64,000 bases of DNA from Aminobacterium sp. MB27-C1 (GTDB taxonomy: Bacteria; Synergistota; Synergistia; Synergistales; Aminobacteriaceae). Below are positions 1 through 64,000 of this stretch, piece after piece. How positions within the stretch are numbered: the first letter of the stretch is position 1; every line of letters starts with the position of its first letter. A program made the position numbers and the translations under genes. The notes under the pieces are model-generated. The model searched no databases. It was not told the origin of the DNA and worked only from the letters and a program-made list of their open reading frames with translations. The stretch spans positions 2,294,001 to 2,358,000 of the forward strand of contig NZ_CP133089.1 in assembly GCF_030908405.1 (NCBI RefSeq), in the 5' to 3' direction.

Positions 1-345
1 ATGGCGGAAATTATTAATGTTTCAGAGGCTCATTTAGCGAAAGTTTTTCAACGTTTGGTCAAAGCAGGTTTTGTCGAGTCTTCACGGGGGCCTGGCGGTG
101 GTTTTGAATTGGCTCGGTCAGCTGAAAGTATATCATTACTTGAGATATACGAAGAGATAGAGGGTAAAACTGAGGAAAATTATTGTTTGCTCCATTGCGA
201 AGAGTGCCCCTTTCATATCTGTATTTTCGGAAGTCTGTTGCAGAAAATGACGCAAGAATTTTTAGGGTATTTGCGGGATAAGTTGTTATCAGATCTGGTA
301 AGAGGTGAAGTGTATGAGTCATATGGTGAAAAGGAAGATTATTAA
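1..345 (+). CDS. Rrf2-family iron-sulfur transcriptional regulator (5' end outside window)
   Basis: This is the C-terminal part of an Rrf2-type regulator. Residues 6-40 form a winged helix with the family hallmark RGPGGGFELAR wing. Cys62, Cys66, Cys69 and Cys74 are likely ligands of a sensing Fe-S cluster. Rrf2 proteins are usually 135-160 residues and begin with a helix upstream of the part seen here, so about 30 residues lie before base 1 and the ATG at base 1 is probably internal. The 3' end overlaps the next gene by about 30 bases, so the genes should be cotranscribed. With a ferredoxin-like gene and hcp downstream, an NsrR-like role (sensing nitric oxide or redox stress and controlling hcp) is inferred, not shown. 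Confidence 0.85.
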   Translation: MAEIINVSEAHLAKVFQRLVKAGFVESSRGPGGGFELARSAESISLLEIYEEIEGKTEENYCLLHCEECPFHICIFGSLLQKMTQEFLGYLRDKLLSDLVRGEVYESYGEKEDY

Positions 346-1060
346 GATTGATGAAGAAAAGTGCAATGGTTGTGGTTTATGTGCCCAAGCATGTCATGAA
401 GGTGCGATCCAGATTATTGACGGAAAGGCAAAGCTTGTCAGCGAATCTTATTGTGATGGTTTAGGTGATTGTATTGGAAAATGTCCTCAGGAAGCAATAT
501 TTTTTGAAGAAAGAGAGGCTGCTCCTTACGATGAAGACGCTGTAAAACGCCATATGGCGAGGTGTCCTGGCTCTATGGCAACAGATTTGAGAAAGACAAG
601 TACATCAAGTAGAATTGAAAAAGCATCTGAAAAGAAACTGAAAACAGATCTTCAAAAATCACAATTGGGGAATTGGCCAGTTCAGATTCGTTTAGTGCCA
701 ATAAATGCTCCATACCTTCATCATGCCAACCTTATTATTGCTGCTGATTGTACTGCTTACGCCTTTGCTGATTTTCACAGACAATTTCTTCTGGAAGAAA
801 ATTCTGTTTGTTTAATAGGATGTCCTAAACTTGATGATGCTCAAGCCTATATAGATAAAATATCCCAACTTATTGTTGCCAATGAACCCAAGTCTATCTC
901 TGCCATATATATGGAAGTTCCATGTTGTGGTGGTCTAGTTCGTCTTATCTCCCATGCCATAGAACATGCTAAGGTCAATATAACGCTCAAGCTTATAAAA
1001 ATAAGCATAGGTGGAAAAATTATAGATAAAGAAACGACAAAATATGTGTTCTCAAAGTAG
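314..1060 (+). CDS. 4Fe-4S ferredoxin-like protein linked to hybrid-cluster protein
   Basis: A 248-residue protein with an N-terminal two-cluster ferredoxin domain. Cys17, Cys20, Cys23 and Cys27 form a full CxxCxxCxxxC set. The second set is Cys47, Cys53 and Cys57, with Leu at the position of the fourth Cys. Residues 100-248 form a soluble domain with two more Cys motifs (CLIGCP and PCCGG). Its likely role is electron donor to the hybrid-cluster protein encoded 29 bases downstream; this follows from gene order. I chose ATG 314 because AGAGGTG at 301-307 gives a 6-base spacer; an in-frame GTG at 305 and ATG at 323 are alternatives. The gene overlaps the upstream regulator, which suggests translational coupling. 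Confidence 0.8.
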   Translation: MSHMVKRKIIKIDEEKCNGCGLCAQACHEGAIQIIDGKAKLVSESYCDGLGDCIGKCPQEAIFFEEREAAPYDEDAVKRHMARCPGSMATDLRKTSTSSRIEKASEKKLKTDLQKSQLGNWPVQIRLVPINAPYLHHANLIIAADCTAYAFADFHRQFLLEENSVCLIGCPKLDDAQAYIDKISQLIVANEPKSISAIYMEVPCCGGLVRLISHAIEHAKVNITLKLIKISIGGKIIDKETTKYVFSK

Positions 1061-1089
1061 CGTTATAAAGAAGAGGAGGGATTGATAGT

Positions 1090-2736
1090 ATGTATTGCTA
1101 CCAGTGTGAACAGACTGCGAAAGGGACGGGTTGCACGGCTTTTGGTGTTTGTGGCAAATCTCCAGAGGTTTCCGATCTTCAAGATCTTCTCATCCATATA
1201 ACAAAAGGTATTTCCATGTACGCCAGTAAGGCGCGAGAAATGGGAACTATTGATCGCAATATAGATGTGTTTGTTATAAAGGCTCTTTTTACAACGATTA
1301 CGAATGTCAACTTTGATGAAGAACGTATGGAAAAAATGCTTAAAGAAGCAGCTTCCATGAAAGAAAAAGCGAGAGATTTATATGAGCAGGCTTGTGTGAA
1401 ATCAGGGAAAAAACCTGAGGAACTTAAAGGGCCAGCCTCTTATATGCTTCCCGATAGTCGAGATGAAATGATTCGTGATGGTGAAAAAGTGACACCTGAA
1501 GCTTGGGCTGCAAAATATGGTGAGGTTATGCAGGGTCTTCGGGATCTTATACTTTTCGGGCTAAAGGGAAGTGCTGCCTATACAGATCATGCTCATGTTT
1601 TAGGATACGATGATGACGATATTTACGGATTTTTTCACGACTTTCTGACATACCTGAGCGACGAAACTTTTACAGTAGATGATTTGGTTGCGAGAGCTCT
1701 TGATGCAGGAAGATGGAATATTTCGGTTATGGAGCTTCTCGATAGAGCCAATACATCTCGTTATGGACATCCCGAACCAACAAAAGTACGTGTCACTCCT
1801 CTTAAGGGAAAAGCTATTGTGGTTTCTGGGCACGATCTTCGTGACCTTGAGCTTTTGCTGAAGCAGACAGAAGGAAAGGGTATCAATATCTATACTCATG
1901 GCGAAATGCTGCCCTGTCTTGCCTATCCAGAATTGAAAAAATATAAGCATCTTGTTGGGAATTATGGAGGTGCGTGGCAAGATCAGCGAGAAGAGTTTGA
2001 CCGGTTTCCCGGAGCTATTTTAATGACGACAAACTGCATTCAAAAACCTAAGGATTCCTATAAAGATCGTATTTTTACAACAGGTCTTGTTGCCTGGCCA
2101 GGGATAACCCATATTGGAGAGGAGAAAGATTTTACCCCTATTATTGAAGCAGCTCTTAATGCGCCAGGTTTTACTGAAGATGCTCCTGATCATACAATTA
2201 CTATTGGTTTTGCCAGAAATACTGTTTTATCTGTAGCAGGAAAAGTTGTAGATCTTGTAAAAGCTGGTAAGATTCGTCATTTCTTCCTTATTGGTGGGTG
2301 TGACGGAGCCAAACCAGGCCGAAGTTATTATACAGATCTGGCAACGATGACACCTAAAGATACCATTATCCTTACTCTGGCATGTGGAAAGTATAGGTTT
2401 AACAAACTTGAGTTTGGAGAGATTGAAGGAATTCCGCGCTTGTTGGATGTGGGACAATGTAACGATGCCTATTCAGCTGTTCGTATTGCCATGGCATTGG
2501 CGGAGGCTTTTAATACTGATGTAAATAGCTTGCCACTTTCTCTCGTTTTGTCATGGTATGAACAGAAAGCAGTCTGCATTCTTCTCTCTTTGCTCTATCT
2601 TGGTATAAGAGATATGCGTATTGGTCCCAGTTTGCCTGCTTTCGTGAAACAACCTGTTTTTGAGGTGTTGCATGAAAAACTGAATCTCATGCCAGTGACG
2701 ACACCAGAAGAAGATTTAAAGGCAATTCTTGGATAA
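1090..2736 (+). CDS. hcp: Hydroxylamine reductase / hybrid-cluster protein
   Basis: A 548-residue protein of the usual Hcp length. The N-terminal motif Cys3-x2-Cys6-x8-Cys15-x5-Cys21 is the [4Fe-4S] type found in strict anaerobes, not the [2Fe-2S] type of enterobacteria. The C-terminal half carries the conserved hybrid-cluster surroundings, including GGCDGAKPGRSYYTD and TLACGKYRFN. Hcp reduces hydroxylamine in vitro and acts as a nitric oxide reductase in enterobacteria; here it would be a cytoplasmic stress-defence enzyme. It is the last gene of the Rrf2-ferredoxin-hcp unit and a strong terminator follows at 2765. Ribosome binding comes from GAGGAGG about 10 bases before the ATG. Confidence 0.96.
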   Translation: MYCYQCEQTAKGTGCTAFGVCGKSPEVSDLQDLLIHITKGISMYASKAREMGTIDRNIDVFVIKALFTTITNVNFDEERMEKMLKEAASMKEKARDLYEQACVKSGKKPEELKGPASYMLPDSRDEMIRDGEKVTPEAWAAKYGEVMQGLRDLILFGLKGSAAYTDHAHVLGYDDDDIYGFFHDFLTYLSDETFTVDDLVARALDAGRWNISVMELLDRANTSRYGHPEPTKVRVTPLKGKAIVVSGHDLRDLELLLKQTEGKGINIYTHGEMLPCLAYPELKKYKHLVGNYGGAWQDQREEFDRFPGAILMTTNCIQKPKDSYKDRIFTTGLVAWPGITHIGEEKDFTPIIEAALNAPGFTEDAPDHTITIGFARNTVLSVAGKVVDLVKAGKIRHFFLIGGCDGAKPGRSYYTDLATMTPKDTIILTLACGKYRFNKLEFGEIEGIPRLLDVGQCNDAYSAVRIAMALAEAFNTDVNSLPLSLVLSWYEQKAVCILLSLLYLGIRDMRIGPSLPAFVKQPVFEVLHEKLNLMPVTTPEEDLKAILG

Positions 2737-2764
2737 AGGATTGTAACTGCAAATGTAAAGGGCA

Positions 2765-2795
2765 CGCCAGGGGGATCCTTCCTCCTGGCGTTTTC
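2765..2795 (+). terminator. Rho-independent terminator after hcp
   Basis: CGCCAGG at 2765-2771 pairs with CCTGGCG at 2784-2790. The stem continues inward with GGGA/TCCT-type pairs around a TCCT loop and is followed by TTTTC. Confidence 0.85.
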
Positions 2796-2796
2796 G

Positions 2797-2809
2797 ATGT
2801 ATGATACAT
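2797..2809. promoter_or_regulatory. Perfect 13-base palindrome upstream of hutH
   Basis: ATGTATGATACAT is a perfect 6-1-6 inverted repeat located about 20 bases upstream of the predicted -35 box of hutH. It could be an operator for histidine-degradation control. The region is AT-rich, so chance cannot be ruled out. Confidence 0.3.
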
Positions 2810-2828
2810 TTGGTGAGGAAAAATAATA

Positions 2829-2857
2829 TTGTCAAAGAGCACTTTTGGGTATACACT
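2829..2857 (+). promoter_or_regulatory. Sigma-70-type promoter of hutH
   Basis: TTGTCA at 2829-2834 and TACACT at 2852-2857 are separated by 17 bases. The predicted start is about 30 bases upstream of the hutH ribosome binding site, and a terminator lies just upstream, so hutH needs its own promoter. Confidence 0.6.
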
Positions 2858-2897
2858 AAATTGAAGTTTTCAGATAATTCCCAGGAGGTGCATATAT

Positions 2898-4433
2898 ATG
2901 GAGCACGGCGAAGTTGTTGTTCTTGATGGGCAATCTCTTACAATCGAAGATGTAGTAAAAGTTGCGCGAAATAATGCCAAAGTAGAGCTTGATCCTCATG
3001 CTCTTGAAGCTGTTGATAAAGCAGCATCCCTTGTCAATGAATGGGCGTCAGGCAATGAAGTTATTTATGGTATTAATACAGGATTTGGAGATTTGGCCAC
3101 TGTTCCTATCTCACGAAAAGATCGCCGTCAGCTTCAAGAAAACCTTCTTAAAAGCCATGCCTGTGGCGTTGGAGCTCCCTTTGACGAAGAGACAGTGCGA
3201 GCTATTATGTTACTCCGCATTAATACACTTATAAGAGGCTATTCTGGAATTCGAGTATCCACTTTACAGCGTTTAACCGAATATCTGAATTTAGGTATCC
3301 ATCCTATGATTCCTTCTCAGGGTTCCGTGGGATCAAGTGGAGATTTATGCCCACTTTCTCACCTTGCTGTTACACTTCTTGGTCTTGGCGAAGTTTTTTA
3401 TAAAGGTCGTCGCCAATCTACTGCTCGTCTCCTTCGTAAGTTTGGCATGGAACCCCTTCATCTTGAGGCTAAGGAAGGATTGGCCCTCAATAATGGAACA
3501 ACTGTTATGACGGCTATTGCAGCTCTTGCTCTCTACGATAGTGTCAATACTCTGAAATTAGCAGATATAGCAGCGTCACTCTCTCTTGAAGCGTTACATG
3601 GTGTACCTTACGCTTTTGATGAGCGAACACATGCTCTCCGTCCATATCACGGGCAGATGACAGTTGCATCAAATATTCGCAAACTAATTTTTGGTAGTCA
3701 GATTATTGAAAAATTTAAGGGAGAACGCGTTCAGGATGCCTATTCCCTTCGTTGTGTTCCTCAGGTACATGGTGCGAGTCGAGATGCCATTGAATATATT
3801 TGGGATAAAGTTTCTATAGAAATTAATGCAGTAACTGATAACCCTCTTATTTTTGTTGATGATCGCATGGCTATAAGTGGCGGAAACTTTCATGGGCAGC
3901 CTATGGCTTTAGCTATGGATTTTTTTGGTATTGCCATGGCAGAAATTGCGAATATATCAGAACGAAGAGTTGCACGTCTTGTCGATAGCTCTCTTTCTGG
4001 ACTTCCCCCTTTTCTTATTAATGAAAGTGGTTTAAATAGCGGTTTCATGATTCCTCAATATGCAGCAGCATCTATAGTTTCTGAAAATAAAGTTCTAGCT
4101 CACCCCTCTTCTGTTGATTCTATTCCTACATCCGCTAATCAGGAGGATCACGTTTCTATGGGAACTTATGGTGCACGTAAGGGGCGTAATATTCTTGACA
4201 ACACAAGAAAAGTTCTTTCTATCGAGTTATTTTCAGCTGCTCAGGCCTTAGATTTCAGTATTTTACTTAAGCCAGGTCTTGGAACGGCAGCTGCCCATCG
4301 TATGATTAGAAGTGCTGTCCCCTTCTTGAAACATGATGACTATCTTTACCCCCTTATTCGAAGAGTTCAAGAGCTTATGGATCGAAGTGAAATCCTTAGT
4401 GCTGTAGAGGAGGTTGTAGGACCTCTCGACTAA
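2898..4433 (+). CDS. hutH: Histidine ammonia-lyase
   Basis: A 511-residue enzyme of normal length that deaminates L-histidine to urocanate in the cytoplasm, the first step of the Hut pathway. The MIO prosthetic group motif is GSVGSSGDLCPLSH, with the cyclising tripeptide Ser146-Ser147-Gly148; most characterised HutH enzymes have Ala-Ser-Gly. The catalytic tyrosine is Tyr57 in YGINTGFG. The C-terminal part contains NFHGQPMA and the NQEDHVSMGT motif. GGAGGT lies 9-10 bases before the ATG. fchA follows after 19 bases, so the two are cotranscribed. The remaining hut genes lie about 45 kb away on the other strand. Confidence 0.96.
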   Translation: MEHGEVVVLDGQSLTIEDVVKVARNNAKVELDPHALEAVDKAASLVNEWASGNEVIYGINTGFGDLATVPISRKDRRQLQENLLKSHACGVGAPFDEETVRAIMLLRINTLIRGYSGIRVSTLQRLTEYLNLGIHPMIPSQGSVGSSGDLCPLSHLAVTLLGLGEVFYKGRRQSTARLLRKFGMEPLHLEAKEGLALNNGTTVMTAIAALALYDSVNTLKLADIAASLSLEALHGVPYAFDERTHALRPYHGQMTVASNIRKLIFGSQIIEKFKGERVQDAYSLRCVPQVHGASRDAIEYIWDKVSIEINAVTDNPLIFVDDRMAISGGNFHGQPMALAMDFFGIAMAEIANISERRVARLVDSSLSGLPPFLINESGLNSGFMIPQYAAASIVSENKVLAHPSSVDSIPTSANQEDHVSMGTYGARKGRNILDNTRKVLSIELFSAAQALDFSILLKPGLGTAAAHRMIRSAVPFLKHDDYLYPLIRRVQELMDRSEILSAVEEVVGPLD

Positions 4434-4452
4434 CGGAAAGGAGATATAAGAT

Positions 4453-5097
4453 ATGCCTAGACTTTCTCGTATGACGGTGAACGATTTTGTAGAGCAGCTT
4501 TCTGCTGGAACCCCCTCCCCTGGTGGCGGAAGTGCTGCTGCTTTATGTGGAGCAATGGCAGCTGCTCTTGGCGGTCTTGTCTCACGGTTGACTCTCTCGA
4601 AAGAAGCGTATGAACAGTCTTGGGAAGTGATGGAACGTGTTCGAGATGAAACTGCATCGTTATCAGATCGACTTGTTTACCTTATGGAAGAGGATACGAA
4701 TGCATATCTTTCGTTCATTGAAGCAGGAGGACTTCCTTCAGAGACTCCTGAGGAGGAAGAAATCAAAGAACAAATGAGAGAGCAAATGATGAAAAAAGCA
4801 GTAGTTGTTCCCCTCGAAGTTTTGCGTTGTTGCCAGGAAATCCTTCCCCTGCTTCGTGATGTTGCTGCTTTGGGAGCCAGAGTGGCTGTGAATGACGGAA
4901 TGACGGGACTTTGTTTGTTAAGAGCAACTGCCGTGGCGTCATGCTTAACGATATTAACAAATCTACCTCGCCTTTATGATGAAAATTTTTGTTCTTCTGT
5001 ACAGGACGAGGCCCTATCTCTCATGTACGATATTACATCGGAGATAGACAGAGCAAATGAGCATTATGTAAAGGCTCTTTTAAAGCTTCGGGAATAA
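4453..5097 (+). CDS. fchA: Formimidoyl-THF cyclodeaminase / methenyl-THF cyclohydrolase
   Basis: A 214-residue stand-alone protein of the FTCD_C family. The N-terminal glycine-rich motif GTPSPGGGSAAALCGAMAAA (residues 19-38) is diagnostic. The rest is the all-helical cyclodeaminase fold. It converts 5-formimino-THF, made by FtcD, to 5,10-methenyl-THF and ammonia, linking histidine breakdown to the folate one-carbon pool. In mammals this domain is fused to FtcD; here FtcD is a separate gene at 50972-51889. AAGGAGAT precedes the ATG. Position directly after hutH supports the histidine role. Confidence 0.9.
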   Translation: MPRLSRMTVNDFVEQLSAGTPSPGGGSAAALCGAMAAALGGLVSRLTLSKEAYEQSWEVMERVRDETASLSDRLVYLMEEDTNAYLSFIEAGGLPSETPEEEEIKEQMREQMMKKAVVVPLEVLRCCQEILPLLRDVAALGARVAVNDGMTGLCLLRATAVASCLTILTNLPRLYDENFCSSVQDEALSLMYDITSEIDRANEHYVKALLKLRE

Positions 5098-5195
5098 GTC
5101 AGATAACAAACTACTATTTAGAATCGTACTGCTAAAATTGCATTCTGTGAAAAAAAGCGCATAATAAAATCAGATAGTAGCGGAGGTTTATTGAG

Positions 5196-6293
5196 ATGGT
5201 TAATTATGCGCGTATGCTTAGTACTTTTCTTGATCTCGTAAAAATAAAGGCAGAGTCTGGAGCCGAACAGCCTGTTGTTCAGTATATATTGCCTCGTCTC
5301 CGTCGTTTAGGGCTTGTTATAAGACAAGGAAGTGAGGAAAGGGCAGAAAATATAGTGGCTGTTCTTCCTCCTACTCATGATAGAAACCGGTGTATCGCTC
5401 TTTCTGCTCATATGGATACGGTTTTCCTCTCGAAACCCGTTGTTCCTCGTATACGTGAAGGTGTCATTACTTCTTCTGGAGATACAATTCTAGGAGCTGA
5501 TGACAGGGCGGGGATAGCCGCTATTTTAGAAGGATTGGAAACTCTTACAGAAAAGAGGATTCCTCACCATTGTATAGAAATAATATTTACTGTTAAGGAA
5601 GAAACAGGGCTGGAGGGCGCAAAAAAGCTTGATCTAAACCAACTTCAGGCTTCAATGGCCTTTATTATAGATAATGGAGCTGATCCTGGACATATCGTGG
5701 TACAAGCTCCTTCCCATGTTAAGATTAAATGGGAGATATCTGGAAGAGCAGCACATGCAGGCGCGTCTCCTGAAAATGGAGTTAATGCCATACTTGCTGC
5801 TGCTGAGGGGTTACGGCAGATAAAAAGTGGTCGTATCGATCATGAGACAACGGCAAACATTGGCATGATTCATGGAGGAGGGGCTACAAATATTGTCTGC
5901 GATTCAGTCATAGTGGAGGGGGAAGCTCGTTCTAATTGCGAGAAAAAACTTGAAGATACTGTGAGTGCAATGGTTGAAGCGATGGAAAAAGGCTCGGAAT
6001 CGTTAGGGGCAAAAGTCAAGACGAGAGTTCAAAAATCATATAGGAGTTTTACATTAACCGAGATGGCTCCATCAGTTCAGTGGGCTTCGTCTGCAGTGCG
6101 CCGTTGTGGGTTAATTCCAGTTCTTATCTCTACAGGTGGTGGAAGTGACGCAAACATATTGAACGAGAAAGGAATAGAAGCTGTTACATTAGGTACTGGT
6201 GCAAAAAATGCTCACACTTCAGAAGAGTATATTCTTGAACGCGACTTATATACGTTAGGTGACATTGTTTATGCCATTATGAATGGTGCTTAG
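5196..6293 (+). CDS. M20 family metallopeptidase, PepT-like
   Basis: A 365-residue zinc peptidase of the M20 family, close to peptidase T and PepT-like proteins. Metal and catalytic residues are visible: His72 and Asp74 in SAHMDTV, Asp102 in GADDRAG, the Glu pair in VKEETGLEG, Asp in IIDNGADPG, and a late His in GAKNAHTSEE. The middle segment is the dimerisation domain (GRAAHAGASPENGVNA). It probably trims short peptides in the cytoplasm. It lies 98 bases after fchA on the same strand with GGAGG before the ATG, so it may be in the hut transcript or have its own promoter. Substrate cannot be read from sequence. Confidence 0.88.
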   Translation: MVNYARMLSTFLDLVKIKAESGAEQPVVQYILPRLRRLGLVIRQGSEERAENIVAVLPPTHDRNRCIALSAHMDTVFLSKPVVPRIREGVITSSGDTILGADDRAGIAAILEGLETLTEKRIPHHCIEIIFTVKEETGLEGAKKLDLNQLQASMAFIIDNGADPGHIVVQAPSHVKIKWEISGRAAHAGASPENGVNAILAAAEGLRQIKSGRIDHETTANIGMIHGGGATNIVCDSVIVEGEARSNCEKKLEDTVSAMVEAMEKGSESLGAKVKTRVQKSYRSFTLTEMAPSVQWASSAVRRCGLIPVLISTGGGSDANILNEKGIEAVTLGTGAKNAHTSEEYILERDLYTLGDIVYAIMNGA

Positions 6294-6311
6294 ATAAACA
6301 AAAAACGGCTC

Positions 6312-6836
6312 TTATTTTTTCTTAGTGAAATAACCTCCCCAGACATTTCGAATGTCAGCCATAAAAACAAAGCCTCCAGCTTTTTTCCCTTCCTCTGCAA
6401 CAAGAATCCTATCTTTTCGTTCGCAGATAACCTTAAGAATAAGACGAGGACCATCTCGCCCTTCTCCTTCAAGAACAGTAGTTCCGAAACCTTTAGATCT
6501 CAAAACATCAGCCAACATTCTTCCTGCTTCTGTATCTTCAATAATAATTTCTACAATGAGGTGTCCTTTCAGAAGTTTTTCTTCGAGAAAAGAACCAATA
6601 TAATTTCCTGTGGAGAAACCAAGAGCGTAGGCAATAAAACTTAAGGGGCTGTTGAGACCTGCGTCGAGAACATATTTTAAACTCAAAAGGTAGAGGGAGA
6701 TTTCTACAAATCCAATACATGCTGCCTTAAACCGTTGCCCTTTCACCAAGAGCAGCATTCGCATTGTTGCCATAGACACATCAGTACAACGAGCACAAAA
6801 AATAAGGACTACAGCGAGATTAAATTCTAAGGTCAT
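6312..6836 (-). CDS. UPF0316/DUF2179 membrane protein
   Basis: A 174-residue protein with three hydrophobic segments in the first 95 residues and a C-terminal soluble domain (about 95-170) rich in alternating charged and hydrophobic residues, the DUF2179 layout. The N-terminal ARCTDVSMATMRMLLLVKG segment is typical of UPF0316 proteins. Function is not established for the family; the soluble domain resembles small ligand-binding domains found on membrane proteins. It ends only 18 bases from the 3' end of the convergent peptidase gene, so no room is left for a separate terminator. It is probably monocistronic. Confidence 0.8.
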   Translation of the reverse strand: MTLEFNLAVVLIFCARCTDVSMATMRMLLLVKGQRFKAACIGFVEISLYLLSLKYVLDAGLNSPLSFIAYALGFSTGNYIGSFLEEKLLKGHLIVEIIIEDTEAGRMLADVLRSKGFGTTVLEGEGRDGPRLILKVICERKDRILVAEEGKKAGGFVFMADIRNVWGGYFTKKK

Positions 6837-6930
6837 TTCAATCCCCCCTTATCATATTTATCATACGCGACATAAGAGGATAAAATCAAGAATATTCATT
6901 TGGGTTTTGAAGAGAAAAAACCGTATAAAA

Positions 6931-6965
6931 AAGTAAAAGGAACCATTACTTGGTTCCTTTTACTT
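6931..6965 (-). terminator. Rho-independent terminator of the M20D/DUF3100 operon
   Basis: AAGTAAAAGGAACCA (6931-6945) is the exact complement of TGGTTCCTTTTACTT (6951-6965) around a TTACT loop. On the minus strand it is followed by a run of six T residues. Confidence 0.85.
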
Positions 6966-6989
6966 AATAATGGAATAAGATAAATTCGT

Positions 6990-7436
6990 TTAAATTTCTC
7001 CGATAAGCTTGAGAACACCCTGAGCAATTATAGCTGAGCCAATATACGTGCCAACAAAAACAACACATGAGACAACGATAATTCTCCACCCGGTTCTTTT
7101 AAGCATATCCAAATCTTTTCCCAGTGATATTCCTGCATATGCCAATATTGGAGTTGTCAAAGCTAAAAAACTGACTTTTTGTGCCCACGCTGTCAGTATT
7201 TCCGCTCCTGGAAAACCTGGGTAGGTTACGATGCAGCCTATTGTTACGATATAGGCTACCGATGGAATACGCACTGGTATAACTTTTGAACAAATTACGC
7301 CCAGAAGACATAACACGATAAGAAAGGCCATTCCCGGGATAGCATCACTTATGGGCGTATGAAAGCCAACCAGATTTCCTACAAGAGTAATAACACCAAT
7401 AATAATTAAAACAAAAAAGACTTCAACGGTTTTCAT
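6990..7436 (-). CDS. Small integral membrane protein, likely subunit of a two-part transporter
   Basis: A 148-residue, almost entirely hydrophobic protein with about four membrane segments and a charged loop (GKDLDMLKRTG) near residue 115. It is the last gene of a tight operon, 5 bases after the DUF3100 gene, and its ribosome site AGGAGG lies in that junction. Its pattern recalls one half of DUF340/LysO-type carriers, but I cannot assign it to a named family with certainty. Because it always sits beside the larger membrane protein here, the two probably form one carrier working with the M20D amidohydrolase (inference). Confidence 0.7.
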   Translation of the reverse strand: MKTVEVFFVLIIIGVITLVGNLVGFHTPISDAIPGMAFLIVLCLLGVICSKVIPVRIPSVAYIVTIGCIVTYPGFPGAEILTAWAQKVSFLALTTPILAYAGISLGKDLDMLKRTGWRIIVVSCVVFVGTYIGSAIIAQGVLKLIGEI

Positions 7437-7441
7437 AAGGA

Positions 7442-8257
7442 TTACACCTCCTTATAAATTGGCTTTTCAGGAACAACTCCATATTTAGCCTTGTACATCT
7501 TTTTGTAGAGCCACTCTGAGAGAGGAAGTGCCAGCCATAGTGACATATAAATTCCATCAAGTCCTGAAAGCATATTGCTTGCGGCACCTAGGGCCTGGAT
7601 TTTGTCGGCAATTTCTGGGAACATGGCGCTTAATGACCCTACAGACGCTGTCATCATGCTTGCGCTTCCAACACCGGAGGCCATGGCTAATGCTAAAGGA
7701 TGAAGAATGCCAAAGGCAGCTGCGAATGTGGCCATGAGCCCGTAAAAAATAGTTCCAAAAACGGTTCCGCATATATAAACGCCCATAACGCCTTGCCCTT
7801 CAGGCGTATCGAGGCCATAAACATCGCCTATAAGAGCAACGTTTGGTTCTCGTGCTACAGAGTGAGCGGCTCCGATCGATTCTCGTTTTAGTCCAAGAAA
7901 TACAGCGATGGGAATTCCTATGAGTACTGTCCCCAAATTCCCTAATTCCTGAAGAATAAGTGCGGGACTTGTCTTCAAAATCATAGGAAGGTTAGGACCT
8001 ACGAGGGTGCCATATCGTGCTATAAGAAGCATGAGGGTGACTCCTACGAGACTTCCTGCATCAACCATGTCTTTATGACTTGCCAATTTGATAAATTTCG
8101 GGCCTAAAAAAGCTCCCATGAGCAGCGCATAAAGCATTGGAAGAAGCACTATTTTCCCCGGGCCAAGATTGAAGGCGTGGATTCCGATCAATTCTGCGAT
8201 GATGACAAGGCCGAGGACTAAAAGGTGAATTTTCCAGTTGCGAATTGCATTTTTCAT
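7442..8257 (-). CDS. DUF3100-type membrane protein
   Basis: A 271-residue polytopic membrane protein with about eight hydrophobic segments. Conserved glycine-rich stretches such as MASGVGSASMMTASVGSLSA and the polar segment EPNVALIGDVYGLDTPEGQG look like the DUF3100 family. The function of that family is unknown; the buried polar and glycine motifs suggest transport. The ATG directly follows the TAA of the amidohydrolase gene, so the genes are translationally coupled. The cargo may be the amidohydrolase substrate or product, such as an N-acylated amino acid or dipeptide (inference). Confidence 0.75.
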   Translation of the reverse strand: MKNAIRNWKIHLLVLGLVIIAELIGIHAFNLGPGKIVLLPMLYALLMGAFLGPKFIKLASHKDMVDAGSLVGVTLMLLIARYGTLVGPNLPMILKTSPALILQELGNLGTVLIGIPIAVFLGLKRESIGAAHSVAREPNVALIGDVYGLDTPEGQGVMGVYICGTVFGTIFYGLMATFAAAFGILHPLALAMASGVGSASMMTASVGSLSAMFPEIADKIQALGAASNMLSGLDGIYMSLWLALPLSEWLYKKMYKAKYGVVPEKPIYKEV

Positions 8258-9463
8258 TTACATCTCCCCTTTCATATTGTCGTGTATTGTTCCATACCAC
8301 GCTGAAAGAGCTAAAAGAGCGGCTCCAATAGAAAGGGCACGTTCGTCGGCCTTAAAGCGTGGGCTGTGCCAAGGGTGAACTGCATCGATTTCAGGATTAC
8401 CGACTCCAAGCCAGAAAAAACATCCTGGTACTTTTTCTTGGAAAATAGCAAAATCCTCGCCTCCCATAGAAGGAACAGGAGAGACAATTTTTTCCTTGTC
8501 TATAAGATCTTCGAGGGCCTTCATTCCTATAGCCGTAATTTCAGAATGATTAAAAACGGCAGGAAGATCTCGGCGATAGAAGAAATTGGCAGAACATCCG
8601 AGACTTGCTGCTGCATTTTCAATAACTCTTTGCATCCATAACTCCATAGATTCACGAACATGAGGATCAAAGGTTCGAACAGTTCCCGTGAGCTCTACTT
8701 CATCTGGAATAACATTATTGGCAGTTCCTCCATGTATGGTTCCGAAACTTATTACTGCTGATTGTTGGGGATCGACGTTTCTGCTGACAATAGTTTGAAG
8801 ATTCATTATGATCGATGCTGTAGCGACGATAGGATCGATATCACGATGTGGAAAAGCTCCATGTCCGCCTTCCCCTATTACTTTAAGAAAAGTTGTGTCT
8901 ACAGAGGCCATAAGGGGACCTTCTTTAAGGGCAACTTTTCCTACAGGAATTTCAGGGTGGTTGTGAAGGCCAAAAATCATGGAAACATCAGGATTAAGGA
9001 GAACGCCTTCTTCCACCATGGCCTTGGCTCCTGCATTTATTTCTTCTGCTGGCTGGAAAATAAACTTGACTGTCCCTTGAAGTTTGCTTTGTAGAGACGC
9101 AATAATTTTTGCAGCTCCAAGAGCACACGTCGTATGAATATCATGGCCGCAGGCATGCATTAGCCCTTTTGATGTTGAAGTATATGAGAGTTTGCTCTTT
9201 TCTTCAATAGGCAATGCGTCTATATCTGCACGGATTGCAACAGTAGGTCCATCCTTTGCCCCCTTTAAAAGAGCAACGACACCTGTCTTTGCAACATTTC
9301 TTTGTACTGAGCAACCAAGTTGTTCCATATAGGTTGCAATTTTTTCAGAAGTTTCATGTTCTTGAAAACTTAACTCTGGATGCTTATGAAAATCTCTGTA
9401 TAGCACTTGAAGTTCTTCGAAAATATCTTGACTTTGCTTTTTAATGGCATGACTGAGCGTCAT
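8258..9463 (-). CDS. M20D amidohydrolase (N-acyl-amino-acid / aminobenzoyl-glutamate type)
   Basis: A 401-residue metal-dependent amidohydrolase of the M20D subfamily (hippuricase, N-acetyl-diaminopimelate deacetylase, IAA-amino-acid hydrolase). The metal-binding motif ACGHDIHTT contains Cys105, His107 and His110. Further motifs are PAEEINAGAKAM, GLHNHPEIPVG and the late GGEDFAIFQ. The dimerisation domain lies around residues 180-290. The expected reaction is hydrolysis of an N-acyl group from an amino acid in the cytoplasm. It is the first gene of an operon with two membrane proteins, suggesting uptake or export plus deacylation of one compound. GGAGGGAT precedes the ATG. Confidence 0.88.
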   Translation of the reverse strand: MTLSHAIKKQSQDIFEELQVLYRDFHKHPELSFQEHETSEKIATYMEQLGCSVQRNVAKTGVVALLKGAKDGPTVAIRADIDALPIEEKSKLSYTSTSKGLMHACGHDIHTTCALGAAKIIASLQSKLQGTVKFIFQPAEEINAGAKAMVEEGVLLNPDVSMIFGLHNHPEIPVGKVALKEGPLMASVDTTFLKVIGEGGHGAFPHRDIDPIVATASIIMNLQTIVSRNVDPQQSAVISFGTIHGGTANNVIPDEVELTGTVRTFDPHVRESMELWMQRVIENAAASLGCSANFFYRRDLPAVFNHSEITAIGMKALEDLIDKEKIVSPVPSMGGEDFAIFQEKVPGCFFWLGVGNPEIDAVHPWHSPRFKADERALSIGAALLALSAWYGTIHDNMKGEM

Positions 9464-9523
9464 AGTTTATCCCTCCTGAGAAGGTGCCGGTTAATCTTTT
9501 TCCCCTGTATCTCTTTTCTGTAT

Positions 9524-9552
9524 AGGATATTCTTTAATTGTCTTTACTACAA
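9524..9552 (-). promoter_or_regulatory. Promoter of the M20D operon
   Basis: On the minus strand TTGTAG (9552-9547) and TATCCT (9529-9524) are spaced by 17 bases, about 60 bases upstream of the amidohydrolase start. Confidence 0.45.
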
Positions 9553-9591
9553 GACCAATAAGCTACCGCTGAGGGGGTAAGGTGATGTAAT

Positions 9592-9634
9592 AAAAAGCCC
9601 TCAAAAAGCGGAACCTGCTTTTTGAGGGCTTTTT
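9592..9634 (-). terminator. Bidirectional-looking terminator after glyA
   Basis: An 18-base arm at 9592-9609 is exactly complementary to 9617-9634 (AAAAAGCCCTCAAAAAGC against its complement) with a 7-base loop. A-rich and T-rich flanks allow function on either strand; glyA on the minus strand ends at 9636. Confidence 0.9.
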
Positions 9635-9635
9635 A

Positions 9636-10907
9636 TTAGTTGCTTGCTCTGTAACGTAGAGCAAGTTCTGTTTTTGACATATAAACGGGATGCTCGATAC
9701 AAATCTCTCTTACCTCTTTTTTTAATATTGGTATAAGAGACTCATCTCTATTTTCGAGAACCTGAACAACGAGTTTAGCTACTTTTTCAGTATCTTGTTC
9801 ATTGAAACCTCGGCTTGTAACACCGGCAAGACCGATACGAATTCCACTTGTAACAGTTGCTTTTTGAGGATCAAAGGGAATGAGGTTCATATTAACGGTA
9901 ATTCCAACTTCTTCCAGTTTCTTTTCGGCGTCGCGACCTGTCATATTCTTACGTCTGAGGTCTACAAGCATAAGATGATTATCTGTGCCGTTGGAAACAA
10001 TATCGTATCCATTTCTCTGAAGAGTGCGAGCCATAACTTTCGCATTTTTTATAATATGTGAGGCATATGTTTTAAATTCTTCGGTCATGGCTAATTTGAA
10101 TGTGAGAGCTTTTGCTGCCATAATCTGAGGAATGGGCCCACCTTGAATTCCAGGGAAAATAGCTTTGTCAATCTTCTGTGCATATTGGGATCGACATAAG
10201 ATATTGCCACCTCTCGCACCTCTTAAGGTTTTTGTTGTTGTAAATGTTACAAAATCAGCATATGGAACAGGGCTTGGGTGGACATTTGCTGCTACGAGCC
10301 CAGCAATGTGTGCCATATCAACCATAAAATAGGCGCCTACTTCGTGGGCTATTTGGGCAAATCTTTCGAAGTCAATAAATCGAGAATAGGCGCTGCCTCC
10401 AGCAATGATCAGTTTGGGATGAACTTCTTTAGCTAACTTTTCAACCTGATCGTAATCTATTTCGCCAGTTGTTTTGTCTATACCATATCGATATGCATTG
10501 AAGAATTTTCCCGAAATATTTACCGGAGTGCCATGAGAAAGATGGCCGCCATGTTTAAGATCCATGCCGAGAATTGTATCCCCAGGTTCCAGCATAGCCA
10601 TAAAGACGGCGAGGTTTGCATTTACGCCCGAATGAGGTTGAACATTTGCATGATCTGCTCCAAATAATTCTTTGGCACGTTCTATAGCGAGACTTTCAAC
10701 GATGTCAATAAATTGACATCCACCATGGTAACGTTTTCCCGGGTATCCTTCCGCATATTTGTTTGTAAGAAGTGAGCCTTGTGCTTCAAGAATGACTTCT
10801 GGAACGAAGTTTTCTGAAGCGATTAGCTCAATTGTCATGTTTTGTCGTTCTTTTTCTCCCTCAATGGCTGCGCCCAACTCTGGGTCGATAAAATGAATGA
10901 GATTCAC
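9636..10907 (-). CDS. glyA: Serine hydroxymethyltransferase
   Basis: A 423-residue PLP enzyme that interconverts serine plus THF with glycine plus 5,10-methylene-THF. The PLP lysine is Lys226 in TFTTTKTLRGARGG. The residue before it, His in most SHMTs, is Thr225 here, and the usual GPRGG is GARGG. Other motifs are typical: TIELIASENF, EGYPGKRYHGG, VDMAHIAGL and SGIRIGLAGVT. The start is the GTG at 10907: AGGAGG lies 8 bases upstream and the N-terminus MNLIHFIDPELG fits the family, whereas a longer reading to 10961 adds 18 unlikely residues. A TATAAT box is visible at 10935-10930 on the minus strand, but no good -35. It appears monocistronic. Confidence 0.95.
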   Translation of the reverse strand: MNLIHFIDPELGAAIEGEKERQNMTIELIASENFVPEVILEAQGSLLTNKYAEGYPGKRYHGGCQFIDIVESLAIERAKELFGADHANVQPHSGVNANLAVFMAMLEPGDTILGMDLKHGGHLSHGTPVNISGKFFNAYRYGIDKTTGEIDYDQVEKLAKEVHPKLIIAGGSAYSRFIDFERFAQIAHEVGAYFMVDMAHIAGLVAANVHPSPVPYADFVTFTTTKTLRGARGGNILCRSQYAQKIDKAIFPGIQGGPIPQIMAAKALTFKLAMTEEFKTYASHIIKNAKVMARTLQRNGYDIVSNGTDNHLMLVDLRRKNMTGRDAEKKLEEVGITVNMNLIPFDPQKATVTSGIRIGLAGVTSRGFNEQDTEKVAKLVVQVLENRDESLIPILKKEVREICIEHPVYMSKTELALRYRASN

Positions 10908-11017
10908 TAACCATTCCTCCTCTGGGCGGATTATAGTGGAACGAAAGCTGACAAAAGCCAACTCTCAATTAAATCATAAACGTTTAACATTTAAAGACAA
11001 TAAGGAAAATAGGGTGC

Positions 11018-11064
11018 AAAATTACCAAAAGCCTGACATTTTTGTCAGGCTTTTGGTAATTTTT
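11018..11064 (-). terminator. Terminator after the response regulator
   Basis: The 20-base arm at 11018-11037 (AAAATTACCAAAAGCCTGAC) is fully complementary to 11044-11063 with a short ATTTTT loop. Both flanks carry runs suitable for termination; the convergent arrangement puts it after the gene ending at 11096. Confidence 0.88.
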
Positions 11065-11095
11065 ACGATCTATAAGTCTTTGTAACCATAGTCTT

Positions 11096-11770
11096 TTAGT
11101 CTTGGTTGTTTGGAGGGGCAACAGATAACAGACCTTCTCGTTCTGCAAAACGTGCTAACTCTGCTACAGAGTAAAGGCCAAGCTTTTCCATAATTCGTGC
11201 TTTATGTGTTTCGACGGTTTTTCGACTTATTGCAAGCTGAGATGCTATCTCTTTAGTGGCAAAGCCTCGGGCCAGGAGTATCAAAATTTCTTTTTCCCTC
11301 GATGTAAGAGTGTTGAGTATGGTGAAGGAGGCGTGAGTTCCAGATGATTGGATAACATAATCTTCGATAACCATAGAAGTAAGGGCGGTGCAAAGGTACA
11401 TATCTCCATCACATACAACATTAATGGCTTTGATTACTTCATCAATATCACAATTTTTCAGAAGGTATCCTGTTGCTCCGGCGGCAAACATTTCTCGAAC
11501 ATAATGTTTATTCGAATGAATTGAAAGAGCGATTATTTTTATTTGTTTATTTTTCTCATGGATGGAACGAGTGGCCTCAAGACCGTTCATGTTTGGCATG
11601 GAAATATCCATAATTATGACATCAGGTTTATGTAGAAGTGCCGCCTTGACTGTAGATAATCCATCTCCTGTTTCTGCAACGATTTGAAAGTTGTCAATAT
11701 TTTCAAGCACACTGCTGAGTCCTTTTCGTGTTACCGGATGATCGTCAGCAACAATAATTCGAACAGTCAC
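11096..11770 (-). CDS. NarL/FixJ-type response regulator
   Basis: A 224-residue regulator. The receiver domain (residues 1-120) has the acidic pair Asp9-Asp10, phosphoacceptor Asp55 in IIMDISMPNMNG and the conserved Lys in YLLKNC. A LuxR-type helix-turn-helix covers about 155-215 (LTSREKEILILLARG, SRKTVETHKARIMEKL). It overlaps the 3' end of the kinase gene by 26 bases, so the pair is translationally coupled and surely cognate. Target genes are unknown; the simplest guess is the sulfonate-like importer in the same transcriptional direction upstream. Confidence 0.93.
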   Translation of the reverse strand: MTVRIIVADDHPVTRKGLSSVLENIDNFQIVAETGDGLSTVKAALLHKPDVIIMDISMPNMNGLEATRSIHEKNKQIKIIALSIHSNKHYVREMFAAGATGYLLKNCDIDEVIKAINVVCDGDMYLCTALTSMVIEDYVIQSSGTHASFTILNTLTSREKEILILLARGFATKEIASQLAISRKTVETHKARIMEKLGLYSVAELARFAEREGLLSVAPPNNQD

Positions 11771-13034
11771 AGAGACCCCCTCCTTCTTCAGAGTTGTTTT
11801 TTAGAGGAAGTTTAATGATAACGCTAGTTCCTTGTCCTTTAGAAGAATTGATATTCATTTGTCCTTCCCAATGGCGTAAACGCTCTCGTATGCTGAAAAG
11901 GCCGAAACTTCGCTTTCGAATGGCGATTGCCTGGGAGGGATTAAAACCTATTCCATCGTCGTGTACTGCAACACAAATGTAACTGTCTTCATTAGTGATA
12001 AGACATTGAACAGCTGTGGCTCGGGCATGTTTTAATACGTTGATAAAAATTTCTTTTATCATGTGGTAGAGCATAATGCTTACTTCTTGTTCAAGAAAAC
12101 GGCAGTTTGTAGGAGAGTTGAATATGAAATCAATATGTTGTGGAGAAAACATTTCATCTCCAAGAGATTCTAACGCTGCGGCCAGTCCCAAATCGTACAA
12201 GAGAGGCGGGCTTAGGCGCGCGGTAAGATTTCGCGTTTGCTCTATAACATCATCGAGATGAGCAATACTTGTTGATAAGAGGTGGTTTTTTATATGCTCA
12301 TCATTAGTTTTGAGAGCTTGTCGTAGATTCCGCTGCATTGTTACAAGAGCGTGCCCTACTTGATCGTGAAGATTAGCTGCGATTTTACGACGGGTTCTCT
12401 CTTCTGCTAATGTTAGTTCAGATGCAAGAGATCGTAGATTTTCCTGAGATTCTTCCAGTTTTTTCTCAGCATTGCGAACCTGTTCTATTTCTCGGGCTAA
12501 AATAAGATTTACGAAGCCCTTTGATGAAAGCTGTTGAGCCATAAGCCAAAGTAATTTGAGCGTATTCTCAAAATGCTCAAGCGATCCTTCATGCATTTTT
12601 CTAAGGGCCTGGCATAATTGAAGGGGGTCAGCGCCTATTTCAATAGCATAATTTTTTATGCGTTCTCCCCCCACTCCGAGAGCATTTTGAGATATTTGCC
12701 AGTTTGCAATATGATGCCCGTCAACAATAATAGGAGCACTTGCATCGACAAAACCACAACTTAAGCATCTTTGATATGTAGGTTGAAGCAAACGAGCTGC
12801 TTTCATTCCAAGAACGCGATCCGAGTAGATGCAGCGGCGAGCGCCTTCGGGTGTTTTACGGACTAATTGGCAAACTTCACTAAAATTGCTTGGTTCTGTA
12901 ATGGAATTTCCATTAACATCTGTAATAACAGAAGCGACATCATGTACTTCTGCAAAGGCATCTTGTATTTTTTGTAGTTCTTCTCGTTCAATAAGATCAA
13001 GAAGAGATATTTGAGGAGAGGGCATGGATATCAC
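11745..13034 (-). CDS. PocR-domain sensor histidine kinase (HisKA_3 type)
   Basis: A 429-residue soluble kinase with no membrane segment. Residues 8-165 form a PocR ligand-binding domain with the conserved Cys55, Cys68, Cys90 and Cys93. A coiled coil spans about 180-212, followed by the HisKA_3 dimerisation region with His223 in KIAANLHDQVGHAL and an HATPase domain (about 315-425, DDGIGFNP). PocR domains bind small organic molecules; PocR of Salmonella responds to 1,3-propanediol. The ligand here is unknown. It follows the ABC ATPase gene by 45 bases, so importer and sensor are likely one operon. The ATG is preceded by AAAGGAGTGA. Confidence 0.9.
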   Translation of the reverse strand: MISMPSPQISLLDLIEREELQKIQDAFAEVHDVASVITDVNGNSITEPSNFSEVCQLVRKTPEGARRCIYSDRVLGMKAARLLQPTYQRCLSCGFVDASAPIIVDGHHIANWQISQNALGVGGERIKNYAIEIGADPLQLCQALRKMHEGSLEHFENTLKLLWLMAQQLSSKGFVNLILAREIEQVRNAEKKLEESQENLRSLASELTLAEERTRRKIAANLHDQVGHALVTMQRNLRQALKTNDEHIKNHLLSTSIAHLDDVIEQTRNLTARLSPPLLYDLGLAAALESLGDEMFSPQHIDFIFNSPTNCRFLEQEVSIMLYHMIKEIFINVLKHARATAVQCLITNEDSYICVAVHDDGIGFNPSQAIAIRKRSFGLFSIRERLRHWEGQMNINSSKGQGTSVIIKLPLKNNSEEGGGLCDCSNYCC

Positions 13035-13079
13035 TCCTTTGCAAGCTCTCCTCTTTATTTTACACGTTTTCTGATTTTT

Positions 13080-13847
13080 CTATACCGCTTTAGCGAGCTC
13101 TTCGTCGAGCATTCCTAAAATGGTAGTTGTTAATTCTCCATATAACGGGTTAGATCGTTTTCTCGGTCGAGGCATATCAACCGATATAATTTGTTTGATT
13201 TGTCCTGGTCGAGCCGACATGACGATGATTTTATCGGCAAGATAAACAGCTTCGTCTACACTGTGTGTAACGAAGAGAATTGTTTTTTGGTGATTCTGCC
13301 AGATACGAAGCAACTCTTTCTGCAGAATTATACGTGTATGAGCATCAAGAGCTCCAAAAGGTTCATCCATAAGCAGCACTTCAGGGTTATTGGCCAAGGC
13401 TCTGGCAATAGCTACTCGTTGTTGCATTCCACCTGAGAGCTCGTAGGGATAAGCTTCTTTGAAACTCTCAAGTCCTACCAATCGTAAGTACTCTAACGCT
13501 GTTTTTTGACGTTTTTTTAAGGGTACACCAGCAAATTCAAGACCGAGACCTACATTTTCAATAACAGAACGCCAAGGCAGAAGTGAGTATTCTTGAAAGA
13601 CCATTCCACGCTCTTTTCCTGGCGATGTTATAGGTTTTCCGTGGTAGAGAACTTCTCCTCCCGAAGCCTCTTCAAGACCTGCAATAATTCGTAACATCGT
13701 TGATTTTCCACATCCTGAAGGGCCTACAATACAGATGAAATCATTGATGTTTACAGACAAATCTACTGCATCAAGGGCTTTGACCTGCCCCCCCTTTTCT
13801 GTAAAGAATATTTTCTCTAATTTTTTAACATTTATTAAGGGCTCCAC
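13080..13847 (-). CDS. ABC transporter ATPase, nitrate/sulfonate/taurine type
   Basis: A 255-residue ATP-binding subunit. Walker A is GPSGCGKST (42-50), the Q-loop is in VFQEYSLLPW, the signature is LSGGMQQRVA and Walker B is LLMDEPFGALD, followed by the His switch in VTHSVDEA. The sequence matches SsuB/TauB-type importers that energise uptake of sulfonates, nitrate, aromatic acids or thiamine precursors. It follows the permease gene by 12 bases and precedes the PocR kinase gene, forming a substrate-binding protein, permease, ATPase, kinase, regulator order. Confidence 0.9.
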   Translation of the reverse strand: MEPLINVKKLEKIFFTEKGGQVKALDAVDLSVNINDFICIVGPSGCGKSTMLRIIAGLEEASGGEVLYHGKPITSPGKERGMVFQEYSLLPWRSVIENVGLGLEFAGVPLKKRQKTALEYLRLVGLESFKEAYPYELSGGMQQRVAIARALANNPEVLLMDEPFGALDAHTRIILQKELLRIWQNHQKTILFVTHSVDEAVYLADKIIVMSARPGQIKQIISVDMPRPRKRSNPLYGELTTTILGMLDEELAKAV

Positions 13848-13859
13848 GATTTTCCCTCC

Positions 13860-14693
13860 TTATCGTGTTAAGCGCTGCCAACGAAAGCAACGTTTTTCTA
13901 TAATGCGAAAAACAAAATCCATTATCATTCCAACGACACCAATACTTGCCATTCCGGCTATAACAATATCTGTTCGAGCGACAGTATAAGAATGAGTGAT
14001 GAGATAGCCTATGCCAGAAATGCTTCCTGGGAGCATTTCTGCAGAAACAAGGCACATCCAGGCGACTCCTAGGCCGACTCGTAAGCCATTGACTATAGAT
14101 GGAGCCGATGCTGGAAGGAGTATTTTTTTGAAAATATCGTTTTCATGTGCTCCCAGAACGCGAGCAGAGTCGATTAGAGTCTTTCTTACATTTGATACTC
14201 CGTAAATAGAGTTTGTAAGAATAGGATAGAAAGCGCCAATGAAAATGATGAAGATCATTGAAAACTTTAAGTTATTGAAATAGACATACCAAGAACCTTC
14301 CTCAATTCCTAAAAGGGTGGCCAGGCTGGCAACTCCGAACCAGGCTAAGACAAGAGGAACCCAGGCAAGAGGAGGAATGGGTCTAAAAATACTCAAAAAA
14401 GAGTGGAAAAGCTTGAATACCGATCCATAATATCCCATTACGATTCCAATAGGAATAGCAAGAACAATAGCTAAGAAATACCCAGCAAGCACGCGTATCA
14501 GGCTTACAATAACGTTATCGAAAAGAGATCCCATACTAATTAAATTTTCTGTGGGATGAGTCAAAAGATCTGCTACATTCCCAACAGTGGGCAAGACAAT
14601 ATCATTACCTATTCGCTGGGCCATGTATCCCCAAAAAACAAGAAAAAGAGACGGTACAATGACCGGGAGAAAAAGAGAAGAGATTTTCTTCAT
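13860..14693 (-). CDS. ABC transporter permease, nitrate/sulfonate/taurine type
   Basis: A 277-residue inner-membrane protein with six predicted membrane segments and the cytoplasmic EAA-type loop around residue 190 (DSARVLGAHENDIFKKILLP), which docks to the ATPase. It resembles SsuC/TauC permeases. It is the second gene of the importer operon. A hairpin lies between it and the upstream gene for the binding protein, which should lower its transcription relative to that gene. GGGAGGTC precedes the ATG. Confidence 0.9.
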   Translation of the reverse strand: MKKISSLFLPVIVPSLFLVFWGYMAQRIGNDIVLPTVGNVADLLTHPTENLISMGSLFDNVIVSLIRVLAGYFLAIVLAIPIGIVMGYYGSVFKLFHSFLSIFRPIPPLAWVPLVLAWFGVASLATLLGIEEGSWYVYFNNLKFSMIFIIFIGAFYPILTNSIYGVSNVRKTLIDSARVLGAHENDIFKKILLPASAPSIVNGLRVGLGVAWMCLVSAEMLPGSISGIGYLITHSYTVARTDIVIAGMASIGVVGMIMDFVFRIIEKRCFRWQRLTR

Positions 14694-14724
14694 GAGAGTA
14701 ATGACCTCCCTTTTACATAATAAA

Positions 14725-14752
14725 CGGGAAAGAGCTTGCAGACTCTTCCCCG
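14725..14752 (-). terminator. Intra-operon hairpin between binding-protein and permease genes
   Basis: On the minus strand CGGGGAAGAG pairs over 10 bases (one G-U) with CTCTTTCCCG around TCTGCAAG and is followed by a weak TTTATTAT tract. It is likely an attenuator or mRNA stabiliser giving excess binding protein. Confidence 0.55.
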
Positions 14753-14791
14753 CATGTACCCTTCATTATCTTAGACAAGGGAAATGAAGAG

Positions 14792-15898
14792 TTACTTGAC
14801 ATATGAAAAATCAAAGATAAGCGATTGGACGTCATCCATAGCTTTTCCTTTGAGTTGGCCTTTAAATTTATTCATACCGTTTAATACCGATAGATATGTT
14901 TGAGCGCCTCGCATCCACCCTTCTGAAGGATCCGTTGTGTATACAATCGTGGATTTTGCCGCGGCCTCTTCTGGAATACCAATCCAATTAGCGGCGATTT
15001 TTCCTGCTTCATTTTTATGGTCATTGCACCATTTTGCACTTTGCGTAAGAAGGGTTGTAAAGGCTTTGACCTCCTCAGGGTGTGCTGCAAGAATCTCATC
15101 TCGCGCAGCGGCGACACAACAAGGGAAGTGTGACCATTTCCCTGTTGGGGGTAAATTACGAAGATCAATAATAGTCTTCCCTACATCTTGTACTTCTGCT
15201 ACTTCAAGGAATGGCGCAGGTCCCACCCAGGCGTCAACTTGCTGGCTCATCAATGCAGGGATGAGGTTTGATGTTGACTTGAGGTCGACGAGCAATATGT
15301 CTGCATCCATATTATTTGCGTCTTGTGTCAGTGTAAGGCCAGCATCATTCAGGGCTCCTTCCACAACAATACGGGGTGCACTTGTAGGTGAATGATATCC
15401 CAGTTTTACAGGTTTCTCATTTTTTGCTACGTAAGCGAGAAAATCTTCCCATGTGTTAATAGGACTTTTTTTACTTACAACAACACCCATTCCATCTGTG
15501 TGGATGGGGCATAAGACTTTTATGGGCGTGTTGTTGTCCACTGCCGACATCATGGCAGGAAGAGAGCCCATGCCAATATCGAGGTGTTTCTGGGCAAAGA
15601 GAACAGCCGTCTCTGATCCGCTTTTTGCGACAATAATATTAAGCCGGGCTACAGCTTTCCCATCAACCATAAGATCATACTTTTCTTTTGAAACGACAGG
15701 TTTCAGCCATGTTCCGAGTTCTTTAAAGTTTTCTTCTTTTGACATGGCGACCATAAATGGTTCTAAGTGGGTTGTAAAAATATAACTGACATTGAGACGA
15801 GGTATGTCTCCGGCAATGCCGGGAAGAATTAAAACCATTGACAAGATAACAGCGAGACAAGAGACACATAATGTTTTTTTCAATCCTGAAATGTGCAA
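14792..15898 (-). CDS. ABC transporter substrate-binding protein, SsuA/TauA/NMT1-like
   Basis: A 368-residue exported binding protein. Residues 1-29 are a signal peptide with a positive n-region (GLKK) and a long hydrophobic core ending near PGIAG. The mature part has the NMT1/SsuA-like periplasmic fold: a segment on a missing cofactor-like ligand site (HTDGMGVVVSKKSPINTWED), then KLGYHSPTSAPRIVVEGAL and LVDLKSTSNLIPALMSQQVDAWVGPAPFLE. The C-terminal helices carry TTLLTQSAKWCNDHKNEA. The ligand is unknown: sulfonate, taurine, or another small anion. It is the first gene of the importer operon. Confidence 0.85.
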   Translation of the reverse strand: MHISGLKKTLCVSCLAVILSMVLILPGIAGDIPRLNVSYIFTTHLEPFMVAMSKEENFKELGTWLKPVVSKEKYDLMVDGKAVARLNIIVAKSGSETAVLFAQKHLDIGMGSLPAMMSAVDNNTPIKVLCPIHTDGMGVVVSKKSPINTWEDFLAYVAKNEKPVKLGYHSPTSAPRIVVEGALNDAGLTLTQDANNMDADILLVDLKSTSNLIPALMSQQVDAWVGPAPFLEVAEVQDVGKTIIDLRNLPPTGKWSHFPCCVAAARDEILAAHPEEVKAFTTLLTQSAKWCNDHKNEAGKIAANWIGIPEEAAAKSTIVYTTDPSEGWMRGAQTYLSVLNGMNKFKGQLKGKAMDDVQSLIFDFSYVK

Positions 15899-16021
15899 AA
15901 AAGAAACCTCCCTTATGCTATAAATAATATTTAATTATAAGTTTTATAACAGATCTGAAATATTATAGAAGAGAAAATGATATCGATCAACTATTGAAAA
16001 TATAAGTTTGTCTGGAAAAAC

Positions 16022-16051
16022 TTTACAAATGGGGGGTATATGGACTATAAA
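16022..16051 (+). promoter_or_regulatory. Promoter of the copper locus with a G-tract spacer
   Basis: TTTACA (16022-16027) and TATAAA (16046-16051) are separated by 18 bases containing six consecutive G residues and GGTATA. The ATG of the chaperone lies 60 bases downstream. The G-tract resembles one half of the G-rich operators bound by CsoR-type repressors, but no full palindrome is present. Confidence 0.5.
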
Positions 16052-16110
16052 GAGAAGGTACGTAGCACTACAAAATGAGAATACAACGGAGAGTAGAAGG
16101 AGGGAATATA

Positions 16111-16311
16111 ATGGGAAATTTAAAATTTCATGTGCCAGACATGTCATGTGCTCATTGTGTTAAACGTATAACTACCGCATTGGAGGAAGCTGGGTATAGT
16201 GGTTTTAATGTTGATCTCGAGACTAAAACCGTACATATTGAGACGGAAGATCCTCAAAAAATTATGGATATTCTGGATGAAGCTGGGTATTCCGCTAACA
16301 TTGAAAAATAA
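16111..16311 (+). CDS. copZ: Copper chaperone / heavy-metal-associated domain protein
   Basis: A 66-residue single HMA-domain protein. The metal-binding motif MSCAHC lies near residues 12-17, inside the ferredoxin-like beta-alpha-beta fold. It would carry Cu(I) in the cytoplasm and hand it to the P-type ATPase encoded 1.9 kb downstream. I chose ATG 16111 because AAGGAGGG ends 7 bases before it; an in-frame start at 16075 would add 12 residues without a good ribosome site. It is followed after 31 bases by the chemoreceptor gene. The metal could be another soft ion, but copper is most common. Confidence 0.88.
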   Translation: MGNLKFHVPDMSCAHCVKRITTALEEAGYSGFNVDLETKTVHIETEDPQKIMDILDEAGYSANIEK

Positions 16312-16342
16312 CGTTGCTATCTTTTAGGAGGTTACATCAGGC

Positions 16343-17995
16343 ATGCATAGTCGTTCTTTTTTTTATAGCGTTGCTGCTTTTGTTTTTGCATTAGGGCCTG
16401 TTTTATATCATTGGTATAACGGACCGGCACGAGGAGCTATTCTCCTTTCATGGTCAATTTTACTAGCATGTGTTTGCTTATTGAAGGATCATTATGTTTT
16501 TGGAGTTCCTGCTTCAAAAATATTATCGTGGCTGCGAAGGGTGCGGTCCGACAAAGGAGTAGATTTAAGAATTCCTGCTCCCAAAATGGATGTCAGTTCC
16601 GTAATGGGAACCTTGGAAGAGATGCTTACTCGCCTTATAGGAACATTTCGTCATATTTCCTTGAGGATTATACGTGGGCTTCACTCTTTTGTGTTTTCTT
16701 TTTTTCGTTTGGAACGTGAGCTTTCAGTTTTTTCTGATGCCTTTAATGAAATGACTCAGGAAGTTGAGGAAGGTGTCGATGCTGGTAGCCGTGTTACGGA
16801 GGCTATACAAACTCAATATGCAAGTTCAGAAGAAATATCCTCTACAGCCCAATCACTTGCGCAACTTGCTGAAAAGCTTAATCAAACTGTAACTCAAGTT
16901 TCTGAAAAAGCAAATGAGGGACAGTTGAAGTTAAGTGGGGCGGAACATTCAATACAAGACTTGGGAGAAGATGTTATGGGAGTTGCTCGCAGAGCGGCTC
17001 TTCTTTCTGAAAAAGTTGCATTGATTCAATCTGTTGTTCAGGTTCTTACTGGTATTTCTGATCAGACGAATCTTTTGGCCTTGAATGCTTCGATTGAGGC
17101 AGCCCGTGCTGGTGAAGCAGGGCGGGGTTTTGCCGTTGTGGCCGAAGAGGTTAGAAAACTGGCGGAAGAAAGCCGTAAAGCAGCCCTTGATATAGGAACA
17201 AACCTGGAGGAACTGGTGGCGGAGGTCCAGGGTGCCTCCGAAGATGCATCGACTATAGTTGGAAGGGTTGAGCAGACTGTTGTGCATGTTTCAGATGCCC
17301 TTCAGGGCGTTGGGCAGATTTTGAGTAACGTAACTCATGTCAGTGAGTCTACCCATCAGGTTGCTGCTAGTGCTCAAGAACTTTCAGCATCATCAGAAGA
17401 ATTAGCAGCTTCTGCCGAGACAGTAAATCATCTTACCGAGCGCATGCAGCAACAATTTAAACTGCTGGGTGAAAATGTAACGACTCTTAACTGTTCTGTG
17501 GATAATATGCTCATTTCAAACAAGGAAGGAGGAGAACAGGCACGTTCTCTTCTGCAAGAAATGGCGCAAATACAGGTTGTTGAGCAATGTGACTTTGCTG
17601 ATATTGCCGATGGAGCTATTAAAGCACACAAGGGATGGATCAAGCGGCTGAAAGAATATCTTGATGGAGGTTCGTGGGATGTGGAAACTGACCCTACTCG
17701 TTGTCAATTCGGCATCTTCCTTTCTTTTGTTGAACGTCCAGATGTAATTGATCGTAAGAATTGGAATGAACTTCTTCGCCATCACGATGAACTCCATCAC
17801 TTGGGACATAAAGTTTTTGAAGCGGCGAAGGAAGGGAATCCTCAGGAAGCACAATATCTCTATGAGAAAGCGTTAGGGATAAGCCAGATTTTAGTAAGAA
17901 CTTTAGGAGACATGAGTAGTCAGTGCAGGCGGGGAAAAGAATGTCACAAAAATAGCACAGGGTTAATTCCTGTGAGCAGTGCAGAAAATAAATAG
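16343..17995 (+). CDS. Methyl-accepting chemotaxis protein with C-terminal CZB zinc-binding domain
   Basis: A 550-residue receptor. Two hydrophobic segments occur near the N-terminus (residues 6-22 and 30-48) with almost no periplasmic loop, so sensing must be cytoplasmic or in the membrane. No HAMP domain is evident. The signalling hairpin tip [30 protein letters not shown] is around 240-270 (tip quoted in parts: [18 protein letters not shown]). The C-terminal CZB domain spans about 415-510, with likely zinc ligands His429, Cys454 in RCQFG, and a His cluster at 480-489 ([10 protein letters not shown]). CZB domains sense zinc and, in some bacteria, hypochlorous acid through the reactive Cys. 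Position between the copper chaperone and copper ATPase genes suggests metal-linked taxis. Confidence 0.9.
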
Positions 17996-18045
17996 CATGG
18001 TACAATAATAATTGTTAAATTAAAGCATATAATGAAGCGACGGGA

Positions 18046-18085
18046 AGGGCCGCTATTTCTTTTTATGAGAAATGCGGCCCTTTTT
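18046..18085 (+). terminator. Terminator after the CZB chemoreceptor
   Basis: AGGGCCGC (18046-18053) pairs with GCGGCCCT (18074-18081) and ATTTCT with AGAAAT inside, with one bulged T; a T-tract follows. Confidence 0.85.
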
Positions 18086-18101
18086 ATATACATGCGTAGG
18101 G

Positions 18102-18116
18102 TATTATGGGATAATA
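18102..18116. promoter_or_regulatory. Inverted repeat upstream of the copper ATPase
   Basis: TATTATGGGATAATA is a perfect 6-3-6 inverted repeat about 55 bases upstream of the ATPase start, in the only space where its promoter can lie. It is an operator candidate only. Confidence 0.3.
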
Positions 18117-18170
18117 AGTGTTATATCCTATCAATTAACTAGGAATATGAAAGGGAGTTGATTTTTAGCG

Positions 18171-20333
18171 ATGGTCAACAGCGAAAACTCAAAAAAAATA
18201 TCTTTTTCCGTCACTGGTATGACGTGTGCTACTTGTGCGCGGATTGTTGAAAGATCTCTCAAGAAGGTAGATGGTGTCGTTTTCGCAGGGGTTAATTTAG
18301 CAACAGAGACTGCCTTTGTGGTTCTCGAAAAGGAAGTTCCCATGGAAAAACTTGAAGAGGCAGTAAAAAAAGCAGGGTATGAAGTTTCGTATGAACCACC
18401 TGAGGATCTTGATCGACGCCGGTATGAAGAGGCGAAAAGAAACCTTGTTATAAGTTGGGGTATAACTCTTCCTCTCATGGTTTTAATGTTTATGCATATG
18501 ACAGGTTTTCATATGCCGTGGTTTCCTTTGATGGAATTTATTGGTGGGGCTGTCGTTCTTTTCGGTGCTGGGCGCGCCTCCATGAAAGGGGCCTGGATAG
18601 CTCTCTCACATTTACATGCCAATATGGATGTTCTTGTCTCTCTTGGAGCTCTTGCTGCGTGGCTTACTTCATTACTTGTTCTTGCAGGAGTAAAAGTTGC
18701 ATCATTCGGTGCTATCGGCGCCATGATTATTGCCCTTCACGTAACAGGACGTTTTATAGAATCTCATTTACGAGATAGAGCTTCAAAAGAAATAAAATCT
18801 CTTTTGGAAATTCAGGCACGGGAAGCTCGTATTTTAGATGAGTCGGGAAAAGAAATATCAGTTCCCATCGAAGCTGTTAAAGAAGATTTTACCCTCATAA
18901 TTCGTCCAGGAGAAAGAATTCCAGCGGATGGAATGATTATTGAAGGGGCAACTTCAGTGGATGAATCTATGATTACAGGGGAATCAATACCTGTTCACAA
19001 AGAAGTAGAAGGAGAAGTAACAGGAGGTTCCTTAAATCTCACCGGTTCAATAAAAGTTAAGGCGACAAAAGTTGGAGAAGATAGCTTTTTATCTCAAATG
19101 ATTGCCTTGATTCAGGAAGCACAAGGGGCCAAAATCCCTATTCAAGCTTTTGCTGACAGGGTGACAAATTACTTTGTTCCAGCTGTTGCGACTTTTGCTC
19201 TTATAAGCGGTTTTTTCTGGTATTTTGGCATTGATCGTTTTTCTTTTATTCTTGACGCGGCTTCGCATTATCTACCGTGGGTCACCTCTGTTCGTGAGCC
19301 GCTATCAATTGCTATTTTTGGTTTCATATCGACACTGGTTATTGCTTGTCCCTGCGCTTTGGGGTTGGCTACCCCGATGGCTCTCATTACAGGGACTGGC
19401 GCAGCTTCCAAAAAAGGACTTGTCATTAGAAATGCAGAGGCAATACAGACAGCTAAAGAAGTGGGCGTTGTTTTGATGGATAAAACGGGCACAATTACTC
19501 AAGGGAGTCCAAGTGTTGTCGAAACGAATCTTTCCAATGGCGATCTTGAAGCAGTAGCTGCCCTTGAAAAACATTCTATACATCCTTTAGCGAAAGCGGT
19601 AGCGGCTGTAACTGAAACAACACTTGAACCCCGCTCTATGGAAGAGATTACAGGAGAGGGTGTTAAAGGAGTTATTCGCGAAGATTCATATTTTATAGGG
19701 AAACCCCAAGATTCATCAAAATATAAAGAACAGCTTTCTTTAGGGCGAACGGTAGTTGAAGTTCGCAAGAATAATGTTGTTGTCGGGTTTATAGCTATTG
19801 AGGACCCACTAAGAAATGATGCTATAAGAGCTGTGGAAAGACTTAAAGAGCTCGGAATTACTCCAGTTATGGTGACAGGAGATAATGAACGAACAGCTCG
19901 AGCTGTGGCGAAACGAGTGGGAATTGAAAGTGTTTACGCTGGAGTTCGCCCAGATGAAAAGCTGAGTATCCTCAGAGATTTTCAGACAAGCGGAAAAAAG
20001 GTACTTATGGTAGGAGACGGGATGAATGATGCGGCTGCATTGAAAGGTGCAGACATCGGTGTAGCCATTGGCTCTGGAACAGATCTTGCTATCGATAGTG
20101 CAGATATTGTTGTTGTGCGTGGCGGGATTTCTTCTATTGCGGACGCAGTGGATATTTCTAGGCAGACCTTTACCGTCATTCGTCAGAATCTATTTTGGGC
20201 TTTTGCTTATAACGTTATTGCTATTCCTCTTGCTATGGGGGCGTTACTTCACCCGGCCATTGCAGAAACGGCGATGGCTTTCAGCTCTATTTCAGTTATA
20301 TTAAACTCTATGAGGATACGAGTGTCTAAATAA
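18171..20333 (+). CDS. copA: Copper-translocating P-type ATPase (P1B)
   Basis: A 720-residue membrane pump. One N-terminal HMA domain carries Cys19 and Cys22 (GMTCATC). Eight membrane segments follow, with the ion-binding CPC motif at 393-395 in segment 6, the phosphorylated Asp437 in DKTGT, the HP locus (KHSIHPLAKA) typical of P1B pumps, and Asp616 in GDGMNDAAAL. The TGES actuator motif is present as TGESIPVHKE. CPC together with one HMA domain fits Cu(I) or Ag(I) export from the cytoplasm. It follows a terminator, so it has its own promoter, and is the last gene before a convergent terminator. Confidence 0.95.
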   Translation: MVNSENSKKISFSVTGMTCATCARIVERSLKKVDGVVFAGVNLATETAFVVLEKEVPMEKLEEAVKKAGYEVSYEPPEDLDRRRYEEAKRNLVISWGITLPLMVLMFMHMTGFHMPWFPLMEFIGGAVVLFGAGRASMKGAWIALSHLHANMDVLVSLGALAAWLTSLLVLAGVKVASFGAIGAMIIALHVTGRFIESHLRDRASKEIKSLLEIQAREARILDESGKEISVPIEAVKEDFTLIIRPGERIPADGMIIEGATSVDESMITGESIPVHKEVEGEVTGGSLNLTGSIKVKATKVGEDSFLSQMIALIQEAQGAKIPIQAFADRVTNYFVPAVATFALISGFFWYFGIDRFSFILDAASHYLPWVTSVREPLSIAIFGFISTLVIACPCALGLATPMALITGTGAASKKGLVIRNAEAIQTAKEVGVVLMDKTGTITQGSPSVVETNLSNGDLEAVAALEKHSIHPLAKAVAAVTETTLEPRSMEEITGEGVKGVIREDSYFIGKPQDSSKYKEQLSLGRTVVEVRKNNVVVGFIAIEDPLRNDAIRAVERLKELGITPVMVTGDNERTARAVAKRVGIESVYAGVRPDEKLSILRDFQTSGKKVLMVGDGMNDAAALKGADIGVAIGSGTDLAIDSADIVVVRGGISSIADAVDISRQTFTVIRQNLFWAFAYNVIAIPLAMGALLHPAIAETAMAFSSISVILNSMRIRVSK

Positions 20334-20390
20334 CAATTCTTTTACGATAAAATAGTTATACAAGAGATTCTGATCTTGTCTTTTCGGCAT

Positions 20391-20426
20391 AAAAAAAGCT
20401 GCTCCCTTTTGGGGTGCAGCTTTTTT
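20391..20426. terminator. Bidirectional terminator between copper ATPase and Cys-tail protein
   Basis: AAAAAAGCTGC and GCAGCTTTTTT are exact complements flanking a TCCC/GGGG inner stem. It has A and T runs on both sides and separates two convergent genes. Confidence 0.85.
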
Positions 20427-20435
20427 ATTGTTTTC

Positions 20436-20696
20436 TTAGCAATGTCCGTGGCAGCCGGCACAACCGCCACCGCAACCTCCACATCCGCCACCGCGGAGGG
20501 CTTCAATTGCTGGGACAAAAACATCCAGAATATCGCCAAGATCGCTAACACCTTCGTCGTTATCGGTCAGGCCAAAACTCTCTTTTATTGCAGGCACAGT
20601 ATCTGCTCCATCAACAATGGCTTGTACGATATCTCGAAGGGTGATGTTCTTCGATTTAATAACAACGGTTTCTCCAGGAACTATTCCCCAGTCCAT
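20436..20696 (-). CDS. Small protein with Cys/Gly/His-rich C-terminal tail, function unknown
   Basis: An 86-residue protein I cannot assign to a family. Residues 1-68 look like a small acidic helical domain; ITLRDIVQAIVDGADTV is faintly reminiscent of the helical BFD-type fold but has none of its cysteines. The last 18 residues are made only of Gly, Cys, Ala and His, with four CxxC-like spacings and two His, so the tail should bind a metal or Fe-S cluster. The ATG at 20696 has AAGGAGG 8 bases upstream; the longer reading from a TTG would use that ribosome site as coding. It has its own promoter and shares a terminator with the convergent copper ATPase, so a metal-related role is possible. Confidence 0.75.
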   Translation of the reverse strand: MDWGIVPGETVVIKSKNITLRDIVQAIVDGADTVPAIKESFGLTDNDEGVSDLGDILDVFVPAIEALRGGGCGGCGGGCAGCHGHC

Positions 20697-20728
20697 AACT
20701 TCTACCTCCTTCAATAGGGCATGGTGGT

Positions 20729-20757
20729 ATTGTAAAGGAAATGGCTGTAAAAATAAA
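20729..20757 (-). promoter_or_regulatory. Promoter of the Cys-tail protein gene
   Basis: On the minus strand TTTATT (20757-20752) and TACAAT (20734-20729) are spaced by 17 bases, about 33 bases before the ATG. Confidence 0.5.
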
Positions 20758-20895
20758 CAGAATTATTACCGAGTTATAAATTAATTTTTTAAGGGCTTTT
20801 TTCATAAAGTTTTTATCTATTTTATCTCTATAATAAAAAATATTAGTCGTGTGTTTTTTGAAAAAATAAGAAAATGACAAAATGATAATTTGCTA

Positions 20896-20924
20896 TTGAC
20901 GTAAAAGAAGCGAAAGGCTATTGT
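20896..20924 (+). promoter_or_regulatory. Promoter of the cobalamin-riboswitch transcript
   Basis: TTGACG (20896-20901) and TATTGT (20919-20924) are separated by exactly 17 bases; the expected start near 20931 is just before the aptamer. Confidence 0.65.
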
Positions 20925-20939
20925 ATGTTTACAATATGA

Positions 20940-21125
20940 CTTCATCAGGTGAACGGGAAGTTTGGTGAAAAGCCGACGCGGACCCGCCACTGTGAGCTTG
21001 ACGATGAAACATGAGACCACTGGGTAGGAATTAATGTGCCCGGGAAGGTGTTTCGGAGGAAGAAAGCGAGCCAGGAGACCGGCCTGTTGAAGAGAGGCAA
21101 ATCCCTGCGAGGATTCAGGACTATT
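20940..21125 (+). promoter_or_regulatory. Cobalamin riboswitch aptamer
   Basis: The class-I-type cobalamin aptamer is recognisable from its ordered conserved blocks: GGGAAGTTTGGTGAAAAGCC near 20955, GACCCGCCACTGT at 20981-20993, and the B12 box AGCCAGGAGACCGGCC at 21069-21084, followed by the closing strand ending near GGATTCAGGAC. It binds adenosylcobalamin or a related form and shuts down the downstream gene when B12 is plentiful. A terminator-type hairpin follows at 21173 as the expression platform. Confidence 0.93.
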
Positions 21126-21172
21126 TGTGGAAAAACTTTTCTTTCAAGAGAGGTTTTTTTCCTGTGAGCTTT

Positions 21173-21204
21173 ATGGCTGTCCTCGTTGGGACAGCCATTT
21201 TTTG
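21173..21204 (+). terminator. Riboswitch-controlled terminator
   Basis: ATGGCTGTCC (21173-21182) pairs with GGACAGCCAT (21189-21198) with a TCGTTG loop and a T-run to 21203. It lies between the aptamer and the AAGGAGG site of the first gene, as expected for an expression platform. A second weak hairpin (21129-21162, GGAAAAAC/GTTTTT-CC) lies between aptamer and terminator. Confidence 0.8.
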
Positions 21205-21222
21205 TTAAGGAGGATGGTACAT

Positions 21223-21711
21223 ATGAAATGGGCTCACGGGAGACTGACCCAATATGTTAATGAGTTTTCTCGACTTGATTTTGTTGAGAAGACCATTGAA
21301 GCTCTCGAGAATAGAAGTGAAATCCTTCCAGAAGTCACAAATATTTCAAAATCGAACGACGAGGTTCAAGCTCTTATAGCAGAATACATCGCTCATATTA
21401 ATGCATCTCTCAATGTAGAAGGAGATGTTCTAGTCTGTGCAGATTTTCTTGAAAAGACACGTTTATTTGTAGAACGTTTAAAGAAAGGACTCTCACAATC
21501 CTCGTTATATGGGGAGAAAAGACTAAGACTTCTTTGGGTAGAGGGATTAACCAATCTTATTTATGCTACACAAGATTGGTTAAAAACAGTGGTGCTTTGT
21601 TCGAAAGATGAGACGAAAGAAATATACCTCTCGTATTGCAAGGCTTGTCAGAGATCTATAGTGCGTTTTGAGAAAACAAGGCAAGCTATAACGAAGGAGG
21701 CCATAGCATGA
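21223..21711 (+). CDS. Unknown 162-residue helical protein under B12 riboswitch control
   Basis: I do not recognise this protein. It is soluble, 162 residues long, almost entirely predicted helical, and has Cys in LVCADF, VVLCSK and YCKACQR near the C-terminus. It lacks the signatures of PduO-, CobA- or EutT-type adenosyltransferases that I know. ATG 21223 is chosen because AAGGAGG lies 9 bases upstream, directly after the riboswitch terminator; a longer reading from 21127 would run through the aptamer and terminator. The next gene starts with ATGA overlap at 21708, so it is coupled to the acyl-CoA synthetase. It may be a partner or chaperone of a B12-linked process (inference). Confidence 0.75.
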   Translation: MKWAHGRLTQYVNEFSRLDFVEKTIEALENRSEILPEVTNISKSNDEVQALIAEYIAHINASLNVEGDVLVCADFLEKTRLFVERLKKGLSQSSLYGEKRLRLLWVEGLTNLIYATQDWLKTVVLCSKDETKEIYLSYCKACQRSIVRFEKTRQAITKEAIA

Positions 21712-23813
21712 CTTTGCGTGATCATCCACTCTACCCTCTTTTTTCTCCTCGAAGTGTAACGATTGTGGGAGCTTCAGCAGACCTTGATAGTTTAACTGGC
21801 CGGACTCTGAAAGCCATGCAACGCTTTGGGTATAACGGTACAGTTTACCCAGTCAACCCTAAATACGATCGTGTAGGGGGACTGCCTTGCTATCATGATC
21901 TCTCTGAAATTTCAGAGGCAACTGATGTTGCTCTTATTAGTATAAAGGCTCAGTTTGTTCCGGCTGCTCTTGAGACGTGCGCAGAAAAAGGGATACATAA
22001 CGTTATTATTTATTCTTCAGGTTTCGCGGAAACGGGCGATACGTCTTTACAGCAAAGAATGATGGACATCGCTCGGGAAGGCCATATTAGGATCCTTGGC
22101 CCCAACTGTCAGGGTCTCCTCAACCTGGCAGCAGGAATCCCCCTCACCTTCTCGGGCGCCCTCTATAACGTTGATCCTCCAACAACGGGTCACGTTGCTT
22201 TTATTTCTCAAAGCGGAGCCTTTGGTTTTTCGTCTTTTGGAGTAGGTCTCAACCACGGGGTACGATATCGTTATGTGGTTACTACTGGTAATCAGGCTGA
22301 TATTGATGCTGTCGAGTGTGCCGGGTATGTTATTCGAGATCCGGAAGTAAGACTTCTCATGATGTATCTCGAAGGAATTGATGACGGGGAGCGTTTTTTA
22401 CAGGTGGTAAGAGAGGCTCGAGAAAGAGACATTGCTGTTGCTGTTTTAAAAGCGGGACGCTCTCCCTCCGCCCAAAAAGCAGCTCAAAGTCATACAGCAG
22501 CTTTGACTGGAGACGAAGCTGTCTGGAAGGCCATATTTAAACAATACGGTGTTATTCCACTGGAAGATATGGACGATATTATCGGTATAGGCCAGCTGTT
22601 TGGAGCCTCTCCTCGTACTGACGGCAATCGGGCGGCTATTCTTACTACGTCGGGAGGCGCAGGCATAGTAATGGCCGATAGTCTCAATGATTTGAAAATG
22701 AGCGTTCCTGAATTTTCAACAGTAAGTAAAAAGAGTATAGAAGAAGTTATCCCAACTTTTGGGGCGTCGCGTAATCCGGTAGATATGACTGTGCAGATTT
22801 CTGAAAAACCGGAGAATTTCCGTCAAGTTCTTAATACGGCTCTCGGTGATCCTGATATTAGCATGGTTGTTACAGCTCTCTCAATGATTGTGGGAGAAGC
22901 CGGGAGTGTGATGGCGGAAGAGTTGATCCGAAGTTACGAGAAAACCCCGAAACCTCAAGCCGTAGTATGGATGATTGACGATGAACATGGCGAGACGTTT
23001 ATTGAACGACTTAAAAATGCTGGGATTCCTGTTTTTCAAAGCTTTAGACAGTGTGCTCGTGCTTTAAAGGCTCTCGTAAATTGGGGACAAAGGCGGAAGT
23101 TGCCTTCCCATACGATTGAAATGACGTCTTCTTTGCTTGGATCTTTCCCATTAAAACTGACAGAATATGATGCGAAGCGATTATTAGCACGGTATAACGT
23201 TCCTGTAACGCGAGAACATCTTTGTCGGGATATGGAAGAAGCTTTTGATGCCGCTGAAGAGTTAGGTTTTCCCGTTGCTCTTAAAGGAATGGCCGGAGAA
23301 ATTTTGCATAAGACCGAAGCTGATGTTGTAGCTCTCGATATTCGCTCTTTCGATGAGTTACGTCACGCTCTGAAGAAGACGAGAAAAAATCTTAAAGAAC
23401 ATGTTTCGGGAGAAAAAATCCAGGGCTACCTTGTGCAGGAGATGGTTAAAGGTGGTATGGAATGTATCGTCGGAATGAAGCGAGATCCCGTTTTTGGACC
23501 TATTGTTGCGGTAGGCCTTGGAGGCATATACGTCGAAGTTTTAAGTGATGTTTCTCTTCGCCATGCTCCTGTGGATGAGGAAGAAGCACTGAGAATGATT
23601 CAAGAATTAAAGGGTTTTGGCTTCCTTTCCGGTGCCAGAGGACAACGTCACAGAGATATTCATGCTTTGTCCAAAATTGTCAGTCAGGTTTCTCGTCTTG
23701 CTTGTGTTGAAGAAGACCTTCTTGAACTTGATATCAACCCAGTCTTTGTTATGCCTGAAGGAGAAGGTGCCATTGCTGCTGATGCTCTCGTTATCAGAAA
23801 TGGAGAAAAGTAG
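21708..23813 (+). CDS. ADP-forming acyl-CoA (acetyl-CoA) synthetase, fused subunits
   Basis: A 701-residue enzyme with the domain order of fused ADP-forming acyl-CoA synthetases: CoA-binding Rossmann domain (10-130, TIVGASADLDSLTGRTLKAM), succinyl-CoA-ligase-like domains (about 140-460) with phosphohistidine His262 in SHTAALTGDEAVW, and C-terminal ATP-grasp (about 480-695, FPVALKGMAGEILHKTEADV). It converts acyl-CoA, ADP and phosphate to the acid, CoA and ATP, a common energy-saving step in amino-acid fermenters. Acyl specificity cannot be read. It overlaps the upstream unknown gene by four bases and is therefore under the cobalamin riboswitch, which is unusual for this enzyme. Confidence 0.93.
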   Translation: MTLRDHPLYPLFSPRSVTIVGASADLDSLTGRTLKAMQRFGYNGTVYPVNPKYDRVGGLPCYHDLSEISEATDVALISIKAQFVPAALETCAEKGIHNVIIYSSGFAETGDTSLQQRMMDIAREGHIRILGPNCQGLLNLAAGIPLTFSGALYNVDPPTTGHVAFISQSGAFGFSSFGVGLNHGVRYRYVVTTGNQADIDAVECAGYVIRDPEVRLLMMYLEGIDDGERFLQVVREARERDIAVAVLKAGRSPSAQKAAQSHTAALTGDEAVWKAIFKQYGVIPLEDMDDIIGIGQLFGASPRTDGNRAAILTTSGGAGIVMADSLNDLKMSVPEFSTVSKKSIEEVIPTFGASRNPVDMTVQISEKPENFRQVLNTALGDPDISMVVTALSMIVGEAGSVMAEELIRSYEKTPKPQAVVWMIDDEHGETFIERLKNAGIPVFQSFRQCARALKALVNWGQRRKLPSHTIEMTSSLLGSFPLKLTEYDAKRLLARYNVPVTREHLCRDMEEAFDAAEELGFPVALKGMAGEILHKTEADVVALDIRSFDELRHALKKTRKNLKEHVSGEKIQGYLVQEMVKGGMECIVGMKRDPVFGPIVAVGLGGIYVEVLSDVSLRHAPVDEEEALRMIQELKGFGFLSGARGQRHRDIHALSKIVSQVSRLACVEEDLLELDINPVFVMPEGEGAIAADALVIRNGEK

Positions 23814-23920
23814 CCGATATAAAGAAAAGTTGTGATGTATAGGAAAATAAAGTATGTTAGACAAGACATTCAGAAGAGTTGAGAGATATTTTTACATATT
23901 ATTAAGGAGGGACTTCTTAC

Positions 23921-25183
23921 ATGAGCGGCATGACACCTTATCTTCAGACGAATCAGCAACGCATTGAACGAGACATTGAACACATAGCTTCCTTAGGTGC
24001 TACTGGAACATCTGCAGATGGGCGTACAAGCTTTACGTACAGCCTTCAAGATCTGAAAGTACGAAAATATCTTCTTGATATTTTTGAGGAACTTGGTCTT
24101 TCCGTTTTTATTGATGGTGTTGGCAATATCCGAGCTAGATACGCTGGAAGCAATCCAGATGCTTCTGTTGTGATGAGCGGTTCACATGTGGATTCAGTTC
24201 GGCGTGGCGGAAAATATGATGGCGTGGTAGGTGTTATCGGTGCTCTTGAAGCGATTCGAGTGATGAAAGAAAACAATATCACTCCAAGTCATCCCATTGA
24301 AGTGGTCATTTTTTCAGAAGAAGAAGGCTCTAATTTTGGTTCGTGTTGCGCCGGGAGTAAGGCTATGGTTGGCCGATATACTTTTGATGATTTGAATACT
24401 CTTAAAAATCTATCAGGTCAATCTATGTATAATTTAGCTAAAAATGCGGGATATGATCCTGATAATATGTCACGATATGTTCTTAACAAGGGTGAAGTAA
24501 AGGCCATGATTGAACTCCATATAGAACAAAGTCCCATGCTTCATTCTGTTTCCATGCCCATCGGTGTTGTAGAAGCTATTGCAGGTCTGAGACAAATCAG
24601 AGTTGAAGTTGACGGCGTTCCAAATCATGCAGGTGCTACGCCCATGAATTTCCGTCAAGATGCTCTTCTCGGTGCGGCGCATATGATTAGTGCTGTAGAA
24701 GAAGCTGTTCAGACAAAAGGAACCGAATCTACTGTGGGAACTGTAGGATATATGGAGAGTGAACCAAACGTTTCAAATATTATTCCAGGTAAAGTTGTAT
24801 TTTCAATAGATATTCGTGATGTCTATCAACAGCCAATGAACGATGTCGTGGAAGAAGTACGTAAAAGATTTGATGAAATTGCTCAGAGATATAACCTTAC
24901 ATTTTCTATGACGTTGCTGGGAGAGCAGGAAGCAGTACAGCTTTCTCAGGAAGTAATCAGCTCTATAGAAAAAAGTGCCCAAGCCCTAGGCATTCCGTAT
25001 AAGAAAATGAATAGTGGTGCAGTTCACGATGCTGTTCTTCTCTGTTCCGTTGCTGAAGTAGGGCTTATTTTTGTCCCGAGCGTAGATGGCCGAAGCCATT
25101 GCCCCGAAGAATATACATCCTACGAAGATATTAAGCGGGGAGCAGATCTGTTATTGGCAACATTGCTTGATTTAGCGAAATAA
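23921..25183 (+). CDS. Zn-dependent N-carbamoyl-amino-acid / allantoate amidohydrolase family (M20)
   Basis: A 420-residue M20-type hydrolase of the carbamoylase/allantoate amidohydrolase group. Metal ligands appear in GSHVDSVRRGGKYDG (His89, Asp100), SEEEGSNFG (Glu134 region), LHIEQSP (His about 198) and the late GRSHCPEE (His about 398). The dimerisation domain contains GVPNHAGATPMNFRQDALLG. It would remove the carbamoyl group from N-carbamoyl amino acids or act on a ureido acid. No hydantoinase gene lies next to it. AGGAGGGA lies 9-10 bases before the ATG. It converges with the giant activase gene with only 16 bases between stop codons. Confidence 0.88.
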   Translation: MSGMTPYLQTNQQRIERDIEHIASLGATGTSADGRTSFTYSLQDLKVRKYLLDIFEELGLSVFIDGVGNIRARYAGSNPDASVVMSGSHVDSVRRGGKYDGVVGVIGALEAIRVMKENNITPSHPIEVVIFSEEEGSNFGSCCAGSKAMVGRYTFDDLNTLKNLSGQSMYNLAKNAGYDPDNMSRYVLNKGEVKAMIELHIEQSPMLHSVSMPIGVVEAIAGLRQIRVEVDGVPNHAGATPMNFRQDALLGAAHMISAVEEAVQTKGTESTVGTVGYMESEPNVSNIIPGKVVFSIDIRDVYQQPMNDVVEEVRKRFDEIAQRYNLTFSMTLLGEQEAVQLSQEVISSIEKSAQALGIPYKKMNSGAVHDAVLLCSVAEVGLIFVPSVDGRSHCPEEYTSYEDIKRGADLLLATLLDLAK

Positions 25184-25199
25184 GGTTGAAAGATTCGTA

Positions 25200-28100
25200 T
25201 TAAGCCAGCTGTTTTTCATGATGTTGTTTTTTCTCAAAGTCTTCCTGGGCAGACATGATTAAAAGTTGAAGCCGATTGTCATTATTGGTCTTGCTTGTTC
25301 CAGGGTCAAGGTCAAGACAAAGCATATCAAGTTTGGGGTAGAGGCGACGTAAAACGCCCTCTACTCCTTTTCCTGTAATATGATTTGCCAGACAGCCAAA
25401 GGGTTGAAGGCAAAGAATGTGATTAACTCCTTTTTCAGTCATGTCTATAATTTCTGCAGGCAAAAGCCAGCCTTCACCAGCCTGATTGGCGAGACTTGTC
25501 ACTCGAGTTACCTTATGAGCAAGGGTTGCAAGGGTTTGTCTCGGTGACGCAAAACGGAAGTCTTTAAAGACATTCTCCACCTTATTTTGGTAGTAGCCAG
25601 TAAGATGTTCAATAAAAAGTTCCTTTACTGTACTAAGAAGCCCCGGCTGAATAAGGTACGTTTGCCTATTGAATGCATTATTTTGAAATTTCATAAAGAA
25701 AAAAGAAGCTAGCGGAGGAAGCACCGGTTCTATTCTTCTTTCGATAAGTTTATGCACAATATAGTTTTGGGCGTATTCGTTGTAATTTACGAATATTTCT
25801 CCTACGATACCAATCGTAGGAACACTCTCTGTCAGTACGGGAAGAGAGTTAAAATGATTTACGGCGTCTCTCAACAGAGTGATTAGGTCATCGAAAGAGC
25901 CTTTCTCCCTGAGAATGTTTCCGAGACGATATAAAAATCGAGAATGGAGAGCTTGCGAGCTTCCCTTAACTTCTTCGCGTGGAGCCATAGTCAAGTAGAG
26001 CGATGTGAGCATATCTCCCCCTAAAAGGCCGATTAGGAGTCCCTTTGCAGCGTCTTTCTTATTGACCTTAAATCCTGCTGTTTCAAAATCTTCAACGCCA
26101 AAAGTCGGTACATTAACATCAGGAAAACCGGCAGCTGACAAGGCCTTTTGCGCTAAGGGAACATAATTGGTCGCGCGGCATTGTCCTCCCGTTTGTGTCA
26201 TTAGAATAGCTGTTGTTTCAGGGTCGTATTTCTTCTCTATAAACGCTTTTACGACATCGCCAATGAGAATAATAGCTGGATAACACATGTCGTTATGTAC
26301 AAACTCTAAGCCTATATCAGTTGATTTCTGGTCTTGCGGTGGAAGCACCGAGGCATTTAATCCCAGACTTTCAAAAAGAGGCGGTAGTAACGGAGAATAA
26401 AATTCCGAGAACCATGGCACAAGAATTCTTTTATTTTGTAAAGAGTGTGTATCATTATGTGATTCTCCCGCTAACTCATGTATTTCTTGCGTCATTTCTT
26501 TTTTCCCAAAATCAAGAATAGATCGAATGCGAATGCGAGCTGCGCCTAAATTAGTGATCTCGTCAATTTTAATAAGGGAATAGTTATATCCTCCAGTTCG
26601 CATAATATGTTCCAGTTCATCGGATGTAACGGCATCGACGCCGCAACCAAAGGAAGAAAGATGAAGAAGATCAAGTTTGTTTCTGACTGCTGCTTTTGCT
26701 CCGGCGTAAAGCCTATTTGTATAAGCCCATTGCGTAACAACTTGACAATCATCTAAATTCTGGGTGTCCTCTTCCGTGGCAAGAAGATCTGCAGGAATGG
26801 CGACAGCTCCAAGATCTGCAATGAGTTGAGGAATACCGTGATTCACAAGAGGGTCAAGATGATATGGACGACATGCTATTGCAAGAATTGGAAGAGACGC
26901 AGACCGTGCTTCTTCAAGCGTTTTTTGGGCATTTTCTCGCATTTGTCGCTCATATTCCTGCTGAGCTTTCCGTGCGTTAAGGAAGGCTTTCTCAATACAA
27001 GATCTGTTAAGACCAAGCTGCTGTCCATAATTTAAAAGCTGTTTATGAAAAAGAGCAGGATTACGTAAAGAAAAAACAGGTGTGTCGAAAAGGATACCGT
27101 ATCGTTTTGTCGGATCAAGAGCACTTTTGATCACGTCGCTATAACTACATACAATGGGACAGTTATAGCTATTATTTGCTGTTCGTATCTCTTTTCTTTC
27201 GTGGACAATTAGAGGCATAAAAATACGATCAACATTACTCTGAGCCAAAGTAATAATATGACCGTGCGTTAGCTTTGCCGGAAAACAAATATTATCAGAC
27301 ATTACAGACGATGCGCCTAGTTCGTTGATTTTTTCATGTGACTCGGGGGAAAGTACAACCTCAAAGCCACATTCTCTAAAGAAAGTGCACCAGAAAGGAT
27401 AGAGTTCATAGGTATTAAGCGTTCGTGGAATGCCGACTGTTCCCCGCCTTTTCCCTAAAGGTTTTGTAGGGCGATGGAAGAGCGTTTTAAAGCGGAGTTC
27501 GAATAAGTTACCTCCTTGCTTTTTCTTTTCTCCGTTGCTGAAATGTCTCTGACAACGATTGCCTGTATAAAATTTTTGACCCGTCGAAAAGGTTAAGCAT
27601 GTTACTGCACAAGCGTTTCCACATCCATGGCAGTGAGTTGTTCGACTAGAAGGAGCTTCCCATGCTTCAAGAATATTTAGAATGTTACGCTCTGATGGAA
27701 GATTCTTTTTCTGCTGCCATTGCTCCATGGCATAAATAGCTGCTCCCCAGGCACCCATAAGACCGGCTTCGACGGGGCGAATAACCTGCCTGTCAGTTAT
27801 CTTTTCGAGAGCTCGAAGCACTGCCGGATTCTGGAAGGTGCCACCCTGAACTACTATAAGAGGGCCAAGGTCGTTATAATCTCTCATTTTGAGAACTTTA
27901 TGGAGCGAATTTCGAATAACAGAGTAGGCCAGTCCCGCCGCAATATCGGCCACGCTTCGACCTTCGTTAAGAGCTTGTTTTACGCTGGAATTCATAAAAA
28001 CAGTGCAACGTGTTCCTAAGTCGCAAGGATGAGTCGCTTCACAGGCGATTTTTGCAAAACGTTCCATGGTAAGACCTAATGATTCAGCGAAAGTTTGTAT

Positions 28101-29477
28101 AAAGCTGCCACATCCTGATGAGCAGGCTTCGTTTATTTTTATCGTGTCGAGGCGATTATCTTTGATGCCCATGGCTTTCATATCCTGTCCACCAATGTCC
28201 AGAATGAAAGAGGCTTGTGGGCAGAGAGTTCGAGCTGCTTTAAAATGAGCCATCGTTTCCACAAGACCATACCCAAGGTCAAGAGCCTTATGTATAAGAT
28301 CTTCTCCGTAACCTGTGCTGGCTCCTTCTACTATTTTTAAATCGTGTCGTTTTGCAGCTGTAAATTCTCTTTTAAAATGTTGAAGAGCGTCAAGTGTAAG
28401 ATGGAGAGCGTCTCCTCGGTTAGGTTTATAGTACGAAGCAACAACCTTTTTGTTGCGATCAATGCAGACCAGTTTTGTCGTTGTAGATCCTGAATCAACA
28501 CCAAGGAAAAGAGGCCCTTCAACTTTCTTTATAGAGATGGAAGGTAAAGCCCATTGATTATGACGGTGAGTCCATTCCAGATATTCATCATTGCTCGAAA
28601 AAAGAGGGGGCAAATCTGCTTTATTGGAAGAAATAAGACTTCTTCCTTCTTGAATATGAGAAATAAGTGAGTCTATAGATACAATGCATTCCTTATCGTG
28701 AAAAAGCGCGGCGCCAAGTGCCGGTAAAAGTCGAGGATATTTAAGAAATGCTACGTCTTTATTCTCATCTAAGTTAAGCTGTTCTATAAAAGCACGACGT
28801 AAAGCAGGAAAAAAGAAAAGGGGGCCTCCTGCGAAAAGTACCTCTCTTTTGACTTCTCTCCCTTTAGAAAGAGATGTGAGAACATGAAGCGCAATGGATT
28901 TAAAAACGGAAGCGGCAATATCTTCCGGTTTTGCCCGTTGTGCAAGAAGAGATTGAATATCTGTTTTGGCAAAGACACCACAACGTGACGCGATGGTATA
29001 AATAGCTTTTCCTTTGCAAGCCAATGTATTTAAAACATCAAGATTGACTCCAAGAAGAGAAGCTATTTGATCTATAAAAGCTCCTGTCCCCCCAGCACAA
29101 GCTCCGTTCATATTCATGTCGGGATTAAGGTTATTGTCAAAAAATATTATTTTCGAATCTTCCCCGCCGAGTTCAATCATAGTTCGGACATGGGGTGTTC
29201 GTTTCCTGATATAGCGAGCGGATGCTACTACTTCCTGAACGAAGGGCAAGGCATAACGAGCTGCCAGATTCATTCCAGCGGAACCTGTAATGGCAACGTT
29301 GTGTATGCTGTTTTTAAACTTTTGAGTGCACTCGCTTAATATAGATAGAAGAGTGCCAGAAGGATCGGCGTTATGTCGTTCGTATGCAGAAAAAAGCAGC
29401 TGCCCTGTAGGACTACAAACAACAACCTTCACAGTAGTAGAGCCGAGATCAATACCAGTAGGAAAAGCACCTTTCAC
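25200..29477 (-). CDS. Giant fused 2-hydroxyacyl-CoA dehydratase activase (BcrAD-BadFG x2 / DUF2229 / HgdB-like)
   Basis: A protein of about 1425 residues. Domain order: activase 1 (about 5-290; GIDLGSTTVK, LGGEDSK, CAGGTGAF), activase 2 (about 325-585; GVDSGSTTTKL, DIGGQDMKA, SSGCGSFIQ), a short Cys motif (CHGCGNACAVTC, near 645), a DUF2229-like region (about 690-900) and an HgdB-like C-terminal region (to about 1400, NDMCYPAIILIGD). The activases are Hsp70-like ATPases that bind a [4Fe-4S] cluster and inject electrons into dehydratases. The substrate of this fused family is not established. The preferred start is GTG 29477, preceded by AGCAGG at 8 bases; GTG 29486 is an alternative. It appears to be a single-gene transcript. 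Confidence 0.9.
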   Translation of the reverse strand: MKGAFPTGIDLGSTTVKVVVCSPTGQLLFSAYERHNADPSGTLLSILSECTQKFKNSIHNVAITGSAGMNLAARYALPFVQEVVASARYIRKRTPHVRTMIELGGEDSKIIFFDNNLNPDMNMNGACAGGTGAFIDQIASLLGVNLDVLNTLACKGKAIYTIASRCGVFAKTDIQSLLAQRAKPEDIAASVFKSIALHVLTSLSKGREVKREVLFAGGPLFFFPALRRAFIEQLNLDENKDVAFLKYPRLLPALGAALFHDKECIVSIDSLISHIQEGRSLISSNKADLPPLFSSNDEYLEWTHRHNQWALPSISIKKVEGPLFLGVDSGSTTTKLVCIDRNKKVVASYYKPNRGDALHLTLDALQHFKREFTAAKRHDLKIVEGASTGYGEDLIHKALDLGYGLVETMAHFKAARTLCPQASFILDIGGQDMKAMGIKDNRLDTIKINEACSSGCGSFIQTFAESLGLTMERFAKIACEATHPCDLGTRCTVFMNSSVKQALNEGRSVADIAAGLAYSVIRNSLHKVLKMRDYNDLGPLIVVQGGTFQNPAVLRALEKITDRQVIRPVEAGLMGAWGAAIYAMEQWQQKKNLPSERNILNILEAWEAPSSRTTHCHGCGNACAVTCLTFSTGQKFYTGNRCQRHFSNGEKKKQGGNLFELRFKTLFHRPTKPLGKRRGTVGIPRTLNTYELYPFWCTFFRECGFEVVLSPESHEKINELGASSVMSDNICFPAKLTHGHIITLAQSNVDRIFMPLIVHERKEIRTANNSYNCPIVCSYSDVIKSALDPTKRYGILFDTPVFSLRNPALFHKQLLNYGQQLGLNRSCIEKAFLNARKAQQEYERQMRENAQKTLEEARSASLPILAIACRPYHLDPLVNHGIPQLIADLGAVAIPADLLATEEDTQNLDDCQVVTQWAYTNRLYAGAKAAVRNKLDLLHLSSFGCGVDAVTSDELEHIMRTGGYNYSLIKIDEITNLGAARIRIRSILDFGKKEMTQEIHELAGESHNDTHSLQNKRILVPWFSEFYSPLLPPLFESLGLNASVLPPQDQKSTDIGLEFVHNDMCYPAIILIGDVVKAFIEKKYDPETTAILMTQTGGQCRATNYVPLAQKALSAAGFPDVNVPTFGVEDFETAGFKVNKKDAAKGLLIGLLGGDMLTSLYLTMAPREEVKGSSQALHSRFLYRLGNILREKGSFDDLITLLRDAVNHFNSLPVLTESVPTIGIVGEIFVNYNEYAQNYIVHKLIERRIEPVLPPLASFFFMKFQNNAFNRQTYLIQPGLLSTVKELFIEHLTGYYQNKVENVFKDFRFASPRQTLATLAHKVTRVTSLANQAGEGWLLPAEIIDMTEKGVNHILCLQPFGCLANHITGKGVEGVLRRLYPKLDMLCLDLDPGTSKTNNDNRLQLLIMSAQEDFEKKQHHEKQLA

Positions 29478-29607
29478 ATATATCACCTGCTCGGAACAGC
29501 CGCGAATATATAGTTATAATGCGGTTTCTATTATTTTATTGTACCTTTAGCAAGGATATTTGCATGATTGTTTACCGATTATGGCGAGGGAATAAAGATA
29601 AAAAACA

Positions 29608-30567
29608 TTAAAAGAGTGGCATTATGCTCTCTTTATTGAATGTAACCTTTACCTTTCGACCTTCTTCCCAATTTTGATCTATTCGGCTGAGTATATCTGC
29701 TTCAATTACTTGTTTTTCTACTGCGATGAAATACGTTGTCATGGCTCCTTTAAATTGGTGCCCAACTATAATTCCTTCATATTGGCCATGTTCCTCGGAG
29801 AGAGAAATATCCTCTGGGTGAACAGCTATTTTTTTGTTACCTTTTAGAGTGAAGATATTACTTCGCCCTATGAAGTCTGCAACAAAACTATTTTGAGCAG
29901 AGGTGTATATTTTTCGAGGGGTATCCACTTGTGTAATAGAACCCTTTTCCATAACAACTACCCGATCTGAAAGGGCTAGAGCTTCTTCTTGATCATGAGT
30001 AACGTAGAGAGCTGTAATGCCAAAGTCTTTTTGTATTTGACGTATTTCTCTTCTCATGCGTATTCGAAGTTTTGCGTCGAGGTTGCTTAAGGGTTCATCA
30101 AGAAGCAGCACTTTAGGCTGAGTAATGAGAGATCTGGCGAGCGCTACGCGTTGTTGCTCTCCCCCGCTTAATTGGTCGATTGTTTTCGCCGCAGCATTGG
30201 GAAGGCCAACTTTTTCTAACATTTCGAGCCCCATTTGAAGAGTTTTTTTACGGGCTATTTTTTTAAATTTCAGGCCGTATGTAACATTTTCGAGAACATC
30301 CATATGGGGAAAAAGCGCATAGCTTTGAAACACTGTAGCTGTTGGTCGCTTTTCTGGAGGAAGGGAGGTAATATTCTCTCCTTCCAATATAATTTCACCC
30401 CTATTTGGCTGAAGGAAGCCTCCTACCATTCGCAATGTGGTTGTTTTTCCACACCCACTTGGACCAAGAAGGGATACAAGCTCTCCTTCTTGTACGTTGA
30501 GTGAAAAGTCAATAACGGCACGGACATTGCCAAACTTTTTATTGAGCTGCTTTAATTGAAGGTACAT
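29608..30567 (-). CDS. ABC transporter ATPase, Fe3+/spermidine/phosphonate type
   Basis: A 319-residue ATPase with Walker A GPSGCGKTT, signature LSGGEQQRVA, Walker B LLLDEPLSNLDAK and the His switch VTHDQEEA. A short C-terminal TOBE-type region follows (about 235-319). It matches the PotA/FbpC group of the MOI-type importers. It overlaps the 3' end of the fused permease gene by 29 bases, so the genes are coupled. A possible terminator hairpin (AAAGAG with GCATTATGC core) overlaps its stop codon at 29611-29634. Confidence 0.9.
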   Translation of the reverse strand: MYLQLKQLNKKFGNVRAVIDFSLNVQEGELVSLLGPSGCGKTTTLRMVGGFLQPNRGEIILEGENITSLPPEKRPTATVFQSYALFPHMDVLENVTYGLKFKKIARKKTLQMGLEMLEKVGLPNAAAKTIDQLSGGEQQRVALARSLITQPKVLLLDEPLSNLDAKLRIRMRREIRQIQKDFGITALYVTHDQEEALALSDRVVVMEKGSITQVDTPRKIYTSAQNSFVADFIGRSNIFTLKGNKKIAVHPEDISLSEEHGQYEGIIVGHQFKGAMTTYFIAVEKQVIEADILSRIDQNWEEGRKVKVTFNKESIMPLF

Positions 30568-32257
30568 AGCTTTCCTCCGTTTTGTGTACAGATATAGATT
30601 TTTTTCTTAAGAAAAACCATGAAAAGGAGACATTGACAATCATAACAACAAGAATAATAACTGAGGCCATTACAGAACTAACACCTATATCACCTTGTTG
30701 AATAGCATCAAACATTTCTGCTGTTGCTACCTTTGTATAGGGTGTAATGAGAAAAATAATGCCTCCAATAGTGGTCATAGTGAATGTAAATGTATTAACA
30801 AAGCTAACAAGAAATGCCGGCTTGAGTAACGGTATAATGACATCTTTAAAAACGTGAAGGCCTTTGCCTCCCTGGTCTCTGACAGCGTCTTCCAATTCAG
30901 GATTGATTTGAGCAAGTACAGAAATGCCACTTTTTACACCTAACGTAAGTTGGCGGTATACGCAATTTGTAACGATAAGAAACCCCGTGCCAAGTACGGC
31001 TTCTGGCATCCAGTTAAAGGCGAGAAGATAGGCGATGCCAAAAAAAGGTCCAGGAAGTATAAAGGGCAAATCTGCAATGAAATCAATAGCATGTGTAAAA
31101 GGCCCTTTTTTACGCCCTAAAAACCACGCTAGAGCAATTCCCATTATTCCTGCAGCGAGTGCTGAAACGGTAGCATATTTAATACTTCGAAGTAGACTGC
31201 CCAATTTTGCCAGTTTAAGCGTTTGTATATGATGTAATGTAAAGGAAAAATTGACTCCCCATGTTTTTACAAGGGCTCCGCTGAATATGGTTGTATATTT
31301 TAATAGTTCAAAAAGAATAAAACTCCATGTGACGATCCAAATGGTGGTGCTTACCCAAGAAGGGAGAGAGCATTCCTCATGGGTAGTTGCCGTTGTTTTT
31401 TTGGAGAAGAGAGGTGTTCCAGCCATTATTTTTCTGTAAATAAGAAAAACTATAAAAGCGGGAATAACGAGCAATGTGGATATGGCAGAAGCTTTGGGAA
31501 GGTTATATGTTCCAATAGCTGTCATATAGGCCTGAGTAGCGAGCACATTGTAATTTCCTCCAATGAACATAGGCGTTCCAAAATCGGAAAGAGATCGAAT
31601 AAAGACGATAAGAGCGGCAGTAACGATTCCAGGTCGTGCTAAGGGAAGAGTAATATGCCATAGTGTGCTCCATTTACTTGCACCCAAGTCAAGAGAAGCT
31701 TGCTCAAGGCTGCGATCTATTCCTTTAAGTACTGCAATAATTAAAAAAGCGGCAATAGTTGCCAAACCGATTGATTCCATCATTATGATGCCGTGTGCTC
31801 CATAAGGATTCCAATGGAGTTTTAAAATTTTCCATGTAATCAGTCCTCTTCGCCCAAAAAGCATGATATAGGCTAGTGATGAAACGAAAGGCGGGGAGAT
31901 GAGAGTGAGAAGCAACACCATAAGCACAAGCTTTTTCCCTTTGAAAGATGTATGTGTAACGTAAAGAGCACAACATAGGCCTATGAATAAAGCAATAATA
32001 GTTGTCCAAAAGCCCACAAAAAGACTGTTTTTCAACAAGCTTCGGTTGGTGGTAAAAAGATTTCGATAATGCTCGAAACTGAAGCTCCCATTGAAAAAAA
32101 TACTTTCTTTTAATATTGCTAATGTTGGCCAGAGAATAAAAATTAAAACACCTGCGCTCAACAAGAGGTAAAGATAAAAAAGGGCATCTTTTGATGCCCC
32201 GATGATGCTATTTTTACTGTTCTGCTTTATTGCCAAATTCCTTTTGCCACCTCTCAA
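30539..32257 (-). CDS. ABC transporter permease, fused FbpB-like
   Basis: A permease of up to 572 residues made of two similar six-helix halves, each with an EAA-type loop (QASLDLGASKWSTLWHITLP and DAVRDQGGKGLHVFKDVIIP). This two-in-one layout is typical of Fe3+ (FbpB) and 2-aminoethylphosphonate permeases. The start is uncertain: the first in-frame TTG at 32257 lies inside the 3' end of the binding-protein gene, a second TTG is at 32236, and no good ribosome site points to either. Hydrophobic residues start near residue 27. It links the binding-protein gene upstream with the ATPase gene downstream. Confidence 0.88.
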   Translation of the reverse strand: MRGGKRNLAIKQNSKNSIIGASKDALFYLYLLLSAGVLIFILWPTLAILKESIFFNGSFSFEHYRNLFTTNRSLLKNSLFVGFWTTIIALFIGLCCALYVTHTSFKGKKLVLMVLLLTLISPPFVSSLAYIMLFGRRGLITWKILKLHWNPYGAHGIIMMESIGLATIAAFLIIAVLKGIDRSLEQASLDLGASKWSTLWHITLPLARPGIVTAALIVFIRSLSDFGTPMFIGGNYNVLATQAYMTAIGTYNLPKASAISTLLVIPAFIVFLIYRKIMAGTPLFSKKTTATTHEECSLPSWVSTTIWIVTWSFILFELLKYTTIFSGALVKTWGVNFSFTLHHIQTLKLAKLGSLLRSIKYATVSALAAGIMGIALAWFLGRKKGPFTHAIDFIADLPFILPGPFFGIAYLLAFNWMPEAVLGTGFLIVTNCVYRQLTLGVKSGISVLAQINPELEDAVRDQGGKGLHVFKDVIIPLLKPAFLVSFVNTFTFTMTTIGGIIFLITPYTKVATAEMFDAIQQGDIGVSSVMASVIILVVMIVNVSFSWFFLRKKSISVHKTEESYVPSIKAAQ

Positions 32258-33236
32258 TAATGCTTTTTCTCATTTCTCCGGATTTTACAGGATCAACGAC
32301 GATGATTTTAGCTTCTCCAAGTCCGCGAAGGTATTCAGGAACATCGGCATCAGGACGAGTTGCTACTTTAGCAGTATGAGCCATCTGTACTTCTTGTCCA
32401 CGTTTAGAAAGGCACCAGTCCACAAAAGCTTTTGCCACTTCCATATTTTTCGTTCCTTTAAGTATGGCGATAGGAGAGATAAAACCAGGAGTTCCCTCTT
32501 TAGGGAAAACGGAAGCGACAGGATATCCCTGTTCAATAATTTTTACACCGCAATCGTAAGGGTCGATTCCAATGGCGACTTCTCCAAGAGCTGCTTTGTT
32601 AGGAGGCGCGGCTCCTCGTTTGGTGTAAAAGGGGATATTGGCGTTAATTTTTTCTATGAGATCCCAGCCCTTTTCTTCTCCGAAGAGTTGAATGAGGTGG
32701 AAAAGAACGGAATAGTTTGTTCCGGAGATAGCAGGATTGCTCATTATGATTTCACCCTTGTATTCCGGTTTTCCGAGATCAACCCAGCTTGTGGGCATAG
32801 GCAGATTTTTCTCTTTTACGACGTCTTTGTTAATAATAAAGTCTACAGCACAAACGGAAAGGCCGGTCCAGTATCCATTGGGATCTTTATATTGTGCTGG
32901 TATTTTTTCTGACTCTGGAGAAATATAGGGCTCAAGAAAGCCTTCTTGGCCAGCTTTTACGTAGCTGTCGACTCCACCACTGAACCAAGCGTCTGCTAAA
33001 GCTTTTCCATTGGCTGCGCGAAGTCGTGTTAGAACCTCTCCAGAAGACATTTCAAGGTAGTTTACCTTTATTCCGGTATCTTTCGTGAATTCTGCCATGA
33101 TTTCGTCAATGCCAGTTGCTGCAATAAAAATACTGATCGTCTCTCCTGCCAGAGGTTTGTCGGCGCTGGCAAAAGCCATTGAACCAGCACTTACAACGAG
33201 GCAAGCAAGAAGAAGAGCTGCGAAAACTTTTTTCAC
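32214..33236 (-). CDS. Extracellular solute-binding protein, Fe3+/phosphonate type (FbpA-like)
   Basis: A 340-residue exported protein with a signal peptide (MKKVFAALLLACLVVSAGSM, cleavage near AFA-SADK). The mature protein begins with the FbpA-like segment ETISIFIAATGIDEIMAEF and contains SGEVLTRLRAANGKALADAWF and the YWTGLSVCAVDFIINKDVV region. Such proteins bind ferric ion, polyamine or aminoethylphosphonate; which one cannot be told without ligand residues. It is the first gene of the importer operon, with AGGAGG before the ATG. Confidence 0.88.
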   Translation of the reverse strand: MKKVFAALLLACLVVSAGSMAFASADKPLAGETISIFIAATGIDEIMAEFTKDTGIKVNYLEMSSGEVLTRLRAANGKALADAWFSGGVDSYVKAGQEGFLEPYISPESEKIPAQYKDPNGYWTGLSVCAVDFIINKDVVKEKNLPMPTSWVDLGKPEYKGEIIMSNPAISGTNYSVLFHLIQLFGEEKGWDLIEKINANIPFYTKRGAAPPNKAALGEVAIGIDPYDCGVKIIEQGYPVASVFPKEGTPGFISPIAILKGTKNMEVAKAFVDWCLSKRGQEVQMAHTAKVATRPDADVPEYLRGLGEAKIIVVDPVKSGEMRKSIIERWQKEFGNKAEQ

Positions 33237-33349
33237 GTGTAATCCTCCTTTAAACAGCTTATGTAATATAATTTATTCCAAAGGGCAATAATACTTGAAA
33301 GAAAATGTATAGTCAATGAAAAAACCTTCTTTATCTGACTTGGCATTAA

Positions 33350-33380
33350 AAAAGGGACTCTTTATAAAAGAGTCCCTTTT
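33350..33380 (-). terminator. Terminator of the IlvD-TctCBA catabolic operon
   Basis: AAAAGGGACTCTTT (33350-33363) and AAAGAGTCCCTTTT (33367-33380) are exact complements. It follows the last operon gene, which ends at 33422, and the T-tract is on the minus strand. Confidence 0.88.
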
Positions 33381-33421
33381 CTGTGAGTAATGGTATTAGG
33401 AGATGTTAAGAATTAGGTCGC

Positions 33422-34618
33422 TTATTTAAGCTCCTCACTTGCTATAGCTTTGAATTCATTGTCTGTAAGAAGTCGTTTATGTTGAATTCCAAAATTTTTA
33501 ACTTTGGCAAGTATGTTTCGCATCTGTTCATCTGTTGCAGATAAGCCAAGTCTACTGAGATTTACTTCAACCGATTTTACTCCACTTTTCTTTCCCAAAA
33601 CGATTTGGGGGGCATTTCCTACAAATTCGGGATTTAGAGAGAACATGGCTAAAGGACGTTCTTTTAACATTTCAATTCCAATACCTGACTCTCTGGTGAA
33701 GATTCTGTCTCCGATGATCGGTTCATTTCCGGCAAGGGGAACGTGGCACATTTCAGAAATATCCTGTGCAATTTCTTTGAAAGATGTAAAGTCTGTTCCA
33801 TAGTCAATGTTGAACATGACTTTCAGTGCCATAAGTACTTGATAAAGAGAGGTGTTACCTGTACGTTCACCGAGGCTGTTAAGGCATGTGTGAATAACGT
33901 CTGCTCCACCCTCTACTGCCGCAAGACTGTTTGCAAGGGCCATTCCAAAGTCGTTATGGGTATGAACCTCTACAGAGAGACCTGTGAGATTTTTAACTCG
34001 CCGTACAAGCTGGAACATGGCGCCAGGAAGAATGCAGCCAGTAGTATCGACAACTCCAACACTGTCAGGTGCACAATAATCGCAGACAGAGTCCAGTAAG
34101 TTTTCAAGATCATTCCAATCAGCTCGTGTTGTATCATATGGGAAAAGAACGGTATACAGTCCTGCCTCTTTTGACGCTTTGACGGCTTCTTTTGTCTTTT
34201 TCGCTACATCTTCCCATGTCCATCCGAACTGGTAAAGAAGCTTAGGTTTTCCAATTGGAACTTCAATAACCACACCGTGTGCTCCACATTCCGTAGCCAT
34301 TTCAATATCTTTAACCATGGCGCGGGCAAATGTAAAAATTTTAGAAGGAAGGTTATCTTTAACGATAGCCTTTATTGCTCTTTTATCGTCTTCGGAGACA
34401 GCAGGCATGCCTGCTTCAATACGCTCGACTCCCATTTTAGAGAGAATACGGGCAATTTTGAGTTTGTCTTCAGGAGTAAAAACGACACCAGGTGTTTGCT
34501 CTCCGTCTCTCAGTGTCGCGTCGTGAATCTGAACATGCTGAGGGAGAGACAGTGTCTGACGATATTCTTCATTAAAAGGACTTGTCCACCAATTCTCCGT
34601 CTGGTAGTTTTTTTTCAT
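33422..34618 (-). CDS. Homocitrate/2-isopropylmalate-synthase-like HMGL-family enzyme
   Basis: A 398-residue TIM-barrel enzyme of the pyruvate carboxyltransferase (HMGL-like) family. The catalytic and metal-binding motifs are DATLRDGEQTPGVVF (residues 33-47) and VEVHTHNDFGMALANS (about 216-231). Length and the C-terminal end (HKRLLTDNEFKAIASEEL) fit homocitrate- or citramalate-type synthases without the LeuA regulatory domain. It may condense a 2-oxoacid with an acyl-CoA or run a related aldol reaction. Biosynthesis of leucine is unlikely, because no leuBCD gene is near and the neighbours are a tripartite transporter and dehydrogenases. The reaction is unknown. Confidence 0.8.
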   Translation of the reverse strand: MKKNYQTENWWTSPFNEEYRQTLSLPQHVQIHDATLRDGEQTPGVVFTPEDKLKIARILSKMGVERIEAGMPAVSEDDKRAIKAIVKDNLPSKIFTFARAMVKDIEMATECGAHGVVIEVPIGKPKLLYQFGWTWEDVAKKTKEAVKASKEAGLYTVLFPYDTTRADWNDLENLLDSVCDYCAPDSVGVVDTTGCILPGAMFQLVRRVKNLTGLSVEVHTHNDFGMALANSLAAVEGGADVIHTCLNSLGERTGNTSLYQVLMALKVMFNIDYGTDFTSFKEIAQDISEMCHVPLAGNEPIIGDRIFTRESGIGIEMLKERPLAMFSLNPEFVGNAPQIVLGKKSGVKSVEVNLSRLGLSATDEQMRNILAKVKNFGIQHKRLLTDNEFKAIASEELK

Positions 34619-34620
34619 TG

Positions 34621-35571
34621 TTATTTGGCCTCCTTTAGAACGTCTGGATTGACGATGTAATCCGGTTTTTCTCCGTTCAATACTCGTACAACGGCTTCTG
34701 CAGCACCAGTAGCCATTCTGTAAATAGCTTCATGCGTTAATGCGGCGCTGTGGGGTGTCATGAGAACATTGGGCACTTGAAGCAGGGCAGAATCAAGGCG
34801 AGGCGGCTCTTCGGGAAATACGTCTAAAGCTGCTCCTCCAATATGACCTTCTCTGAGAGATTGGGCTACATCATCCACATTGATGATGGGGCCACGGGCA
34901 GCATTGATGAGGATAGCGCCCTTTTTCATTAAAGCGAGTTCTTTTTTCCCGATCATTTGTCGGGTTTCCTCTGTCAGAGGAGTGTGAAGCGTAATAAAAT
35001 CAGATTTTTTTAAAAGCTCTTCAAGGGTTTCTACTTGTTTGACACCTTCTGATGTGCTTACATAAGGATCGTAAACAAGAATATTCATGGCAAAACCATC
35101 ATGCGCGATACGGCAAACAGCCTTGCCAACTTTGCCGAAACCTACAATTCCGAGTGTTTTCCCATTTAATTCAGAAAGACCTAGATGGTCTCTTTCGTTA
35201 AATTTCCCTTCTCTTATGCAGGAATCACTTAGGGTATATTTCTTGATAAAATAAAGCATCATGCCTATTACATGTTCTGCAACAGAAACAGCGTTGGCAT
35301 AAGGAGTATTTCCTACAATAATTCCCGCTTCAGTTGCATATTCGAGGTCTATATTGTCTACGCCAACACCATGGCGTCCAATAACCTTAAGATGGGGCAA
35401 TTGACGAAGAAAATCTCTTTTCAAGGGGGAAGTCCGAATAACAAGCCCCTCAATGGAAGCTTTGTTATTTTCGTTTAACTCCTCTCTTGTAATGAGAGTG
35501 TGGCCAGCTTTTTTAAGAATATTGAGTCCGTCTTCAGATATAGGGTCATATATTAATACAGTACTCATCAA
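34621..35571 (-). CDS. D-isomer 2-hydroxyacid dehydrogenase, SerA-like
   Basis: A 316-residue NAD-dependent dehydrogenase. The nucleotide motif is GIVGFGKVGKAV (about 144-155). Catalytic residues are in NAARGPIIN (Arg), FPEEPPRLD (Glu) and MTPHSAALTHEA (His). It lacks the C-terminal ACT domain of full 3-phosphoglycerate dehydrogenases. It would interconvert a 2-hydroxyacid and 2-oxoacid in the catabolic cluster. It precedes the HCS-like gene with only 2 bases between them and follows the SDR gene. Confidence 0.88.
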   Translation of the reverse strand: MMSTVLIYDPISEDGLNILKKAGHTLITREELNENNKASIEGLVIRTSPLKRDFLRQLPHLKVIGRHGVGVDNIDLEYATEAGIIVGNTPYANAVSVAEHVIGMMLYFIKKYTLSDSCIREGKFNERDHLGLSELNGKTLGIVGFGKVGKAVCRIAHDGFAMNILVYDPYVSTSEGVKQVETLEELLKKSDFITLHTPLTEETRQMIGKKELALMKKGAILINAARGPIINVDDVAQSLREGHIGGAALDVFPEEPPRLDSALLQVPNVLMTPHSAALTHEAIYRMATGAAEAVVRVLNGEKPDYIVNPDVLKEAK

Positions 35572-35593
35572 GCTCTTCCTTTCCGTTGAAAAA

Positions 35594-36349
35594 TTAGTCG
35601 ATTGTTCGTCCGCCGTCGATTAATAAAAGCTGACCTGTAATGTAGTCAGAGTAGGGAGAGGCCAGAAAAAGAACGGGACCGACAATATCATCTGTTTTGC
35701 CAAGACGTCGCATTGGTATCTTTGAAATCATATTTTCTTTAACGCCGGGGCCGCTAATAAGTTTTGAGGTAAGGGGTGTTTCAACAAAGCCGGGTCCAAT
35801 GGCGTTAACGTTGACGTTATGTTCTCCCCACTCATGAGCGAGGACCTTTGTCATCTGATATACTCCACCCTTTGCGCTGGCGTAGGGGGCTCGTTTTAAA
35901 TGTCCACGAACAGCGGAAACAGAGGCGGTGTTTATTATTTTCCCCCCACCTTGTTTCACCATAAAACGTCCCACAGCCTGGGCACAATAGAACATACCTG
36001 AGAGATTGACATTAATAACTCTCTGCCACTCTTCAGCGGAAATATCGAGTGCAAACTTCCGAACATTAATTCCAGCATTGTTACAGAGGACATCAATTCT
36101 TCCATGTTTTTTTACTACTGATTCAATAGCAGAATTTACCTGCTCGGAATTACTCACATCAAGATAAAGGAATTCCGCTTTTTTCCCTTCTTTGTTGAGT
36201 TCTGAGGCAAATTGTACGCCGTCGGCTTCATTTACATCGGCAATGATCACGGTGGCTTCTTCTTGTGCAAAAGCTTCTGCCATGGCTTTACCGAGACCGC
36301 TGGCTCCTCCCGTAACAATAACGACTTTTGATTTGAGGTTTAAATCCAT
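35594..36349 (-). CDS. SDR-family oxidoreductase
   Basis: A 251-residue classical short-chain dehydrogenase. The NAD(P) motif is GGASGLGKAMA, the structural NNAG is present, and the catalytic Ser and Tyr-x3-Lys lie in YASAKGGVYQMTK. It is expected to oxidise or reduce a hydroxy/keto group of a sugar acid or hydroxyacid. ATG 36349 is preferred over GTG 36358, because AAAGGAG sits 8 bases before it. It lies 22 bases from the dehydrogenase gene and 18 from tctA in the same operon. Confidence 0.9.
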   Translation of the reverse strand: MDLNLKSKVVIVTGGASGLGKAMAEAFAQEEATVIIADVNEADGVQFASELNKEGKKAEFLYLDVSNSEQVNSAIESVVKKHGRIDVLCNNAGINVRKFALDISAEEWQRVINVNLSGMFYCAQAVGRFMVKQGGGKIINTASVSAVRGHLKRAPYASAKGGVYQMTKVLAHEWGEHNVNVNAIGPGFVETPLTSKLISGPGVKENMISKIPMRRLGKTDDIVGPVLFLASPYSDYITGQLLLIDGGRTID

Positions 36350-36376
36350 CGTATACACTCCTTTGTTTCTATCTCT

Positions 36377-37873
36377 TTATGCTGCGCTGCATGCTTTCTT
36401 GCGCTGCATGTGATTTCTCATAATAGGTAAAGCGATTAAAATAAGACTGAACACCAGTAAAAGAAGAGTTACAGGACGAGTTACAAAAACACTCAAGTCT
36501 CCGCGGTACATAAAGAAAGCTCGTCTGAAATGAGTTTCAGCCATTCCACCAAGGATGAATCCCAAAACGATAGGTGCAACTCCGTAATTCAGCTTGTTGA
36601 AGAAGTATCCAATGACACCAAAGAGCATCATTATGAATACGTCGAAAAGACTGCCTCCCACACCATAAGCACCGACAGTGCACATTACGAGAATGAAAGG
36701 TGTCAATATATAACGAGGAATTTTCAGGATCTTCACAAACAACCTGATGCCGAAAGATTGGAAAATAAACATAAACACATTGGCTAAAAGAAGCATGGCA
36801 AAGATGCCATAGATAATTTCCGGCGTATCTTTAAAAAGCAAGGGGCCAGGACGAAGTCCATGAATCAACAATCCTCCGAGCATAACAGCTGTAGTTGAAT
36901 CTCCTGGAATTCCAAGAGTGAGCATGGGAACGAGAGCGCCTCCTGTAACGGCATTATTGCTTGTTTCCGAAGCAATTACTCCGTCAATGCAGCCCTTACC
37001 AAACTCTTCTGGAGTTTCAGAGAGACGTTTTGCTTGGTCATACGATACGAAAGAAGCGATGCTACAGCCTGCTCCTGGAAGAATTCCTACGATAGTCCCT
37101 ATAATTGCGGAAGAGAGGATAATCCATTTTCTTTTGATAAGTGTTCCTAAAGAAGGGAATTGTCCTTTTAGGCCCTTATTACTTGTTAATTCTACAGATG
37201 TCCCTATGGTTTCTGCATCTTCCAACGCTTTTGATACAGCAAAGAGCCCAATGAGAACAGGCAGAAGATTAAGTCCACTCAAGAGGTTGGGAATTCCAAA
37301 ACTGTATCGCACCATACCTGTAACAGGGTCTGTCCCGATAAAGGATATAAAAACACCGATAAGGCCAGCGATAATTCCCTTTATAAGTGACTTTGATGAG
37401 ACGCTGGCAATAACAGTCAATCCGAGAACTGCAAGAGAAAAATATTCTGTTGGTCCGAAACCCAAAGCGAAACGGGCTAGTTTGGGAGCAACGAACATTA
37501 ATACTCCTACACTGAAAAGGCCACCAATAAAAGAGACGAGAAGAGATGTACCAAGAGCCAATCCCGCTTGTCCCTTTTGGGCCATTGGGTAGGCATCAAA
37601 GGTAGTACATATTGATGCAGGAGTTCCTGGAATACGAAGAAGTGTAGATGAGATAGAACCACCTGCTGTTCCTCCGCAGAAAGCTCCTACAAGCATACCC
37701 ATTCCCGCCACGGGAGTAAGTCCGAAGGTGACTGGAATAAGCAAGGCAACTGCCATGGTAGAGGTTAGTCCAGGAAGTGCTCCGAATATAATTCCTAAAA
37801 CAGTTCCAATGGCAGTAAAAATAACTGCTTCTGGTTGTAAGGCACCGATAAGACCTTGAATAAGCGCCGTCAT
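36377..37873 (-). CDS. tctA: Tripartite tricarboxylate transporter large permease TctA
   Basis: A 498-residue polytopic membrane protein with 11-12 hydrophobic segments and the TctA signatures PVTFGLTPVAGMGMLVGAFC, PGAGCSIASFVSYDQAKR and LGIPGDSTTAVMLGGLLIHG. It forms the main channel of a TctABC secondary carrier that uses the ion gradient and an extracytoplasmic binding protein. The cargo may be a di- or tricarboxylate or a sugar acid. It follows tctB by 21 bases. Confidence 0.95.
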   Translation of the reverse strand: MTALIQGLIGALQPEAVIFTAIGTVLGIIFGALPGLTSTMAVALLIPVTFGLTPVAGMGMLVGAFCGGTAGGSISSTLLRIPGTPASICTTFDAYPMAQKGQAGLALGTSLLVSFIGGLFSVGVLMFVAPKLARFALGFGPTEYFSLAVLGLTVIASVSSKSLIKGIIAGLIGVFISFIGTDPVTGMVRYSFGIPNLLSGLNLLPVLIGLFAVSKALEDAETIGTSVELTSNKGLKGQFPSLGTLIKRKWIILSSAIIGTIVGILPGAGCSIASFVSYDQAKRLSETPEEFGKGCIDGVIASETSNNAVTGGALVPMLTLGIPGDSTTAVMLGGLLIHGLRPGPLLFKDTPEIIYGIFAMLLLANVFMFIFQSFGIRLFVKILKIPRYILTPFILVMCTVGAYGVGGSLFDVFIMMLFGVIGYFFNKLNYGVAPIVLGFILGGMAETHFRRAFFMYRGDLSVFVTRPVTLLLLVFSLILIALPIMRNHMQRKKACSAA

Positions 37874-37894
37874 AATGAATACCCCCCTGTTTTC

Positions 37895-38347
37895 CTATGG
37901 AAGTAGTGTGTGAAAAAAACGTGTAAAAAGAGAGAAAAGGGCCCACGAGGAAACACAAGAGAAAATAACGATCCTTACCGCTTTTTTATCAAATTTTCCA
38001 TAAAAGAAGAGCCCCAATACGCTCATAAAAAGAATAGAAGCAAAGACAAAGCCGATTTTTTCCAAGAGCAACACATATATGAATGAGATAAAAAGAGTAA
38101 CGACAACCTTCACTTTCCCACTGATATTAAGCTCCATCTCTTCTGAAGAATCATCATTTTTTGTCTGCTTACAGGCAAAGAATAAGACTGCAAGAGAAAG
38201 TACAATAATCGTTAAGAGAACGATATAGGGGAAAAATCTAGGGCCAAGTATTGCTCCTGAAGCGCTCTTGATTTGTGCAGTTTGAAGCAAAAAAAAGCCA
38301 GAAATTATAATTATGGCAAGGGACGTTACCATATCTGCCTTGCGCAT
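37895..38347 (-). CDS. tctB: Tripartite tricarboxylate transporter small permease TctB
   Basis: A 150-residue membrane protein with four hydrophobic segments; TctB proteins are of this size and topology. An acidic and polar loop (CKQTKNDDSSEEMEL) separates segments 2 and 3. It pairs with TctA. A strong hairpin lies between tctC and tctB. Confidence 0.88.
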   Translation of the reverse strand: MRKADMVTSLAIIIISGFFLLQTAQIKSASGAILGPRFFPYIVLLTIIVLSLAVLFFACKQTKNDDSSEEMELNISGKVKVVVTLFISFIYVLLLEKIGFVFASILFMSVLGLFFYGKFDKKAVRIVIFSCVSSWALFSLFTRFFHTLLP

Positions 38348-38373
38348 TGTGACATTCCTCCTTGGTTCAAAGT

Positions 38374-38398
38374 GGGGGACGATTTTTTATCGTCCCCC
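38374..38398 (-). other. mRNA hairpin between tctC and tctB
   Basis: GGGGGACGAT (38374-38383) pairs exactly with ATCGTCCCCC (38389-38398) on either strand around a TTTTT loop. No T-run follows on the minus strand, so it is likely an mRNA-stability or attenuating element that keeps binding-protein mRNA in excess. Confidence 0.6.
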
Positions 38399-38411
38399 TT
38401 CTTTTCTAATT

Positions 38412-39395
38412 CTATTTCTGTTTCAGGCCGAGTTCGTCAATAAGGGGATAAATCCAGTCAGCTTCTTTTTTAAGCCAGCTTTCAAAGGCATCTCCACCTG
38501 AGAAACTTGTTCCTGCACAGAGAATACTCGTAACGTCTTTTCTGAATGCTTCTGATTTCTGAACTTGATCCAAAGCATCTATCCATGCTGCTCTAACATC
38601 TTCAGGCATGTTTTTAGGGCCGGAAATTCCTCTCCACTGAAAGAGCTTTACGTTAAGTCCCTGCTCTTCACAGGTCATAACTTCTGGGAAAAGGGGATGG
38701 CGTACCTCACCCATGGTTCCAAGAATCTTAATTTCGCCGCCCTCCCAATGGGAATAGATTTCTGCGGGTTGCTGAACGATAACGTCTACAAAGCCGCCGA
38801 GTAATCCTGCCACAGCTTCAGCTCCGCTGGAGTAGCCAATGCCATCTATTTCTATTCCAGCAGACTTAATGAACTGATTAGCTGCAAGGTATGTAAAGCC
38901 ACCGATTCCAGCGAAACCAATGCGCAGTTTGCCAGGATTTTCTTTTGCGTAGGTTATAAGTTCTGCAATACTATTCCAGGCTGCGTCTTTACCGACACAA
39001 ATTGTTTCGTCTTCAACGATAACTCGGCCAAGGTTTGTAAAATCACTGTATTGAAAATCAACGTTGCCGATTCCGCCTAAGGTAAGAAGAGATCCATTTG
39101 ATACGACAACCGTATAACCGTCGGGCTTGCTTGTCATGGTTTTGACGTAGCCTACAGCTCCACCGCCACCAGGTACGTTTTGTACAACGACAGGCTGCCC
39201 TAAAACGGGTTCAAGATGCTTGGCAAGAAGCCGAGCGAAGGTATCTGTTGACCCACCGGGGTTATATCCTACGACGATATTAACGGTGTTGTTAGGCCAC
39301 TCTGCTTTAGCAGAAGCTTGTGTTGGACCTAAGAAGAAGAGTGCTGCAGCTAAAAAACAACATACAAAGAGAGCTGAGGTAAAACGCTTTTTCAT
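38412..39395 (-). CDS. tctC: Tripartite tricarboxylate transporter binding protein TctC
   Basis: A 327-residue exported protein with a signal peptide (MKKRFTSALFVCCFLAAALF, ending near ASA-KAEWP). The Bug/TctC motifs are NTVNIVVGYNPGGSTDTFARLLA, VVVQNVPGGGGAVGYVKTM (each shorter than 20 when read as VVVQNVPGGGGAVG) and GTSFSGGDAFESW near the end. It would capture a carboxylate outside the membrane. It is the second gene of the operon, 50 bases downstream of the IlvD-like gene. Confidence 0.92.
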   Translation of the reverse strand: MKKRFTSALFVCCFLAAALFFLGPTQASAKAEWPNNTVNIVVGYNPGGSTDTFARLLAKHLEPVLGQPVVVQNVPGGGGAVGYVKTMTSKPDGYTVVVSNGSLLTLGGIGNVDFQYSDFTNLGRVIVEDETICVGKDAAWNSIAELITYAKENPGKLRIGFAGIGGFTYLAANQFIKSAGIEIDGIGYSSGAEAVAGLLGGFVDVIVQQPAEIYSHWEGGEIKILGTMGEVRHPLFPEVMTCEEQGLNVKLFQWRGISGPKNMPEDVRAAWIDALDQVQKSEAFRKDVTSILCAGTSFSGGDAFESWLKKEADWIYPLIDELGLKQK

Positions 39396-39445
39396 ATCTA
39401 AATCCCCCTTATTAATAAAATATTTCTATAAATTTATATATAAAG

Positions 39446-41122
39446 CTATGCTTCGTCGCGAAGAATAGCGCCTTTCCAAACGCTTTCAACATCTTTGCTG
39501 TATCGGCGAAGGTACTTGCTGTTGACTTTGCAGGGAATAGGAACCCAGCTTTTTTTACGTTCAGCCAGCTCTTCTTCTGATACGTGTAATTCTATTGAGC
39601 GGTTGGGAATATCTATAGTGATGAGATCACCATCTTTTACAAGGGCAATAGCTCCTCCCTTTGCCGCTTCTGGAGCAACATGTCCAACACAGGGACCGTG
39701 AGTACAACCAGAAAAACGTCCATCGGTAACGAGCGCGGTAGTTTCTCCTAATCCAGCCCCCATTAAAATGGCTGTTGCCGCGAGCATTTCACGCATTCCA
39801 GGGCCGCCTTTGGGGCCTTCATAACGGATAACAACTACGTCTCCCTCTTTGATTTCACCATTAAGCATGGCAGCAATGGAGTCTTCTTGAGAGTTATACA
39901 CTTTGGCTGGTCCTGTATGTTTTTGCATCTTTTCAGAGACGGCAGTCTGTTTTATAACAGAGCCTTCTGGAGCGAGGTTTCCTTTTAATATGGCAAGACT
40001 TCCTTCTTTATGAAGAGGGTCATTAATAGGGTGAATAACATCTGTATCTGTGATTTTCGCGTCCTTGCAAAGTGTTCCCCATGTTTCCCCCATTATTGTC
40101 TGGACGCCCATATGGAAGTGGTCCTCTCCAAGTTCTTTAATAACTGCGGGAATGCCTCCGGCCAAGTCGAAATCTTCAAGGGAATATTTCCCAGAGGGTT
40201 TCACGTTGACAAGGTGTGGAGTTCTTTTACAAAGGCGCTCAAAATCATCTGAGTCAAGATGAAGTCCAAATTCTTGTGCAATAGCGGGAAGGTGTAAAAC
40301 TGAATTTGTTGATCCACCAATAGCCATATCTACAACAACAGTATTTTCGAGAACTTCCTGAGTGACGATATCTCTGGGGCGGATATTATTTTTGACGAGA
40401 TCAACAATGATTTCTCCGCTTTGTTTGGCCTGGCGATATTTTTTAGAATATACAGCGGGAGTTGTTGTTGAACCTGGAATTGAAAGGCCAAGAACCTCTG
40501 TGAGACATGACATGGTATTTGCGGTTCCCATCATTGAGCATGATCCTGAGGTAGGACAGACATTATTCTCAAATTCTTTGAATTCAAGTTCTGAAAGGAG
40601 CCCCTGCTTTACCTTAGCCCCTGCCTCACGTATTTCATAAATAGCAACGTCTTTCCCCTGAAATTTTCCTGCCAGCATGGGCCCTCCCGTAACGATGACT
40701 GTAGGAAGGTTCAAGCGTCCAGCAGCCATCATCATTGCGGGAACAATTTTATCGCAGGAGGCGATTAATACGAGGCCATCAAGTCTTTGTGCTTCTGCAA
40801 TGACTTCGACGGAATCAGCTATAATCTCGCGGCTTGGGAGAACAAAGCACATTCCAAAGTTACTCTGAGTGATTCCATCGCAGATAGATATGGTATTAAC
40901 TTCAAAGGGTATACCGCCAGCGGTATAGACGCCTCTTTTAACCGCCTCCGAAACTTCCCGAAGATGCTTATGTCCGGGATGCATCTCATTGAATGTATTT
41001 ATAACGCCTATGAAAGGTTTGTGCAGATCTTCTTCGAGCAGACCGATACATTTTAAATGACTCCGATTTCCGGCGTGGTCGAGACCATCAACAACGTCTT
41101 TATTACTTCGTAGATTATCCAA
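39446..41122 (-). CDS. IlvD/Edd-family dehydratase (dihydroxy-acid dehydratase-like)
   Basis: A 558-residue Fe-S dehydratase. Fe-S and catalytic motifs: [37 protein letters not shown] and [14 protein letters not shown]. Members dehydrate dihydroxy-acids (valine/isoleucine synthesis) or aldonic acids to 2-keto-3-deoxy acids. Here it heads a catabolic operon with a tripartite transporter, so dehydration of an imported sugar acid or dihydroxyacid is more plausible than biosynthesis; no ilv genes are near. The start is TTG 41122, because GGAGG lies 7 bases upstream; a longer reading to 41149 would pass through that site. Specificity is open. Confidence 0.85.
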
Positions 41123-41193
41123 CGTAACCCCTCCATTAGAAAAAATCATATCGAATACTTTTAAGTATCCATTTTTTAATTTTATAAATAAAG

Positions 41194-41216
41194 TTTCCGA
41201 ACATCTGTGTCGGAAA
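41194..41216 (-). terminator. Hairpin between gntR and the IlvD operon
   Basis: TTTCCGA (41194-41200) pairs with TCGGAAA (41210-41216) with a 9-base loop, three bases after the regulator stop codon, followed by CTTTATTT on the minus strand. A weak terminator or an operator. Confidence 0.45.
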
Positions 41217-41218
41217 AA

Positions 41219-41926
41219 TTACAGCTTAAAAAAATGTGCGACGTCAATGAACCTTTCTTTATAACTTTTTCGTATATGAGTGATCATCTCTTGGCGTGCT
41301 CGCTCCGGATCTCCTGATGCTATGGCATCTATGATGCGCGCATGTTCGAGATAGCTCAGGGGTTTTTGCGAGGAGAGAGGGAAAATATCAACGGAACTCG
41401 AATAGAAGCTGGAAAGATAAAAAGTATAAAGTTGCGATTTCCAGAAAATTTGTCGAAAAAAACGTTTCAAATAGAGATTTTGGCTCATATCTACAATTTT
41501 GCAGTGAATTTCTTTATTGATAGCTGTGTACGCTTTGCGATCGCTATTTTTAAAGGATTGTTCCTCTTTAAAGTTTAATTCTCTAAGATATGTTATATCT
41601 TTTCGGGAAATGGATTGGGCGGCTTCAAAAGCGGCTTCACTCTCAAGAAGTTCTCTCATCGTATATATGTGTTTCATATCTAAGGGTGTAAGAATGGGAA
41701 CAATATACCCTTTTTCCCGTTGAGGATCTTCTAATATGCCTTCAGAAACAAGTCGACTTATAGCATGGCGTACTGGAGTTCGGCTAACTCCGAGTTGTTC
41801 GGCTAACTGGGTTTCATAAATACGGTCTCCTGGCTTAATGTTATGAGACATAATTTCATCGACAATATATTGTTCTACGATCTCTTCAGCTTTCTTTTTT
41901 GTCCCATCCTTTTGTCCAAGAGACAT
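41219..41926 (-). CDS. GntR-family (FadR/FCD) transcriptional regulator
   Basis: A 235-residue regulator. The N-terminal winged helix (about 22-85) has TQLAEQLGVSRTPVRHAISRL (core QLAEQLGVSRTPVRHA). The C-terminal all-helical FCD-like domain (about 95-225) binds an organic acid. It is the gene immediately upstream of the IlvD-TctCBA operon and likely its repressor. A 10-base element GTATCCATTT occurs upstream of both this gene (41966) and the operon (41165) and could be part of its operator. Confidence 0.88.
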   Translation of the reverse strand: MSLGQKDGTKKKAEEIVEQYIVDEIMSHNIKPGDRIYETQLAEQLGVSRTPVRHAISRLVSEGILEDPQREKGYIVPILTPLDMKHIYTMRELLESEAAFEAAQSISRKDITYLRELNFKEEQSFKNSDRKAYTAINKEIHCKIVDMSQNLYLKRFFRQIFWKSQLYTFYLSSFYSSSVDIFPLSSQKPLSYLEHARIIDAIASGDPERARQEMITHIRKSYKERFIDVAHFFKL

Positions 41927-42021
41927 AATATGCTCCCCTCACTTAATTAAAAAGTAGCCACTTACGTATCCATTTGTATAATAATCAAAAGGACGCTTTA
42001 TGTCAAATAAAAGAGGAATTT

Positions 42022-42921
42022 TTAAACACCCATTGCGACAGAACCGCTAATAATAAGAGCCATACCTGCCCAATGAGAGGCGAGAGGATGTTCTCGCATG
42101 AATATAAGCGCTCCAATAGCTGTTAAGAAGGGGCTGGATGCTGTTATTGGAGTGGCGACAGAAACGGGAGCAAAATTCATCGCTAATGCAAAGACATACC
42201 CTCCCACAGCCAAGCCAATACTGCCTGCCATGAGAACACTGAGCTGATCCCCACGTGAGGAGCGACGAAGAAAGTGCCATCGTTCTGGATTTTTACGCGA
42301 TGTAAAACGCCATAAAATCCATGCTGAAGGCATAAGGAAGGCTGCTCTCCAAAATGTTAGAGAGATAGGGTCTATTCCATGTATAGAAATGGCCCATTTT
42401 GTTATGGGGATGGAAATTCCCCAGCAAAGGGCAGCTACAAGAGCTGAGATATAGCCACGTTTGGCGTGGGGTGTAGCGGTACTTCCATTAGTTGTACCTC
42501 TCATGCATATAAGTCCTAATACAATGAGAACGGTTCCTATTAGAACATGAAAAGTGATATGCTCATTTAGCCAAAAATAAGAAACAGCTGTTACGACAAG
42601 TGGGTACGAGCTGCTGATAGCAACGGAACGACTTATGCCGAGATCTTGAATAGAACGAAAATAAAGGGTGTCCCCTACAATATTTCCAATGAATATATTA
42701 ATAAAAATGGCAAAAAGAGCAAGATTGTCTGAGTGCCAGATAAGAGTTGCTGGTGCACTTACAAGAGCAATTAAAAAAGATGCGCTCAAAAAGCCGATAG
42801 AACGAATAGCACTAATTTCGAAAAAATTGAGATCTCTCATGCCTCTTTTTAAAAACAGAGGGGAAGTTGCCCAACACATTGCAGCAAGAACGCTAAAGAC
42901 AAGCCCCAGCATCATCGTCAT
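42022..42921 (-). CDS. EamA/DMT-superfamily permease
   Basis: A 299-residue membrane protein with ten hydrophobic segments in two EamA repeats (about 5-140 and 155-298). Such proteins export or import metabolites such as amino acids or sugars; the cargo cannot be inferred. ATG 42921 is chosen: GAGG lies 4 bases upstream and the sequence MTMMLGLVFSVLAAMCW is a normal first membrane segment. A longer start at 42963 adds 14 aromatic and basic residues with no ribosome site. Confidence 0.85.
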   Translation of the reverse strand: MTMMLGLVFSVLAAMCWATSPLFLKRGMRDLNFFEISAIRSIGFLSASFLIALVSAPATLIWHSDNLALFAIFINIFIGNIVGDTLYFRSIQDLGISRSVAISSSYPLVVTAVSYFWLNEHITFHVLIGTVLIVLGLICMRGTTNGSTATPHAKRGYISALVAALCWGISIPITKWAISIHGIDPISLTFWRAAFLMPSAWILWRFTSRKNPERWHFLRRSSRGDQLSVLMAGSIGLAVGGYVFALAMNFAPVSVATPITASSPFLTAIGALIFMREHPLASHWAGMALIISGSVAMGV

Positions 42922-42966
42922 AAATCCTCGCAGTCGAAAATAATAGAATACAAAATCGCTCAAGCA

Positions 42967-42994
42967 ATTATAGAAAGCTATCGAATTATGTCGA
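42967..42994 (-). promoter_or_regulatory. Promoter of the DMT permease gene
   Basis: On the minus strand TCGACA (42994-42989) and TATAAT (42972-42967) are spaced by 16 bases, 45 bases upstream of the ATG. Confidence 0.5.
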
Positions 42995-43001
42995 TGGCAA
43001 T

Positions 43002-43034
43002 AAAACGGAATAGCTAGAAAGCTATTCCGTTTTT
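43002..43034 (-). terminator. Second terminator after the Liv/hut operon
   Basis: AAAACGGAATAGC (43002-43014) pairs with GCTATTCCGTTTT (43021-43033), loop TAGAAA. It has runs on both sides. Confidence 0.75.
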
Positions 43035-43094
43035 AGGTTTATTACTCATCTTTTTAAGCATAATCGCATGTTTTGATGAATTTTAAGGAGCAAT

Positions 43095-43129
43095 AAGGGA
43101 GGCTCCACATACCCCTCGGAGCCTCCCTT
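43095..43129 (-). terminator. Terminator after the Liv binding-protein gene
   Basis: AAGGGAGGCTCC (43095-43106) pairs with GGAGCCTCCCTT (43118-43129) around an 11-base loop, 20 bases after the stop codon of the last Liv gene. Confidence 0.85.
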
Positions 43130-43148
43130 ATATTGAGAGCGACGAAAT

Positions 43149-44306
43149 CTATTTCTCTAAGACTGCAGGATCGTCTACTATATCAAGATAGTGGAAGCCC
43201 CAATCCTTAACAATCTGAACAACCATTGGCTTTATAACTTCTCCCTGCTCCGTAAACTTACTGACACCTGTAAGACCTTCGATCTCAGAGGAAGCTATAG
43301 CATCACGTATTTTTTGTGTATTGAGATCTCCTGCTGTTTTGATACTTTCGACGATAACCATGAAAGCGTCATAGGCAGAAGCTCCAACCATACATGTTTC
43401 TACGCCAAAACGTTCTTTATACTGGCGAAGATAGTCTTGAACAAAGGGACGTTTGTCGTCTCTGTCCAAGTTGGTGACGAGAACGAAATCTTCAGCAGCT
43501 TCTCCGGCTATTTTAATCATTTCGGGAGAGTCTGCGCCCTCTTCTCCAATGAAGGGAGCTGTTATGCCCATTTCACGAGCTTGTTTCAGCATAGGACCAA
43601 CTTGAAAGAAATAACCACTTGATATAACGACGTCAGGATTGGCTTCCTTGATTTTAGAAAGATAGGCTTTGTAATCTTTCTCTGCAAAAGGATAAGCCTG
43701 CTCAATGAGAATTTTCGTATCTGGGGCATGTTTCTCAAGATATTCTCTGGTTCCTGTTGAGAGGGTTCGTCCAAAGTCATTATCCGCATGTATGAGTGCT
43801 ACAGATTTTGCTTTAAAATTACGAACAGCTACATAGGCGCATGCTCGGCCTTCCACTTCACCCAACATTCCTACGCGGAAACAGAAATCACCAGCAGATG
43901 TTACTTCGGGGTGAAGGGCATAGGCAGCCACAAAGGGAATTTTTTCTTCCTGGAAAATAGGAGCAACCGCTCGACTTGGGAAGCTGTAAGATCCTCCTAC
44001 AACTCCAATAACGCCATCTCTTTCGATGAGTTTGTGGGCAAGAGCCACTGCCTCTTTGGGGTCAGCTCTGTCATCGTAGGCCACAAGTTCAATCTTTTTC
44101 CCTAAAACTCCACCTTCGGCATTCACTTTTTCTACAGCCATAACGACAGAATTCTTTACATTAATACCATCATCGGCTGCTGGTCCTGTAAGGGGGGCAA
44201 GAAGACCAATTTTAATCGTATCTTCAGCCCAGGCAAGACTGCAACTCAACACAAGAATAAAGCAGAAGGCAATAGTTATAACTTTGGTCCACCGACTTTT
44301 AACCAT
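43149..44306 (-). CDS. Branched-chain/hydrophobic amino-acid ABC transporter binding protein
   Basis: A 385-residue exported periplasmic-type binding protein of the LivK/Leu-Ile-Val family. A signal peptide occupies residues 1-28 (ITIAFCFILVLSCSLAWA). The mature start DTIKIGLLAPLTGPAADDG is diagnostic. ATG 44306 is chosen: GGAGG lies 10 bases upstream; 23 further residues upstream would lack a signal-peptide shape. It is the last gene of the hut-liv operon, so histidine or its derivative urocanate is a likely ligand (inference from context). Confidence 0.9.
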   Translation of the reverse strand: MVKSRWTKVITIAFCFILVLSCSLAWAEDTIKIGLLAPLTGPAADDGINVKNSVVMAVEKVNAEGGVLGKKIELVAYDDRADPKEAVALAHKLIERDGVIGVVGGSYSFPSRAVAPIFQEEKIPFVAAYALHPEVTSAGDFCFRVGMLGEVEGRACAYVAVRNFKAKSVALIHADNDFGRTLSTGTREYLEKHAPDTKILIEQAYPFAEKDYKAYLSKIKEANPDVVISSGYFFQVGPMLKQAREMGITAPFIGEEGADSPEMIKIAGEAAEDFVLVTNLDRDDKRPFVQDYLRQYKERFGVETCMVGASAYDAFMVIVESIKTAGDLNTQKIRDAIASSEIEGLTGVSKFTEQGEVIKPMVVQIVKDWGFHYLDIVDDPAVLEK

Positions 44307-44337
44307 TACTACAACACCTCCTAAATATAGTTTAAAA

Positions 44338-45048
44338 CTAGATCCCCAGATATGCTTCGCGTATTCCAGGATCATTCATAAGCTCTTGTGATGTTCCCTC
44401 CATAACTAAATTACCAGCTTCGAGAACATAGCCTCTGTGTGATATTTTTAAGGATGCGAGGGCGTTCTGTTCGACGATAAGAATGGTGATTCCAAACTCT
44501 TTATTGATATTCTGAAGAACTTCAAAAACTGTATCTACGAGTTTGGGCATGAGCCCCATCGAAACTTCGTCTACCAAAAGTATGTTGGGATTTGAGATGA
44601 GGGCTCTGGCTATAGAAAGCTGCTGCTGCTCTCCTCCCGAGAGCGTATTTGCCGCTTGATTCTTTCGAGATTGAAGAATAGGGAAAAAGGAGTAAATCCA
44701 TTCAAGGTTTTTTGTCAGATCGACCTCCTTTCTCATTTTATATATTCCAATGAGAAGATTTTCATACACTGTCAGATTGGGGAAAACACGTGCACGTTCA
44801 GGAACGAGACGTATCCCTTTTCTGGCACGTAAATGGGCGGGAAGTGCGGTAATATTTTCATCGTTGAGAAAAATATCTCCTGAATGTGCTGGAATTATTC
44901 CCATAAGAGCGTTCATAATTGATGTTTTACCTGCCCCATTTGCTCCTATTATTGAGACGAGCTCCCCTTTTTCCACATGGAAAGAGACACCATGAACGGC
45001 TTCAACTTGTCCGTAGCTGATATGAAGGTTATTGATGTTGAGCAGCAT
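44338..45048 (-). CDS. livF: Liv-type ABC transporter ATPase LivF
   Basis: A 236-residue ATPase with Walker A GANGAGKTS, signature LSGGEQQQLSIARAL and Walker B LLVDEVSMGLMPKLVD. The C-terminal ends with the typical VLEAGNLVMEGTSQELMND stretch. It energises the amino-acid importer. It overlaps livG by 20 bases and lies 31 bases upstream of the binding-protein gene. Confidence 0.93.
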   Translation of the reverse strand: MLLNINNLHISYGQVEAVHGVSFHVEKGELVSIIGANGAGKTSIMNALMGIIPAHSGDIFLNDENITALPAHLRARKGIRLVPERARVFPNLTVYENLLIGIYKMRKEVDLTKNLEWIYSFFPILQSRKNQAANTLSGGEQQQLSIARALISNPNILLVDEVSMGLMPKLVDTVFEVLQNINKEFGITILIVEQNALASLKISHRGYVLEAGNLVMEGTSQELMNDPGIREAYLGI

Positions 45049-45802
45049 CCTTTTGTCCCCCTTTGCCCAGGTATGCTTCTATAACATCCGGATTTGATGT
45101 GATTTCTTCAGGTGATCCTTCTGCAAGCCATGCTCCTTGATTAAGAACGACAATGCGATTACAGAGTTTCATAGCGACTTTCATATTGTGTTCTATGAGG
45201 AGAATTGAAACGCCCTGTTCTGTAAGAGAAAAAACGAGGTCCTCCATTTTCGTGATCTGTTCTTGCCGCAGCCCAGAAAATGATTCGTCAAGAAGCAGTA
45301 ATTTCGGTTGAAGAGCTAAGGCTCTTCCTATTTCAAGACGCCTGAGATCCCCGAGAGGCAGTGTTTCTGAAAGTCGATGAGCATAGTGTTCTAGCCCGAC
45401 TTTTCTGAGAATGTTCATAGCTTGATCTTGTATATCAGACGTTTGCCAACGATGGGTAATTGCTTTGGAGGACGGGTAGTACTTAACCCCCAAGGCAACC
45501 ATAATGTTTTCAATAACCGATAGGTGGGAAAAGGGTTTTACTATTTGAAAAGTGCGCCCTATTCCCATGTGGGCAATTTCATGGGGAGAACATCCATCGA
45601 TTCGGTTTCCGTTAAAATGAATACTTCCCTGAGATGGTTTATATATGCCGGAAATCATATTGAAACAGGTCGTTTTTCCCGCACCATTTGGACCAAGCAG
45701 CCCAAAGATGTCTCCCGTTTTCAAATTGAACGAAACATTATTGACTGCTTGAAGACCTCCGAAGTTTTTCGATAGGTTTTTAACAGAAAGAAGAATACTC
45801 AT
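45029..45802 (-). CDS. livG: Liv-type ABC transporter ATPase LivG
   Basis: A 257-residue ATPase with Walker A GPNGAGKTT and Walker B LLLDESFSGLRQEQ. The signature LPLGDLRRLEIGRAL replaces the common LSGGQ form, which is usual for LivG. It partners LivF and the two permeases. Its stop overlaps livF and its ATG is next to the end of livM. Confidence 0.93.
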   Translation of the reverse strand: MSILLSVKNLSKNFGGLQAVNNVSFNLKTGDIFGLLGPNGAGKTTCFNMISGIYKPSQGSIHFNGNRIDGCSPHEIAHMGIGRTFQIVKPFSHLSVIENIMVALGVKYYPSSKAITHRWQTSDIQDQAMNILRKVGLEHYAHRLSETLPLGDLRRLEIGRALALQPKLLLLDESFSGLRQEQITKMEDLVFSLTEQGVSILLIEHNMKVAMKLCNRIVVLNQGAWLAEGSPEEITSNPDVIEAYLGKGGQKDAAQHQ

Positions 45803-46680
45803 TATCCATTCCCCCTCTCTTTACGAGAAAAAATAGAAAGGAGAAAACTGTTTTTGCCAAGAAGTCCCTGAGGTTGAAAGCGAATCATAAGTAAGAGCAG
45901 TGCACTATAGAGCAGCATACGGTAGTTTGCCAGAGGACGAGCCAACTCAGGTAAAGAGCCTAGGATAAGAGCGCCAAGAAGAGGGCCCCATAATGTTCCC
46001 ATACCACCAAGAACGACAAAAGAAAGCAACATGACTGAGACTGTAAATCCGAAGTCGGAAGGAGCAATAAAGTGCATCTGGTGAGCATAAAGGGCTCCTC
46101 CAACACCAGCTATGGCAGTTCCCATAACGAAAGCTATAAGCTTAAACCGCATAGGAGATATTCCCATACTTGAAGCAGCTGTTTCATCTTCGCGAAGGGC
46201 TATACAGGCCAACCCCATCCATCGTTTGGCAAACCATCTGTTTATCAAGACGACGAGTAAAAGTACGCAGAGACAGAGAGCCAAATAATTTCCCCCTTTA
46301 AGTTTGGTACCCCAGAAGACGACACGAGGAATACCTCCAAGACCGAGAGCTCCACCAAAGAAGGGAATATAGAGGAAAATGGCTTCTACTATGAAGTTGA
46401 TGCCGATAGTCGTAATGGCTAAAAAATCATTCTTAACCCGAAGGCTGGGAAGGCCGCAAAGAATACCTATAATGGCGCTGATAAGAATAACAATAGGTAG
46501 GGCCCCCCAAAAAGTAAGTCCGGCTTTTGTTGTAAGAAGAGCCGCGGAATAGGCTCCGATTCCGAAGAAAGCGGCATGGCCGAGAGATATTTGTCCAGCA
46601 TATCCTACAATAATATTTAGACCATATGCGACAATAGCGTAAATGGAAATGAAGATAGCAACAGTGATAACGTAACTCAT
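45802..46680 (-). CDS. livM: Liv-type ABC transporter permease LivM
   Basis: A 292-residue membrane permease with about ten hydrophobic segments. It has GYAGQISLGHAAFFGIGAYS near the N-terminus and the cytoplasmic EAA-type loop ALREDETAASSMGISPMRFKL. It forms the channel with LivH. It lies 12 bases after livH. Confidence 0.92.
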   Translation of the reverse strand: MSYVITVAIFISIYAIVAYGLNIIVGYAGQISLGHAAFFGIGAYSAALLTTKAGLTFWGALPIVILISAIIGILCGLPSLRVKNDFLAITTIGINFIVEAIFLYIPFFGGALGLGGIPRVVFWGTKLKGGNYLALCLCVLLLVVLINRWFAKRWMGLACIALREDETAASSMGISPMRFKLIAFVMGTAIAGVGGALYAHQMHFIAPSDFGFTVSVMLLSFVVLGGMGTLWGPLLGALILGSLPELARPLANYRMLLYSALLLLMIRFQPQGLLGKNSFLLSIFSRKERGNG

Positions 46681-46692
46681 AGTTGACCCCCC

Positions 46693-47559
46693 TTACCCTT
46701 TCCTTCCAAAAAGGCCTTGTGGTTTCCACATGAGGACAACGATCATAGCGATAAAGGCCAGAGCATCTCGAGGAAGGGGAACGTGAGCAAAACCGATAAG
46801 AACCGTTTCAGCGATTCCTAAAGCAAGAGAAGCAATAACTGCTCCGGGAACAGAACCTAACCCTCCTACAACGATAAGAGCCAGTGCCTTATAAGCGGGT
46901 ACAGCCCCCATTCCCGGGGAGACAGTATTGTAGTAAATTCCCACTAAAACTCCGGCGAGGGCAGCAATTGCAGAACTGATAAAAAAACTGAGGTCTATAA
47001 TACGTTGGCTGTTAATCCCAAGAGAACTGGCAACAGCCATATCTTGAGAGGTGGCTCGCATAGCAAGCCCTGTTTCTGTCTGTGTCGAAAAATACCAAAG
47101 CAGGAAAAAGACGAGCGCGGTAATGATGTAGATTCCCATAAGATTTGATGAAATAACCATTCCCTTGATTTTTAGAGTAGGGAAAGGAAGCGTCAAAGAG
47201 TAGGTTTGTACAGTTGGTCCGGCAATGAGACGAATAAGCTCTTCCATGCCGGTGAAAATAGCAATACTACTTATTAGAGGAACGTAAGGAGGAAATTTCA
47301 ATAAGGGGAAATATATGTAGCGCTCTATTGCAACCCCTAGAAAACCGCAGAAAACCATACTCGCAATCATGGCAAGAAAAATATTTCCAGTTAATGAGTA
47401 TATACCAATGCCTATATAGGCTCCAACCATATATACCCCAGCATGAGCAACATGAAGTATACCAAGAATGCCATAAACGAGAGCGAGCCCAAGAGCAATC
47501 AGAGCATATGTTGAACCTGTGGCAAGACCGTTTAAGATTTGTTCAATAAGCAAATACAT
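46693..47559 (-). CDS. livH: Liv-type ABC transporter permease LivH
   Basis: A 288-residue membrane permease with LivH motifs (LNGLATGSTYALIALGLALV and ATSQDMAVASSLGINSQRI). ATG 47559 is preferred: GGGGTGA lies about 8 bases upstream, and MYLLIEQILNGL is a normal start; a longer reading to 47586 adds nine residues. It is the first Liv gene after hutU, separated by a hairpin. Confidence 0.9.
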   Translation of the reverse strand: MYLLIEQILNGLATGSTYALIALGLALVYGILGILHVAHAGVYMVGAYIGIGIYSLTGNIFLAMIASMVFCGFLGVAIERYIYFPLLKFPPYVPLISSIAIFTGMEELIRLIAGPTVQTYSLTLPFPTLKIKGMVISSNLMGIYIITALVFFLLWYFSTQTETGLAMRATSQDMAVASSLGINSQRIIDLSFFISSAIAALAGVLVGIYYNTVSPGMGAVPAYKALALIVVGGLGSVPGAVIASLALGIAETVLIGFAHVPLPRDALAFIAMIVVLMWKPQGLFGRKG

Positions 47560-47615
47560 TCCCAAAATCACCCCAATGCTATGCAAAAAATATTATTCAA
47601 AAAATTTGCCGCAAG

Positions 47616-47648
47616 AGAGAAGGAAGAGCGACAAGCTCTTCCTTCTCT
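47616..47648 (-). other. Hairpin between hutU and livH
   Basis: AGAGAAGGAAGAGC (47616-47629) pairs exactly with GCTCTTCCTTCTCT (47635-47648). On the minus strand no T-run follows directly, so it is more likely an mRNA-processing or attenuation site than a full terminator. Confidence 0.55.
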
Positions 47649-47664
47649 TTATCTTTTTATAGGG

Positions 47665-49698
47665 TTATTTCTGCTTCCAGGCTTTATTTACAGTATTTTT
47701 AACAAGGGTATCGTTAGGAATGAATGGAAGGGTGAAATGATAATCTTCTGTGTATTTTTTGTTGATGTTTACGGCGACTTCTATAGCGTGATCGCAGCGG
47801 CTCCAAGCCCTTCGGGCGACACCGCTTAAAACGTCCCACATCATAGCTGATTTGATAATTGCATCTGCCTCTTCTGATCCGTCAAGAAGCAGACCAAAGC
47901 CACTGTTTATAACCTTACCTATGCCAACTCCTCCTCCATTATGGAGAGCAACGAGAGACATGCCTCGTGCAGCATTTCCTGCAAAGCATTGAGAAGCCAT
48001 ATCGGCGCATATGTTGCTGCCATCCTTAATGTTTGAAGTTTCTCTGTAAGGAGAGTCTGTTCCTGAAACGTCGTGATGATCTCGTCCAATCATAACGGGG
48101 CCTATTTCTTCATCTCGCACCATTTTATTGAAGGCGAGAGCTATATTCCTTCGGCCTTCTGCGTCTTGATAAAGTATTCTGGCTTGAGTGCCTACAACAA
48201 GCTTATTCTTTTCTGCATCTCGAATCCATATATAGTTATCGCGATCTTGAGGACGACGATGAGGATCAATACAGTTCATAGCTGCGTGGTCGGTTTTTGA
48301 GAGATCTTCTGGTTTGCCACTTAAACATACCCAGCGGAAGGGGCCGTATCCGTAATCGAAAAGTAAGGGGCCCATTATATCTTCAACATAAGAGGGGAAG
48401 ATGAATCCTTCTCTTGTGTCTTCTCCGTTTTTGCAGATCTCTTTGACGCCAGCATCAAATATGGCTCGCATGAAAGAGTTTCCATAATCGAAGAAAAAAG
48501 TGCCTTTATCGACAAGTGCCTTAATACATTCAAAATGTTTCCTAAGAGTGGCGTCAACAAGGATTTTGAATTGTGCAGGATCTGAGTGAAGCATTTCAGT
48601 TCGCTGTTCAAAGGTTAATCCTTGGGGGCAATATCCGCCATCGTATACGGCGTGGCATGATGTTTGGTCTGAGAGTAATTCTATATGAACACTTTCTTTA
48701 ACAGCATATTCAAGCAAATCGACAATGTTCCCATGATAGGCGATGGAAATCGTCTCTTTTTTGTCCATATATTCTTGGGCCAGGGTGAAAGCTTCTTTGG
48801 CATTGTCTACAACTCGAGAAACCCACCCCTGATCGTATCGAGTCTGAATACGGGAAGCATCTACTTCAGCAATAATGCCGACGCCTCTAGCAATTTCTAC
48901 AGCTTTTGGCTGGGCTCCACTCATGCCGCCCAGGCCTGAAGAGACGAAAAGATGTCCCGCTAAATCTTCATCATTTTTGAGGCCGAGATGAAGACGTCCC
49001 GCATTGATAATGGTGTTGAATGTGCCGTGAACAATACCTTGAGGGCCAATATACATCCATCCACCTGCAGTCATTTGTCCGTAATTTGTAACACCTAACT
49101 GCATAAGGCGATGCCATTCTTCCTGATTATCAAAGAGTCCGATAAGAAGACCGTTTGTTATGATTACACGAGGAGCATCTGGCTTTGATTTGAAAAGTCC
49201 TACTGGATGTCCTGAAGAGACGACAAGTGTCTGGTTGTCAGTGAGTTCTTCCAGATATTTTTTAATGAGACAGTACTGCATCCAGTTCTGGCAGACCTGG
49301 CCTGTTTCGCCATAGGTAACGAGCTCGTATGGGTAGAGTGCCACATCGAAATCAAGGTTATTATCAATCATTACCTGAAAGGCTTTTCCTGCAAGACACT
49401 TTCCCTTGTATTCATCTATAGGTTTACCATAGATACGTTTCTTGGGTCTAAAGCGATAGCCATAGATACGTCCTCGCGTTTTGAGCTCGTCCATAAATTC
49501 AGGGGCGATCTTTTCGTGAAGTTCTTCGGGTATATAGCGGAGAGCATTTTTCAGCGCAAGTTCGGTCTCTTTTTGATTTAGAGTCCATCCTCTGTCTGGA
49601 GCTCTTCGAATGTTTTTCTCAAACTCCGGATATTCAGGAAGCTCGGCATCTAATTTAATGGTCATTGCCTCAGAAACTAAATGATTTGTACTTTCCAT
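47665..49698 (-). CDS. hutU: Urocanate hydratase
   Basis: A 677-residue enzyme, the long form of urocanase found in many anaerobes. NAD-binding and signature motifs include GLGGMSGAQPKAVEIARGVG, SSGHPVGLFKS and GRDHHDVSGTDSPYRET. It hydrates urocanate to imidazolone-propionate, second step of histidine degradation. ATG 49698 is chosen: GAGGAGG lies 8 bases upstream. The gene sits between hutI and the Liv genes in one transcriptional direction. Confidence 0.96.
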   Translation of the reverse strand: MESTNHLVSEAMTIKLDAELPEYPEFEKNIRRAPDRGWTLNQKETELALKNALRYIPEELHEKIAPEFMDELKTRGRIYGYRFRPKKRIYGKPIDEYKGKCLAGKAFQVMIDNNLDFDVALYPYELVTYGETGQVCQNWMQYCLIKKYLEELTDNQTLVVSSGHPVGLFKSKPDAPRVIITNGLLIGLFDNQEEWHRLMQLGVTNYGQMTAGGWMYIGPQGIVHGTFNTIINAGRLHLGLKNDEDLAGHLFVSSGLGGMSGAQPKAVEIARGVGIIAEVDASRIQTRYDQGWVSRVVDNAKEAFTLAQEYMDKKETISIAYHGNIVDLLEYAVKESVHIELLSDQTSCHAVYDGGYCPQGLTFEQRTEMLHSDPAQFKILVDATLRKHFECIKALVDKGTFFFDYGNSFMRAIFDAGVKEICKNGEDTREGFIFPSYVEDIMGPLLFDYGYGPFRWVCLSGKPEDLSKTDHAAMNCIDPHRRPQDRDNYIWIRDAEKNKLVVGTQARILYQDAEGRRNIALAFNKMVRDEEIGPVMIGRDHHDVSGTDSPYRETSNIKDGSNICADMASQCFAGNAARGMSLVALHNGGGVGIGKVINSGFGLLLDGSEEADAIIKSAMMWDVLSGVARRAWSRCDHAIEVAVNINKKYTEDYHFTLPFIPNDTLVKNTVNKAWKQK

Positions 49699-49730
49699 GA
49701 AACACACCTCCTCTGAGTCAGAAAAATTTT

Positions 49731-50975
49731 CTATGCAACTAAAATTCCCTTTTTATATACGGAAATTACTGGTGATACGCCGGCATGATAGGCGAGAATT
49801 GCGGGAGATTCACCATCGAGAAGTAAAAAGTCGGCTTGCTTCCCTACTGTGAGACTGCCTATACGATCTTCCATGCCGAGAGACCATGCCGCGTTAATTG
49901 TTGATGCCACAAGAGCTTCTTCCACGGTCATATTCATATTCATTACTGCGAGACCGAAAACAAAGGGCATGGATTCGGTAAAACACGATCCAGGATTGCA
50001 ATCAGTAGCAAGAGCAACGGGAACATCAAGTTCAATCATGCGTCGTGCGGGAGCGTATGGCTTTCGAAGGCTATATGCTGTTGCAGGAAGAAGGTTGGCA
50101 ATAACCTTCCCTTGAGCCATGGCTTTTAAATTTTCTTCTGAAGCGGCAAGAAGATGTTCTGCTGATACTGTTTGAAGTTCTGCTGCAAGGCCTGCGCCTC
50201 CTGTATCATGAACCTCATCAGCGTGGATTCGTGATTTGAGCCCATATTTTTGCGCTGCCTGAAGAATTTTTCGACTTTGCTCAATGGTGAAAACACCTTC
50301 CTCGCAAAATACATCGCAAAATTCAGCTATTCCCTGCTCGGCAACGGCAGGGATCATCTCGTTGGTAAGAATGTTGACAAAGGTGTCTGGGGCTTCTTTA
50401 TATTCTTCTGGAATAGCATGGGCTCCCATGAAGGTGATGGCGACGTCAAGGGGTGTTTCTTGTTGAATTCGACGGATGACTCGCAGCATCTTCAGTTCAG
50501 TCTCAGTTTCAAGGCCATATCCGCTTTTTATCTCAATTGTCGTTGTGCCAAAGGAGAGAGCGGAAAGCACATTTTCAAGAGTTGTCTGAAAGAGTTCCTC
50601 TTCGCTTGCTTCTTTTACGGCTTGCACAGACGAAAGAATGCCTCCGCCTGCCTTTAAAATGTCGAGATAGGGGGTTCCGGCAAGTCGCAAAGCAAATTCC
50701 TTTTCTCGTCTCGCCGCGAAGCAAATATGAGTATGGGGATCGACAAATCCAGGGATAAGGCAGCAGCCTTGGCAGTCGATTTCCATATCAACATCACGGA
50801 AAGAAAGACCTTCTAAAACATAACCTTCCTCTCCTATCTTTTCGATGAGGCCATTACGGCAATAGATTGCGCCATGAGAAATGGTGTTAACTTTTCCCTG
50901 ATCTTTTCCTGAGAGTGGGCTGTCTTTAGATTCTGGGGTAACAATAGTTGCGTTTCGGAAGAGTGATGTAATCAT
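49731..50975 (-). CDS. hutI: Imidazolonepropionase
   Basis: A 414-residue amidohydrolase. Zinc-binding His residues lie in GFVDPHTHICFA (first His pair), IKSGYGLE, and HADEVHDTGG, and the late Asp in ALATDCNPGSCF. It opens the imidazolone ring to N-formimino-L-glutamate. It overlaps ftcD by four bases (ATGA-type), so translation is coupled, and it is followed by hutU. Confidence 0.95.
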   Translation of the reverse strand: MITSLFRNATIVTPESKDSPLSGKDQGKVNTISHGAIYCRNGLIEKIGEEGYVLEGLSFRDVDMEIDCQGCCLIPGFVDPHTHICFAARREKEFALRLAGTPYLDILKAGGGILSSVQAVKEASEEELFQTTLENVLSALSFGTTTIEIKSGYGLETETELKMLRVIRRIQQETPLDVAITFMGAHAIPEEYKEAPDTFVNILTNEMIPAVAEQGIAEFCDVFCEEGVFTIEQSRKILQAAQKYGLKSRIHADEVHDTGGAGLAAELQTVSAEHLLAASEENLKAMAQGKVIANLLPATAYSLRKPYAPARRMIELDVPVALATDCNPGSCFTESMPFVFGLAVMNMNMTVEEALVASTINAAWSLGMEDRIGSLTVGKQADFLLLDGESPAILAYHAGVSPVISVYKKGILVA

Positions 50976-51889
50976 GCTTGTTCCTCTCCCATCAATTCAA
51001 GCAACTTGATTTCTAAAACCTGATTTCGCTTAAAATCGTCTATTTGCATATAGTAAGCAGAGCTTTCAAGAATAGCTGCGGCGGGGATCATGCCGTATAC
51101 TTCTGTCCCGTTGATCGTTACGCCCCAACGGGCTGCCTCTGCTTTGATCAGCTCAAGCACTCTGTACATAGCAGTTTGTTCATAATCAACGAGATTCATG
51201 CTAACCTGCACTAGTCCTTTTTCTTTCAAGGCAAGGCCTATAGCCTTAACGCTGGTAAAGCCTCCTGTAGAAGCACGGAGATGACGGGCAATGCTTTTGG
51301 CAATATCAACATCTGTTGTGTTGAGATTGACATTAAAAGCGACAAGAAATTTTCGAGCTCCAATAACTGTTGCACCTGCCGTGGGATGGAGGCAAGGTTC
51401 TCCTATATCGGGGCGGCGCTTTTCTTCCCTTACTTCGGTTTTGAGAGCTTCATACTGTCCTTTTCGAATAACCTCAAGGCGTTTCCTTTCAGGGTTGAGA
51501 GCTGCTTCTTCATAGAAATAGACTGGAATTTCAAGCTCATCAAAAAATCGTTTTCCAAAGGTATGGGCGAGTTCGACACATTCTTCCATTGTGATTCCTG
51601 AAATAGGAGTAAATGGAATAACGTCAATAGCTCCAATACGTGGATGAGCTCCCTGGTGAGAGTTGAGATCTATGGCATCTCGAGCTACTTTAGATGCTTC
51701 TATAAGAGCGTTGCAGATAGCTTCAGGTTTACCTGCCAGACTCACAACCATCCTATTGTGATCAACGTCAGCTCTCGAGTCTAGAACGTAACATCCCTGG
51801 TGGCGCCTAAAGGGGGCAAGAATGGCATCCATAACATCTTGCCGTCTTCCCTCACTGAAATTCGGAACACACTCTATGAGTTTCGGCAT
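50972..51889 (-). CDS. ftcD: Glutamate formimidoyltransferase
   Basis: A 305-residue enzyme equal to the formiminotransferase half only. Motifs are CVPNFSEGRRQDV near the start, DHNRMVVSLAGKP and DLNSHQGAHPRIGAIDVIPFTP. It moves the formimino group from formiminoglutamate to THF, yielding glutamate. The cyclodeaminase partner is the separate fchA gene at 4453. This replaces HutG-type or HutF/HutG routes. It is the second gene of the operon after the IclR regulator. Confidence 0.95.
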   Translation of the reverse strand: MPKLIECVPNFSEGRRQDVMDAILAPFRRHQGCYVLDSRADVDHNRMVVSLAGKPEAICNALIEASKVARDAIDLNSHQGAHPRIGAIDVIPFTPISGITMEECVELAHTFGKRFFDELEIPVYFYEEAALNPERKRLEVIRKGQYEALKTEVREEKRRPDIGEPCLHPTAGATVIGARKFLVAFNVNLNTTDVDIAKSIARHLRASTGGFTSVKAIGLALKEKGLVQVSMNLVDYEQTAMYRVLELIKAEAARWGVTINGTEVYGMIPAAAILESSAYYMQIDDFKRNQVLEIKLLELMGEEQA

Positions 51890-51908
51890 GGGTAAAATCC
51901 CTCCATTT

Positions 51909-52661
51909 TTATAATTGTGATGATATTTGTCTTCCTGCTTCCTTAAGAAGGTTCAGAAGTATTTCAACCTGGCCGTCAAAACTTGAAGAAAGGCTCGCAA
52001 GGCCAAGCTGGCAGATAAATTGATTGCTATGGTCGAAAACCGGAATACTTAAGTCTCCGGCATTTATCATCCATTCTTCTTGACTGAAAGAGTATTTTTC
52101 CGTCTGAATTTTTTTAATTTGCTCTTTGAGTTGATCTGGATTGGTAATAGTTTTTGAAGAAAAACGTTCAAGTTCTTGCGAGAGAACGATTTCCTGAATT
52201 TCAGGTTTTGCGAAGGCAAGAAGTATTTTCCCCGTTGCTCCTGCATGTAGAGGAATAGTCATTCCCTTATGGGCGACAAATTTCAATGCCGTTTCCGGTT
52301 CCACAGAATGAATACACTTTCCTCCAGTTCCATTAAGAACAGAAAGAAGAACGGTTTTTCCTGTTTTAGAAAGAAGATCTTTCATATGCGGATCGCAAAG
52401 TTGAATCAGTTCATGGTAGAAAGCTCGTCGATTGAAAAGGAGATAAAAACGTATGCCAGTCCTAAATTTTTCTGTAATTGGATCTTGATAGACCCACTCA
52501 TCTTTTTGCAGGGAATGAAGAAAGCGATGGACAGTTGTTCGTGGAATGCCTGTTTGTTCTTCTATTTCTCGAATACTCAGAAGGTTGTCTGCTTTACTCA
52601 AAGTTTCCATGATAGTAATGATGCGATGGATAGTATCATGACGGGAAGAAGAAGGTATCAT
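51909..52661 (-). CDS. IclR-family transcriptional regulator
   Basis: A 250-residue IclR-type protein. The N-terminal winged helix (about 10-75) has LSIREIEEQTGIPRTTVHRFLHSL and the C-terminal effector domain (about 80-245) contains LHAGATGKILLAFA. It heads the ftcD-hutI-hutU-liv operon, so it likely senses histidine or urocanate and controls its own operon. A perfect palindrome lies 20 bases upstream of the ATG. Confidence 0.9.
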   Translation of the reverse strand: MIPSSSRHDTIHRIITIMETLSKADNLLSIREIEEQTGIPRTTVHRFLHSLQKDEWVYQDPITEKFRTGIRFYLLFNRRAFYHELIQLCDPHMKDLLSKTGKTVLLSVLNGTGGKCIHSVEPETALKFVAHKGMTIPLHAGATGKILLAFAKPEIQEIVLSQELERFSSKTITNPDQLKEQIKKIQTEKYSFSQEEWMINAGDLSIPVFDHSNQFICQLGLASLSSSFDGQVEILLNLLKEAGRQISSQL

Positions 52662-52680
52662 CTATACACTCCTTTCAGAA

Positions 52681-52697
52681 TGGGACATATTGTCCCA
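52681..52697. promoter_or_regulatory. Operator candidate for the IclR regulator
   Basis: TGGGACATATTGTCCCA is a perfect 7-3-7 inverted repeat between the IclR gene and the divergent aldo/keto reductase gene. Its TGG-N-CCA ends resemble known IclR-family operators. Confidence 0.65.
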
Positions 52698-52799
52698 AAT
52701 CAGTAATCACGTTACTCCAATGTATATAAAAAGTCAACTATAGAGGGTTTTGCCATCATTTTGCTATACTGTAAATTAAGAGCGAAAGGGGGAGAAACT

Positions 52800-53945
52800 A
52801 TGAATTACAGAACAATGCCGGGGATGGATGAAGAACTCTCTATTCTTGGTTTTGGATGCATGCGTTTGCCATTAACTTCTGAAGGAATAATTGATGAGGG
52901 CGAAGCTACAAAAATATTGCGTTATGCTATTGATCATGGCGTAAATTATGTAGATACGGCTTGGCCCTATCACAACGAGATGAGCGAACCCTTTGTTGGG
53001 AGAGCCTTACTCGATGGCTACCGTGATAAAGTCTATCTCGCAACGAAACTCCCATCATGGCTTGTAGAAAAGCATGAAGATATGGACTCCTTTCTTAATG
53101 AACAATTGCGACGTTTACAGACAAAAACAATAGATTTTTATTTGGTTCACTCATTAAATAGAGAACGTTGGAATAATATGGTGAAGAACGATGTCTTTTC
53201 TTTTCTTGAAAAGGCTATAGCTGATGGCCGTATTCGCCATGCAGGGTTCTCTTTTCACGGAGAGTATGAGCTTTTTGAAGAAATTTTAGATGCATGGCAT
53301 TGGGAATTTTGTCAGATTCAATACAACTACCTTGATGAAAATTATCAGGCTGGAACTAAGGGATTGAGAGAAGCTGCTTCTCGTGGCCTTGGCGTTATTA
53401 TTATGGAACCTCTCCGAGGCGGCAAGTTGGCAACGAATGTTCCAGAGCCCATTCAGAATCTATGGCAAGAAGCGGAAGAAAAAATGAGCCCTGCTGCTTG
53501 GGGTTTAAGGTGGGTGTGGAATCACTCCGAAGTATCTGTTGTTCTAAGCGGAATGAATTCCCTTAACCAAGTGAGAGAGAACATCATTGTGTCTGAAAAG
53601 GGAGAACCTGGCACTCTTTCCCATCATGATCTGGATATTGTGGAAAAGGTAAAAAATGAATATAAGAAACGGATGAAAGTGGATTGCACAAATTGCCGCT
53701 ATTGCATGCCTTGCCCGCAGGGTGTCAATATTCCTGAATGCTTTAATCGCTATAATATGGCTTTCATGTTTGATGATGAAAAGATGGCAAAAGATACATA
53801 TTTTGTATTCGTAAAAGATTACGAGAGGGCAAGTTTATGTGTCGAATGTGGAGCGTGCGAGGAAGTTTGCCCTCAGAACCTTCCTATTCGACAGTATTTG
53901 AAAGATGTTGTTGATCTTTTTGAGGCAGACAAGGAAAAAGAGTAG
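52800..53945 (+). CDS. Aldo/keto reductase with C-terminal ferredoxin domain
   Basis: A 381-residue protein. The N-terminal aldo/keto reductase TIM barrel (about 1-285) contains LGFGCMRLPL, YVDTAWPYHN and FYLVHSL; the catalytic Tyr is in the YHNE segment. The C-terminal domain (about 300-375) has ferredoxin motifs CTNCRYCMPCPQGVN and CVECGACEEVCPQN for two [4Fe-4S] clusters. Such anaerobic proteins may use ferredoxin electrons; physiological substrate is unknown. ATG 52800 is preferred, with AAAGGGGGAG about 8 bases upstream; an extended -10 TGCTATACT is at 52762-52770. The gene is divergent from the IclR regulator. Confidence 0.9.
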   Translation: MNYRTMPGMDEELSILGFGCMRLPLTSEGIIDEGEATKILRYAIDHGVNYVDTAWPYHNEMSEPFVGRALLDGYRDKVYLATKLPSWLVEKHEDMDSFLNEQLRRLQTKTIDFYLVHSLNRERWNNMVKNDVFSFLEKAIADGRIRHAGFSFHGEYELFEEILDAWHWEFCQIQYNYLDENYQAGTKGLREAASRGLGVIIMEPLRGGKLATNVPEPIQNLWQEAEEKMSPAAWGLRWVWNHSEVSVVLSGMNSLNQVRENIIVSEKGEPGTLSHHDLDIVEKVKNEYKKRMKVDCTNCRYCMPCPQGVNIPECFNRYNMAFMFDDEKMAKDTYFVFVKDYERASLCVECGACEEVCPQNLPIRQYLKDVVDLFEADKEKE

Positions 53946-53968
53946 GATTTGGCGATCTTTGTTGAAAA

Positions 53969-54014
53969 AGGCAAGCCGAAGATAAAACTATTGAGTCTTT
54001 TCTTCGACTTGCCT
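53969..54014 (-). terminator. Terminator after the double-cubane-type protein gene
   Basis: On the minus strand AGGCAAGTCGAAGA pairs over 14 bases (one G-U) with TCTTCGGCTTGCCT and is followed by TTTTT. The convergent plus-strand copy has one mismatch and no T-run. Confidence 0.7.
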
Positions 54015-54033
54015 GATATTAGGTTTTGCAGAG

Positions 54034-55185
54034 TTAGAACATTTCTATAAAAGCGCTAATACGTGTCGATAGTTGTCCTGTATCGCTTCTTGAGTAATCG
54101 GTTTCCAAAGAAAGATAAGGTATATTTTTTTGTTCCCGAGCAAATTCTCGAATAGTATAGGTTTCTATATTGTAGGTATGGCATGCTTGTAAAACGACTT
54201 CCACAATACCGTCAACATGATATTCGTCAATAATATCGGAGAGTAGGTCAAGGCGCCCCCTATTAGGAGTCAGACATGAACAGCTGATCTGTAGATAACG
54301 CTCAGTCAATGCGTCCATAGGATGTTTGTTCTCATCCACAAAGCGAGATACTGATTTGAGGCCGCCACATGTTTCAAATCCTACGACAGCCCCTCCATTG
54401 TCCTCTATAATTTCGACAACTTTTTCAACATTCCCACCAATAGGACATCCAGTAATGAGTATGCGCGGCTTTGATGGTGAAATTCGCCGTTCCCCTTTAT
54501 CCCAAGCTTCTTTAACAAGATGAGTAATCTTTTCGATTTTTTTAATTAGTTGTTCTTTGTCAAAGGTCTTGTCTGCGTATTCTGTCATAACGCGAATCTC
54601 TCGTCCCGTAATAGCTGGAGGTGTAAGGGCTGCGAGTCGGTAAAATTCGATGAGAGCTTTTCGCTCCCTGTTTAGAAGATAAATTTCCCTCTCAAGGTCA
54701 TCGTCAGTGATAGCAACGTGAAAAGTCTCTTCGATTTTTCTCTTAAGAAGATACATTTCCTTTCGCCAATACTCGAAATCTTCTGGGCGACTATTGGTTT
54801 GTGGTAATTGCATAACGTGCGTAGGTTTTATTTTATTTAATAATTCGTACATCTTCTTTTTGCCGTCACACGTTGTTTCTCCTACTACAAAATCACAGAA
54901 GTGAAGGTATGGACACGTATCCGTTAATGCGTATCCGTAACTAGATTTAACAAGAGGACACAGATTGCGGGGAAGATGTTGTTCTGCAGGAGCAATACTT
55001 TTTTCTCCAGTACCACAAAGTCCGACAGGTATAGCTTTTCCTGCATAAATAAGCTCTTTAGGGGAAAAGGCGCAATAGTAACCGACAACCTTTCTTCCCG
55101 CTTCACTTGCTTCTTTTATATATACAGTACCATCACGCAAATGTTCTCGAAGTTCGTCAAAAATCTGATCAGTTGATTGGGTCAT
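54034..55185 (-). CDS. Double-cubane-cluster-type protein (YjiM/2-hydroxyacyl-CoA dehydratase D family)
   Basis: A 383-residue protein close to the YjiM/DCCP group. Conserved Cys motifs: LCGTGEKSI, LPRNLCPLVKSSYGYA, CPYLHFCDFVVGETTCDG, plus GCPIGG, SCSCLTPN and VVLQACHTYNIETYTIRE in the second half. Members with a double-cubane [8Fe-9S] cluster reduce small substrates in an ATP-driven way; others are parts of dehydratases. It starts with a TGATG overlap of the activase stop codon, so activator and target are made together. The natural substrate is unknown. Confidence 0.85.
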   Translation of the reverse strand: MTQSTDQIFDELREHLRDGTVYIKEASEAGRKVVGYYCAFSPKELIYAGKAIPVGLCGTGEKSIAPAEQHLPRNLCPLVKSSYGYALTDTCPYLHFCDFVVGETTCDGKKKMYELLNKIKPTHVMQLPQTNSRPEDFEYWRKEMYLLKRKIEETFHVAITDDDLEREIYLLNRERKALIEFYRLAALTPPAITGREIRVMTEYADKTFDKEQLIKKIEKITHLVKEAWDKGERRISPSKPRILITGCPIGGNVEKVVEIIEDNGGAVVGFETCGGLKSVSRFVDENKHPMDALTERYLQISCSCLTPNRGRLDLLSDIIDEYHVDGIVEVVLQACHTYNIETYTIREFAREQKNIPYLSLETDYSRSDTGQLSTRISAFIEMF

Positions 55186-55937
55186 CAGTATTCCTCCTTA
55201 TCTGCCACGTTAAGAGCTTTGACTGCTGCACCTATCGCTCCTATAAGTTGTGGAAAGGGCAATGTCACGAGAGAGCATGGAAGAGATTCAGAAAGAAGAG
55301 ATGCGGTTCCTTCAAGAGAGGCAATTCCGCCACTGAAAGCGATCTTTTCTGTTGATGGAAGAGCACCTAAAAGAGGAGCGATCTTGGCTGTCATAGAGTT
55401 GAAAACTCCCCGAGCGATTTTGCCCTCATTGATGCCGTCATTAAGAAGAGAGATCACTTCGCTCTCAGCAAAAACGGCACATACTGAGCTAATGGGAACA
55501 CCTTTTTCCTCATTTTGGGCCAGAGTAATGAGTTCATTAATATTTCGTCCGAGAATATGGGCCATGTTTTCCAAAAAGCGTCCTGTTCCGGCAGCGCATC
55601 TATCATTTAAGCGAAAATCAAGAACATGTCCTTTCCCATTCATACATATGGCTTTGCTGTCCTGTCCGCCAATATCGAGTAAACATCGAGTTTCTGGTGC
55701 CATCATGATAGCTCCGGTGGCATGAGCTGTAATTTCTGTTATTACATTCCCCCGAGGAATAAAATCTTTGAGGCGATGCCGTCCATATCCTGTTAAACCA
55801 ACTATAGAAGCATCAGGAAGACTTTTTATAAAATCTTGGATTTTACCTGGAACTGCTGCTTGAACAGAATAGTCGACAATCTCTTTATCATTCATCAAAA
55901 CCCATTTAGATGTGCGACTACCCCAATCTATGCCAAT
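55185..55937 (-). CDS. BcrA/BadF-type ATPase activator (YjiL/DCCP-reductase-like), non-canonical start
   Basis: An ATPase of the Hsp70/actin-like activase family. From 55898 downward the reading gives 237 residues with DIGGQDSKAICMN, CAAGTGRFLENMA and SGGIASLEGTASLL, but the essential first ATP-binding motif GIDWGSRTSK lies upstream, in frame, with no ATG, GTG or TTG before it. An in-frame TGA stands at 55988-55986 and the only plausible start codon is ATT 55937, which overlaps the TAA of a 19-codon reading frame (TAATT). Including it gives 250 residues, the family length. This may be a rare ATT start, translational coupling, or a recent mutation. Confidence 0.7.
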   Translation of the reverse strand: MGIDWGSRTSKWVLMNDKEIVDYSVQAAVPGKIQDFIKSLPDASIVGLTGYGRHRLKDFIPRGNVITEITAHATGAIMMAPETRCLLDIGGQDSKAICMNGKGHVLDFRLNDRCAAGTGRFLENMAHILGRNINELITLAQNEEKGVPISSVCAVFAESEVISLLNDGINEGKIARGVFNSMTAKIAPLLGALPSTEKIAFSGGIASLEGTASLLSESLPCSLVTLPFPQLIGAIGAAVKALNVADKEEY

Positions 55938-55996
55938 TACCTGAGTGTTTTTAGAAGAGCGTCTATGCGTGTTCTTAATTGGCCTTCATCTCCCAA
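55937..55996 (-). CDS. Short reading frame resembling the C-terminal tail of a DCCP/HgdB-type protein
   Basis: A 19-codon frame starting at TTG 55996 with AAGGA seven bases upstream. Its product MGDEGQLRTRIDALLKTLR resembles the end of the neighbouring double-cubane protein (RSDTGQLSTRISAFIEMF). It may be the remnant of a deleted second copy and may deliver ribosomes to the activase start. A small leader peptide is the alternative. Confidence 0.35.
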   Translation of the reverse strand: MGDEGQLRTRIDALLKTLR

Positions 55997-56065
55997 CGTT
56001 ATATCCTTCTTTGGTTAATTCTTCATACGAATAAAAATTATAACCAAAGAGAAGAGAAATAACAA

Positions 56066-56098
56066 TAGAAGCCAAGGAAGGGGTTCCCTTGGCTTCTA
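56066..56098 (-). terminator. Terminator after the atypical SDR gene
   Basis: TAGAAGCCAAGG (56066-56077) pairs exactly with CCTTGGCTTCTA (56087-56098), with a weak TTGTTATTT tract on the minus strand. Confidence 0.7.
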
Positions 56099-56135
56099 TA
56101 AAAACGTGCTTGATAATAATTAACGATTATTGAAC

Positions 56136-56927
56136 TTAAAGAACCGCTTTAACCATTCCTCCATCAGCGATGATTGTCTGTCCTGTAATATAGCTATTTG
56201 CTTCAGAAGAGAGAAAAACAGCAAGACGGGCATATTCATCAGGCATGCCATATCGTCCTAAAGGTATCTGATCTATTGCTTGGCGACTTACTTCTTCAAC
56301 CGAGACTCCTTTTTTTGCAGCTAAAGCCTGGTCGAGCTGACGTATTCTCTGTGTGTCAAAACGTCCTGGTCCTATGGCATTAATAAGAATGTTGTAAGGA
56401 GCGAGTTCTTGTGAGAGAGTTTTTGTCAATCCAATAACGCCCAGTCTGAATGTATTCGAAAGTATAAGATTTTCTATAACCTGTTTCACGGAAGATGATG
56501 TGGAGTTGATGATCCGTCCCCATTTTTGAACCTTCATGAAAGGAAGAACTTCTCGAATTGTACGGACGTAGCTGAGAAGATTAAGCTCAAAAGCATTTTG
56601 CCATGCTTCATCATTGAAAGTTTCAAAGGTTCCTGCAGGTGGCCCTCCTGCATTATTAACAAGAATCGATATAGGTCCAAGTTTTTCAGTAGTAACGCGC
56701 ACCAGATTTTTTATCTGCTCTACTTGTGTAATATCGCAAGCCGTATAATAAGCTGTAACACCAGTATCGTCCGTGAGTTCTTCAACTGCACGACGTAATT
56801 TTTCTTCGTTGCGGCTGGCCATCATTGTAACAACACCCTCCATTAAAAAACGTCGGGCCATTGCCTTACCCAGTCCACTACTTGATGCCATGATGAGGGC
56901 GACCTTTCCTTTTATACCAAGATCCAT
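56136..56927 (-). CDS. Atypical SDR (BKR-like) lacking the catalytic Tyr-Lys pair
   Basis: A 263-residue SDR-fold protein. The nucleotide motif is ASSSGLGKAMA instead of TGxxxGxG, and NNAG is intact. In the catalytic segment (about 140-165) Ser is present (STSSS), but the position of Tyr is Ser157 and that of Lys is Arg161 (LSNTFRLGVIGLTK). A subgroup of beta-ketoacyl-ACP-reductase-like SDRs has this pattern. It may still bind nucleotide and catalyse by another mechanism. ATG 56927 is preferred: GGGAGGGG lies 7 bases upstream. It is monocistronic. Confidence 0.85.
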   Translation of the reverse strand: MDLGIKGKVALIMASSSGLGKAMARRFLMEGVVTMMASRNEEKLRRAVEELTDDTGVTAYYTACDITQVEQIKNLVRVTTEKLGPISILVNNAGGPPAGTFETFNDEAWQNAFELNLLSYVRTIREVLPFMKVQKWGRIINSTSSSVKQVIENLILSNTFRLGVIGLTKTLSQELAPYNILINAIGPGRFDTQRIRQLDQALAAKKGVSVEEVSRQAIDQIPLGRYGMPDEYARLAVFLSSEANSYITGQTIIADGGMVKAVL

Positions 56928-57099
56928 TTCTTTTCCCCTCCCTTTCAAAAAACTTTATAATAGTATTCTGTAAATTCTGTTTTTATTCAAGAGGCAAGAT
57001 TACTTTTTCGGCATTTTATCGGATAAAGGAAGATATTCTTCATGATAAAATTAACTGGATTTATAAATAAAGAATACATTTCTCAAAGGAGAGATTTCT

Positions 57100-59016
57100 A
57101 TGTCTAAACATTTATTTTTTCCCGTTCTTGTCGCAAGTTTGGCCGTTGTGATTTTGTTATGGAATGCAGGAAGTGCTTCCGCAGCTTTGCCTCCCCTTGT
57201 TTCTCTTGAAGATTTTTTCAAAAATCCTGAAAAAATATCTTTTTCTCTTTCTCCAAATGGAGAATATTTAGCATATATGAAACCATGGCAACGAAGGATG
57301 AATGTATATGTTCAAAAAGTAGGTTCCAATGGTGAACCGAAGCGCCTTACAGAGGCTATATCTCGAGATATAGCCGGATATTTCTGGAAGGGAAACAATC
57401 AGATTATTTATGTTCAAGATTCAGGAGGAGATGAAAATTACCATCTCTTCTCTGTTGATATAACTGCTCAGACAAGAAAAGAGCTAACGCCTTTTTCTAA
57501 TGTACGGGTTTCTGTTGTTGATGACTTGGAAGATGTGGAAAACGAGATGCTTATTGCTATGAATCGCCGCGATCCACGTCTTTACGATGTGTATAGAATT
57601 AATATTTTGACTGGAGAACTTACTCTTGTTGCTGAAAATCCTGGAGATATTGCAGGATGGCTCACAGATAATGACGGGAAATTAAGGGTTGCCGTTCGGA
57701 GCGATGGTGTACAAACGAGTCTTCTATATAGAAAAACCGAAACGGAGCCTTTTAGAACTGTTGTAACGACGAATTTCAAGGACTCTATAGATCCGCTATT
57801 TTTTACCTTTGACAATAACTATCTTTACGTGGCGTCGAATCTCCACCGCGATAAGAGCGCTATTTATCGTTATGACCCGGAGACTGGGGCTTTTCTTGAT
57901 ATGATATATGAACATCCTGATGTTGATGTTTACGGGCTTCTTCGCTCAAAAAAACGTAAAGTTATTACAGGTGTTCGATATATAACAGATAAGGGGCACT
58001 ATCAGTTTTTTGATTCAGAAAGGGAAGAAATACAAAACACAATTGAAAAGAAGCTTCCAGGTTATGATGTTGTTGTGGCAAGTATGACCCGAGATGAAAA
58101 TCGGATGCTTGTTTATGTAGGTAGTGACAGGACATTAGGAGCTTATTATTTCTACGATCGTAAGACGGGGGACTTTAAAAAACTTGCAGATTTAAGCCCG
58201 TGGCTTAAAGAAGAAGAGATGGCTTCCACAAGGCCTATTTCATATACCGCAAGGGATGGCCTTACTATTCATGGATACTTAACTCTTCCAGTGGGAGTTG
58301 AGCCTAAAAATCTTCCTGTAATAGTTCATCCTCATGGTGGGCCATGGGTTCGAGATACATGGGGATTTAGTCCCGAAGTACAATTTTTGGCCAATAGAGG
58401 ATACGCTGTTTTGGAGATGAATTACAGAGGCTCAACTGGTTACGGTAAGAGTTTTTGGGTCGCTGGCTTCAAAGAATGGGGCCGCAAAATGCAAGATGAC
58501 ATTACCGATGGAGTGCAGTGGCTTATCGAAACGGGAGTAGCCGATTCGGAGAAAATAGGCATCTATGGTGCTTCTTATGGAGGATACGCGGTTTTGGCTG
58601 GATTGGCATTTACTCCCGATCTTTATGCATGTGGAGTTGATTATGTCGGACCGTCTAACATCTTTACTCTTTTAGAAACTCTCCCCCCCTATTGGGAATT
58701 AGGTCGTCAGATGATGTATGAGCAAATAGGCGATCCGGAGAAAGATAAGGAGTTGCTCCGAGCGGCATCCCCTGTTTTCCATGCGGATAAGATCCAATCC
58801 CCGCTTTTTGTTGCTCAAGGAGCTAACGATCCTCGTGTAAAAAAGGCCGAATCTGATCAGATAGTAGAAGCGCTACGTAGGCGAGGTGTCGATGTGGAAT
58901 ATATGGTAAAAGAAAATGAAGGACACGGCTTCAGAAATGAGGAAAATCGTTTTGATTTTTATCGGGCAATGGAAAAATTTTTAGCGCGTCATCTTCAGGG
59001 ACGGGTTAAAGAATAA
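57100..59016 (+). CDS. Secreted S9-family prolyl oligopeptidase-like peptidase
   Basis: A 638-residue serine peptidase with a signal peptide (about 1-28, LFFPVLVASLAVVILLW then GSASA) and therefore outside the cytoplasmic membrane. The N-terminal part is a beta-propeller-like region (about 50-380, WD/Tolb-like repeats). The C-terminal alpha/beta hydrolase (about 390-635) has the catalytic triad Ser492 in GASYGGYA, Asp577 in QGANDPRV and His609 in EGHGF. It would cut small peptides outside the cytoplasm and feed amino-acid fermentation. AAAGGAGAG precedes the ATG. No nearby partner; a terminator follows. Confidence 0.93.
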   Translation: MSKHLFFPVLVASLAVVILLWNAGSASAALPPLVSLEDFFKNPEKISFSLSPNGEYLAYMKPWQRRMNVYVQKVGSNGEPKRLTEAISRDIAGYFWKGNNQIIYVQDSGGDENYHLFSVDITAQTRKELTPFSNVRVSVVDDLEDVENEMLIAMNRRDPRLYDVYRINILTGELTLVAENPGDIAGWLTDNDGKLRVAVRSDGVQTSLLYRKTETEPFRTVVTTNFKDSIDPLFFTFDNNYLYVASNLHRDKSAIYRYDPETGAFLDMIYEHPDVDVYGLLRSKKRKVITGVRYITDKGHYQFFDSEREEIQNTIEKKLPGYDVVVASMTRDENRMLVYVGSDRTLGAYYFYDRKTGDFKKLADLSPWLKEEEMASTRPISYTARDGLTIHGYLTLPVGVEPKNLPVIVHPHGGPWVRDTWGFSPEVQFLANRGYAVLEMNYRGSTGYGKSFWVAGFKEWGRKMQDDITDGVQWLIETGVADSEKIGIYGASYGGYAVLAGLAFTPDLYACGVDYVGPSNIFTLLETLPPYWELGRQMMYEQIGDPEKDKELLRAASPVFHADKIQSPLFVAQGANDPRVKKAESDQIVEALRRRGVDVEYMVKENEGHGFRNEENRFDFYRAMEKFLARHLQGRVKE

Positions 59017-59038
59017 ACGGGAGTAAGAGGAAGTGAAC

Positions 59039-59072
59039 AAAAAGGGGTTTTCAGTTAAGAAAACCCCTTTTT
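59039..59072. terminator. Bidirectional terminator between S9 peptidase and GAF protein genes
   Basis: AAAAAGGGGTTTTC (59039-59052) pairs exactly with GAAAACCCCTTTTT (59059-59072) around AGTTAA. It overlaps the last codons of the minus-strand gene. Confidence 0.88.
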
Positions 59073-60448
59073 GTATAAAAACAGCACATAGCTGCTGTTG
59101 TTGTTTCTGCTAGATTCTCCAAAAGATTGAAATCAACATTGCTTGTCGACCATAATGCAACAAAACCTCGGAATATGTTCCCTTCAGTTAGAGTGACAAT
59201 AATGTCAGCTCCCTGAATCTCTTCAAAAGCCAGTAATTCGGGAGCGTTTAAAAAATCAAAAAAGGAAGAGGCCATCTCAAAAGAAGAAAAAATAGAAATA
59301 TTGGGATCAGTGATAGAGAGAGGGCAACTATAAAGACATTTGCCTGAATGAATAACTTTCCCGTCTTGATAAGTTCCATGGAAAACGTAACTTTGTCTTT
59401 CAGAATCCCAAGCGACGATTAAACTTTTATGGCTTTGGGTTACTTCGCTGAACATATCAAGAATACTATCTAATAAACTGCGTCTCTCCGTTTGTCGCAT
59501 GAGATGCAGTGTTGCATTGTGAAGAGCTTGAAGAGCAAATGTTTGACTTGTCAATTGTTTAACAGCACTATCCCTTTCTTCGTGAAGGCAGGAAATCGAT
59601 AGCGCTTTGGAAGCAATGTTGCCAAGAAGTTCAAGAAAATTCAAATCCTCTTGTTCTAATGCTCTATTCCATTTTAAAAGACAATAAAGTCGCTGCTTTT
59701 TACTAAGAACAGGAAGAAAAACGGTCCATTTTTTTGAAAGCTGCGCGTAATGATTTTCTCCGAAGAAATTTTTGTGTTTTTCATCGATAGGAAGAGGCGC
59801 AGAAGTGAGAAACCTTTTAGTCAGAACAGCGTCGCGTTCTGGTATGGCATGAAGTTTCCCTTCGAGCAGATGAAGCATGTCTCCGTCATCGTGAAGGATC
59901 AACAAATCTTCTGGGAAGAGACTCTCTCGTATAACATCGCCTAAAAAAGCGGCGAAATATTCAAGCGGCATAGGCTCAAAGATAGAAGCAAGAGTACTTT
60001 TTGTTGCTAATATCATATAGTCAAGGCGAGAAAGACGATGCTCTATCTTTTCTTTTTCTTTGAAAGATTGCCAGATGTCGATGATTCCTTCAAAAGCGGG
60101 CAATGTTTCCAGGAATGAAGAAGATGGTTGTTGATCAAGAAGAAGATAAAATGACCATTTTTCGCCTTTTATGGAAAGCCCCCATTTCCATGTGCAAGAA
60201 AATAAATCTACGTTAATTGGGAAAGGGCTTAAAGACATCTGGTTTGAAAAAAGTGAAGCAATATGTTCGTTTTTATCAGAAAGAATAAGGCTGGAAGGAG
60301 TGATGCCAACAGCTTCAAGAAGAATAAGTTCATCCTTTCGAGATTCCAAAAGAAGGGCTCGATTTGTATAATTCGAAAGATAGTCGGCAAATCGGTCTAA
60401 AATGCCTCCATGGAGGATAAAAGACATCTTTTCGTAGAGGTCATGCAC
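59051..60448 (-). CDS. GAF-like sensor protein without output domain
   Basis: A protein of about 465 residues that I do not recognise as a known enzyme. It has up to three GAF-like alpha/beta modules (about 15-130, 170-300 and 325-460), joined by helical, coiled-coil-like linkers (KEKEKIEHRLSRLDYM and HEERDSAVKQLTSQTF). No kinase, cyclase, HTH or membrane segment is visible. GTG 60448 is preferred over GTG 60469. It is divergent from the degenerate response-regulator gene and would be its sensing partner (inference). Confidence 0.75.
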   Translation of the reverse strand: MHDLYEKMSFILHGGILDRFADYLSNYTNRALLLESRKDELILLEAVGITPSSLILSDKNEHIASLFSNQMSLSPFPINVDLFSCTWKWGLSIKGEKWSFYLLLDQQPSSSFLETLPAFEGIIDIWQSFKEKEKIEHRLSRLDYMILATKSTLASIFEPMPLEYFAAFLGDVIRESLFPEDLLILHDDGDMLHLLEGKLHAIPERDAVLTKRFLTSAPLPIDEKHKNFFGENHYAQLSKKWTVFLPVLSKKQRLYCLLKWNRALEQEDLNFLELLGNIASKALSISCLHEERDSAVKQLTSQTFALQALHNATLHLMRQTERRSLLDSILDMFSEVTQSHKSLIVAWDSERQSYVFHGTYQDGKVIHSGKCLYSCPLSITDPNISIFSSFEMASSFFDFLNAPELLAFEEIQGADIIVTLTEGNIFRGFVALWSTSNVDFNLLENLAETTTAAMCCFYTKRGFLN

Positions 60449-60506
60449 GATGATTTCACTTCCTTTCACCTTTTATTAAAGTTAATTTAAAAACCATAGT
60501 ACAGGA

Positions 60507-60524
60507 TGGACGTTTATTCGTCCA
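60507..60524. promoter_or_regulatory. Inverted repeat between the GAF and regulator genes
   Basis: TGGACG (60507-60512) and CGTCCA (60519-60524) form a perfect 6-6-6 repeat between the divergent promoters. Operator candidate for the downstream regulator. Confidence 0.4.
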
Positions 60525-60602
60525 CCGTAAAAATAGTTTGCCTGCTAGAATAATGTTTACATAGTTTAGTTTTTGAAAAGGAGGTTCTCTAAAGGAAAGA
60601 AT

Positions 60603-61289
60603 ATGGAAGAAAAGCTTTCTGTTTTACTTGTGGATCAAGATCTAATGACGGCTTCGGTTATGAAGCAGTTTATAGTTGCAGTTCCTGGTTTTTATGTAGC
60701 AGGTATTTCTACGTCTTTGCCTCATATTTGCGTTACTCTGCAAAAAAATCAGATCGACCTCGTTGTCTTTGAGCCTTTGGGGTTAGCGGAGAATATTGCT
60801 GAGGTTGTGGGGCGTATTCATCGTATATCCCCTATGACAGCTTTTATAGTGGTTTCATCAAAAGCAGATCAATTTTCAGTTCGACAGGCTTTAAGCTTGG
60901 GAGCTCTCGATTACGTATTAAAACCTTTTTCCTTCGAACGTTTTAGAAGGGCTCTCTATATATGTCAGGACAGGAAAAAACTTCTGAGTACCCTTCCTAA
61001 AATTTGTATGCAAAACACGATTGACGAAGTTATTGTAGCTCAGCGAGAGAGACTTTTTTTTAGCTACCTTCCCAATGGAATTCAAAAAGAAACTCTCGAA
61101 CAAATGGCAGAAACTCTCTCTTCTTTGCAGGAAGCAGCTACTATTGATGAGATAGCTCAATTGACAGGCTTTTCGCGAACGACGACGTGGAGATACCTTC
61201 ATTATTTGTTGAATATAGGAAGGATTGTTTCAACTCTTGAGTATCAAGTTGCGGGCAGACCGCTGAAGAAGTTTCTATATATTAAATAA
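60603..61289 (+). CDS. DcuR/CitB-like response regulator lacking the phosphoacceptor Asp
   Basis: A 228-residue protein of the CitB/DcuR layout. The receiver domain (about 4-120) keeps Ser85 and Lys107 (SSK, KPF), but the phosphoacceptor position is Glu57 (DLVVFEPLG) and the second acidic residue of the Mg pocket is Gln12 (LLVDQDLM). The C-terminal helix-turn-helix is at about 175-215 (ATIDEIAQLTGFSRTTTWRY). Glu may mimic the phosphorylated state. No partner kinase is adjacent; the divergent GAF gene may regulate it by protein contact. ATG 60603 is chosen, with AAAGGAAAG upstream. Confidence 0.85.
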   Translation: MEEKLSVLLVDQDLMTASVMKQFIVAVPGFYVAGISTSLPHICVTLQKNQIDLVVFEPLGLAENIAEVVGRIHRISPMTAFIVVSSKADQFSVRQALSLGALDYVLKPFSFERFRRALYICQDRKKLLSTLPKICMQNTIDEVIVAQRERLFFSYLPNGIQKETLEQMAETLSSLQEAATIDEIAQLTGFSRTTTWRYLHYLLNIGRIVSTLEYQVAGRPLKKFLYIK

Positions 61290-61472
61290 AGCCCATTCTA
61301 TCCCCTTCTTTTTAATTATTTTATATAGGAAAATAAGCTCTCTATCCATGAAATAAAAGGATAAAATATGAAATATTTGGTTTTTTTATTGTCACGTGGC
61401 TAAAACCAGATATGATTTTTAATCATATCTTATTGAATATTTTTCAAATTACACAAAGGGGGACATGCCAAC

Positions 61473-63515
61473 GTGACGATTAAAGCCAGACTTTGGGGGA
61501 TGCTAGCAGTTATTCTTATCGTGATTGCCGTAATGACGGGAATTACGTACTATCGAGGACAATCTATTCTTGTAGATACGATTAATAAGACCGGTATTGA
61601 AACAACGCGAGAAGGGACAGCTCTTATTGATGGTTATTTTGAGCGTTTGACAGGTATTCTCAATACTTCAGCGGAATCTCTACGTCATAGTTGGGTCTAC
61701 CTGAATCTAACTGATGAAGATAACATTGAAAATTTTGTTACCAATTTGACCAATCGGAACAAAAGAGAAGGAATTATGAACATCTATATGGGAATAGAGA
61801 AAAATGGTCGCCTCGCTGACGGAACAGGATGGAAAGAGCCGGAAGGGTACAATGTTCGTGAAAGACCTTGGTATAAACAGGCAGTCAATGCAGGCAAAGT
61901 TGTTCTTACCGATCCTTACATAGATATGGTGACCAATGAAGTCGTTTTATCTATTGCTATGCCTATTTATGATAATTCAGGAGCTCTTCTTGGTGTTGTT
62001 GCCGAAGATGTAAATTTGTCGAGCCTATCTGAGATCGTTGCGTCTCTAAAAATTTATGAGACGGGAGATTCAATGTTAATCACTCATGATGGACTTATCG
62101 TTTCTTCTCCTCATGCTGAAGATGTTATGAAGTCTAATTTATTGAAAGACAGCAAGTTCCCTGAAGCGTTAAGAAATGTAGCCCAAAAAATGCTTGATGG
62201 TGAAGAAGGATGGGCAACATATTCATATGGAGGAGTCGACAAAATCGTTTTTTATGCACCTACTAAACATGGGCTTCCTCTAGCAGTCTTTTTCCCTCTC
62301 GCTGTCATTACTAAGATTATCCGTTCTCTTACAGGGGTATTGCTTATCGTTTCGGTTATAGCCATTATCGTTATTGCTCTTATAGTCTTTACTATTGCGA
62401 GAGGCTTGGCTCGTTCTATTCGGCATATGGAAGAAGCGACAAACAAGATTGCAGATGGTGATCTCACAACAAAATTTGATACAAAGGGTAAAGATGAAAT
62501 AGCCCGTATCTCAGAACACCTCAATGGTATGGTCGATCGCCTTCGTGATCTTGTCTCTTCTGTTAAGAACGAAGCTGTAGATACATCACAGCGAGCAGAG
62601 ACTCTAGCCTCGTTATCAGAGGAGACTGTTGCTTCTATGGAAGAGGTTGCCGGTGCTATTAACCAAGTGTTGGAAATGTCTGAAAGCAGTTCCTCAGCTT
62701 TGGAAGAAACAAACGCTTCTATTCAGGAAGTGGCTGCTAGTGCTCAATCTGCGGCTAAATCTGCAACTGACGGTGCGGAAGGATCTTCAAAGGCAGTTGA
62801 GATCACGGAAACAGCCGTTGAGGATGTAGATTCAGTTATTAATAATATAGCGGAAGCTGTTCAGGGTTCGAAAAAAGGAGTTGAAACGATCCAATCTCTT
62901 GGACGTTCAGTTGCGGATATTTCTGGATTCGTTGCAACCATAACTTCTATTGCCGATCAGACTAATTTACTGGCTCTTAACGCTGCTATTGAAGCTGCTC
63001 GTGCTGGAGATGCCGGACGAGGTTTTGCCGTTGTTGCCGAAGAGGTAAGAAAGCTGGCAGAAGAGTCAGCCCAGGCAGCTCAAAAAGTAGAAGTCCTTAT
63101 TGTGGAACTTCAAAAGAGTTCCGAAAGCTCTATTGGAGCCGCCAATGATACTGGTCGGATACTTGAGAAAACCATGAATCAGGCCTCCTCTGCGCAGGAA
63201 AAACTTCGCGAGGCTGTTGCTGCAGTTGTTAAAGTTTCTGAGGCTGTTCAGAGTATCGCTGCTGTCTCCGAGGAGCAGGCTGCATCTAGCGAAGAAATGA
63301 CAAGCGCAGTGCAAACTGTTACAGAATCTACAACGGAAGTTGTTCAGTCAGTTAGTAACATCAAAAATGCTTCTGCCGAAACCACAAAAGCAGCAGAAAC
63401 AATTGCTCAGGAAGCACAAAACATGTCTCAGGCTGCGGAAACACTTTTAAGTCTGGTCTCTCAGTTCAGAGTTGATTCAGGTCAAGAAAGAACAGGTCTA
63501 GTTCCTGTAAAATAA
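61473..63515 (+). CDS. Methyl-accepting chemotaxis protein with amino-acid-type dCache domain
   Basis: A 680-residue receptor: first membrane segment (about 8-28), extracytoplasmic dCache domain (about 35-280), second membrane segment (about 285-310), HAMP (about 312-365) and the signalling hairpin with tip [18 protein letters not shown]. Tyr126, Arg131, Trp133, Tyr134, Tyr149, Asp151 and Asp179 are spaced like the amino-acid-binding motif of dCache domains known from PctA-type receptors. It probably reports amino acids. The start is GTG 61473; GGGGG lies about 10 bases upstream. Confidence 0.92.
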
Positions 63516-63574
63516 AAGGTTAATGTTATAATCAATAACCTAAAAGTTTAAAGAAGATATATTTCAAATATAAA

Positions 63575-63619
63575 AAATAAGAGTCCCCATGGGTGAATAG
63601 CCTGTGGGGACTCTTATTT
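63575..63619 (+). terminator. Terminator after the dCache chemoreceptor gene
   Basis: AAATAAGAGTCCCCA (63575-63589) pairs exactly with TGGGGACTCTTATTT (63605-63619), loop 15 bases, and a T-run follows. Confidence 0.85.
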
Positions 63620-63727
63620 TAAATAATAAAAATATTACAACAAGACTTGAGAAATGGGACAACTAGATTAAACTGTATGTACCATGAATTATATTGGCTA
63701 TTTTTCTGCAAGGGGGATGTGGGATGT

Positions 63728-64000
63728 ATGGGTTTTAACAAACTTGGGACGCGCATTACTGCTATCGTCGTTATTTTGATTCTTGCAGCAATTGGAGGAG
63801 TAGGTTTTTTTGCCCTTCAAAAGAGCTCTTCTGCTTTAAGTGAGGCTGCAGTGGCTTATGAAACCTCTGAAGCAGAACGTATTGCTAAAACACTCGATAA
63901 TACTTTTGGTCGATTTAACGGTTTACTTCTTGCCTTGAACGCTACAGTAAAGACTCGCTTTAAACCTGTTATGGCACGAGCACTTGGAATGGATTCCTAT
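63728..64000 (+). CDS. Chemoreceptor-like membrane protein (3' end outside window)
   Basis: Ninety-one codons are visible. The sequence MGFNKLGTRITAIVVILILA begins a membrane anchor, followed by a helical segment (SSSALSEAAVAYETSEAERI) that looks like the start of a Cache-type extracytoplasmic domain. The layout equals that of the preceding chemoreceptor, so a second methyl-accepting protein is likely but the signalling domain is outside the window. AAGGGGGATG lies upstream of ATG 63728; nearby in-frame starts are absent. Confidence 0.7.
   Translation, partial: MGFNKLGTRITAIVVILILAAIGGVGFFALQKSSSALSEAAVAYETSEAERIAKTLDNTFGRFNGLLLALNATVKTRFKPVMARALGMDSY

Follow-up and report, generated by a model that had tools for sequence, protein, structure and literature searches.

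The window analysed here, a stretch of 64 kb of DNA from Aminobacterium sp. MB27-C1, carries a cobalamin riboswitch in front of an operon encoding an ADP-forming acyl-CoA synthetase (ACS), and it is near certain that both the riboswitch and the operon are real. The comparison with related genomes leaves very little doubt that the ACS is a conserved target of this riboswitch. B12 riboswitches are known to control cobalamin uptake, its synthesis and the swapping of isozymes. Judged by the open literature that was searched, an ADP-forming acyl-CoA synthetase is a new target of this known class: in its titles and abstracts, with subscription papers and riboswitch databases outside the search, no record joined cobalamin riboswitches, an acyl-CoA synthetase and a mutase, and an ACS had not been described there as a target. 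An earlier sequence-only reading of this DNA had called the target unusual, and the analysis supports this. If the ACS is under B12 control, the energy yield and the end products of this fermenter (propionate or succinate) are tied to the supply of B12, a link of importance for anaerobic digesters and guts, in which species share this vitamin.

Results and Discussion

The riboswitch and its operon

The features of the operon and its leader are collected in Table 1. A cmscan search against Rfam matched the RF00174 cobalamin family over the complete model (positions 1–189) with 97.6 bits (E 3.9e-23; gathering threshold 31.5 bits), and this was the sole Rfam family matched in the 64 kb. The cobalamin aptamer that the sequence-only reading had proposed is thus present, and it is an ordinary representative of the known class, for which cobalamin binding is predicted. 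Its expression platform contains a P13 hairpin and a regulatory terminator, both also kept in relatives. The promoter-like pair upstream of the aptamer is alone no proof of function, single promoter matches lying near chance level. Helical gene and ACS gene overlap by ATGA at 21708–21711; this coupling, the terminator and the position of the riboswitch ahead of the ACS operon were all confirmed by the scan and the open reading frames, as read from the letters before. Compared with the transcriptional OFF switches of the RF00174 family at btu genes, metE and nrd genes, the leader is alike in its complete aptamer, in the P13 following the aptamer and in the terminator before the first gene, but the target here is a carbon-flux enzyme and not a protein for uptake or biosynthesis or a B12-independent isozyme.

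Table 1: Features of the riboswitch-controlled ACS operon (positions in the window).
Feature	Position	Strand	Evidence or remark
Promoter-like pair TTGACG-17-TATTGT	20896–20924	+	9/12 in consensus scan; just 5' of the aptamer
Cobalamin riboswitch aptamer (RF00174)	20930–21101	+	cmscan
P13 hairpin	21104–21119	+	sequence and duplex folding
Candidate antiterminator, P13 loop CGAGGA with UCCUCG of the terminator 5' arm	21108–21113 with 21180–21185	+	inferred from sequence and duplex folding
Intrinsic terminator, GC-rich 11-bp hairpin (21173–21198) followed by TTTTT	21173–21203	+	scan; folding about -18 kcal/mol
Ribosome-binding site AAGGAGG of the helical gene	21207–21213	+	read from sequence
Helical protein, 162 aa, matching no known family	21223–21711	+	ORF
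Ribosome-binding site AAGGAGG of ACS, within the end of the helical gene	21694–21700	+	sequence, protein alignment
Fused alpha-beta ADP-forming acyl-CoA synthetase, 701 aa, with SHTAALTG and LHKTEA	21708–23813	+	Pfam, NCBIfam, PDB, motifs

The 701-residue protein carries the domains CoA_binding_2, Succ_CoA_lig, Ligase_CoA_2 and ATP-grasp_5, all over the Pfam cut-off and in the expected order. Its closest solved structure is 8wzu, an ADP-forming 4-hydroxybutyrate-CoA ligase, which matches over the full length with 382 bits. The motif SHTAALTG, present in all eight ACS of the riboswitch clade described below, aligns with the SHT of 8wzu, and from the known role in the family we take its histidine to be the phosphorylatable catalytic one. 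With 8wzu and the archaeal ADP-forming acetyl-CoA synthetase 4xyl the enzyme shares the whole-length domain set and the SHT and HKTE motifs; it differs from them in having a riboswitch upstream and in falling far under the cut-offs of all NCBIfam equivalogs (430 versus 1300 bits). The substrate of the ACS cannot be read from its sequence.

Conservation of the riboswitch–ACS link

An ACS at least 66% identical to the one in the window was found in 8 of 188 Synergistota genomes, which belong to five genera and two families, and at all eight loci RF00174 lies directly upstream in the same orientation. The comparison set includes two further genomes of the same genus (G001 and G002), and both repeat the order riboswitch, helical gene, ACS, while the riboswitch–ACS pair recurs in five more genomes; this recurrence takes the arrangement beyond chance. 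The ACS gene of G001, with 87% identity over the first 460 residues, carries a frameshift that disrupts it at the alpha-beta linker. A maximum-likelihood tree places the eight riboswitch-linked ACS in one clade with full support (100/100), and the riboswitch label needs a single change, a gain. As G026 comes from another family yet groups with the genus, transfer or loss must have happened.

The relatives nearest to this clade are housekeeping ACS of the Synergistota, which are of equal length and about 50–55% identical but differ in lacking a riboswitch within about 1.5 kb (0 of 22 loci) and in their neighbourhood, where plsY, ctsR, mcsAB and clpC adjoin. We considered these neighbours as a clue to the substrate and found them, being housekeeping genes, uninformative. 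A wider scan added only two MAG records with a riboswitch, apparently two genomes already counted. Outside the phylum ACS relatives show about 27–35% identity, and none of the four scanned has the riboswitch. Riboswitch and ACS are linked in eight genomes, helical gene and ACS only in the three members of the genus.

The helical protein

For the 162-residue protein encoded by the first gene no significant match was obtained in Pfam, NCBIfam, PHROG, PDB, phage or plasmid searches, and no relative came up when genome and viral contigs were scanned for its pattern. Cobalamin adenosyltransferase and other B12-factor families gave no Pfam or NCBIfam match to it and no Pfam match to its two orthologues. 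A likeness to YqeY (1ng6; E 0.014 over 58 residues) and one to a sperm-tail domain (E 0.0099, below the cut-off) were taken as chance, and the single-sequence AlphaFold2 model is too poor for a fold search (mean pLDDT 46). Orthologues occur in 3 of the 188 Synergistota genomes, all three members of the genus, a fourth match being a broken fragment (E 0.003). At five of the eight riboswitch–ACS loci the gene is absent and the ACS gene follows the leader directly.

Between G001 and G002 dN is 0.079 and dS 0.40, showing that the gene encodes a real protein. It evolves faster than the ACS, as dN between the window's genome (G000) and G002 is about 0.6 for the helical protein and about 0.15 for the ACS. 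The need to encode the ACS ribosome site within the end of the helical gene explains the conserved C-terminus KEAIA. Confined to the genus and not essential to the riboswitch–ACS link, the helical protein is an addition to the operon, probably with an accessory or coupling role. The earlier suggestion of a B12-related factor is not supported, given its confinement to the genus, its absence at five loci and the lack of any link to a cobalamin enzyme family.

Direction of switching

All eight ACS leaders contain the P13 hairpin and then a strong hairpin, about 70–100 nt past the aptamer and about 50–85 nt past P13, whose 5' arm is conserved (GGCCGUCC; in the window GGCUGUCC). A U tract is found in six of them and not in those of G007 and G014. 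The P13 loop (L13) reads CGAGGA in most ACS leaders and is able to base-pair with GUCCUCG in the terminator 5' arm. When each leader was shuffled separately, the complementarity was significant in no single one (fractions 0.06–0.45). In a comparison of 71 leaders from the phylum, L13 matched the terminator 5' arm of its own leader better than those of the others (KS p 0.0016, to be taken as a guide only since the leaders are not independent), and for the 3' arm the same comparison was not significant (p 0.28). In cobalamin riboswitches the L5–L13 kissing loop senses the ligand (PMC9600662), and taken together with the complementarity between L13 and the 5' arm this predicts an OFF switch. Cobalamin riboswitches are usually of this type (PMC11575231), and metE, which encodes a B12-independent enzyme, is repressed by one (PMC9600662). 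We infer from the leaders that the ACS riboswitch is quite probably an OFF switch. Without cobalamin L13 would pair with the terminator 5' arm, no terminator would form and the helical gene and the ACS gene would be transcribed; with cobalamin bound, L13 would be held by the aptamer in the kissing loop, the terminator would form and the operon would be off.

A possible fermentation bypass at low B12

The genome of the window encodes one methylmalonyl-CoA mutase, which is the only strong mutase with the B12-binding domain PF02310 there and in the genus; the other evident B12 enzyme is a class II ribonucleotide reductase. The mutase operon, in which all genes except the mutase were assigned by eye, also encodes MeaB, a carboxyltransferase-like subunit, a biotin carrier and a Na+-decarboxylase-like membrane subunit, and by this content it is the predicted route from succinyl-CoA to propionyl-CoA. 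No RF00174 match was found at this operon. A. colombiense converts alpha-ketoglutarate to propionate (PMC3035294), and in Xylanibacter ruminicola succinate builds up in place of propionate when B12 is missing (PMC11575231).

The role that we propose for the ACS would begin when the methylmalonyl-CoA mutase is without its cofactor. The mutase route would then have to stop after succinyl-CoA, and the ACS, made under these conditions, would turn the blocked acyl-CoA (as a best guess succinyl-CoA derived from 2-oxoglutarate) into the free acid and ATP. CoA would be recycled and energy would still be gained, which would amount to a B12-independent fermentation bypass. We favour such a bypass over the alternatives considered below, at about even odds, and succinyl-CoA as the substrate is a tentative choice that may well prove wrong. 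The sequence-only reading had offered as one possibility that the operon is needed when a B12-dependent mutase is idle. For methylmalonyl-CoA mutase, as the only strong mutase and with a CoA-transferase and aconitase, isocitrate dehydrogenase (IDH) and citrate lyase under the same riboswitch class, this is the best reading found; its other example, glutamate mutase, drops out as no separate candidate passes in the window's genome.

These further targets come from a survey that covered the window's genome together with 40 related genomes and 89 cobalamin riboswitches in them. Most of the riboswitches have uptake or cobalt-chelatase genes downstream, and in four genomes a NrdD-like reductase follows (in both cases genes were named by eye). 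A succinyl-CoA:acetate CoA-transferase, over the cut-offs of TIGR03458 and NF053853, stands behind RF00174 in G035 as the first gene and in G033 as the third gene on the strand, the two genomes belonging to two other families; in G033 a permease gene lies before it, into which a transposase-like ORF on the opposite strand has brought a break. The CoA-transferase genes share riboswitch family and leader geometry with the ACS, and both enzymes exchange acyl-CoA and free acid, although the protein families are unrelated and the one transfers CoA whereas the ACS forms ATP. That two unrelated enzymes of this kind are under the same switch suggests that B12 controls the disposal of an acyl-CoA. Another riboswitch precedes genes for aconitase, IDH and the citrate lyase subunits CitD, CitE and CitF (aconitase named by eye, CitE under the strict cut-off). 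The occurrence of the CoA-transferase, the aconitase–IDH–citrate lyase genes and NrdD under the same riboswitch favours the low-B12 bypass. The mutase operon MutAB-MeaB is itself behind a cobalamin riboswitch in eight Synergistota genomes, with OFF-like geometry in three, which does not fit a simple bypass, and in two eutB leaders the geometry would allow ON switching.

SucCD next to KorABC in the window's genome and in G001 also counts against the bypass, since in these two genomes succinyl-CoA would have another outlet and the ACS would not be needed for it. The broken ACS gene of G001 is a further point against it. SucC was matched in the window's genome (G000) and G001 and in none of G002, G007, G014 and G026; we tried its distribution as a separator of riboswitch–ACS genomes from others and discarded it, as it does not separate them. 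A B12-independent counterpart of the nrdD or metE type would be expected beside the B12-dependent enzyme that it replaces. The mutase is present in all six riboswitch–ACS genomes tested but also in 36 of 41 genomes overall, and it has no isozyme in the ACS.

The ACS could instead complete the B12-dependent propionate pathway by converting propionyl-CoA to propionate with a gain of ATP. The riboswitch would then tune the pathway to its cofactor, acting as an ON switch or within a response to B12 scarcity that also raises the mutase. The mutase operons behind riboswitches and the two eutB leaders would agree with this, as would the place of succinate CoA-transferase, another riboswitch target, in the normal propionate pathway (PMC11575231). 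The OFF geometry of the ACS leaders, with P13 and terminator about 50–60 nt apart and L13 complementary to the 5' arm, and the mutase–decarboxylase operon without RF00174 in the window's genome argue against it, and we regard such a role as unlikely. It is also improbable that the ACS is a general synthetase of energy metabolism for another acyl-CoA (of the acetyl-, isobutyryl- or 4-hydroxybutyryl-type), with a flux altered under B12 shortage and no direct link to a mutase: 8wzu as nearest solved relative points to this, and scores far under the equivalog cut-offs make several substrates possible, but the other unusual riboswitch targets of the phylum centre on 2-oxoglutarate and succinyl-CoA.

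An operon for corrinoid uptake, salvage or adenosylation, in which the helical protein would be the cobalamin factor and the ACS-like protein its partner, would resemble the uptake and synthesis genes behind most cobalamin riboswitches, those of this phylum included, and the helical protein without a known relative leaves room for it. With no cobalamin family matched in Pfam or NCBIfam, the helical gene lacking at five of the eight loci and the catalytic histidine motif retained in the ACS, we judge this to be very unlikely.

Extended to the phylum, the low-B12 bypass leads to a broader proposal, to which we give slightly less than even confidence: cobalamin riboswitches of the Synergistota may reroute amino-acid fermentation, so that when B12 is gone 2-oxoglutarate and succinyl-CoA would leave by non-homologous outlets that need no B12 (the ACS, succinyl-CoA:acetate CoA-transferase or aconitase–IDH–citrate lyase), and these would replace the methylmalonyl-CoA mutase route. 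If this is true, the riboswitch acts on central carbon flux and not on a one-to-one isozyme.

The whole genome, from which the window is taken, forms one contig of 2.43 Mb. The gene next to the operon (23921–25183), which encodes a hydantoinase/carbamoylase-type amidase according to NCBIfam and may or may not be part of the same transcript, begins 107 bases after the ACS gene.

Cobalamin riboswitches before genes of B12-dependent enzymes

Ethanolamine ammonia-lyase, the product of eutB, is B12-dependent, and two cobalamin riboswitches lie directly upstream of eutB (see table). Each of the two leaders has a terminator-like hairpin that shares bases with the region of P13, the hairpin following the aptamer, so that P13 and terminator are mutually exclusive, which makes the two leaders candidates for a B12-ON switch.

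Methylmalonyl-CoA mutase is likewise B12-dependent, and its MutA-MutB-MeaB operon is found downstream of a cobalamin riboswitch in G013, G014, G018, G020, G024, G028, G035 and G037 (for example at loci L056, L070 and L067). G018, G020, G035 and G037 additionally possess a second mutase of the 560+140-aa type. The mutase-operon leaders L056, L070 and L085 show an OFF-like geometry, P13 followed by a separate terminator, which is paradoxical in front of a B12-dependent enzyme.

Other riboswitch loci and ACS variants

At L080 the gene order after the riboswitch is aconitase, isocitrate dehydrogenase and then CitD, CitE and CitF of citrate lyase, and citF also shares the strand of the riboswitch and aconitase at L047. 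Such loci possibly provide a B12-free route from 2-oxoglutarate. At the aconitase locus of G037 two aptamers stand in tandem (920246 and 920550). In G033 a permease gene lies between the riboswitch and the CoA-transferase gene; a transposase-like ORF running in the other direction interrupts it.

The acyl-CoA synthetase (ACS) of the congener G001 is frameshifted at the alpha-beta linker into ORFs of 471 and 253 aa, representing a pseudogene, a sequencing error or a natural split, the last resembling the archaeal two-subunit enzymes. The second ACS of G000, the window's own genome, is a paralogue ~35% identical to the window ACS, adjoins plsY-ctsR-clpC and carries SHVSVVAG instead of the catalytic motif SHTAALTG, thus its activity may be lost or changed. 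The 92-aa ORF has a glycine- and cysteine-rich tail, GGGCGGCGGGCAGCHGHC.

Features and their positions
Feature	Locus	Position	Remark
Riboswitch, aconitase	L080	G035:C2:233439	
Riboswitch, aconitase	L047	G036:C1:22518	
Riboswitch, aconitase	L062	G037:C1:920246	
Riboswitch, eutB	L053	G014:C46:324-487	EutB model over cut-off
Riboswitch, eutB	L098	G036:C1:81325-81486	eutB by sequence similarity
Riboswitch, succinyl-CoA:acetate CoA-transferase	L171:1198-3009	G035:C20	
Riboswitch, succinyl-CoA:acetate CoA-transferase	L172:1192-5645	G033:C2	
G001 ACS	L145, L034	G001:C1:1956138-1958233	
Second G000 ACS	L133	G000:C1:1549102-1551135	
92-aa ORF		window 20436-20714, - strand	between heavy-metal P-type ATPase gene and riboswitch
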